DNA of 32,782 nt, taken from the NCBI RefSeq assembly GCF_023573145.1, contig NZ_CP097637.1, positions 1-32,782 on the forward strand, read 5' to 3'. The position numbers were made by a program, and so were the translations under genes. Under the pieces are notes generated by a model that saw nothing but the letters and a program-made list of their open reading frames with translations, ran no database searches and had not been told where the DNA came from. The stretch's first letter is position 1. Each line of letters opens with the position of its first letter. Shown here in pieces: positions 1 through 32,782 of this stretch. Source of the stretch: Aquincola tertiaricarbonis (lineage in GTDB: Bacteria > Pseudomonadota > Gammaproteobacteria > Burkholderiales > Burkholderiaceae_C).

Positions 1-1163
1 AGCCAAAGCCGTATCTGAGAAACCTGAACGTCCGGTGGTTCGACTTTGACCTAACTAACGTGCTGCAGATGCGGTTTGAAGCCAGCGAGGCCGAGCGATA
101 CACCGTTCGCAAGGGAGACTTGGTCATTTGCGAGGGCGGGTATCCAGGGCGGGCCGCAGTGTGGGACTTCGACGAGCCCGTGTACTTCCAGAAGGCGCTG
201 CACCGGGTTCGCTTCCACGATCCGGGATACGCACGCTGGTGCCTCTACTACCTGCTGTACCAAGATGTCATCGGGCAGTTGCGCGCCCACTTCAATGGTG
301 CCGGGATTCAGCACTTCACTGGTGAAGCGCTGGCAAAGTTCGAGATTCCAGTTCCTCCGATCGATGAGGCATGCCGCCTCGTTGCCCTTCTCGACGAAGC
401 CTTTGAGGGCATCGCCACCGCCAAGGCCAACACCGAGAAGAGCCTACAGAACGCTCGGGAGTGGTCAGCCAGGCAGCTCGCGACCGCGCTGGGCGCTGCA
501 TCAGTAGGCGGCCGGTCCGACACACTGGAAAAGCTGGTGGCACCCAGCTGCACGCTGTCCTACGGCATCGTGCAACCTGGTGAGGACGTACCAGATGGTC
601 TGCCCGTGGTGCGCCCGGTCGATCTCGGTGACAGGAACGTGTACGCCAACAGCCTGAAGCGCATCGACCCCGCGCTGGCTCGGTCCTACGCACGCACGAC
701 CCTTGAAGGCAACGACCTCCTGCTCTGCGTCCGGGGAACCACCGGTACCGTCGCCGTGGCCGATCCCGCCTTGGCAGGCGCCAACGTGACGCGCGGCATC
801 GTTCCCATCCGTTTCGACCCACAGACCATCAGCCAGGCGCTCGGTTACTACCTGCTGCGCTCTGAGCCCGTGCAGGCACAAATCCGCGCGAAGACCTATG
901 GCACTGCACTCATGCAGATCAACATCGGTGACCTCAGAAAAATCGTCGTCGCGTTTCCTCCCCTGGAAGAGCAGGCCGCGCTCGTTGAGAAGCTCGATGC
1001 GATCCAGGAAGCCGCAGATCAGCTTGCCGATGTCTACGCACGCAAGCTCGCCGCCCTCACCGAGCTGAAGCACTCCCTGCTGCATCAGGCCTTCACCGGC
1101 GGCCTGTCACCACAGAACGACCGGCCGCTCCGCGGACATGACTTGCCATTGTGTACACAGTGA
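1..1163 (+). pseudogene. hsdS: hsdS, 3' part: type I restriction-modification specificity subunit, split by an IS
   Basis: The frame is open to the first base of the window, so the gene begins elsewhere. Its start lies at 31377-31464, on the far side of the IS. The protein would recognise the DNA target for HsdM and HsdR. The visible part has two target-recognition halves: the first contains KGDLVICEGGYPGR, the second NDLLLCVRGTTGTVAV. Each is followed by a conserved helical region (PVPPIDEACRLVALLDEAF and FPPLEEQAALVEKLDAI), as expected of HsdS. Rejoined to its 5' part the gene is 1,251 bp (416 residues), a normal length. The GTG at 60 is internal and not a likely start. A truncated product from this part alone would lack the N-terminus and part of the first recognition domain. 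Confidence 0.9.
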
Positions 1164-1172
1164 TTCACAATG
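1147..1172. promoter_or_regulatory. Probable operator of the Phd/YefM-PIN toxin-antitoxin pair
   Basis: A perfect 10-bp palindrome TGTGTACACA (1150-1159) sits inside wider arms CATTGTG (1147-1153) and CACAATG (1166-1172). GTGATTCAC (1160-1168) partly overlaps the right arm. The core TGTACA is the motif bound by YefM-type antitoxins in known yefM-yoeB operators. The site overlaps the last codons of hsdS and lies about 40 bp before the antitoxin start. This suggests that the toxin-antitoxin pair has its own autoregulated promoter inside the restriction operon. Confidence 0.6.
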
Positions 1173-1210
1173 CAGCTTCAGGGCCTGTAGCCCATCGCCT
1201 GGAGCACTCC

Positions 1211-1483
1211 ATGGAAACCAAGTCTGTCGGCATTCGCGAGTTCCGCGCCGGCCTGGCTGAGTTCATCGACAGCAAGCAGCCCGTTGCCGTGACGCGGCAT
1301 GGCCAGACCGTGGGCATCTTCATCCCCACGGCCCGCCCCACGCAGGTGGACCTGCAGGCCCTGCGCGACGCTGCAGACAAGCTCGAAGCCGTGATGTCGC
1401 TGTCTGAGGACGACGTAGAAGCCGCGGTGCGGGACTTCGACGCCCTGCGCAAGGGCGCAGCCCGCCGACGCGCTCGGACGTGA
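1211..1483 (+). CDS. Phd/YefM-family antitoxin
   Basis: 90 residues. The N-terminus (METKSVGIREFRAGLAEF, then VAVTRHGQTVGIFIP) is the Phd/YefM DNA-binding fold. The charged C-terminus would wrap the toxin. The ATG at 1211 fits the family start; an upstream in-frame GTG at 1151 would add residues unlike the family and run through the operator. The stop codon overlaps the GTG start of the PIN-domain gene by 4 bp, so the two are translationally coupled. The protein should neutralise the PIN ribonuclease and repress its own promoter through the TGTGTACACA palindrome just upstream. Confidence 0.85.
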   Translation: METKSVGIREFRAGLAEFIDSKQPVAVTRHGQTVGIFIPTARPTQVDLQALRDAADKLEAVMSLSEDDVEAAVRDFDALRKGAARRRART

Positions 1484-1932
1484 CGCCGCGCACCATCGTT
1501 CTGGATGCGAATGTGCTGATGCGCGCCGTGCTCGGCCGCAGGGTGGACCGTTTGCTGGAACGCTTTGCCTCGCAGGTGACCTTCTTGGCGCCAGAGGTGG
1601 CGTTCGAGGACGTGCAAGAGCACCTGGCCAGCGTGCTGACCAAACGCGATGAACTGAAGGCGCTGCAGCCCGCCCTTGAGAAACTGACGAAGCTCCGGCT
1701 GGTGGTGCGGGCGGTGGATCCGTCCGAGTATGAGCTCATGAAGCCGGCTGCATTGGCACGCATCGGTCCGCGCGACCCCGATGACTGGCCCATCCTGGCC
1801 TGTGCGCTTGCTGTGAACTGTCCCATCTGGACGGAAGACCGCGACTTCTTCGGCACCGGCGTTGCGACCTGGACGACAGCACTGGTCGAGCTTTACTTGG
1901 CCGGTCCGGATACAGAATCAGCAGAGCACTGA
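1480..1932 (+). CDS. PIN-domain toxin (VapC-like ribonuclease)
   Basis: 150 residues with the PIN nuclease pattern: Asp9 in VLDANVLM, Glu43 in AFEDV, Asp101/Asp102 in RDPDDWPILACAL and Asp120/Asp122 in WTEDRDF. These acidic residues bind the metal that cleaves RNA. The start is GTG, overlapping the stop of the Phd/YefM antitoxin. PIN toxins are most often paired with VapB, but pairs with Phd/YefM antitoxins are also known. It sits between hsdS and hsdR, 22 bp before hsdR, and could penalise loss of the restriction operon or of the plasmid. No frameshift or missing catalytic residue is visible. Confidence 0.85.
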   Translation: MTPRTIVLDANVLMRAVLGRRVDRLLERFASQVTFLAPEVAFEDVQEHLASVLTKRDELKALQPALEKLTKLRLVVRAVDPSEYELMKPAALARIGPRDPDDWPILACALAVNCPIWTEDRDFFGTGVATWTTALVELYLAGPDTESAEH

Positions 1933-1954
1933 CCACCACCGCACCAGCCCTACG

Positions 1955-4375
1955 ATGAACGAAGCCGAAACCCGTGCTGAGCACATCGACCCTGCGCTCA
2001 GGGCTGCCGGCTGGGGGGTGGTCGACGGCAGCAGGATCCGGCGAGAGGTCATCGCACCAGGTCGCCTGCAGGGCAAGGGACAGCGCACACAGGCCGATAT
2101 CGCCGACTATGTGCTGATCTACCGGAACACAAAACTCGCGGTGATCGAGGCCAAGGCCTGGGACAAGGAATACACCGAAGGCCTGGGCCAGGCCAAGAAG
2201 TACGCAGCCAAGCTGGCGGTGCGCTTCACGTACAGCACGAACGGGCAAGCCATCTATGGCGTCGACATGGCCCGCGGCACCGAAGGCGACGTGGCCCGTT
2301 ACCCCAGCCCCGACGAGCTGTGGGCGATGACCTTTGCCGACGCCGACCCGGCCAGCGCCACCTGGCGCGATCGCTTTGCGGCCGTCCCGTTCGAGGACAA
2401 GGGCGGCACCTGGCAGGGCCGCTACTACCAGGACATCGCCGTCTCGCGCGTGCTCGAAGCCATTGCCGCTGGTCGAGACCGCATCTTGCTGACCCTCGCC
2501 ACCGGCACCGGCAAGACCTTCATTGCCTTTCAGCTGGCCTGGAAGCTGTTCCAGAGCCGGTGGAATCTGAACGATTGGCGCGGCGGTACAGCGCCCAGCA
2601 GGCGCCCACGTGTGCTGTTCTTAGCCGACCGCAACAACCTGGCGGACCAGGCCTACAACGCGTTCTCGGCCTTTCCGGAGGATGCGCTGGTTCGCATCGA
2701 TCCAGACGACATCCGCAAGAAGGGCAGGGTGCCGAAGAACGGCAGCATCTTCTTCACTATCTTTCAGACCTTCATGAGCGGCAGGGGGCCGGATGGCCAG
2801 CCTCAGCCCTATTTTGGCGAGTACCCGCCCGACTTCTTCGACTTCATCGTCATCGACGAGTGCCACCGAGGCGGCGCCCGCGACGAAAGCTCGTGGCGCG
2901 CCATCCTGGAGTACTTCGCACCGGCCGTGCAGCTGGGCCTCACGGCCACGCCCAAGCGCACCATCAACGCTGACACCTACGCCTACTTTGGGGAGCCGGT
3001 GTACGTGTACTCGCTACGCGAAGGCATCAACGACGGCTACTTGACCCCGTTCCGGGTCAAACAGATCGCCACCACCCTGGACGAGTACGTCTACACGCCC
3101 GATGACGACGTGGTGGCCGGCAACATTGAACCTGGCCGGCGCTACGAGGAGAAGGACTTCAACCGGATCATCAAGATCATGGAGCGCGAGACATACCGCG
3201 TCCAGATCTTCATGAATCTGATCGACCAGCGCGAGAAGACCATCGTCTTTTGTGCAAGCCGGCTGCACGCGCTAGCGGTGCGCAACCTGGTCAACCAGCT
3301 CAAGGCACCCGGGCCGCACACGCGCGACCCGTTGTACTGCGTACGTGTGACCTCCAGCGATGGCGCGATCGGCGACGAGCACCTTCGTGCGTTTCAGGAC
3401 AACGAGAAGACGATCCCAACCATCCTGACCACATCGCAGAAGCTGTCCACGGGTGTGGATGCCCGAAACGTCCGCAACATCGTGCTGATGCGACCGGTTG
3501 CCTCGATGATCGAGTTCAAGCAGATCATTGGGCGTGGCACTCGCCTGTATGAGGGCAAGGACCACTTCACGATCTACGACTTCGTGCGGGCGCACCAGCA
3601 CTTCAGTGACCCTGACTGGGACGGTGAGCCCATTGCAGTGGGCCCACCAGATCCGCCTGAAGGCCGCGCTCCACGAGCCAGTGAAGCCGACCGTGGCGCT
3701 GACCCAGTCACGCCCCGTGGCACCGAGCCCGAAACTCCGAAACCCCGCCCGACGCCTATCGAGGTGAAGCTGGCCGACGGCAAGCTGCGCCGAGTGCAGC
3801 ACATGATCGCGACCACGTTCTGGAGCGCCGACGGTCGACCGATGTCGGCAGCGCAGTTCCTGGAGTCGCTGTTCGGCACCTTGCCCGCTTTCTTCAAGGA
3901 TGAGGACGAGCTGCGCCGGCTTTGGAGCGCACCGGACACCCGTAAGGCGCTGCTTTCTGGCTTGGCGGACAAGGGGTTCGGCCGGGAGGCGCTAGCGGAT
4001 ATGCAGAGGGTGATCGAAGCCGAAAACAGCGACCTGTTCGATGTGCTTGCGTACGTGGCCTTTGCCGTGGATCCTGTGACACGCGCTGATCGTGCTGCTG
4101 CAGCCAGCGCCGCGACGGCGGCGCAGCTGCCCGACAAGCAACACGCCTTCGTCGACTTTGTGCTCGCCCAGTACGTCAAGCAGGGCGTCGACGAGCTGGA
4201 CGCAGCAAAACTATCACCGCTGCTGCGGCTGCGCTACCGAGCGCTGAGCGATGCGTTTGCCGAGCTGGGCAAGCCCAATCAGGTGCGGCAGGTGTTCGTC
4301 GGTGTCCAGCAGCATTTATACGATGCAGCCATCAAGCCAAAATATCGTTCACAGGACCCACTGACTAAGAGATAG
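1955..4375 (+). CDS. hsdR: HsdR: type I restriction enzyme motor and nuclease subunit
   Basis: 806 residues from the ATG at 1955; upstream in-frame codons overlap the toxin gene and do not look like HsdR. An N-terminal PD-(D/E)xK nuclease has Asp51 (IADYVLIY) and Glu65-Ala-Lys67. The helicase motor follows: Walker A ATGTGKT at 182-188, DECH at 301-304, TATP at about 330-333 and the arginine-finger motif GRGTR near 526-530. The C-terminal third fits the EcoEI-type HsdR tail that docks on the methylase. HsdR translocates DNA and cuts it when HsdM-HsdS meets an unmodified site. The gene is intact, but with hsdS broken the complex cannot find targets. Confidence 0.93.
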   Translation: MNEAETRAEHIDPALRAAGWGVVDGSRIRREVIAPGRLQGKGQRTQADIADYVLIYRNTKLAVIEAKAWDKEYTEGLGQAKKYAAKLAVRFTYSTNGQAIYGVDMARGTEGDVARYPSPDELWAMTFADADPASATWRDRFAAVPFEDKGGTWQGRYYQDIAVSRVLEAIAAGRDRILLTLATGTGKTFIAFQLAWKLFQSRWNLNDWRGGTAPSRRPRVLFLADRNNLADQAYNAFSAFPEDALVRIDPDDIRKKGRVPKNGSIFFTIFQTFMSGRGPDGQPQPYFGEYPPDFFDFIVIDECHRGGARDESSWRAILEYFAPAVQLGLTATPKRTINADTYAYFGEPVYVYSLREGINDGYLTPFRVKQIATTLDEYVYTPDDDVVAGNIEPGRRYEEKDFNRIIKIMERETYRVQIFMNLIDQREKTIVFCASRLHALAVRNLVNQLKAPGPHTRDPLYCVRVTSSDGAIGDEHLRAFQDNEKTIPTILTTSQKLSTGVDARNVRNIVLMRPVASMIEFKQIIGRGTRLYEGKDHFTIYDFVRAHQHFSDPDWDGEPIAVGPPDPPEGRAPRASEADRGADPVTPRGTEPETPKPRPTPIEVKLADGKLRRVQHMIATTFWSADGRPMSAAQFLESLFGTLPAFFKDEDELRRLWSAPDTRKALLSGLADKGFGREALADMQRVIEAENSDLFDVLAYVAFAVDPVTRADRAAAASAATAAQLPDKQHAFVDFVLAQYVKQGVDELDAAKLSPLLRLRYRALSDAFAELGKPNQVRQVFVGVQQHLYDAAIKPKYRSQDPLTKR

Positions 4376-4698
4376 TGACAAGCGCCAAGTGACCTTTTCA
4401 CTTCCAGTCGCTCACGGTAAAAGGCACCTCCAAAATAACGGAAGCCTGAAATGCCTCGGTCCCCATTGAAAATGGTGAATATCGTTTAACGCCACCGTTT
4501 TACTTCATGGAGATTGTCAGCAACTCAGATTGATTCCGCTGGTAGTCCACTTGAGCTAGCCAGGAATGAAACCGATGGCCGCTAGTGTGCGCATGATGCG
4601 TAATGCGTCATTCAAACACTGTTCGCCGGGTTCATTACTGACCTCAGCTTCGGCCAGGCGCTTAGTTAAGCTATACCTCACTGAACAAGGCGTACATA
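4376..4698. other. Intergenic stretch after hsdR with a short hairpin
   Basis: No convincing gene. A perfect hairpin AAGTGA-ccttt-TCACTT lies at 4387-4403, 12 bp after the hsdR stop. It has no following T-run, so it is at best a weak or Rho-assisted terminator. Base composition becomes more AT-rich from here on, marking the edge of the restriction operon and the start of accessory DNA. Confidence 0.5.
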
Positions 4699-5331
4699 AT
4701 GCAACTGAATGCAAGAATAATGCGGCACTGCTATGCAGCATCAGTGATCACAATTGCCGCATTGAGCTCAGGCTGTATTGAGCAAACAGAACCAACGCTT
4801 GCAAAATCCACCGGGTCTACGTTATTGCCGCCAGGCACCTATACGCTATGCACGTTCCATGGTTCTCTATTTGGGGAGGGAAGGGGCAAAAGTTGCGAGA
4901 CGCTACATGCAATAGCAACTCGCCATCAAAACACATTGGCTGTTGATCAAAAATACCCGATAGAGATTGGCGGCAGGAACATCGTTGGAGTCACGTTCGA
5001 TGCGAAGTTCGATGAGAAGTCTGGACTTATAGAGGTAGAGGCTTCAGGAGACGCTGATCATTCCGCGTATTACTACCTTGGAGCGATTACTCATGTTGAA
5101 GAGCAAAAGCGGTGGGTTGTTTTTATAACTGACTGCTATCGACTCAAAGAGTCGCCGTATTTTTTTGAATACAAAGAGAACAATAATCTTAAAAATTGCT
5201 CTCCTAAGGACGACAAGTCTCGGAAGGCGCTGCACAAGTTCTTAATTGACGAGGCCAATCGCGGCGGAAATTTTCTCGACAATAAGAACTTTCATGTGCT
5301 GATTCCTATTGAGCAACGACGCACGCGTTAG
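4699..5331 (+). CDS. Putative lipoprotein of unknown function
   Basis: 210 residues, family not recognised. The N-terminus is a signal peptide ending in a lipobox (ITIAALSSGC), so the protein should be lipidated on that Cys and membrane-anchored. The mature part has paired cysteines (Cys in YTLCTFHG, SCETL, TDCYRL, KNCSP) that could form disulfides in the periplasm. The ATG at 4699 has an AAGG element upstream; an internal ATG at 4720 is an alternative start that keeps the lipobox. GC content is clearly lower than in the restriction genes, pointing to separate acquisition. It stands alone, with no partner gene on its strand within 600 bp. Confidence 0.65.
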   Translation: MQLNARIMRHCYAASVITIAALSSGCIEQTEPTLAKSTGSTLLPPGTYTLCTFHGSLFGEGRGKSCETLHAIATRHQNTLAVDQKYPIEIGGRNIVGVTFDAKFDEKSGLIEVEASGDADHSAYYYLGAITHVEEQKRWVVFITDCYRLKESPYFFEYKENNNLKNCSPKDDKSRKALHKFLIDEANRGGNFLDNKNFHVLIPIEQRRTR

Positions 5332-6024
5332 AATGAGTGACCGCTACCGGTCGAGACTATATTATAAATAATATTTATAGGCGCCAACATACCGCGTAAG
5401 TGGCGATAAAATAGGCTATCAATAACTTGTGGCGGGAAGAGGGTGGGCACCAAGAGCTGGTCGTGGTAGCTCTTGGTCCTGGACCAACTGACGCTGACCC
5501 TTGCCGGGTTGCCGCGCTCGTCGACTACCAGGGCGAAACCGCCAACCTAGCCAACATGCTCAATCTGCTGTTGGCCAAGCTCTGCAAGAGCTGCTGTCGC
5601 CGACGGCCTGTAGCGCCAAGGGCCATACGGCTCCTGATCACTCAGGCGTTCGGAATCGCGGGAACAGAGGGCGGAATGGCGATGCGTACTTGCGTGGCAA
5701 TGTGCTTTGGCTTGGTCGCAGCGTGTTGGCTCAGCAGCACCACAGCCTAGGGCGCGCTTCCAGCATTGCCGCCCCACAAACCTATGACGTCTGTACCCAC
5801 TTGGCACAACAGCTGGGCGACCCGTTCCTTGAGCGGGCTGGCCGGCGGTGTAACGTCGCTCTTGACCGCCTTCGCGAGAGGGGAGCCGATATAGACGAAA
5901 ATCCAAACTTACCACTATCAGTTGCTTGTACCCCGGCTGAAACAGCATAAGTTTGGACCTTGCGAGGCACTAGTACTTACACGACAGCAGAGAGCTTCCA
6001 ACCTCTCACGATAGAAGGAGTCTT
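5332..6024. other. Gene-poor stretch with an AT palindrome and probable gene debris
   Basis: A perfect 17-bp AT-only palindrome, TATAAATA-A-TATTTATA, lies at 5363-5379, just after the lipoprotein gene. From 5427 to about 5950 the DNA is GC-rich and open in several frames, but no frame resembles a protein family I know. A short hydrophobic start (MAMRTCVAMCFGLVAAC, from about 5676) stops quickly. I read this part as decayed sequence. Confidence 0.45.
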
Positions 6025-7011
6025 ATGACACGCACGGAGGAAGTGGAATCAATCGTAAGGCTGCAGTTTCCGCTCCTATTCGGAGAAAAGGAGCTAGTAA
6101 CAAACACTGAATTTGAGCTGGCGTTCAACGCGATTGCCGAGCAAGGAATCAAATGGGCTGAGCCCGCACTCAAACCAGAAACGCACAAACACCAGTGGAC
6201 TCTTGTGGGCACTTCCATCGCGCTTTATGCGTTAGTACTATTCAACGTACGAAAAGTGCAGATCGGCACTGCATCGATCTCAGTAGATCGACAAGTAATA
6301 ATCTGGTACTCAGTTTTCGCATTTGCGCTTTTGCTTACTTTCTTGCTCCGCGCGAGTCTTGACTTAAAGCGAGCCGCACTGGCCAGAGAGAAAGATTCCG
6401 AGAAGCTCGAAGGTTTGAATAATCTTGTTCAGGCCGCGTGGATAAGACGCAACATTGAATACCATTTCTTCCTTGAACTAAATAGCAAGATCCAGGGCAT
6501 TTATGGAGTCTACGACGAAGCACGTGGCCTCGCAATAGAATCAAAAGATTATAACATCAACGCCCTCAATCTAGATATTGAAGGTCTGAAGAAAATTCCT
6601 GATTACAGCAAAGAAATAGCTGCGCACGAAGAATTTTTGGCAAAAATGATCAAAAAGGTGGAGAAGGATTGCGAGCGGTTTAAAAATCAACTCCTCGAGT
6701 ATGAATCCAAAATCTCAACGAGAGCGAATGCAACTTCCAACCCAGAGTATGACCGTTGGACAAAGGGCCGCGAACTCTTTGATAGCCACTTAAAGCCTTG
6801 GTTCGACGCGCAAAATAGGTTGTTGAATGAGCATATCGCTGTATTAGAAGGAGCTAGCATGACGCGCGAGGGAATAATGCTAGACGCTCAGAAGAGCGTG
6901 CTGACTCGCGCAAGGCGCATTCAACATGCTTATGCCTTTACGGAGATAGCTCTACCTTCGGTGTTGGCCTGCGGTTCAGTGATATACGCGACATCCACCG
7001 TTCTGAAGTGA
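6025..7011 (+). CDS. Coiled-coil membrane protein of unknown function
   Basis: 328 residues from an ATG preceded by a strong ribosome-binding site (AGAAGGAG at about 6013-6020). There are two closely spaced membrane segments near residues 58-76 and 88-108, then a long charged helical part (about 115-290) likely to form a coiled coil. A third hydrophobic segment closes the C-terminus (about 305-325). The layout of paired helices, long cytosolic coil and terminal helix resembles membrane-bound effectors or scaffolds, but no catalytic motif is visible and I cannot name a family. GC is low for this plasmid, so it is probably foreign cargo. The next gene, at 7724, also starts with a membrane anchor. 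Confidence 0.7.
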   Translation: MTRTEEVESIVRLQFPLLFGEKELVTNTEFELAFNAIAEQGIKWAEPALKPETHKHQWTLVGTSIALYALVLFNVRKVQIGTASISVDRQVIIWYSVFAFALLLTFLLRASLDLKRAALAREKDSEKLEGLNNLVQAAWIRRNIEYHFFLELNSKIQGIYGVYDEARGLAIESKDYNINALNLDIEGLKKIPDYSKEIAAHEEFLAKMIKKVEKDCERFKNQLLEYESKISTRANATSNPEYDRWTKGRELFDSHLKPWFDAQNRLLNEHIAVLEGASMTREGIMLDAQKSVLTRARRIQHAYAFTEIALPSVLACGSVIYATSTVLK

Positions 7012-7723
7012 TGCGTGAACGTCGCTCAATGGCGCACGCCCCGACTTGCGTTTTAGTAGCTGGCGACGCGTCGAGTTACCGTGTTGGACAAAACGGCGAC
7101 GTTGCATAAAACACTAGATACGCGACGGTCCGCGACCAGCCGGGTGTCGGCTGCTCGCTCATGACATCTCGATAGCGTCCCTGAACGTTAGGTGCCATCG
7201 CAAGCTCGCTGGGTACACCGAGAAGCTGTGGCGAAGCTGCGATGGACCGTATCACGCGGAAGAGACACAGCCGACTAAGGCGGAAGGGGTGAAGGAGAGA
7301 TCTACTGCGCGCGGAACTACGCACCCCACCAGCCTGACGACTCAATTGATCGTGCCCGCCACTCCTTGGCTCACCACTCTTTACCTCCCATATCGCCTTC
7401 CGCTGCTTGGCTGGACTAGAGCAACATGGCGGCGCTCGATTTCATCATGCGCAATAGACGGCTGCCAGCAGCGAAATCAGTTGTCAACCACATTAGACGT
7501 ATGTACCGTCAAGACGATTCAGGGCTCGTGAGCTGGAGCGCACCTATTTGGTGCTGCAGCACGATGAGGAGCAGCCAACGGCATGAACGCGCGCCCTTGG
7601 CGTCAGAGTCAGCGCAGTGTCATTTGTCTTCATCAACCAGGAGGTGCATATGGCCAACCCCAACGCGTAATACCACCGTATAAGTCCTTGATTTGTGGCT
7701 AGACCACATCTTGAAAGAAGGAT
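7012..7723. other. Gene-poor stretch with one orphan start signal
   Basis: No frame here resembles a protein family. One striking signal is a perfect Shine-Dalgarno AGGAGGT (7639-7645) 4 bp before an ATG (7650) that reads Met-Ala-Asn-Pro-Asn-Ala and stops at 7668-7670. It is either a true six-residue leader peptide before the gene at 7724 or, more likely, the surviving first codons of a lost gene. Confidence 0.45.
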
Positions 7724-8242
7724 ATGGCAAGGCTGAAGTATATTTTGGAACTTTTAGCGGCCGCCGCGACTACTTTGGCCTTGCCTTTTGGTGTGTACCA
7801 ACTATGGCAGACAAACCGCACCCTCGCGCTAGAGAGAGCAAACCAAGCGGTGTCTCATTTCCTAGGCTCCGATGAGATGCTTGAGTTGGCAAAAAGAATA
7901 AGGTCAAAAACCAACGGCGGCACCCAGTATACCGCCGACATAATGAAAGACAGCGAGTTGCGCGGCGACGTCAACAATTACCTTAACAATTTAGAGCAGA
8001 TAGCTTATTTTACCAACAAAAAGCTTTATGATTTGGAGCTGATCCAAGGGCAGCTCGCAAATATAATATACAAACAAGCAAATGTTCACCTCTTATGCAA
8101 TGATGGAAGCCTGCCTGGGGGAGAGCCATGGAAAACTTACAGCGAGTGCTCGTTTAGAAACGCCAACCAATTTCCGGAGCTGAGGAAAGTTTACAGTGCC
8201 TGGTTCCCGCACGGGAAATTTGTCGATTATTCGGATAGGTAA
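7724..8242 (+). CDS. Small membrane-anchored protein, possibly DUF4760-like
   Basis: 172 residues. An N-terminal hydrophobic helix (residues about 5-27, YILELLAAAATTLALPFGVYQLW) is followed by a soluble helical domain. This contains NYLNNLEQIAYFTNKKLYDLELI, a pattern of the kind found in DUF4760-type proteins (helical, single anchor, function unknown). The ATG at 7724 has AAGAAGGA immediately before it, closer than usual but the only good signal. The low GC matches the gene at 6025, so the two may have arrived together, although 700 bp of debris separates them. The family match is from memory of the pattern, not a search. Confidence 0.6.
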   Translation: MARLKYILELLAAAATTLALPFGVYQLWQTNRTLALERANQAVSHFLGSDEMLELAKRIRSKTNGGTQYTADIMKDSELRGDVNNYLNNLEQIAYFTNKKLYDLELIQGQLANIIYKQANVHLLCNDGSLPGGEPWKTYSECSFRNANQFPELRKVYSAWFPHGKFVDYSDR

Positions 8243-8817
8243 TCATCGCAACCCACAATCCTTGCTTAATCGGTCGAACTCTTTGCGCAGGCTGATTGCA
8301 ATCCTGTGCTGTCGATAAAATATGTTATCGACATTACGGCGAAATGTTAGTAGGCTCAATTTGCCAATGGCGCGCCCTGCGAGATACCGACCCGCCCGAG
8401 GCTTCCTTGATTGACTTATTGACATAGCTGCGGCGGAGGTACTAGTCTAACTGCGCAACCGGTTGTGAGTCGCGGATATTCATTTGGCAGGGCTCGGCGC
8501 CCAGGCGTGCTTGCATACGCCGCCCAGGACATCATGTGTCAGTCGCTCAACTCCAGTGTGAGTGCATTGCCGTCAACGTCGGAAGTCGCAACAGAACCCT
8601 GGCCAGCAGTCGGCCGGCGGTGGAAGCCAAACGAACAGGTGCCTCGTTGGCACAACGATTCCAGCGCGAACCACTTCAGGTATGTTCACAACACGCTGAA
8701 GGTGGCAGCTAAACTGTCAGAGCAATTGGTGAAAACTCGCCGAAAAGCCACCGCTAGCGGTGCATCCGCTTTCCATGATGGTAAGCTTGGTCATCAAACT
8801 TGGCGCGGGCGACTTTC
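8243..8817. other. Gene-poor stretch before the large lipoprotein gene
   Basis: A 60-codon frame on the minus strand (8243-8425) and a 118-codon frame on the plus strand (8465-8821) are open. Neither has a convincing ribosome-binding site or family resemblance, and the second runs through the start of the real gene at 8818. I see no RNA gene or clear promoter. Confidence 0.4.
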
Positions 8818-10491
8818 ATGAAAAGCCGTATTCTGAACCTCGCAGCAATCAGCTCTGTCATCTTGTGCGGGGCCTGCGGAGTCTCTCCGGAGGGAAAACG
8901 ACAGGCTACGGCCGGCGCTTCGTCGGCGAGCGCCGACGAGCCTCTCTTCGAAGTTTACGTTCCCGGCTCAGTACGGTCCGCTTACGGCAACCAAGAAACG
9001 CCACTCAATCCGCTGTTGAACCCGAAGACTCCGGCTCCTGCGTTCAACGAAGACAGCGTCATGGCAAGGCAATGCGCACCCTCGTCGCTTGATCCCGCCA
9101 TGTACGAGGGTAGCGCGCCGTTGGTAGATCGGGTCCTCTTCGAGCGGACCATGCAGCAAGGCCGTGAGACTGCGCAGGCCAGGCAGCTCTGGGAGTTCAA
9201 CCAAGCACGGCTGCAAGCCCAGCTGAAGGTAGTCTCTGGTCCTCGTTCACAGCGAAGCGCTGAGCCAGTTCAACCCAGGCCATCGAGCTCTGGACGAACG
9301 CCTATTTTTCAGGTGCCTCGCAGTTTGCCAGCCCCTCGGAATCCGTGGGCCAAGCAGCAAGAAGAACTCGCACATAACCGAGCGGTACTCGATGCTCAGA
9401 ACGAACGGATAACGGCGCTGTCGCAGCAGTACGCAAAGATGCTGACCAAAATTTACAGCGACGCGCTTTCCAGATTCATCGCTACGCCCACCGAACGCAT
9501 TACGCTTGCTCGCTTGAATGCGTTCGACTCATTTCGAGTACAACAAGTGCTACGCTGTATAGAAACGCGGGGCGAAACCGACGCGGCTACTACAGCTCAA
9601 CTGCAGCAGCTGCATGCGCGATATCAGCCCGTCGCCACCGCGGTGGTCAGCGCCTCACGCGCAGAGGTGGCAAACGCGTTGAATGCGGCAGCGTCCTCGG
9701 CCGCTCTTCAGCAAGCCTGGCATACAAAATTCAGCACGCCTTGGCTGCGTGATCTTGCTAGTAACGACGCTAGACTCTCCGAAGTTGCTGCGGCCCGTTC
9801 CCAGCTTTTACTGGCGCAGGAGGCACAGGCTCGCGCGGAAGAACAGAGACGCGCAGCTGCGCAGGCCGAACGCCAAGCTGCTCAGCTCCGCAAGCAAAAC
9901 CTCGACAAGGGTGCTCGCAACGTGGCACCTACCCCTCAGGAAGTTCTGGAGCTAGCGACCAACTATCTTTATCAGAACACGGCTTCCCAATCGGGCCCAG
10001 ATGCACTTGGTCCGCTTGAACGAACGAGCAACAACAGCTTCAACGACTTTCGCAACGTCCCCTTGCTTGGAAGACTACAGGCTGGCCGAACAAGCCTCGA
10101 CATTGTCGAGCTGAATTGCCGACCGCAGGGTAAGCGGCAAGCTTGCAAGGTAAGCCTTAGGGTAAAGGCTCAGCTTATGGACTTTCTGCTGGGGCTTATG
10201 CCTTCCGAAGGAAAATTGATCGACGTCGACGCTGAATTTCAGTGGACGGCGAATGGGTTGCAGTCAGAGGAACTTGACAAGGCGCTTCCGGGTATCAGAA
10301 ACGTGATCGTGACTCGAGGTGGAGGCGCTTCTTCCGCCTCAGATAAATCTTATGAGCGGTACAAGGACCAGCAAGAGTACATCCAAAACTACCAGCAGTT
10401 TGTCGAGACTAGGCGCAGCGAAGCGGCTGGGGCTGGTCACTGGTATGGTGGCGAGTCACCGCAGAACCTAAGGCGCCAGTACGGTCCGTGA
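8818..10491 (+). CDS. Large secreted or lipid-anchored helical protein of unknown function
   Basis: 557 residues from the ATG at 8818 (MKSRILNLAAISSVILCGACG). A signal peptide is followed by a Cys that could be lipidated, although the residue three before it is Cys rather than the usual Leu/Val. Two further parts follow: a proline-rich stretch (about 135-175) and a long Ala/Gln/Arg-rich helical centre (about 180-370, with repeated QAERQAAQ-type runs typical of coiled coil). The C-terminal globular part has two Cys (ELNCRPQGKRQACKV). No enzyme motif is seen. The layout suggests an envelope scaffold. An alternative start at 8800 (TTG) would spoil the signal peptide. No partner gene is next to it. 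Confidence 0.65.
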   Translation: MKSRILNLAAISSVILCGACGVSPEGKRQATAGASSASADEPLFEVYVPGSVRSAYGNQETPLNPLLNPKTPAPAFNEDSVMARQCAPSSLDPAMYEGSAPLVDRVLFERTMQQGRETAQARQLWEFNQARLQAQLKVVSGPRSQRSAEPVQPRPSSSGRTPIFQVPRSLPAPRNPWAKQQEELAHNRAVLDAQNERITALSQQYAKMLTKIYSDALSRFIATPTERITLARLNAFDSFRVQQVLRCIETRGETDAATTAQLQQLHARYQPVATAVVSASRAEVANALNAAASSAALQQAWHTKFSTPWLRDLASNDARLSEVAAARSQLLLAQEAQARAEEQRRAAAQAERQAAQLRKQNLDKGARNVAPTPQEVLELATNYLYQNTASQSGPDALGPLERTSNNSFNDFRNVPLLGRLQAGRTSLDIVELNCRPQGKRQACKVSLRVKAQLMDFLLGLMPSEGKLIDVDAEFQWTANGLQSEELDKALPGIRNVIVTRGGGASSASDKSYERYKDQQEYIQNYQQFVETRRSEAAGAGHWYGGESPQNLRRQYGP

Positions 10492-10700
10492 CCACACCGT
10501 CCCTCGTTGCGATATCAGGTGCACGCGTTCATGCTCCAGCAGCTCGGCCACGCGGAAGTGCGCGTGCTCGGGTGGCGCACTTCATACCATACATAGTCGG
10601 CCCTGAAGAAGGCCTGGAACCCGCATGGATGCTGTACTTGCGGGCGATTGCCGATGGTGGAGTTTGCAGGAAACGGGTTCAATCAACGTCAATTCCTACC
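10492..10700. other. Short gap before a transposase relic
   Basis: Nothing convincing is seen. The tail of the lipoprotein gene runs into sequence with no family resemblance, which ends where IS5-type transposase similarity begins. It may include the lost upstream end of that IS. Confidence 0.4.
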
Positions 10701-11050
10701 TGATTGATCAGCGGCACGAGCTGGCGAAACTGGCGGCGTTGATTGACTGGCAGGCGTTTGCCGACGAGTGGAGCTCGCAGTTCGAATCGACGACCGGGGG
10801 CGGCGCTGCTGTACCTTCAAGCACGAGTACGCGCTCCGTACTGGCAGCACTTCAGCGGCGAGCGGTACTTCCGTCACGAACTGCCATGTGATCCATCGGC
10901 CTGGTGCGTTGGCGTTAGCGCATCGGCGAGGAAGGCTGCGAGTGGCTATTGGCCCACAGCATCGAAGCGGCTACGCGCGCGGGCGTGATCAAGCGCCGCA
11001 GCCCGGAAAATGTGGTGCTGGACACCCCGGTGCACATGCCGCCATCGTAG
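10701..11050 (+). pseudogene. IS5-family transposase, N-terminal relic with frameshifts
   Basis: Three forward frames in turn give pieces of one IS5-type transposase. The first is IDQRHELAKLAALIDW... from about 10701. The second is YWQHFSGERYFRHELPCDPS in a shifted frame from about 10830. The third is LVRWR-stop-RIGEEGCEWLLAHSIEAATRAG...VVLDT in another frame to the stop at 11048-11050. At least two frameshifts and one internal stop make it dead. The C-terminal half, with the later catalytic residues, is missing. It marks an old insertion point in the accessory DNA. Confidence 0.75.
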
Positions 11051-11341
11051 TGACGGCTTGCCCAAATCTGGTTCCTCCAGGGACGCCGGGCATGGGGCGG
11101 ATAGCTATCAGCTAGGCATAGCGCCGGACCGTCATGGGCCGGCAAGCGCCCAGGGCGTCGCTATGCGTCCATGCCGGTCAGGAGCTTCAACACGGTGGTC
11201 ACTGACTCGACCACGTTGGCCCTATCGAAGCCACGCATTTGGCAGCGTTCTTGAGCCCTTCGGCGCTGGCTGCGTACCACTGAGACGCGCTTCGGACTCT
11301 CAGACGAGGCATGCGTCCACCTCGAACAGTGGACAACACTA

Positions 11342-11812
11342 CTATTTTGCCCTCAAAGCACCCGAGACTAAAGATTCCACCATCTCTTTAGAAATAACGT
11401 GTCCAGCTGCCGCTGCTCTGGTCAACCAGCTCAAGCCAAGGGTTGTGTCTTTTTCTGTGCCGTTCCCTTCAATAGCACATCTCCCCAGCCAATGCATCGC
11501 ATCTGGATGACCCTGTTTAGCAGACATTTCAAACAGGTACTTTGCCGACTCGGCCCTTCCCGCCTCCAGGAATAAGAGAGCGATATCGTTTTGCGCCTCT
11601 GCATCGCCCGCATCGGCAAGCTGTAAGACTCCAAGGTCCTGACTCGTCAGCTGAACCAGCAGCATCGGCGCCACGCTCTCAAGGTCCAACATGGCTCGTC
11701 CGCGCAAGTCGTCTGGTCCGCGCAGCAAGCTACGGTCGGAGACTCGGCGCCAGAGGGTCCTTTCACTTCGACCAGTGAGCGCACTGGCAGTCTGCAAACT
11801 AATCACACGCAT
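11342..11812 (-). CDS. HTH plus Sel1-repeat protein divergent from the pilin
   Basis: 156 residues from the ATG at 11812. The N-terminus (SLQTASALTGRSERTLWRRVSDRSL, residues 5-29) looks like a helix-turn-helix. Residues about 65-140 form Sel1/TPR-like repeats (AQNDIALLFLEAGRAESAKYLFEMSAKQGHPDAMHWLGRCAIEGNG). Sel1 repeats are protein-binding scaffolds. It is transcribed away from the pilin gene, sharing a 190-bp control region. It may be a regulator or accessory factor of the pilin, but this is inferred from position only. Confidence 0.7.
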   Translation of the reverse strand: MRVISLQTASALTGRSERTLWRRVSDRSLLRGPDDLRGRAMLDLESVAPMLLVQLTSQDLGVLQLADAGDAEAQNDIALLFLEAGRAESAKYLFEMSAKQGHPDAMHWLGRCAIEGNGTEKDTTLGLSWLTRAAAAGHVISKEMVESLVSGALRAK

Positions 11813-11925
11813 GGCTGGCCTTCTTGGATGACACGTTGTGGACCTTGGCAGGGTCGCGACTCTGACGGGGCTCGTTGTCACAGCCAGCGGTGTGACAAGT
11901 GGGCGGCCTAGCCAACGATTGGCCC

Positions 11926-11941
11926 TGGCATGGGGAGTGCA
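11926..11941 (+). promoter_or_regulatory. Sigma-54 (RpoN)-like promoter of the pilin gene
   Basis: TGGCAT-GGGGA-GTGCA matches the -24/-12 pattern TGGCAC-N5-TTGCW. The key GG (11927-11928) and GC (11939-11940) have the required 12-base offset. It lies 62 bp before the pilin start. PilA promoters commonly use sigma-54 with PilR, which would have to be supplied by the host chromosome. Confidence 0.6.
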
Positions 11942-12002
11942 CTATGCCAGTCGTGGCGGCTAACGCTGCATCTCTTCGCACCTCAACCACCGAAAGTCCC
12001 CT

Positions 12003-12425
12003 ATGACCCGCATTCAATCCCGCGCTCAGGCCGGTTTCACCTTGATTGAACTGATGATCGTGGTTGCGATCATCGGCATTCTTGCCGCCGTGGCACTGCC
12101 GGCCTATCAAAACTACACCAAGAAGGCGAAGTTCACGGAGGTCGTTTCGCGTGTCAATGGCTATAAGACCGCTGTCTCCATTTGCTTGCAAGAAAAGGGC
12201 GGTGTGGCTGATGACTGCGATGCAGGTGTCAACGGCATTCCCGCGGCCATCACCACTACCCAAGGCGTGATTGCTTCTATCGCAATCGCTAACGGCGTTA
12301 TCACCGCCACCGGCACCACGGACGTTGATTCGCGCACGTACATTATTACTCCGACGGCGGCGGATACCGGCATCACTTGGACTCAATCGGGCACCTGCTC
12401 CTCCGCCAGCCCGAAGCTCTGCTGA
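12003..12425 (+). CDS. pilA: Type IV pilin (PilA-like major pilin)
   Basis: 140 residues. A short basic leader ([11 protein letters not shown]) is followed by the class IVa prepilin site, cleaved before Phe12, with Glu16 (mature position 5) and the hydrophobic stalk [27 protein letters not shown]. The C-terminus has the Cys pair CSSASPKLC; a second pair lies at [12 protein letters not shown]. It would be processed by a host prepilin peptidase and assembled by host PilBCDMNOPQ, since no other pilus gene is present on this plasmid. It has its own sigma-54-like promoter and a downstream terminator. A lone plasmid-borne pilin could replace or vary the host's major pilin. Confidence 0.93.
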
Positions 12426-12565
12426 GCTAAGCTGTGAAAACTGAGTACCCTCCGCACAGCCCCCAGTCACAGGCGCCTGCGGTAGTTACTCGACCTGCGA
12501 TCGTACGTCATCCCAGTAAAACTGGAACGCCTCGCGTTCTTCAGTCGCCGCGGGCGCCGTGGCAA

Positions 12566-12787
12566 CTATCTTTTACTTTCCGATGACAGTTCTGAAGCGG
12601 CCTTCTTGGCCGCTTTTTTATTTTCGAACTGGGTCCAAATGCAGGCATCTACATCGATGCCGCGCTGATACCCTTCATAGATGCATCCCGTAGAATCGTC
12701 AAGCACCCAGCGCGGCCACTCGTTCACCACATACATGAGCCCCGCAAGGCAGACGATCAAGATTAAATTCAGCTGCCACAGCCTCAT
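12566..12787 (-). CDS. Possible small membrane protein convergent with the pilin
   Basis: 73 residues from the ATG at 12787 (an in-frame TTG at 12802 would add five). An N-terminal membrane segment (LNLILIVCLAGLMYVV) is followed by a soluble tail with two Cys. The last 20 residues (ENKKAAKKAASELSSESKR) are encoded across the terminator hairpin at 12595-12619. That could be incidental, or it could mean the frame is not real. No clear ribosome-binding site is visible. Confidence 0.4.
   Translation of the reverse strand: MRLWQLNLILIVCLAGLMYVVNEWPRWVLDDSTGCIYEGYQRGIDVDACIWTQFENKKAAKKAASELSSESKR
12595..12619 (+). terminator. Rho-independent terminator downstream of the pilin
   Basis: Perfect stem AAGCGGCC-ttctt-GGCCGCTT followed by a run of six T (12614-12619, the first two shared with the stem). 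It lies 170 bp after the pilin stop and is oriented for plus-strand transcripts. Confidence 0.85.
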
Positions 12788-12877
12788 ATCGTCACTCGAC
12801 AAGTTTTTGTCTTGGCCAATGAAGCCGGCCGCACCGGGCCGACTTTTCGGGAAGGTTAAGCTGTGAAGGCGCCGGAC

Positions 12878-13132
12878 CTATGCTTCGCTCAGTGGCTTTA
12901 GAAGTTGGTCAACACGCACACCTAGCGCCTGCGCCAAGTGCTCAATGTTGTCGAGCGAGATGTTCCGGGCTCGCCGCTCCACGTGGGCCACAAACGTACG
13001 GTGCAGGCCTGCCTCGAAGGCAAGCGCCTCTTGGGACCAGCCACGTTCACCGCGCAGGCGAATGACGTTCAACGCCAGCAGATCGCGGGCCTGGCCAACA
13101 GCGGTAGGTGGGGAATGGGGCGGTCGGGACAA
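12878..13132 (-). CDS. XRE-family transcriptional regulator
   Basis: 84 residues. A classic Cro/CI-type helix-turn-helix covers residues about 22-77: LNVIRLRGERGWSQEALAFEAGLHRTFVAHVERRARNISLDNIEHLAQALGV. The only start allowing a full domain is a TTG at 13132, or another TTG just before LNVIRL. The next gene (13249) is transcribed in the opposite direction, leaving a 116-bp shared control region. Small XRE proteins in such places often repress themselves and a divergent neighbour; the neighbour's role is unknown. Confidence 0.8.
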   Translation of the reverse strand: MSRPPHSPPTAVGQARDLLALNVIRLRGERGWSQEALAFEAGLHRTFVAHVERRARNISLDNIEHLAQALGVRVDQLLKPLSEA

Positions 13133-13248
13133 GCCGCCAGTCTTCAGACATGCACCGTTTGAGTCAGCCGCTTTTAAGTCACAATCACAGCCGCCATGCT
13201 GTGATGCCCGTGCGCGTGACAGCCTCTCTCACCTTGCTCATCACGCCT

Positions 13249-13659
13249 ATGGAACTGACCCCGCTGGTGCACCGTTTGACCTCACACGCCAAAGCAAACC
13301 GAACTGCTGAGCGCGAGGGGCTTGCGCCGCAGCCTGACAGCGATAGCCAAGCGACCGAATCGAAGGCAAGCCTCGCTTCCACCGACGCCCCGCCACTGCT
13401 CGCCGTCCTGCGGGAGCTGGCCGGCACCACGGACGCTTCAGACGCGGCGCTGCAACAAGCCCGCCAGGCCATCAATCGTGAGTTGGAGCTGCGGGCGCGC
13501 CGAACGCTCAAGCTGGCCGCTGACCAGTACATCAACGCCCTCGGCGCGGATGAAGGCATGAAGAGCCTGGCCGAAGACCTGTGCCGTCACGTCGCGCCTA
13601 AGGCGTACTCGGGCGGCTGGTCTGGCCTCGTACAGCACATCGTCAAAATCAGCGGTTAG
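13249..13659 (+). CDS. Hypothetical helical protein next to the XRE regulator
   Basis: 136 residues from the ATG at 13249 (MELTPLVHRL); an upstream ATG at 13204 is possible. The N-terminal half is low-complexity (Ser/Asp/Ala-rich). The C-terminal half is predicted helical (QARQAINRELELRARRTLKLAADQYINALGADEGMKSLAEDLCRHV). I do not recognise a family. The plus-strand reading has better residue composition than the overlapping minus-strand frame. It is divergent from the XRE gene, so it may be that repressor's target. Confidence 0.5.
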   Translation: MELTPLVHRLTSHAKANRTAEREGLAPQPDSDSQATESKASLASTDAPPLLAVLRELAGTTDASDAALQQARQAINRELELRARRTLKLAADQYINALGADEGMKSLAEDLCRHVAPKAYSGGWSGLVQHIVKISG

Positions 13660-13731
13660 TCGGGTGAGCTGGACAGGAGGCAAGTGGAGCATCAAGCCTG
13701 GCCAGTTGCCTCGCGGTTGACGCCAACGGCG

Positions 13732-14148
13732 TCAAGGCTGCCGGGCTGGCTCGTCACCAGGCACCGGCAGATTCCACCGCTCGCGAGCGCGCGCCACATC
13801 GTCCAGCGCCTTGGCCCACAGCTCGGCGTGGTTCTCCTTGGCCATTTCTTCGAGGTAGATCTGGATCTGCTCCTCGTCCTGCAGGTGGTAGGCCCCATCA
13901 AAGACTTCCAGATCCTCCAGCTTGTAGCGCTTCGTGTAGCGCTTCGCTGGACCATCGACCTGGCGCACGAACGCACCCACCAGTTCACCCACGCGGTCGC
14001 CTTGCTCGCGGTCCAGCACGGCCTCACCGCACGCGGGGCAGTAGTCGCCGGAGACAGCGGGGATGGTGGTGGTCTGGCCGTTGTGTTCAACCGGCATGTC
14101 ACGTGTGTCGTGCACCAGCTCCGCGGCGCCGCATTCAGGGCAGATCAT
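13732..14148 (-). CDS. YgiT/MqsA-type zinc-finger protein fused to an addiction-antidote-like domain
   Basis: 138 residues from the ATG at 14148, with AAGGGA upstream. The N-terminus has two CxxC knuckles (MICPECGAAEL and YCPACGEAVLDRE), the zinc finger of YgiT/MqsA antitoxins. The C-terminus (YHLQDEEQIQIYLEEMAKENHAELWAKALDDVARARERWNLP) matches the N-terminal part of 'probable addiction module antidote' proteins and is closely similar to the small gene at 16131. The usual C-terminal HTH of MqsA is not seen. Its start overlaps the stop of the preceding gene by 4 bp (ATGA). It probably acts as an antitoxin or repressor; the partner toxin is uncertain. Confidence 0.7.
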   Translation of the reverse strand: MICPECGAAELVHDTRDMPVEHNGQTTTIPAVSGDYCPACGEAVLDREQGDRVGELVGAFVRQVDGPAKRYTKRYKLEDLEVFDGAYHLQDEEQIQIYLEEMAKENHAELWAKALDDVARARERWNLPVPGDEPARQP

Positions 14149-14378
14149 GGGGTTCCCTTCGGATGGATGGGTGCTGGCCGGATGTCGGCTTCGCGGTAAG
14201 GCAGCCGGCACCGCTCAAACACGGCATCGATGGACGTGCCTTCCTGGCGAGCGGCCTCGCCCTCGACCCTGCCGCTGGTGTAGCTGAGCTGGTCGGCCAC
14301 GCCGTTCTGAATTGGCCGGCGGTGGAAGGCATCGACCACGCCCAGCGCCCACCAACGGGCGTCAATGGAAACGCCCAT
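14145..14378 (-). CDS. Small hypothetical protein coupled to the zinc-finger antitoxin-like gene
   Basis: 77 residues, ATG at 14378. The start overlaps the stop of the gene before it (TGATG) and the stop overlaps the start of the zinc-finger gene (ATGA), so three frames run as a tight operon. By position it could be the toxin of a YgiT-type pair, but I see no MqsR or DUF4258 motif. The sequence (WWALGVVDAFHRRPIQNG..., then EAARQEGTSIDAVFERCRLPYREADIR) is unfamiliar. Confidence 0.5.
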   Translation of the reverse strand: MGVSIDARWWALGVVDAFHRRPIQNGVADQLSYTSGRVEGEAARQEGTSIDAVFERCRLPYREADIRPAPIHPKGTP

Positions 14379-14533
14379 CAGAACAGCCTCTTGGCCACCT
14401 TCAAGCGCTCGGCCTCGTCGGTGGCCATGCGAACCATTCCTTCGCACATCCGACGCGTCCAATCCTCAAGGCCTGGCCCCGGCTCCGGAACGGCCGGCGG
14501 CTCATCGATCAGCCGCTGCGCCTCCGCTCTCAT
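14378..14533 (-). CDS. First frame of the zinc-finger cluster, possibly 5'-truncated
   Basis: 51 residues from the first available start, ATG at 14533, ending in TGA that overlaps the next ATG. It is helical and charged (MRAEAQRLIDEP..., LEDWTRRMCEGMVRMATDEAERLKVAKRLF). The same frame is open without stops upstream to about 14745, with protein-like composition but no start codon. The present gene may therefore be the 3' remainder of a longer one cut off near the repeat copy at 14765. Family unknown. Confidence 0.45.
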   Translation of the reverse strand: MRAEAQRLIDEPPAVPEPGPGLEDWTRRMCEGMVRMATDEAERLKVAKRLF

Positions 14534-14764
14534 GAGCTCATCACCAGCAACCCGCGGACAGTCATCCAGCCGTCGCTGGTGGAACTCTTGAAGGTCGACG
14601 TGCGGCTCATGGAGGATTTGGCTCTTCGTGTGGGCAGTTATCGGTTGGCAGCCACCGTGGGCTTCACATGATCGACCCTCCCCCTTCGGCTGTGAAGCCT
14701 CCGGCGACGCCTGCGGGCAAAGGTCACCGTCGTCAGGATGAGTTTGGGCGGAATCCCGGGCAAA

Positions 14765-15107
14765 GTCATCCCGTAAACGGTCACCTTACGAACATTTCTC
14801 CTCTCCTGGCTTGGGGCAGAGAATGACGCAAGCCATTGATTTCAAATAACAATCACATGCCTTAGGGTATAGGACGCGCTATACATTTGCCCGTGTCGGA
14901 TCCCAAGACAACGGCCGACGACCAAAAGTCATCCCGGAAACGGTCACCTAAGTGCGACTTGTCGCATATGCATGTGAACCACTCCAGCGGAAATCCGCAA
15001 GTGGTTGATTACAAAAGCATTTTTGGAGGCCTTAAGCCCTGGCTGGACGCTCCGCGCTGAGAAAAGCGCCCAGAGAGCCCAAAAAGTTGTCCCGAAAACG
15101 GTGACCT
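14765..15107. repeat. Three spaced copies of a 22-bp repeat, GTCATCCCG(T/G)AAACGGTCACCT type
   Basis: Copies lie at 14765-14786, 14928-14949 and 15086-15107, all in the same orientation, 163 and 158 bp apart. A fourth is at 16371-16392. The third copy varies at the first positions and has GGTGACC in place of GGTCACC. The segments after the first and second copies also share CAAG...TTGATT.CAAA, so the unit may be a degenerate tandem duplication of about 160 bp. Repeated inner-end motifs are typical of IS21-like elements, so these may be relics of such ends. No gene is seen from 14534 to 15152 apart from the open frame noted for 14378-14533. Confidence 0.6.
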
Positions 15108-15152
15108 ATGGGCACCGGAGCTTGGAAGCGAAGACCCTGAGCCTGCCCGCCT

Positions 15153-15449
15153 TCACAGGGGCTGAGGCCACTGCTGGCTGGCATGCAGCACGCGCAGCAC
15201 CTCGATGGCGTCAGGCAGCACCCGGTACACCATCACGTAGTTGGGCCGCACGACCAGTTCACGGGTGCCCGCCACCCGACCGGGCTTGTAGAGCGTGGGT
15301 CGTTGCCGCGCGATCTCTGCCTTGGCTTCAAACGCCTCATCGAGCGCGATCGCCGCGTTGACGTCGTCCGCCGCGATGAAGGTCATGATGGCCTCGCGGT
15401 CGGCCAAGGCCATCGGCCGCCAGCGCAGCCTCAAAGGCGCCCGGCTCAA
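15153..15449 (-). CDS. parE: ParE/RelE-superfamily toxin
   Basis: 98 residues. It has the ParE fold pattern: RWRPMALADREAIMTFIAADD, then ARQRPTLYKPGRVAGTRELVVRPNYVMVYRV and a C-terminal EVLRVLHASQQWP. ParE toxins poison DNA gyrase; RelE relatives cut mRNA. The RVxGTRELVV...YVMVYRV arrangement favours the ParE branch. The start is a TTG overlapping the antitoxin stop (TTGA); an ATG at 15413 would give a shorter protein. The pair is on the minus strand between copies three and four of the 22-bp repeat. Confidence 0.88.
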   Translation of the reverse strand: MSRAPLRLRWRPMALADREAIMTFIAADDVNAAIALDEAFEAKAEIARQRPTLYKPGRVAGTRELVVRPNYVMVYRVLPDAIEVLRVLHASQQWPQPL

Positions 15450-15943
15450 CGGGCCGCCCTGCCCTTGGCCTTCGATGCTGGCGGGGTGCCTGCCTTCTTC
15501 AACAACGCCTGCCGGCGTGCCGCCATCTGCGCGCGCGCCTGGGCATCGTCCAGGCTGGGCAATGGGTCGTCGATCGAGGCCTGCACCTGCTCGCGGAACC
15601 AGGCGTCGTAGGCAGCCGCTTCATGTGCGCGCTTCATCCGCTCAGAAGCCATGACACTGCGTCGGTCGGGCTCAGCAATCGCCGCGCTTGCGACATCAAA
15701 CTGCGCCGCGTTGACGCGGTACTCGACGATCCCGAGCTCCTTGAGGTAGCCCGCCAGCGTCTCAAACTGGCGGAAGGTCTTGGGCCGCCCACGGGTGGCG
15801 GCCAAGGTCTGGCTGGTGCGGCCGACGTTGATGACAATGCCCCAGCTGCCACCGTGACCCACCACCTCGGCGCCGACATGAGCACCGGCGTCTACCAGCC
15901 GGCGAAGCGTGCCGTGATCGATGGTCTTGGGGGACGTCTGCAT
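15446..15943 (-). CDS. Antitoxin of the ParE pair
   Basis: 165 residues, ATG at 15943 with AGGAG 8 bp upstream. It is longer than a usual ParD. The N-terminal 80 residues (WGIVINVGRTSQTLAATRGRPKTFRQFETLAGYLKELG) look like a DNA-binding or regulatory domain. The C-terminus (YDAWFREQVQASIDDPLPSLDDAQARAQMAARRQALL) matches the toxin-wrapping tail of ParD/PaaA-type antitoxins. The 4-bp overlap with parE fixes the pairing. It should be labile, repress its own promoter and keep ParE silent while the plasmid is present. Confidence 0.82.
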   Translation of the reverse strand: MQTSPKTIDHGTLRRLVDAGAHVGAEVVGHGGSWGIVINVGRTSQTLAATRGRPKTFRQFETLAGYLKELGIVEYRVNAAQFDVASAAIAEPDRRSVMASERMKRAHEAAAYDAWFREQVQASIDDPLPSLDDAQARAQMAARRQALLKKAGTPPASKAKGRAAR

Positions 15944-16130
15944 GAGGCGGGCTCCTGGAACAGCTCTATGAGGATGGCTCTGCGCTTTCTAGGAAAGTGC
16001 GGGCCCTTCATCTTAGTGCACGTTGGTTTTCTCGCAGGCCCCGAGGTCGACCCTTGCCAGCGCAGCGACCAATGAAGGGCCTGACTGGCGAAGCCTTGTG
16101 CCGCAACGTCATTGACGCCACCATGACCCC

Positions 16131-16313
16131 ATGAACGCTGACCAGCTGCCAGACTTTGATGTGGCCAACTACCTGACCGACGAGGAATCCATCCAGGCGT
16201 ATTTGGCCGAAGCAGCCAAAGAGCAAGACGCCCAGCTGTGGGCCAGTGCACTGGCCGATGTGGCCCGCGCCCGCGTGCGCTGGGGCCTGCGCACCCTGCC
16301 GCCGAGCGCCTGA
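16131..16313 (+). CDS. Orphan addiction-antidote domain protein, probably truncated
   Basis: 60 residues. DFDVANYLTDEESIQAYLAEAAKEQDAQLWASALADVARARVRWGL matches the N-terminal half of 'probable addiction module antidote' proteins (~95-100 residues), but the HTH that normally follows is absent. It is a paralogue of the C-terminal domain of the zinc-finger protein at 13732-14148. Its ATG overlaps the TGA of a 19-residue frame (16074-16134, MKGLTGEALCRNVIDATMTP), which may be all that remains of an upstream partner. It could be a decoy, an anti-addiction factor or debris. Confidence 0.55.
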   Translation: MNADQLPDFDVANYLTDEESIQAYLAEAAKEQDAQLWASALADVARARVRWGLRTLPPSA

Positions 16314-16370
16314 CAGCACGGGGCGTCAAAGGGACAACCGACTCCGCTTGCGCCATCACCGATAGGTGAC

Positions 16371-16392
16371 CGCATCCCGTAAACGGTGACCT
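16371..16392. repeat. Fourth copy of the 22-bp repeat
   Basis: Reads CGCATCCCGTAAACGGTGACCT, in the same orientation as the three copies at 14765-15107. It is immediately preceded by another GGTGACC (16365-16371), so GGTGACC flanks the core on both sides. Together with copy three it brackets the ParE pair and the orphan antidote gene. Confidence 0.6.
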
Positions 16393-16424
16393 ATGCCGCC
16401 CTGACCGATGCCCTCCCGCCGCGA

Positions 16425-16456
16425 GGCCGTCACGCTGGCCAGCCTGCGTGATGGCC
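16425..16456 (-). other. Strong hairpin downstream of hns
   Basis: GGCCGTCACGC - 10-base loop - GCGTGATGGCC pairs over 11 bp with one G-T. It lies 22 bp past the hns stop codon. There is no T-run, so it may protect the 3' end of the hns mRNA rather than terminate by itself. Confidence 0.45.
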
Positions 16457-16477
16457 AGGGCGGGCAGCCCCAGGCCC

Positions 16478-16792
16478 TCAGATCACGAAGTCCTCGATCT
16501 TCTTGCCGCCTTCCAGGGCGGCTTTCAGCCACTTCGGCTTGAGACCCCGACCGGTCCAGGTGTCACCGGTTTCCGGGTTTTTGTATTTGGCGGCCACCTT
16601 GCCGGTGCTCTTGCCCTTGGTGGATGCACGAGCTTCACGTACCGAACCGTTCAGATCCGCCGCGGTCAGACCGTATTGCTCCATGACCTCGCGCAGCTTG
16701 GCCAAACCCTCTTCCCGGTTGGTCTTCTTCGCTTCCTCGATTTGACGCTCCAGCGCCTCTTTTTGCTCGATCAGCTCTTTCAAAGTTGCCAT
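16478..16792 (-). CDS. hns: H-NS-family nucleoid protein
   Basis: 104 residues from the ATG at 16792 (MATLKELIEQKEALERQIEEAKK). An N-terminal coiled-coil oligomerisation part is followed by a Lys-rich linker and the C-terminal DNA-binding motif KYKNPETGDTWTGRGLKPKWL, of the betaproteobacterial H-NS type. The protein silences AT-rich DNA. On a plasmid this usually limits the cost of foreign genes and helps the host's own H-NS pool. It diverges from the tyrosine recombinase gene, sharing a 63-bp promoter region with AT-rich -10-like sequence (TAATATA, around 16828-16834). Confidence 0.92.
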   Translation of the reverse strand: MATLKELIEQKEALERQIEEAKKTNREEGLAKLREVMEQYGLTAADLNGSVREARASTKGKSTGKVAAKYKNPETGDTWTGRGLKPKWLKAALEGGKKIEDFVI

Positions 16793-16855
16793 GTTAAGCC
16801 CTATACGGTGTTTGTCCGGAAAGGCATAATATACCAACAAACTGCAGACGAGCCC

Positions 16856-17821
16856 ATGGCGCAAGAATTGGTAACTGTCACCTCCGGCCCGCTCTTGGCC
16901 GAAGCCCGGTTTCGCCAACTGGCAGCCGTACCCCCAGAGCTGGAATGGTTTGCCAACATCGACAACGAGCGTACGCGTCGCGCCTACAAGGCTGACCTGG
17001 CTGACTTCTCAGCTTTTGTCGGGTTGGCCAGGCCGGAGGACTTTCGCTCGGTCACCCGGGCCCATGTGATTGCCTGGCGTCAGTCGTTGGAAAACCGGCA
17101 ACAATCCGGTGCCACCATCCGGCGCAAGCTGGCCGCCCTGTCCTCGCTATTCGATTACCTGTGCGAGCGCAACGCCGTTGACTTGAATCCAGTCAGAGGC
17201 ACCAAGCGCCCCAAGGTCGAAACTCAAGAGGGTAAAACTCCAGCGCTGAGTGATGACCAGGTGCGAGCCCTCTTGGCCGCACCGGATGCCCACAGCCTCA
17301 AGGGCAAACGTGACCGGGCCATCTTGTCGACCCTGCTGTATCACGGCCTGCGGCGAGAAGAGCTATGCAGCTTACGCAAGGGCGACATCGAAACCCGGCG
17401 CGGCGTGCCGCACCTGCGGGTGTATGGCAAGGGCGGCAAGCTGCGTTATGTGCCGCTGCACCCCGCCACCGCCGGCCTCATCGACGATTACCTGCAGGCG
17501 TCGGGACATGCAACCTCGGACGAGGCGCCCCTGTTTCGCCCCGTCCGAGACAACCGCAGGGGCCTGGCCGCTGGCGCTGCCCTGACCACCAATGGGGTCT
17601 ATACCCTGCTCCAGCACTATGCGGGGCTTGCGCAACTGGACGTTGGGCGACTGGGTCCCCACAGCCTGCGAGCGACGGCAGCCACCAATGCGCTGGAGCA
17701 CGAAGCAGATATCGCCAAGGTCCAAGAGTGGTTGGGGCACGCCAATATTGCCACCACCCGGATTTACGATCGCAGGCGTACCAAGCCTGAGGAAAGTCCG
17801 ACGTTCAGGGTTCAGTACTGA
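16856..17821 (+). CDS. XerC/D-like tyrosine recombinase
   Basis: 321 residues from the ATG at 16856; the frame is open further upstream but overlaps hns. It has an N-terminal SAM-like core-binding domain (ERTRRAYKADLADFSAFV...) and a C-terminal catalytic domain with Arg in GLRREEL, Lys in YGKGGKLRYVPL, HSLR, a second His in WLGHANIATT and the nucleophile Tyr in TRIYDRRR. All catalytic residues are present. Plasmid-borne Xer-like enzymes usually resolve multimers or move small modules; its site is not obvious. The position next to hns and the candidate transfer region would suit a resolution role. Confidence 0.9.
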   Translation: MAQELVTVTSGPLLAEARFRQLAAVPPELEWFANIDNERTRRAYKADLADFSAFVGLARPEDFRSVTRAHVIAWRQSLENRQQSGATIRRKLAALSSLFDYLCERNAVDLNPVRGTKRPKVETQEGKTPALSDDQVRALLAAPDAHSLKGKRDRAILSTLLYHGLRREELCSLRKGDIETRRGVPHLRVYGKGGKLRYVPLHPATAGLIDDYLQASGHATSDEAPLFRPVRDNRRGLAAGAALTTNGVYTLLQHYAGLAQLDVGRLGPHSLRATAATNALEHEADIAKVQEWLGHANIATTRIYDRRRTKPEESPTFRVQY

Positions 17822-17853
17822 ACCAGCACTTTCGACCTGGGGGTGAGACTGCC

Positions 17854-18357
17854 TCAGTCTGTGGCGGCCCCTCCATGCTGAGATTCCTGATCCTCGACGG
17901 CTGCCACGATCGCGGCTCGGCGACGGCGCTTGTTGTAGGAACTGGGCAACTCGCGGATGAAAGCCTCCCGTCGTCGGTTCATTCGCATCGTCGCGCCTAC
18001 TACCTCTGAGCCAGGCAGGTCTTCCGTGTGGAAGAACAGGAACTTTGCCATCTGATCCAGCATGGCCATGTTGATCTGCACAGCACTGTAGGCCTGGCCG
18101 ACCTCCCGATCCAGGGCGGTCATGGTGGCTGCCAGCCTCGCTTCCGTTTCGGCGATCTCGGTCAGCACCTCCTGACCGTCGAGGTAGTGCCGGGCGGCCT
18201 CCTCGATGACCGCTGTGACGGTCATACCGCGCTGCTGAGCTGAGTCGCGCAGGCGCTCCACGAGCACCGGATCCAGCTTGTAGTTCTGGCGGATCTTGTT
18301 CGTCTTGGCTCTGGGAAGGGCCGGATTGGGTGCGGCCGGGGTCTTTTTGACTGTCAT
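17854..18357 (-). CDS. Ribbon-helix-helix protein, possible relaxosome accessory factor
   Basis: 167 residues from the ATG at 18357. A ribbon-helix-helix domain (RQNYKLDPVLVERLRDSAQQRGMTVTAVIEEAARHYL, residues about 23-60) is followed by a helical tail. It is divergent from the stb-like operon. In R388 the divergent pair trwA (an RHH accessory of the relaxase) and stbA flank oriT, and the layout here is the same. AACGTA-CA-TACGTT, a good RHH operator, lies 26 bp before its start, suggesting autorepression. No relaxase gene follows it, so it may be the last piece of a lost mobilisation module or may work with a relaxase in trans. Confidence 0.65.
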   Translation of the reverse strand: MTVKKTPAAPNPALPRAKTNKIRQNYKLDPVLVERLRDSAQQRGMTVTAVIEEAARHYLDGQEVLTEIAETEARLAATMTALDREVGQAYSAVQINMAMLDQMAKFLFFHTEDLPGSEVVGATMRMNRRREAFIRELPSSYNKRRRRAAIVAAVEDQESQHGGAATD

Positions 18358-18932
18358 GACAGCGTTATCGGCACGTACGTCCAACGTACATACGTTTTTC
18401 GCTGATGTCGCCTAGCGTAGCTACGCCTAAGTCCTTGTCGTCAAAGATAAAACCCGCGAAAACGACGCCCATCGTACATACACGTTTTATGTTCCCCTAG
18501 AGCGGGACTTGGGCAACAAGCGTATGCGCCAGCCCAACTTCATCGACCTCTACTGTCCGCGGTGCAGCTGCACTGGCGAGGCCCGATTGGGACTCACACG
18601 CGATCCGGCGCTCCCCGCCTGGGCACCCAACCAAGTCATTGTCGTTATTGGCAAAAGCCAAAAGCAACCGCGGTCGCACCCACGCCAACCGTAGCCCCCA
18701 CCTTGAAAAAGGGCAGCGCAAATATTGAGTTTTTGCACAGCAAACATTTAATGATTGCAAGCCCGCATGCACCTCAAACACCACCGCCCACAACGTGCAA
18801 ACAACTTGCAAACGCCCTGCAAACAATTTGCGGCATTTTCAAAAGGATGTGCGTTTGTGCACACCATTTGTCAACAGGATGCCCAGAAAATGCCAACGCA
18901 CCGCCCACCATGAGACATAGAACATCATCCGC
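18358..18932. promoter_or_regulatory. Divergent control region; candidate oriT and stb sites
   Basis: 575 bp between the RHH gene and the stb-like operon with no convincing gene. It holds AACGTA-CA-TACGTT (18383-18396), the palindrome GCGTAGCTACGC (18415-18426) and a second CGTACATAC element (18473-18481). Further on are the perfect palindrome GTGCAGCTGCAC (18562-18573) and the hairpin TTGGC-AAAA-GCCAA near 18648-18661. At the stb side TGCAAAC recurs at 18796, 18807 and 18818, with a variant at 18829: exactly 11 bp apart. R388 StbA binds 9-bp direct repeats with an 11-bp period in the same place. I could not recognise a nic sequence. Confidence 0.5.
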
Positions 18933-19427
18933 ATGCAGCCAGACCGCCCCGTTGGACTCCGCGCCTATATTTCCGATGACCGGTCATCGAAAATATCCCA
19001 CCTCCGGCGCTGGTGGTTTGAGATCGATCGGCTGAAGGCAGAAGGCATCACCGACTCTATGTTGGTGGAGGCAATGGCCCGGGCTGGCGTGAGGTTCACC
19101 AGTCGATCTTCGTTTGCCACAACGCTGGCGCGGGTGCGCAAGGAGATCCGCGAAGGCAAATTCCAGCCTACTGCGTTCTCTGTCGCTGTCCCGCCAGTGT
19201 TGGAACGTCAACAGCATGTTCCGTCAATAACGCTCACAGAGCTCACCCCAGCACCCGCCAATCCACTTTTTCCTCATCGTGAATCGACGCAGAGCGCAGA
19301 TATTGACATCTATGCGCCGAAGCCTTCGAAGAAAGAGCTGCGGGAACAAAAGGCGTCCCGCATCAACCTTGATCATCCCAACACCAACCCGCTACTCTTC
19401 GCAGCCTTGAAGGAACAGAGCAAATGA
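18933..19427 (+). CDS. StbA-like DNA-binding protein of a plasmid stability operon
   Basis: 164 residues. The N-terminal 75 residues (HLRRWWFEIDRLKAEGITDSMLVEAMARAGVRFTSRSSFATTLARVRKEIREGKF) look like a small helical DNA-binding domain. The rest is a loosely folded linker and charged tail. It is first of three overlapping genes and sits beside phased TGCAAAC repeats. That matches StbA, which binds direct repeats next to oriT and balances segregation against transfer. The assignment rests on gene order and repeats more than on sequence. Its stop overlaps the next ATG (ATGA). Confidence 0.55.
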   Translation: MQPDRPVGLRAYISDDRSSKISHLRRWWFEIDRLKAEGITDSMLVEAMARAGVRFTSRSSFATTLARVRKEIREGKFQPTAFSVAVPPVLERQQHVPSITLTELTPAPANPLFPHRESTQSADIDIYAPKPSKKELREQKASRINLDHPNTNPLLFAALKEQSK

Positions 19428-20122
19428 AAATCGCCGTGATGAACTTTTCCGGCAATGTGGGCAAAACCACGATTGCCAAATACCTCCTGCAGCCGCGCCT
19501 GCAAGACGCCAGATACCTTGCCGTGGAGACCATCAACGCCGACGGGTCCGATGGGGCGGCCATGAAAGGGTCGCAATACGGCGAAATCATCGATTCACTG
19601 CGGTTATTGTCAGGCGACGTCGTGATCGATGTGGGTGCCTCCAATGTGGAAACATTCGTCGAGCTGATGCAGGATTACATGGGCTCTCACGAAGAATTCG
19701 ATTACTTTGTGATTCCGGCAGTGCAGGCTCCAAAACAGCAGCGCGACACTATTGCCACCATTGACGCCCTGAATGAAATCGGGGTCGAACCGGAGAAGAT
19801 TCGGGTCGTCTTCAATATGATGGAACGGGGTGACGACCCGGCCCGTGTTTTCAGTGGCCTGTTCGACCTTCATCGCCGAGATCACTCGTTTGTCCTGCGC
19901 CCGGAAGCTGTCGTCACCCGCAGCGAAATTTGGGCGCGCCTGAAAGACGCCAAGAGGTCGCTGGCAGACATTGCTGCGGATACGACGGATTTGAAAGGCG
20001 CATTGACGCGGGCTGACGATCCCTACGAAAAGCTGCGGCTCAGTCAGGAAATCAGCAACCGCGGGCTCGCTCAAGGCGTAAACAAGCAGCTGGACGGCGT
20101 CTTCCGAGCGCTGTTTCACTGA
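19424..20122 (+). CDS. stbB: StbB-like ParA-family ATPase
   Basis: 232 residues. The P-loop is MNFSGNVGKTTIAKYLL (Gly10-Asn-Val-Gly-Lys-Thr15), a variant of the ParA Walker A in which Asn-Val replaces the usual Gly-Gly. The family's second acidic stretch is DVVIDVGASNVETF (about 64-77). The length and the LQPRL...AVETINADG pattern fit StbB proteins of mobilisable plasmids, which position the plasmid and affect conjugation. It overlaps both neighbours by a few bases, so the three genes form one translational unit. Confidence 0.75.
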   Translation: MKIAVMNFSGNVGKTTIAKYLLQPRLQDARYLAVETINADGSDGAAMKGSQYGEIIDSLRLLSGDVVIDVGASNVETFVELMQDYMGSHEEFDYFVIPAVQAPKQQRDTIATIDALNEIGVEPEKIRVVFNMMERGDDPARVFSGLFDLHRRDHSFVLRPEAVVTRSEIWARLKDAKRSLADIAADTTDLKGALTRADDPYEKLRLSQEISNRGLAQGVNKQLDGVFRALFH

Positions 20123-20565
20123 TGGACCGGCCGCTCGTTGGCACTGAGCAGCCTGCGCCCGGCTCTGCGCTCGATTTTTTGATCGCTGAGCTGCTGGGAG
20201 ATGTCGGAAAAGTAGACGCGGCGATCAAGACGCTGCGCGATCGGCTAGGTGATACCGAAGACAGGATTCGGTCAGCTGGCACTGCGGCAGCTAACACCGT
20301 GGTGGAGGTGACTCAGCAGGCCTTCGCTGAACTGGCCGACAAGAGGGCTCAGGAAGAATTCAAACACGTCCACGCCGCGCGGGTGGAAGCGGCCAACTTG
20401 CGATCAGCATTCATGATCGAAGCCAGAGCAGTGCTGCGGCAGATACAAGTTGCCAAGCTGAAGCAAACCCGACATTTCATCATGGCCAGTGCGTTGATTG
20501 CCACTGTCTCGTGCCTAGCAGGTGTGGCGATGGGATATGCGTTGGCCAACGGCTGGTCACCGTAG
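20122..20565 (+). CDS. StbC-like coiled-coil protein with C-terminal membrane anchor
   Basis: 147 residues; ATG overlaps the stbB stop (TGATG). A long amphipathic helix (about 20-110, with VDAAIKTLRDRLGDTEDRIRS and QIQVAKLKQTRH) ends in one membrane segment (FIMASALIATVSCLAGVAMGYAL, about 116-138). It occupies the third position of the operon, like StbC in R388, whose function is not known. The anchor suggests the stb machinery touches the inner membrane. Confidence 0.6.
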   Translation: MDRPLVGTEQPAPGSALDFLIAELLGDVGKVDAAIKTLRDRLGDTEDRIRSAGTAAANTVVEVTQQAFAELADKRAQEEFKHVHAARVEAANLRSAFMIEARAVLRQIQVAKLKQTRHFIMASALIATVSCLAGVAMGYALANGWSP

Positions 20566-20695
20566 GCGCTGGTGAGCTCAAGCCTTTTGCAACTCTTGGG
20601 ACCGTGACGCCTGGTCAGCTTCAAGCCCAGAGCAGGTGGGGAACTCGCCACCGCTTGGTTCTAGAGGACGGTGACGGCCTCGTGGAAGTAGTCGC

Positions 20696-21138
20696 CTATG
20701 CGGCGACGGCACTCTTGTTCCGCCCCGCCCGCTTGGCGGCACAACACGCCGCGTCCGCCGACGCTTAGCACCGCTTCGACGCTGGCCTGTCCATCATCCG
20801 TCCGTACTACACCAATGCTGGCGCCGATGGTGAAAGTGTGGCCCTCCCAGGACCATACGTGGTTCTCAATGGCCCGGCGCATGTGTCCCCCACCGGAACC
20901 GCTGCTTGGTCAGTACAGCCTCTGAGGATCACGGTGAATTCGTCACCTCCCCAGCCGCGCTACCAAGTCGTCACGGCGCACGCCATTGAGCAGGAGCTGG
21001 GCAACTTGCTGCAGCATCCGGTCACCCGCTGCATGACCGCCGGTGTCGTTGACGTGTTTGAAGCGGTCTAGGTCAATGAAGAGCGCTGCAACACCTGCCC
21101 CACCGTCAAAGCTAGGGTGGATGGGTAGGCCCGCGTCA
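20696..21138 (-). pseudogene. Diguanylate cyclase (GGDEF) fragment, frameshifted
   Basis: Read leftwards, AALFIDLDRFKHVNDTGGHAAGDRMLQQVAQLL leads to ARLG. A one-base shift restores GGDEFTVIL; another shift gives RRAIENHVWSWEGHTFTIGASIGVVRTDDGQASVEAVL; a third gives ADAACCAAKRAGRNK. At least three frameshifts are needed, including one exactly at the GGDEF signature, so no c-di-GMP synthesis is possible. The 5' end of the domain is missing where it abuts a recombinase scrap. Confidence 0.8.
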
Positions 21139-21142
21139 ATGC

Positions 21143-21220
21143 CATCGCCGATGTCGGCACTGGCACCGTGCGATTCTTGCGCCCCTTGCCATGCACCCGC
21201 AGCGCCCCGCCGCCCGGCGT
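21143..21220 (-). pseudogene. 78-bp scrap of a tyrosine recombinase gene
   Basis: It aligns without gaps to 24412-24489 inside the large recombinase gene, coding for the segment around HGKGRKNR.VPVPTSA that carries the catalytic Lys. Differences are scattered, so it derives from a related gene, not from recent copying. It abuts the GGDEF fragment, marking a deletion junction. Confidence 0.7.
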
Positions 21221-21253
21221 CTGCCCGCGCCATGAAGCGGAGTGGCACGCCGC

Positions 21254-21442
21254 TTATCCACAGCTGCAGCACGTCGTGTCAGCTCTGCAGCGCTTGCCCG
21301 TTGTGGTGCCCAGCTCCACCTGGTGCGCCACGCCGCTACGGGTCAAGGTCTGCGCGCTCTGGTCAGCCCGCGCAGTCCCCGACAACAAGGCAAGCGCAGC
21401 GACGGCCGCACCAGCGATAGAAAAGGCAATGCGTTGTTTCAT
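21254..21442 (-). CDS. Short secreted peptide or 5' end of a truncated exported protein
   Basis: 62 residues from the ATG at 21442. A clear Sec signal peptide (MKQRIAFSIAGAAVAALALLSGTARA, cleavage after ARA) is followed by 36 residues with no recognised motif and a Cys-rich end (CRADTTCCSCG). It runs into the region of recombinase and GGDEF scraps, so it is probably the front of an exported protein cut by a rearrangement. Confidence 0.4.
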   Translation of the reverse strand: MKQRIAFSIAGAAVAALALLSGTARADQSAQTLTRSGVAHQVELGTTTGKRCRADTTCCSCG

Positions 21443-21719
21443 GGTTGCAACTCCAACTTGTGCGCAAGAGGCAGAGTGCCGCTGCCAGGCCGGCAGGAGC
21501 AGATCGATGATGACCCGCTTCTGCTGCCTACAACGCGCAGCGATGCAGCGATGCAGACAGAGCAAGATCCGCTCTAAGGTCAGAGAGGCCCTACAAACAC
21601 GCATTGCTGCGCCTGTGGCTTAGAAGAGGGGGACCTTACCGCCGGCACACGGATAAGCCGACCTCAAACCGCAACATTTCTGAATATGGAATGTTCACAA
21701 GGCGTATTGCAAATTTACA

Positions 21720-22592
21720 TCAATCAGCGTCCGGCTTGCCTCGCACCACAATGCACTTCTTAATCTCCGTAGGCAATTGCAAACCTATTTCATAAGACCC
21801 TGGGGCGACTTTCATATATTCATTAGACGCCGGTGCTGCAGCTACTCCCGGTGGAGGAGCCGCAGCAGCTGCCACCCCGGCTACGCGGGCGCCAGCTCTG
21901 GCCGCAGCTCCTCCTGCAGCAGATGACTGTGATAAAGCGGCAATCACCTCAGCCTGAGTGGGCAAACTAATGCGCGAATTAAGCTGATCCGTTATCAACC
22001 TGTCAACAACGCCAGAAATAGAATCAGAGATAGAGGAAAAGAGTCTGAGAAGCACATTATAATCATCGCTTGTCAGCCCAGCTGATATCGCATCACCACG
22101 GGGACCATTCGGAATGCCGCCAGAGAAAAGCCCCCAAAAATCTGACGGCACCGCAGAAATACGGCGCTCGATACAAGCGACTGTATCAGCGGCAACTTTA
22201 TAGTTTCCGGCTTGTCCCTGGACGTTGAATGCTGATTCTGTTAATGCGGCAGATCCCGCTGCGCCAAGTCCAATCTTTGCAACATCGGCGTGGCTATTGG
22301 CTATAGCACCAATCCCAGCCAGGGTTATGCCCGCAAATTGGATGACCCGTGAGCCATCTCTCGCTTGCTCTAGCTGAACCTGCTTCCCCCTCCATGTTTG
22401 GTATAGCGCTTTAAGCTGCTTCTTTACTCCGACAACGTCATTTTCGTAAGGAATACTTGCTACTGCCGGCAAGCCAGCGGGTATAAGATAGTCACCCGCT
22501 GAATTTCTCATAGGTGATGCAATGTCCGATGAAGCACAACCACCAAGCCCTGCCAAAATCACAAGGCTAGCTCTAACACTAAAGTGCGCCAT
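21720..22592 (-). CDS. Putative lipoprotein divergent from the metzincin protease
   Basis: 290 residues from the ATG at 22592. The lipobox (VILAGLGGC) gives a lipidated Cys. The mature part has a helical stretch (YENDVVGVKKQLKALYQTWRGKQVQLEQA), a Gly/Ala-rich hydrophobic section (ITLAGIGAIANSHADVAKIGLGAAGSAALT) that might insert in a membrane, an Ala/Pro-rich linker, and a C-terminal domain with IEIKK-like ending KKCIVVRGKPDAD. I recognise no family. Its start lies 122 bp from the divergent protease gene, so shared regulation is likely. Lower GC than the plasmid backbone. Confidence 0.7.
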   Translation of the reverse strand: MAHFSVRASLVILAGLGGCASSDIASPMRNSAGDYLIPAGLPAVASIPYENDVVGVKKQLKALYQTWRGKQVQLEQARDGSRVIQFAGITLAGIGAIANSHADVAKIGLGAAGSAALTESAFNVQGQAGNYKVAADTVACIERRISAVPSDFWGLFSGGIPNGPRGDAISAGLTSDDYNVLLRLFSSISDSISGVVDRLITDQLNSRISLPTQAEVIAALSQSSAAGGAAARAGARVAGVAAAAAPPPGVAAAPASNEYMKVAPGSYEIGLQLPTEIKKCIVVRGKPDAD

Positions 22593-22714
22593 ACAGTCCC
22601 GCCACTCGAAAAAATAGAGAGCGTACAGTTCTTTTGAAGAAGAGCCCCCCCTAAAACTAGGGACAGCCATCAGCAACGGCGTGACTGAGACTACGTTCTT
22701 TTCGGAGATGGCGC

Positions 22715-23998
22715 TTGCAAGCAAAAATCCTGTTTATCTCCTTCGCGGCAGCTCTTGCTTCTGGGCTCGTTTGGAGTCAATCCAATTCGTTCGTAGAGCC
22801 AGATCTTGCAGAAGGCCTTCCCGAACATCTGCTATATCTTTACTCCGGATCAGAAAAACCTTCCCCTGAAGGCACGGCAAATCAGTTGTTCGCATCCTTG
22901 CGCCGATGGGAACCGGGTCGCCGCTTACGCGTTTGTTATTTCCAAGGAAACGCTGGCGTGGCAAGCCTAATACAGGAAGTTGCTAGCGAGTGGAACAAAC
23001 ACAGCAGCGTAAAATTTGACTTTGGCGACACAAACGGAAAATGGCCCAATTGCCTTTCGCCATCGGCAGGCTTTTTTGAAGTGAGAATAGGATTTAATAG
23101 TGCCGGTTATTGGTCGATGATTGGCACCGACAGCGAAACCCGTTTTTCCGGACTACAGCCGTCAATGAATTTTGAAGGCTTCAACAGAACTTATTTCGCA
23201 GAACCGAGCCAATCAAGCAATGTAGTCGTGTCTGCCAGCGCATACCATCGAGCCATCATACTGCATGAATTTGGGCACGCGCTAGGATTGCTGCACGAGC
23301 AACAAAATCCGAGCTTAAAGTGTCACGAACAAATCAAGTGGACAGGCCCGGGAAACGTGTATGAATATTATAAACGCCCCCCTAATCGCTGGGAGCCAGA
23401 GACTGTCGACAGGAACTTTGGTTTTATTTGGCAATTCGATCCAGACTTCGTTGGCTGGGAAGACGATGTCCATTCGATTATGATGTACGATATCCCGCCT
23501 GCAATTCTAAAGTCTGGCATCAATAGCAATTGTGCAAGCAGGAAGAATCACGAGTTGTCCAAAAGGGACATCAAACTAGTAGCCACCATTTACCCAGCGC
23601 AACAAGGGAAAACGCCGGTAGACTTACCAATGAGTTCATCGAGGCAGCCACCAGTGGCCAGCGCAACCAACGCCTTTGAGGCTCAGGACACAACCCGGCG
23701 TATCGTTGCAGACCTTCAGTCTGATGACGCGTTTACGCGGCGAAACGCACGACTAAGACTTGCCACTGTCTTGCCCGTGCTACCGTCCGCCACCACTACG
23801 TCATTGGTAGATGAGTTGCTTAGCGGCGATTACCGCCAGAAGTTGGGCTTAGCCGCTGCCCTTGCAAATACTCCAAAAACTTTCCAACTCCCTAACTCCG
23901 CAAGGGCACAAGTAAGCAAAGCAGCATCAGTGGCATCTGATCCCATCTTAAAAAAGCAGCTACAACTCGCTAACAAACCAAAACTTCAGGTAGATTAA
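22715..23998 (+). CDS. Secreted zinc metalloprotease of the metzincin clan
   Basis: 427 residues from a TTG at 22715 with GGAG 8 bp upstream; an ATG at 22708 is out of frame. Signal peptide ILFISFAAALASGLVWSQ. The zinc site is HEFGHALGLLHEQ (His184, Glu185, His188, His194), extended in the metzincin way, with the Met-turn SIMMYD near residues 254-259. It is closest to astacin-type (M12A) enzymes. The C-terminal ~115 residues (VADLQSDDAFTRRNARLRLATVL...LLSGDYRQKLGLAAALA) look like short HEAT-type helical repeats, perhaps a substrate or partner binder. It should act in the periplasm or outside the cell. It is divergent from a lipoprotein gene that may be its partner or inhibitor. Confidence 0.85.
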   Translation: MQAKILFISFAAALASGLVWSQSNSFVEPDLAEGLPEHLLYLYSGSEKPSPEGTANQLFASLRRWEPGRRLRVCYFQGNAGVASLIQEVASEWNKHSSVKFDFGDTNGKWPNCLSPSAGFFEVRIGFNSAGYWSMIGTDSETRFSGLQPSMNFEGFNRTYFAEPSQSSNVVVSASAYHRAIILHEFGHALGLLHEQQNPSLKCHEQIKWTGPGNVYEYYKRPPNRWEPETVDRNFGFIWQFDPDFVGWEDDVHSIMMYDIPPAILKSGINSNCASRKNHELSKRDIKLVATIYPAQQGKTPVDLPMSSSRQPPVASATNAFEAQDTTRRIVADLQSDDAFTRRNARLRLATVLPVLPSATTTSLVDELLSGDYRQKLGLAAALANTPKTFQLPNSARAQVSKAASVASDPILKKQLQLANKPKLQVD

Positions 23999-24042
23999 AT
24001 AACGAAGCAGTCGGTTATTGCAGGGGAAAGCAACTGCTGGTA

Positions 24043-25818
24043 TCAAGGCGGTGCACAAAACACGTCCTCCATCGCCTGCTGCCGGCGCTCCAACTGTGCC
24101 CGGTAGTACCTGGCGGTCGTGCGCGGATCGCTCTGTCCCAGGTTCTCCTGCAGGATGTCCGGCGGCACCCCATGCTCAGCCGCCCGGGTGGCGTGGGTAT
24201 GCCGCAGCCAGTGCATCGAACTGCGCTGCACCCGCCGACGCTCAGCCTCAGGCAGCCCCGTAAACGCCTGCTTCACCAGCCGCGCAAACGCCTCGTGCAA
24301 CGCCCGGTAGCCCACCCCGCCCTCCCCGGACAGTGAGCCCAACAAGGGCGTCTCCGGCGCAGCGGTCTCCATCGTCAATCCCCGGCTGGCCAAGTACGCC
24401 CACGTAGCCCCCATCGCCGACGTCGGCACCGGCACCATACGGTTTTTGCGCCCCTTGCCGTGCACGCGCAGCACCCAGCCGCCCGGCGTAGCCTGCAGGT
24501 GCCCCACCTTTGCGCCGATCAGCTCGGCCGCCCGCAGGCCGGTGGCCGACGCAAACATGCACACCCATCGCATTCGCCGGTGCGCTGGCGTGTCGCCGGC
24601 CTGATCGAGGTAGGCGATCAGCGCCTGCCAGGCCGCCGGCGTAAAGGCCCGTGACCCTATGTCGTCTCCCTGCCCCTGCGGATCGTCGCCCAGCTTGCGG
24701 TTGACCAGCACCCACGGGTTGCTGCCCAAGTACCGCGCCTGCACCAGCCACGCAAACAACGAGTGCAAAGCCGCCAGCGCCTGCTTCTGGCTGGCCAGGC
24801 TCAACGGCCCTTTGAAGGGTGCCCAGCCCGGCGCCATCCGGTGGGCGTTATCACGAGAGATCCAGCGGTCCGGCACCTTGGCCAAGAAGTCCATGTAGGC
24901 CCGGCAGTCCTCGGCCCCCGCGTCCGACAGCGCCTTCTGGCGCTCCAGCACGCACCACAAGATGAATCGCTCGGCCTCGCGGGCATAGGCCTTCACCGTG
25001 GCCGGTGACCCCGCGCGCGCCGCGATCCACGCCTGCACGGCCTGGTGGTCGTTTTCGGCGTCGGTGCCCGTAAAACCGCCCTCCCCGCGCGGCACCCGGT
25101 TGAGGCCCTGCGCGCCGCTGTAGCGCGCCAGGCGTTCGCCGGCGGTGACCACCGGCCAGCTCGGCATCGGCGAAGCCGGTAGCAGCAGCTGGACATAGCG
25201 CGCCAGGCGCGCGGCTTTGACGGGGCCGTAGCTGGGCAAACCCAGCCACCAGCGGCCACCGCGGGCGATGCGCGCCTGCAGGTCGGCCAGCGTCAGCACA
25301 CCCAGGCGCCGCACCACCTCGGTCAACGCAGGCGCTAGCCAGCCGTCGACCAAGTCCAGCGGCGACGCCGGCTCCCCGGCCCGGGCCTCGAGCTCGCGCA
25401 GCAGCGAGCGCTGGTGCGCGCGCAAGCGCGCGTTGCGCTGCCGGCGCCGGTGCTCGCCCGGCGTCTCTTGCCCAAACCGCGCCTGGTACAGCTGCAGCTG
25501 CTCGGCCTGCGACCAGCCGTCCAGGCCTTCGGCCTGCACCCAGGCGTCCAAGGCCGGCGGATCGCCGGCCGGCTCTTCGATGCGCAACCCCACCAGGCGC
25601 CAGCGCGGATCGCCCGCCCGCCGCGCCACGGCGGCCACCCGCTCGACCAGCAGCCGGTGCGCCGAAGGCGCCTGGTTGCCGTGCTCGATGGCCAGGTAGC
25701 GCTGGGCCGACTCGGCCACCGGCACGCCTTCGGCGACCGCGCGCAGGTGCGCAAAGCAGTGCGGCCCCAAGCGCAGCGTCCTCACGTCATCGGCCACCAC
25801 GGGCGCACGGCGGGGCAT
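24043..25818 (-). CDS. Large tyrosine recombinase with DUF3701-like N-terminal domain
   Basis: 591 residues from the ATG at 25818, which has GGAGG at good distance; a TTG at 25824 would be too close to it. The N-terminal ~200 residues (LGPHCFAHLRAVAEGVPVAESAQRYLAIEHG...) fit the DUF3701 extension of some betaproteobacterial integrases. A core-binding domain (about 255-345) and catalytic domain follow: Arg in TGLRAAEL, Lys in VHGKGRKNRMVPVP, HWLRHTHAT and Tyr in ARYYRAQ. Where most relatives have LGH, it has LGQSD; this position varies in active enzymes. It may move the adjacent 46-residue-protein locus or be itself cargo. GC is high, unlike the protease next door. Confidence 0.9.
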   Translation of the reverse strand: MPRRAPVVADDVRTLRLGPHCFAHLRAVAEGVPVAESAQRYLAIEHGNQAPSAHRLLVERVAAVARRAGDPRWRLVGLRIEEPAGDPPALDAWVQAEGLDGWSQAEQLQLYQARFGQETPGEHRRRQRNARLRAHQRSLLRELEARAGEPASPLDLVDGWLAPALTEVVRRLGVLTLADLQARIARGGRWWLGLPSYGPVKAARLARYVQLLLPASPMPSWPVVTAGERLARYSGAQGLNRVPRGEGGFTGTDAENDHQAVQAWIAARAGSPATVKAYAREAERFILWCVLERQKALSDAGAEDCRAYMDFLAKVPDRWISRDNAHRMAPGWAPFKGPLSLASQKQALAALHSLFAWLVQARYLGSNPWVLVNRKLGDDPQGQGDDIGSRAFTPAAWQALIAYLDQAGDTPAHRRMRWVCMFASATGLRAAELIGAKVGHLQATPGGWVLRVHGKGRKNRMVPVPTSAMGATWAYLASRGLTMETAAPETPLLGSLSGEGGVGYRALHEAFARLVKQAFTGLPEAERRRVQRSSMHWLRHTHATRAAEHGVPPDILQENLGQSDPRTTARYYRAQLERRQQAMEDVFCAPP

Positions 25819-25904
25819 CGGCAAGAACCTCCAGCAGCCTGGCGCAGCGGCCCAGCGGGACCCTCCCGCGGCACCTAGCGCCTCGATTCAGCGAGCAAAA
25901 ACAG

Positions 25905-25932
25905 CCCGCAGATTACAACAGTAATCTGCGGG
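25905..25932 (-). terminator. Perfect 12-bp hairpin upstream of the recombinase
   Basis: CCCGCAGATTAC-AACA-GTAATCTGCGGG is perfectly paired. On the minus strand it is followed by CTGTTTTTG, fitting a Rho-independent terminator that stops leftward transcription before the recombinase gene. A recombination site is the alternative, as it lies 86 bp from the recombinase start. Confidence 0.6.
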
Positions 25933-26128
25933 TGGTCTCTACCAATATTGAAGACAGAGGGCCATAGCTGCCCGGCGGGAGGTACGAAGGACACCTACGC
26001 CAAGCTGATCCGGCTCGGAACAGTCCGTCCTCTTTTTCGTACCGATCAAGTTGGTTTTGACAGTCTTGATGCTGGCGGGTTGGAGCCGGCTCACTGCTTC
26101 GGGCTATATAGCGTTGCAGACGCTTGTA

Positions 26129-26146
26129 AGCACTAGATCTAGTGCT
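26129..26146. promoter_or_regulatory. Perfect 18-bp palindrome AGCACTAGATCTAGTGCT
   Basis: Fully symmetric about its centre. It lies about 20 bp after a possible -10 (TATATA, 26105-26110), so it is placed either as an operator at the transcript start or as the first hairpin of the leader RNA. Confidence 0.55.
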
Positions 26147-26505
26147 ATGCTTGTGCCACTGCATCGATCAAGCCGCAGCCCGTAAGCTGCCTCTTGATCG
26201 CCGCCTGCTGGCAGGCAGCAGCTCCCATACCGATTTTTTTGTCGCTTCGTGCGTCAAGGGCGCTTTGCGTCCCTTTCGACCCGAGAGGCAGCGGAGCCGT
26301 GGCCGTCTGCTGGACAGTCACTTTAGATCGCGCCCGATCGTGGAGATGAAACGGCCAAGCGCCAACTTGGCCGTTTCTGGGCAAAAGATTCCTGAACAGG
26401 TTCCAGGAGTCTCTCGAGTGCTTGTGGAAAGCGCCGCGAGTGTAGTCGCTAACACGACCCATCGCGGTCTCGAGTTCTTTGTTCGAGCCTCTCTAGAGGA
26501 GTTGC
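26129..26505 (+). ncRNA. Highly structured leader RNA upstream of a 46-residue protein
   Basis: About 375 bases with no convincing gene but successive perfect stems: AGCACTA-GATC-TAGTGCT (26129-26146); GATCAAG/CTTGATC enclosing GCAGC/GCTGC (26166-26199); GCCTG-CTGG-CAGGC (26203-26216); AAGGG-CGC-TTT-GCG-T-CCCTT within GTCG/CGAC (26241-26280); GATCG-CGCC-CGATC (26326-26339); a 12-bp stem GAAACGGCCAAG/CTTGGCCGTTTC (26348-26377); and CCTC-TCTA-GAGG (26488-26499), which hides part of the Shine-Dalgarno. GCTGCCT (26186-26192) can pair instead with AGGCAGC, giving two competing folds. A -35/-10-like pair (TTGGAG 26080, TATATA 26105) lies upstream. It could be a riboregulator or a functional RNA. 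No known class is recognised. Confidence 0.5.
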
Positions 26506-26506
26506 T

Positions 26507-26647
26507 ATGTCCAACGACATGAGCACGAGCTCGATCGAGGACGGTGAAGTCATCTACCGCATGACCATCCGCACCAAGACCGGGAAGGTGATCCGGCGAG
26601 CCAATGGCCAGCCGTTTCGCATCGTCATCCGCAAGCGGAAAGGCTAA
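26507..26647 (+). CDS. 46-residue basic protein of unknown function
   Basis: ATG at 26507 preceded by AGAGGAG at ideal spacing and followed, 12 bp after the stop, by a perfect terminator, so this is very likely a real gene despite its size. After a short acidic N-terminus it is rich in alternating hydrophobic and basic residues (EVIYRMTIRTKTGKVIRRA, then QPFRIVIRKRKG), which suggests a small beta-rich RNA- or DNA-binding fold. I recognise no family. It is the only protein encoded by the transcript carrying the structured leader, so it may bind that RNA, for example as an autoregulator or ribonucleoprotein partner. Both are inference. Confidence 0.75.
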   Translation: MSNDMSTSSIEDGEVIYRMTIRTKTGKVIRRANGQPFRIVIRKRKG

Positions 26648-26659
26648 CGGCTGAGGAGA

Positions 26660-26687
26660 GGTCCGGCGCTCGGTGCCGGACCTTTTT
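26660..26687 (+). terminator. Rho-independent terminator of the structured-leader transcript
   Basis: Perfect 8-bp stem GGTCCGGC-gctcggt-GCCGGACC followed by five T. It closes a compact unit of leader, 46-residue protein and terminator. Confidence 0.93.
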
Positions 26688-26788
26688 GCTCTGCATTCGC
26701 AGAGTCTGTGTGCTGTCGGTGCGCCTCGCCCTTCCTCAGTGCCTGTGACCACCATTGGCGCTATCGTAACAACGCGATTGCCAATAGA

Positions 26789-26893
26789 TAGCTATCATGT
26801 AGCTATCATGTAGCTATCATGTAGCTAGTTGATAGCTAATTAGTAGCTACTAGATAGCTAGTAGATAGGTTTCTAGTACCTATCCGATAGCTA
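26789..26893. repeat. Centromere-like array: TAGCTA every 11 bp
   Basis: TAGCTA starts at 26789, 26800, 26811, 26822, 26833, 26844, 26855 and 26888. The two intervening positions, 26866 and 26877, hold variants (TAGGTT, TACCTA). Ten units are thus exactly 11 bp apart, placing every site on the same face of the helix. It lies just before parA. This is the expected partition site and operator for the RHH-type ParB partner, and is probably where the segregation complex forms and parAB is repressed. Confidence 0.88.
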
Positions 26894-26926
26894 CTTGGTA
26901 TCATCAATGAAGTTATTGGAGAACCT

Positions 26927-27628
26927 GTGCCAACCATTGTTTTCGTGAGCCCCAAAGGCGGGGCGGGTAAGACCACCGCTGCGCTTGTCCTAGCCAACGA
27001 ACTGGCGAGAGGTGCTGCCGTGACAGTCATTGACGCGGACCCCAATCACCCTATCAGGAGTTGGGCAGCTGAGGCACACCCAGGCGATAACTTGACCGTG
27101 ATCTCGGATTCCGACGAGGAAAACATCCTTGACCGCATTGAGGAAGCCGCGGCCACTACGCCCTTTGTGATCGTTGACCTGGAAGGCTCCGCCGCCAAGA
27201 TCGTGCTGCTGGCGGTGAGCCAAGCAGATTTCGTGGTGGTGCCCACGCAAGGCTCTCAGCTCGACGCCGAACAGGCCAGCCGCGCACTGCGGGTCATCAA
27301 GCAGCAGGAAAAAATGTCCGGCAGGCCGGTGCCGTTCGCGGTGCTGCTCACGCGGACCAACGTGGCTATCCGCACCCGCACCATGACCCACATTCAACGC
27401 GGGCTCATTGACGCCGGCGTGCCGGTCCTCAACACCGAGCTCCATGAGCGCGAGGCCTTTCGAGCCATGTTCTCGTTCCGCCAGCCGCTTGAGAAGCTGG
27501 ACCCCAAAGAGGTTGCCAATCTGGACAAGGCGATGGCCAACGCCGAAGCCTTCGCTCAGGAGCTGGTGGCGCTGCTGCGGAAAGAGCAGGGCAGAACACC
27601 CGGCCGGACCGCTGAACAGGTGGCTTGA
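26927..27628 (+). CDS. parA: ParA-family plasmid partition ATPase
   Basis: 233 residues from a GTG at 26927 with GGAG upstream. Deviant Walker A SPKGGAGKTT (Lys10-Thr17), VIDADPN (A' motif) and FVIVDLEGSA (Walker B). It lacks an N-terminal HTH, so it is a small type Ib-like ParA that would rely on the partner for DNA binding. It moves plasmid copies apart using ATP-dependent DNA binding. The phased TAGCTA array lies immediately upstream and the partner gene follows at once. Confidence 0.93.
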   Translation: MPTIVFVSPKGGAGKTTAALVLANELARGAAVTVIDADPNHPIRSWAAEAHPGDNLTVISDSDEENILDRIEEAAATTPFVIVDLEGSAAKIVLLAVSQADFVVVPTQGSQLDAEQASRALRVIKQQEKMSGRPVPFAVLLTRTNVAIRTRTMTHIQRGLIDAGVPVLNTELHEREAFRAMFSFRQPLEKLDPKEVANLDKAMANAEAFAQELVALLRKEQGRTPGRTAEQVA

Positions 27629-27630
27629 CC

Positions 27631-27966
27631 ATGACCCGGGCAAACCCCTTCGGCGATCTTGGCGATTTCACACCGAAGTCGACGCCAAAGCCCGTCGAGC
27701 CGCAGCAGATCGAGCGCCTAGCGGCAGACAACGGATTTCCGAGCCGCCAACCGGTAGCCAAGCAGGCGCCGACGGTTGCTGCTCCTGCGCCGACGCCGGC
27801 GCGTCGCCGCTACGTGACGGGCCGCAACCGGCAAATCAACCTTAAGGCTTCGGACGAGACCATTGCCCGGTTCTACCGCTTAGCCGACGAACGCCAGGTG
27901 CCACTAGCAGAGCTGTTCGAGCTAGCCGTAGCCGCCTTGGAAGAGCAGGGGCGCCTCGAATCCTGA
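27631..27966 (+). CDS. Small ParB/ParG-like centromere-binding protein
   Basis: 111 residues from the ATG at 27631; an in-frame TTG at 27625 overlapping the parA stop would add two. A flexible Pro-rich N-terminus (about 1-65) would reach ParA. The C-terminus (RQINLKASDETIARFYRLADERQVPLAELFELAVAALE, about 70-105) looks like a ribbon-helix-helix DNA-binding fold. Its pairing with a small ParA and a phased repeat array is the usual type Ib arrangement. It should bind the TAGCTA array both for segregation and for repression. Confidence 0.78.
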   Translation: MTRANPFGDLGDFTPKSTPKPVEPQQIERLAADNGFPSRQPVAKQAPTVAAPAPTPARRRYVTGRNRQINLKASDETIARFYRLADERQVPLAELFELAVAALEEQGRLES

Positions 27967-28113
27967 CAAGCCCCGCTGTTCCAGCCTAGTTTTTGCCCCC
28001 TCCGGAGCATCCCAAAAAACGCAGTACGGTCTTCGCAGCTGCGCTGGCGTCGGTGTTTTATGCGGATCCCACCTCGGCTCCGTTTTGGTGAGCTTGGTTT
28101 TGGGGAAGGGGAG

Positions 28114-28355
28114 CCGCCGCGAAGCGGCGGGGAGGGGGCGAAGCCCTCTCCCGGGGGGTCGACTTCGCGAGCGAAGCGAGGACAGGGGGGCCGCAGGCCC
28201 CTGCGAAGTGGGGGCTTGATTCTGCCCCCTCTGGGGGCCGCGATATGGGTGAAAGCCGAAGGCTTGAGGGCGAAGCCCTGGGGATGCCGGGTGGGAGCGC
28301 CGTTAGGCGCGGGCGGAGGCCGAAGGCCGGAGGAGCCGGCGGGGGCGCAGCCCCC
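28114..28355. repeat. Array of eleven mini-hairpins, mostly with GNA triloops
   Basis: In 242 bp there are eleven short inverted repeats, among them CCGCCGC-GAA-GCGGCGG (28114), GGGC-GAA-GCCC (28136 and 28268), GGGGCC-GCA-GGCCCC (28187), AAGCC-GAA-GGCTT (28253), GGCC-GAA-GGCC (28318) and GGGGGC-GCA-GCCCCC (28341). Others have different loops (28163, 28224, 28297, 28327). Seven are C-(GNA)-G loops, which make unusually stable hairpins in single-stranded DNA. No gene is convincing from 27967 to 28400. The array borders the replication origin. Confidence 0.75.
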
Positions 28356-28401
28356 AAGAGGCGGAGGTCCTTGTCATTGCAGTGACTCTAAGACGGCTAG
28401 G

Positions 28402-28749
28402 TTATCCACAGGGCGTTGGAGTTAAACGAGTTAAGACTCTGTTAGAGGAGTTACGCAAAAACGTGGTTCTTCTAAGTCATTGATTTTACTAAAGAAAAAG
28501 CTTCTTTATCAGCCCCTCCGGTGTGTAAAAACACGAATCACGGTGGGTAAAAACACGAATCGATGGTGTGTAAAAACACGGATCTGCGTGGGTAAAAACA
28601 CGATGCTCAAGTACCCTATCAGCCCTGCTCACCTGACTCACTTTGCCGGCTCTGCAACTGCTCTCTCGGTGTGTGAAAACACGATTTTTCCTTGACAGGG
28701 TGGGTGAAAACACGAAGACTGCTACGCCATGGTGGGTGATAACACGAAG
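28402..28749. other. oriV: Replication origin: DnaA box, AT-rich zone and seven iterons
   Basis: A consensus DnaA box TTATCCACA lies at 28402-28410. GAGTTA repeats three times (near 28420, 28429 and 28449), followed by an AT-rich stretch to about 28510. Seven iterons of GGTGGGTAAAAACACGAAT type begin at 28520, 28542, 28565, 28587, 28668, 28699 and 28731. The first four are spaced about 22 bp, two helix turns. The last three have TGAAAAC or TGATAAC in the middle. The seventh begins at the G of the repA start codon, so RepA binding there should repress its own translation or transcription. Confidence 0.9.
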
Positions 28750-29802
28750 CACGCTAACGAAGCCGTTGGCGGAGATAGCCTCCGCGAGCGCTCCCCTCTC
28801 TTGCCGATCCGCCACCAGCCAGACTTCTTCGTGTGCGACGTCTTCGACGCCGCCATGAAGGGCGACACGGCGTCCATGGAACACCCCATTTTTTCCCTCT
28901 CCAAGAAGCCGGATATGAAGACCCGGCGCTACGAGAACGGCAACAGCTGGGCGGAGGTGCGCCCTGGTGCAAAGGGGCTGGCCACCGTGTTCGACCGTGA
29001 CGTGCTGATCTACTGCATCAGCCAGCTGATTGGCGCGCTCAATGCCAATCGCCCAGTCTCTCGGACCTTGCGCCTGCGCGCCCATGACCTTCTTATTGCC
29101 ACCAACCGTGACACCAGCGGTCGCGGTTACCTAAACCTGCGCGAAGCGCTCGAGCGGCTGCAGGGCACTCAGATCGCCACTAACCTCACGACCGGCGGCA
29201 AGGAAATCTTTGACCTGTTCAGCCTGATCGACCGGGCGCGCATCGTGCGCGAGACTCGGGACGGCCGAATGGAGGAAGTCGAGATCCAACTCTCGGACTG
29301 GGTGTTCCAGGCCGTGCAAGCGCAAGAGGTACTGACGCTGGATCGGAGGTACTTCCAGCTGGCAAAGCCGCTTGAGCGGCGGCTCTATGAGCTTGCGCGC
29401 AAGCACGTGGGCCAGCAGACCAGTTTCAAGATTGGCCTCGACAAGCTGCGCCTCAAATGCGGTTCCCAATCAACTCTCAAGGAGTTTCGGCGGCTCCTGC
29501 AAGCCATCATTGAAGACGATCGGAACCACGATCACATGCCAGGCTACAGCTTCGAGCTGAACGGCGACATGGTCGAGATGCGCTCTAAGAGCGGCGCGTC
29601 CCTTCGACTGCCTGGTATCTTCATCTCGCTTGATCCAGACATCCACGAAAAAGCCCGCCAGCTGGCGCCTGGCTGGGATGTGCATGCGCTGGAAAGCGAG
29701 TGGCGTGATTGGATTGTCAAAAAGGGAATCACGCCTCACCGGGCGAATGCACATTTCCTCGCCTTCTGCAAGCGCCGCGGGAAGTATCCCGGGTTCACTT
29801 AA
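28729..29802 (+). CDS. repA: RepA: plasmid replication initiator (RPA family)
   Basis: 357 residues. The family pattern (PF10134-like) is clear: FFVCDVFDAAMKGDTASMEHPIFSLSKKPD, then VFDRDVLIYCISQLIGALN, LRAHDLLIATNRDT, ALERLQGTQIATNLTTGG, and LSDWVFQAVQAQEVLTLDRRYFQLAKPLERRLYELARKHVG. It is built from winged-helix domains that bind iterons, bend the origin and recruit the host replisome. The length is normal and no break is seen. The ATG at 28729 overlaps the last iteron, arguing for autorepression. Confidence 0.93.
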   Translation: MVGDNTKHANEAVGGDSLRERSPLLPIRHQPDFFVCDVFDAAMKGDTASMEHPIFSLSKKPDMKTRRYENGNSWAEVRPGAKGLATVFDRDVLIYCISQLIGALNANRPVSRTLRLRAHDLLIATNRDTSGRGYLNLREALERLQGTQIATNLTTGGKEIFDLFSLIDRARIVRETRDGRMEEVEIQLSDWVFQAVQAQEVLTLDRRYFQLAKPLERRLYELARKHVGQQTSFKIGLDKLRLKCGSQSTLKEFRRLLQAIIEDDRNHDHMPGYSFELNGDMVEMRSKSGASLRLPGIFISLDPDIHEKARQLAPGWDVHALESEWRDWIVKKGITPHRANAHFLAFCKRRGKYPGFT

Positions 29803-29925
29803 AACAAACGCCTCGCCCATACACATCCGGGCGGAACGGCCATTCGCCCTGCTGCACTTTGGTAAACCCGGTGAGTCAGCCGTCGACAGACCAGCCTAGA
29901 AGGCAACAGCAACAACAAGAAAACC

Positions 29926-31380
29926 GTGTTCGAACAGTCATTCAAAAACATTGACGACATCCTGCACAAGGACGCCGGCTGCACCAGCGAGCTGGACTAC
30001 ACCGAGCAGTCATCCTGGCTGCTGTTCCTGAAGTACCTCGATGCCCTGGAGCAGGACAAGGCGGCGGAGGCAGAGCTTGAGGGCAAGGCCTACAGCTTCA
30101 TCTTGGCTGAGGTTTTCCGGTGGGACAACTGGGCCGCGCCAAAGACGCCCGACGGCCGGCTGGACCACAACGCCGCGATGACCGGCGACGACCTGCGCGA
30201 CTTCGTCAACGGCAGCCTGTTCCCCTACCTGGCCGGCTTCAAGCAGCGCGCCAGCGGGCCCAACACCATTGAGTACAAGATCGGCGAGGTCTTCAGCGAG
30301 ATCAAGAACAAGATCCAGAGCGGCTACAACCTGCGCGACGTGATCGACCTGGTCGACGAGCTGCGCTTCCGCTCGCAGACCGAGAAGCACGAGCTGTCGC
30401 ACCTGTACGAAGCCAAGATCAAGAACATGGGCAACGCAGGGCGCAACGGCGGCGAGTACTACACGCCGCGCCCGCTGATCCGCGCCATGCTGCAGGTGGT
30501 GGCGCCGCGCATCGGCGAGCGCATCTATGACGGCGCCTGCGGCTCGGCCGGCTTCCTGTGCGAGGCCTTCGACTATCTCAGCAGCAAGCCGGGCCTGACC
30601 ACCGCCGACCTGCACACGCTGCAGACGCGCACCTTCTATGGCAAGGAGAAGAAGAGCCTAGCCTACGTCATCGCGATCATGAACATGATCCTGCATGGGA
30701 TCGAGGCGCCCAACGTCGTGCACGCCAACACGCTGGCCGAGAACATCGCCGACATCCAGGACAAGGACCGCTACGACGTGGTCCTGGCCAACCCGCCCTT
30801 TGGCGGCAAGGAGCGCAGGGAGGTGCAGCAGAACTTCCCGGTCAAGACCGGCGAGACTGCCTTCCTGTTCCTGCAGCACTTCATCAAGAGCCTGCGCGCT
30901 GGTGGCCGGGCGGCCATCGTCATCAAGAACACCTTCCTGAGCAACACCGACAACGCCAGCGTGAGCCTGCGCCGCCAGCTGCTGGAGGGCTGCAACCTGC
31001 ACACGGTGCTGGACTGCCCGGGCGGCACCTTCCAGGGTGCGGGCGTGAAGACCGTGGTGCTGTTCTTCGAGAAGGGCGCGCCCACGCGCCGGGTCTGGTA
31101 CTACCAGCTCGATCCCGGGCGCAGCCTGGGCAAGACCACGCCGCTGAACGATGACGACCTAGCAGAGTTCATTGCGCTGCAGAAGACGTTTGCTGACTCC
31201 ACCAAGAGCTGGTCGGTGGACGTGGCCGACATCGACGCTGGTACCTATGAGCTGTCGGTCAAGAACCCGAACGGCGGCACGGTGGTCACGCTGCGCACGC
31301 CCAAGGACATCCTCGATGAGATCGCGGTGCTGGATGCCGAGAGCGCTGGCGCTCTGGAGACGATCCGGGGGTTGCTTTGA
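29926..31380 (+). CDS. hsdM: HsdM: type I DNA adenine methyltransferase subunit
   Basis: 484 residues from a GTG at 29926. An N-terminal helical domain (FEQSFKNIDDILHKDAGCTSELDYTEQSSWLLFLKYLDALE) is followed by the methylase core: motif I DGACGSAGF (from Asp202) binds S-adenosylmethionine and motif IV NPPF (289-292) marks N6-adenine methylation. The C-terminus contacts HsdS. The stop overlaps the hsdS start (TTGA). Without HsdS the enzyme has no target, so the host would be unmodified at this system's sites. Confidence 0.93.
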   Translation: MFEQSFKNIDDILHKDAGCTSELDYTEQSSWLLFLKYLDALEQDKAAEAELEGKAYSFILAEVFRWDNWAAPKTPDGRLDHNAAMTGDDLRDFVNGSLFPYLAGFKQRASGPNTIEYKIGEVFSEIKNKIQSGYNLRDVIDLVDELRFRSQTEKHELSHLYEAKIKNMGNAGRNGGEYYTPRPLIRAMLQVVAPRIGERIYDGACGSAGFLCEAFDYLSSKPGLTTADLHTLQTRTFYGKEKKSLAYVIAIMNMILHGIEAPNVVHANTLAENIADIQDKDRYDVVLANPPFGGKERREVQQNFPVKTGETAFLFLQHFIKSLRAGGRAAIVIKNTFLSNTDNASVSLRRQLLEGCNLHTVLDCPGGTFQGAGVKTVVLFFEKGAPTRRVWYYQLDPGRSLGKTTPLNDDDLAEFIALQKTFADSTKSWSVDVADIDAGTYELSVKNPNGGTVVTLRTPKDILDEIAVLDAESAGALETIRGLL

Positions 31381-31464
31381 CGTTTGTCTGGAAGCGCCAG
31401 CCCATTGCATCGTTGGCACACCACAACCTGGGGAAGATGCTCGATCGCTCCAAGAACCGCGGAG
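31377..31464 (+). pseudogene. hsdS: hsdS, 5' part, cut off by the IS
   Basis: A TTG overlapping the hsdM stop starts 29 codons (TFVWKRQPIASLAHHNLGKMLDRSKNRG) typical of an HsdS N-terminus, which commonly continues into PYLRN..NV.W. The next base is the first of the IS, where the frame runs on to a stop at 31500. The natural continuation is at base 1 of the window (EPKPYLRNLNVRW), in the same frame after removing the IS and one GAG. Confidence 0.9.
31462..31464. repeat. GAG target-site duplication (partner at 32780-32782)
   Basis: The three bases flanking the left IS end are repeated directly after the right end at 32780-32782, the very end of the window. A 3-bp duplication is normal for IS3-group elements. 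It shows that the element inserted here by transposition and has not recombined since. Confidence 0.9.
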
Positions 31465-31503
31465 TGAACCGCCCCGGGTATCGCGGAGGCCCGTTGGTTT
31501 AAG

Positions 31504-32349
31504 TCAGACGGTCGCGGCCTGACCAGCGCGTTGTCGATGGTAGTTGGCCTCGAACTCGGCCGGCGGGATGTAGCCCATGGGCTCCATCAGTCGATGGTGG
31601 TTGAACCAAGCCACCCATTCCAGCGTCGCCAGTTCCACCGCTTGCTTGGTCTTCCAGGGCCCCCTCCGGTGGATGACCTCGGCCTTGTAGAGCCCGTTGA
31701 TGGTCTCGGCCAGGGCGTTGTCGTAGCTGTCGCCCTTGGACCCCACTGAGGGCTCAATGCCGGCCTCGGCCAAGCGCTCGCTGTAGCGGATGGACAGGTA
31801 CTGCGACCCGCGGTCCGAGTGGTGCACGAGGCCATCACCTTCGGTCGGCTTGCGGTCGTACAGCGCCTGCTCCAGCGCGTCGAGCACGAACTCGGTGTGC
31901 ATCGAGCTGCTCTGGCGCCAGCCCACGATGCGCCGGCTGAACACGTCCACCACGAACGCCACATAGACCCAGCCCTGCCAGGTCGACACGTAGGTGAAGT
32001 CCGAGACCCACAGCTGGTTGGGCCGCTCGGCACGGAACTGCCGGTTGACCCGGTCCAGCGGGCACGGTGCCTTGAGGTCCGGAACGGTGGTGCGCACGGC
32101 CTTGCCTCGGCGCACGCCCTGCAGGCCTTGCTGACGCATCAACCGTTCGACGGTGCAACGGGCCACCGCCACGCCCTCGCGTTTGAGCTGGCGCCAGACC
32201 TTGTCAGCGCCGTAGACCTGCATGTTGGCCTGCCACACGCGCTGGACCTCAAGCACCAGGCACGCATCCCGCTGTGCGCGACGCGAGCGCAGCGCCGGGT
32301 TGCGCTGACGGGATGCATGGCGCCAATAGGCCGACGGGGCGATCTGCAA
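31504..32349 (-). CDS. IS3-family transposase OrfB (DDE catalytic part)
   Basis: 281 residues as an open frame from a TTG at 32349. The frame is open further upstream ([31 protein letters not shown]) to overlap the end of orfA. Catalytic residues: Asp in WVSDFTYV, Asp in HHSDRGSQY and Glu in [15 protein letters not shown]. OrfB normally appears as an OrfAB fusion made by a -1 ribosomal frameshift. The five-T run at 32443-32447 (GTTTTTC on the coding strand) is the likely slip point, and the -1 frame from there leads straight into OrfB. An upstream HTH_21-like part ([14 protein letters not shown]) is present. Confidence 0.92.
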
Positions 32350-32405
32350 GACGCGGCAGATCGACTCGACCCCGAACTCCTGGCGATGCCGGTCGACGAA
32401 GGCCT

Positions 32406-32729
32406 TCAGGACTTGAGGCGGCGGTCGAGCTCCGCCTGGGCGAAAAACGCGCTGGCCAGCTTCAGGATCTCGTTGGCCTTGCGCAGTTCACGCACCTCGC
32501 GCTCGAGCTCCTTCACGCGCTCGGCCTCGCTGGTCGTCACGCCTTCTCGCACGCCGGCATCGACCTCGGCGCGCTTGACCCATTCGTTCAGCGTCTGCGG
32601 CACGCAGCCAATCTTGGGCGCGATGGACTCGATGGCCGCCCACAGCGACGGGTACTCCCCTCGGTGCTCCTGCACCATCCTCACCGCGCGCTCACGCACC
32701 TCGGGCGAGAACTTGTTCGACTTGCTCAT
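32406..32729 (-). CDS. IS3-family transposase OrfA (DNA-binding part)
   Basis: 107 residues from the ATG at 32729, with GAGAGGA upstream. An HTH ([49 protein letters not shown]) is followed by a leucine-zipper-like helix ([35 protein letters not shown]). It recognises the inverted repeats. It ends 22 codons or so before the OrfB core and supplies its N-terminus through frameshifting. Confidence 0.93.
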
Positions 32730-32782
32730 GGCTCAATCCTCTCAGAGTGTTGAGCCTCCTCGAATCCCGGGGCGGTTCAGAG

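Follow-up and report, generated by a model that had tools for sequence, protein, structure and literature searches.

A conserved pseudoknotted leader RNA and its small basic protein on a putative plasmid of Aquincola tertiaricarbonis

Does the DNA between a recombinase gene and a partition gene of Aquincola tertiaricarbonis hold a genuine RNA-protein unit, where are its borders, and how might it work? The original prediction, made from the sequence, placed here a compact unit of a structured 375-nt leader, a 46-residue basic protein and a perfect terminator, and could match it to no known riboswitch, type III toxin-antitoxin system or retron. The window, i.e. the whole stretch of DNA analysed, is an entire 32,782-bp contig in a four-contig, 7.1-Mb genome. 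Going by its replication and partition genes, the contig looks like a plasmid. The unit is flanked by a tyrosine recombinase gene and the ParA gene:

24043-25824, minus strand: tyrosine recombinase
26927-27625: VirC1/ParA-type ATPase (Pfam scan)
27625-27963: short protein with a ribbon-helix-helix match slightly below the cut-off (Pfam scan)
28729-29799: replication initiator (Pfam scan, PF10134, E 1.2e-82)

Directly before the ParA gene, positions 26776-26900 are dense in TAGCTA/GATAGCTA repeats, perhaps a centromere (parS) or an iteron array. Just upstream of the recombinase gene, at 25905-25932, the minus strand has a 12-bp perfect hairpin and a T-run, where a transcript from this strand would end before reaching the gene. 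Type I restriction methylase and specificity genes (29926-31380 and 60-1163), with an IS3-type element between them, appear to cross the contig ends. An ALIL pseudoknot within the IS3-type element (32335-32451) is the sole Rfam match in the window at the gathering threshold.

A leader fold under selection and its conserved small protein

A scan of viral contigs with the 64-codon open frame as query gave 11 loci. With an eight-sequence alignment as query, we found 13 viral-contig loci, 11 of them on contigs found earlier, and 23 loci in genome contigs: 11 in Pseudomonas, two in Burkholderiaceae MAGs, two in Pandoraea, one each in a Vitreoscilla-labelled MAG, Thiobacillus, Trinickia, Caballeronia, Cupriavidus and an Alistipes-labelled MAG, and two distant members (L056, L057). 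The 38 ORFs collected encode basic proteins of 39-48 aa with the consensus core VIYRMTI..K.GKVIRR.NGQPFRIV.R; the positions that are invariant or at least 90% conserved in the family alignment read VIY.MTI..K.G..IRR..G.PFRIV.R. The 46-residue basic protein proposed originally is therefore the product of a gene conserved across homologues in viral and genome contigs. It has no match in Pfam or PADLOC and weakly matches phrog_4533, a family of unknown function (E 1.9e-4); NCBIfam gave a single marginal match, to one member of the family (E 0.063). AlphaFold2 predicts two strands for the 46-aa protein, with core 10-residue blocks at pLDDT 97 and 94 and a low-confidence N terminus, and a fold search of this model against the PDB and viral models returned nothing at E <= 0.001.

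The family is rare. One of 399 genomes of the order carries the protein, and this is the window's own genome; in a sample of the phylum, two of 398 genomes have a protein match, the own genome and G659, whose match (E 4.6e-5, inside a 253-aa frame) was judged dubious and left unused. The family protein is absent from PLSDB plasmids, and the plasmid and E. coli DNA collections gave no match either; records very near the own genome may be missing from all of these collections. Among phage records, only Achromobacter phage CF418P1 (L006) is convincing, and a Streptomyces phage match (E 0.7) was set aside. The annotated CDS of CF418P1 at 7935-8156 lies on the strand opposite to the conserved small ORF and is a probable mis-call.

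When the upstream DNA of the homologues was aligned, conservation proved to cover ~160 nt ahead of the start codon; the conserved block starts with the 12-bp hairpin and leaves the promoter out. The leaders form two clades: TK (the window, Pseudomonas, L040, L042, L047, L048 and the Alistipes-labelled L050) and phage, in which stem P2 is longer and interrupted. The unit has the following features, all on the plus strand:

26348-26506: conserved structured leader RNA as a whole (matched over 26348-26509, E 3.3e-5 in 498 kb, by the phage-clade-only covariance model R2)
26348-26359 / 26366-26377: HP1, a 12-bp hairpin (changes on both sides in 9/12 pairs, 13 leaders)
26387-26394 / 26404-26411: stem P2 with a 9-nt loop (both-side changes in 5/8 pairs; 95.1% of cells paired)
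26398-26403: 5' strand of the pseudoknot, AGGTTC, in the P2 loop (100% of cells paired in 13 leaders, with 9 distinct strand combinations)
26413-26418 / 26469-26474: stem P3 (both-side changes in 4/6 pairs)
26420-26432 and 26445-26458: P4 and P5, weaker hairpins inside P3, which pair poorly on one alignment (A3)
26485-26490: 3' strand of the pseudoknot, GAGCCT, just upstream of the ribosome-binding site (covariation in both clades)
26495-26500: ribosome-binding site AGAGGA, from the sequence
26507-26647: 46-aa basic protein of the conserved family (46 codons)
26659-26687: intrinsic-terminator-like hairpin of 9 bp with a 7-nt loop and a T run (inverted repeat 26659-26667/26675-26683)

The predicted 12-bp stem is present as the perfect hairpin HP1. 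Across 13 of the 17 TK leaders (the near duplicates L036, L037, L043 and L045 were omitted), 94.3% of the cells in HP1, P2, the pseudoknot and P3 are paired, and 21/32 pairs have changed on both sides; the covariation score is 0.411, versus 0.171 when shuffled and at most 0.137 with slid partners. The phage clade (14 of 19 leaders, with L006, L027, L029, L031 and L032 omitted) scores 0.392 versus 0.228 when shuffled. In this clade one of five measures (further pair types) is not above the shuffles, HP1 is poorly aligned with 69% of cells paired, and P5 has double changes in 5/6 pairs, yet 71% of cells paired. RNAalifold, predicting on its own, finds P2 and P3 in both clades; HP1 appears in part in the TK clade and is missing in the phage clade. 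The alignments also hold conserved unpaired segments. The leader fold is under selection, and RNA and ORF are both conserved. The original prediction had made its claim depend on stems being conserved with compensatory changes; they are, so the claim of a compact unit of folded RNA and small basic protein survives. The family search that it proposed likewise left the leader without an Rfam match: at a permissive threshold, Rfam 15 gave for the window one antisense match, below its cut-off, and nine relative loci gave one radC and five tRNA matches, none at the leader.

Two observations concern the clades. In the phage clade, the apex of HP1 often carries GCGCCAA or, depending on the locus, its reverse complement or a close variant (TTGGCGC, TTAGCGC; e.g. 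L025 3823-3860, L028 3811-3850). This resembles a DNA-level or invertible motif more closely than an RNA loop. In 13 of the 16 distinct TK-clade proteins (e.g. L046 3965-4108), Q-[LIQAK]-[DE]-[ML]-F stands near the N terminus and resembles the sliding-clamp-binding motif, QL[SD]LF; it is missing from the window protein, L039, L050 and the phage-clade proteins.

The pseudoknot, absent from the original prediction, is the best-supported long-range element. In a partner-swap test, 0 of 5000 swaps pair as well in each clade, and 89.8% of the pseudoknot cells of the phage clade are paired. G-U outnumbers A-C in the pseudoknot cells of the TK clade (19 versus 9), which favours the plus strand as the RNA; the nearly equal numbers of the phage clade (26 and 25) make the strand test uninformative there. 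As for the predicted stem hiding the ribosome-binding site, it is present in the window but weak, since its 4 bp are equalled by 41/100 shuffles. Such a stem is clear in 5/13 TK leaders and sporadic in the phage clade, and a generally conserved masking hairpin was rejected on the leaders of both clades. The perfect terminator was found as the 9-bp inverted repeat followed by T's; a simple terminator scan does not list it. A terminator-like hairpin often stands behind the small ORF in the relatives, and no separate terminator was seen between the leader RNA and the ORF.

How tightly is the RNA coupled to the ORF? We used two covariance models, R1 from the TK clade and R2 from the phage clade, the E-values of both being rough. 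R1 matches the leader of 7/19 phage-clade loci, all outside its training set (best E 3.1e-10; 12 missed), and R2 matches 13/17 TK-clade loci (best E 1.9e-9; L035, L042, L047 and L048 missed). R1 also matched the reverse strand over the palindromic HP1, with E down to 9.4e-5, and gave a further match at E 0.71; hence, matches near E 1e-4 count mainly by their right place and strand. With the model of its own clade, an RNA match precedes 36 of the 38 family ORFs and ends at the start codon or at most 11 nt from it. These comprise 17/17 TK loci (R1; 13 training) and 19/19 phage-clade loci (R2; 14 training), so that 27/36 are training sequences; the distant protein relatives L056 and L057 gave no match with R1 or R2. 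The RNA precedes the ORF in all relatives close enough to align. Because the loci were collected via the protein, an RNA lacking the protein would mostly be missed. A DNA pattern scan of viral contigs gave 46 stretches, of which only 4 carried the RNA or the protein, all of them already known loci that have both, and a second pattern gave none. L081 (E 0.25) was set aside, and a DNA match of only 32 bases at L004 (G057) was dropped. That 26348-26647 is a conserved RNA-protein unit is, in our judgement, close to certain.

A putative nrdA-type promoter upstream of the conserved RNA

The 377 nt at 26129-26505 fold better than 100/100 shuffles (z = -4.35). Of the 375-nt structured leader predicted originally, 26348-26506 is conserved among homologues, but the first ~200 nt lie outside the conserved RNA. 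Taking the whole 375 nt as one structured RNA is unsupported, since these ~200 nt open with a promoter and leader of the nrdA kind, and no relative was found for what follows in them. Positions 26129-26191 share 84% identity over 63 bases with the promoter and leader start of the host's chromosomal class I nrdA (identified by reading its coding sequence), and 26131-26191 share 82% with those of a same-genus genome. The features of this part are:

26104-26113, or 26102-26111 in the other register, plus strand: degenerate NrdR-box-like site CTATATAGCG (sequence and nrdA promoter alignment)
26124-26151, plus strand: putative promoter TTGTAA - 16 nt - TATGCT, with 8/12 consensus bases; the palindrome fills its spacer in an operator-like manner
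26129-26146, no strand assigned: perfect 18-bp palindrome CACTAGATCTAGTG, NrdR-box-like
26165-26200, plus strand: leader hairpin resembling the host nrdA leader hairpin, outside the conserved RNA (15-nt stem 26165-26179/26186-26200, 87%)

The 18-bp palindrome noticed originally is perfect. The possible promoter can be read as well but is weak, and with 8/12 consensus bases the consensus scan does not list it. CACTAGATCTAGTG occurs without mismatch at two places in the 7.1-Mb genome, in the unit promoter and before nrdA, where it holds the same place before TATGCT. Measured between centres, the palindrome and the degenerate second box upstream of it are 29 or 31 bp apart, depending on the register; in nrdA the second box is 31 bp upstream. 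The core consensus of the NrdR box is CwAtATaTwG. NrdR boxes are described as 16-bp palindromes (PMC4409342). NrdR is described as binding box pairs with spacers of 14-17 bp and also 24-27 (PMC12051234), the two boxes of a bound pair being separated by some three helix turns (PMC9110341). The genome has an NrdR gene (TIGR00244, E 1.7e-54). Given the palindrome shared with nrdA and the NrdR gene, the plasmid copy is probably under nucleotide-pool control via a putative NrdR operator. Among 17 upstream regions aligned, the nrdA-type promoter is found in the window only.

Compared with the host nrdA leader (L002 ~1491-1527, minus strand), 26165-26200 has by inspection several compensated pairs (GGTGAGG/CCTCACC versus GATCAAG/CTTGATC). 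On three sequences, in the third of which (L003) the outer stem pairs poorly, this suggests that the hairpin of nrdA leaders may be functional. The mutually exclusive stems of the original prediction exist in so far as 26186-26194 can also pair (9 bp) with 26284-26292, but one arm falls in a stretch without relatives: ~26200-26345 is unmatched elsewhere in the own genome, in 120 related genomes and in PLSDB, and its stems may be incidental.

Genomic neighbourhoods of the relatives

Of 23 phage-type and beta-proteobacterial loci, 21 have an ORF of at least 156 aa with the start of the RNA -2 to 27 nt after its stop (ORFs chosen mechanically; the Alistipes-labelled locus included and L031 left out). 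The upstream genes scanned encode M78 (ImmA/IrrE-type) peptidases in L025, L034 and L050, with L028 below the cut-off, an AAA ATPase in L022 and a DUF5343 protein in L040 (PADLOC candidate PDC-M34A); for those of L042, L047 and L048, no Pfam match exceeds the cut-off. In L006 and L051, an HTH-M78 fusion gene one step further up matches PD-Lambda-2_B (E 4.2e-49 and 2e-45), and a gene of 161 or 159 aa, respectively, lies between it and the RNA-protein unit. Neither this 161-aa gene of L006 nor the 95-aa gene before its HTH-M78 gene matches a PADLOC or Pfam family.

In Pseudomonas, a divergent WYL-type regulator lies upstream in 9/11 loci (L035 scanned, the rest recognised by the same N-terminal sequence). 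At 33-77 nt downstream, four Pseudomonas loci carry a ThsB-like TIR protein (L041 scanned, E 1.5e-125; L043, L044 and L046 by sequence) and four a beta-flower protein (L035 scanned; L036, L037 and L045 by sequence), and in L038 a pPIWI-associated nuclease match lies 390 nt downstream. Several scanned neighbours match no family. All these tallies refer to the scanned subset of neighbours and are plain counts without a random-locus baseline. No reverse transcriptase, the hallmark of retrons, was found among the neighbours scanned, the RT-TIR matches falling on the TIR part. None of the eight window proteins scanned with Pfam gave a PD-lambda-2 or Thoeris match. Judging from the gene matches of the relatives, the module recurs at defence-type loci in Pseudomonas and in prophages.

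Possible modes of action and known systems

We suggest, at roughly even confidence, that the unit is a mobile, defence-associated module in which a small RNA-binding protein is under the control of its pseudoknotted leader, with autoregulation the probable mode. The mechanism and function that we infer are as follows. The ~160-nt RNA would act on the small gene in cis, as its 5' leader, and, because the 3' strand of the pseudoknot adjoins the ribosome-binding site, formation or breakage of the pseudoknot would set translation of the small ORF. The basic protein would bind the pseudoknot, repress its own synthesis and act on something else too. In the relatives, the module would form part of anti-phage or toxin-antitoxin-like loci whose regulators are of the stress type (HTH/M78 peptidase, WYL). 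The nrdA-type, NrdR-box promoter would tie expression of the plasmid copy to nucleotide pools, so that it would be made when these signal active or troubled DNA synthesis. Against autoregulation speak the size of the RNA, which exceeds what simple autoregulation would need, and the finding that no hairpin masking the ribosome-binding site is conserved throughout the leaders.

A fold larger than a simple operator would suit a trans-acting ribonucleoprotein, for which the RNA would be excised from the transcript and joined by the small protein as its dedicated partner; the target might be, e.g. the ribosome, polymerase, the sliding clamp or phage RNA, and the role that of a defence accessory. 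The location of the RNA directly after the stop of another ORF in most phage-type and beta-proteobacterial loci makes a processed trans-acting RNA possible also, and the adjacency of RNA and protein in 36/38 loci, the conserved unpaired RNA segments and the confidently predicted core of the basic protein argue in the same direction. A cis leader would be expected to have the 3' pseudoknot strand next to the ribosome-binding site, which is where it lies, and no separate terminator is seen between RNA and ORF; we consider the trans-acting ribonucleoprotein, the main rival to autoregulation, rather unlikely. A bolder proposal, possible though doubtful, is a new class of ribonucleoprotein linked to defence, in which one mobile cassette would hold a pseudoknotted RNA together with its dedicated beta-strand protein of 40 residues. 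It would serve as a shared sensor or licensing module in unrelated immune operons (HTH-M78/PD-lambda-2-like, WYL with Thoeris-type TIR, DUF5343, pPIWI-associated nuclease) and be rewired on the plasmid to the nucleotide sensor NrdR.

The toxin-antitoxin-like or defence neighbours (the PD-lambda-2B-like and ThsB-like genes above) and a pseudoknotted RNA that precedes its protein on mobile elements would also be expected of a toxic small protein restrained by RNA, whether the RNA binds it as a type III-like antitoxin or, as in tisB, is a leader that limits its translation. Type III toxin endoribonucleases measure ~150-180 aa. The protein here, basic and of 39-48 aa, is neither such an enzyme nor a hydrophobic peptide, its RNA is single-copy without tandem repeats, and no terminator is seen before the ORF, all of which makes restraint of a toxin by the RNA improbable. 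Still less probable is a riboswitch-like leader that senses a ligand or infection, with a small molecule or stalled translation or transcription opening translation: a compact multi-helix pseudoknot with conserved single-stranded segments adjoining the ribosome-binding site fits it, but the same protein family stands behind the RNA in 36/36 loci (collected via that protein), whereas riboswitches usually control varied metabolic genes, and no Rfam riboswitch matches. A chance-folded leader copied from the nrdA promoter before a random ORF is scarcely credible. It would explain why 26129-26191 resembles that promoter, but the ORF is conserved and 26348-26506 covaries in distant relatives whose upstream DNA lacks an nrdA-promoter alignment; for 26348-26647 chance folding is refuted by ORF conservation and covariation.

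Were the ribonucleoprotein reading true, this would be a new kind of system. The unit combines a covariation-supported fold without an Rfam entry with a tiny family without a Pfam or convincing NCBIfam entry, at defence-type loci; it supplies a concrete RNA component for loci where annotation covers proteins only, and one case of such a module behind a ribonucleotide-reductase-type operator. No description of the leader RNA or the small protein was found in the literature searched, with preprints and most subscription journals outside its scope.

PD-lambda-2 is touched at L006 and L051, where the unit lies one gene behind the HTH-M78 gene matching PD-Lambda-2_B. This anti-phage, toxin-antitoxin-like system consists of three protein components, a HigB-like protein, an HTH-peptidase and a third component, and the part of its description available mentions no RNA or 40-aa protein (PMC9519451). 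Type III toxin-antitoxin systems (ToxIN, CptIN) have a pseudoknotted RNA encoded directly upstream of the protein partner and are linked to phage defence (PMC4627078, PMC5086642, PMC5772629). The unit shares this order, the pseudoknot and the link to phage defence. Unlike these systems, its RNA is ~160 nt long and single-copy (no direct repeats of at least 12 nt in 26340-26510; each locus has one full leader match), its pseudoknot reaches over a long range to the side of the ribosome-binding site, its protein has 39-48 aa and no Pfam match, and no terminator is seen before the ORF. Nor does the 46-aa protein match a ToxN/CptN/TenpN-type endoribonuclease in Pfam, PADLOC or the fold search (E <= 0.001).

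TisB, a hydrophobic membrane peptide, has an antisense RNA, and tisB is stress-induced through promoter control. The pseudoknotted mRNA leader of this tiny protein sets translation by standby (PMC7708055). Our unit resembles tisB in having a tiny protein behind a structured, pseudoknotted mRNA leader, but its protein is basic with predicted beta strands and its RNA fold is conserved across genera. In the autoregulated leaders of ribosomal proteins S15 and S4, a small basic RNA-binding protein meets a pseudoknot near its own ribosome-binding site. The unit likewise has a pseudoknot near the ribosome-binding site before a small basic protein; unlike S15 and S4, this is no recognised ribosomal protein, no Rfam leader matches, and the loci are mobile and defence-type. 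The unit promoter also resembles NrdR-controlled ribonucleotide reductase promoters in its host nrdA operator layout, but the gene behind it encodes no reductase. Overall, the unit lies outside all Rfam RNA families and, by the features tested, outside type III toxin-antitoxin systems, and by analogy it would work most like the structured leader of a small stress protein, as in tisB and the ribosomal-protein leaders.
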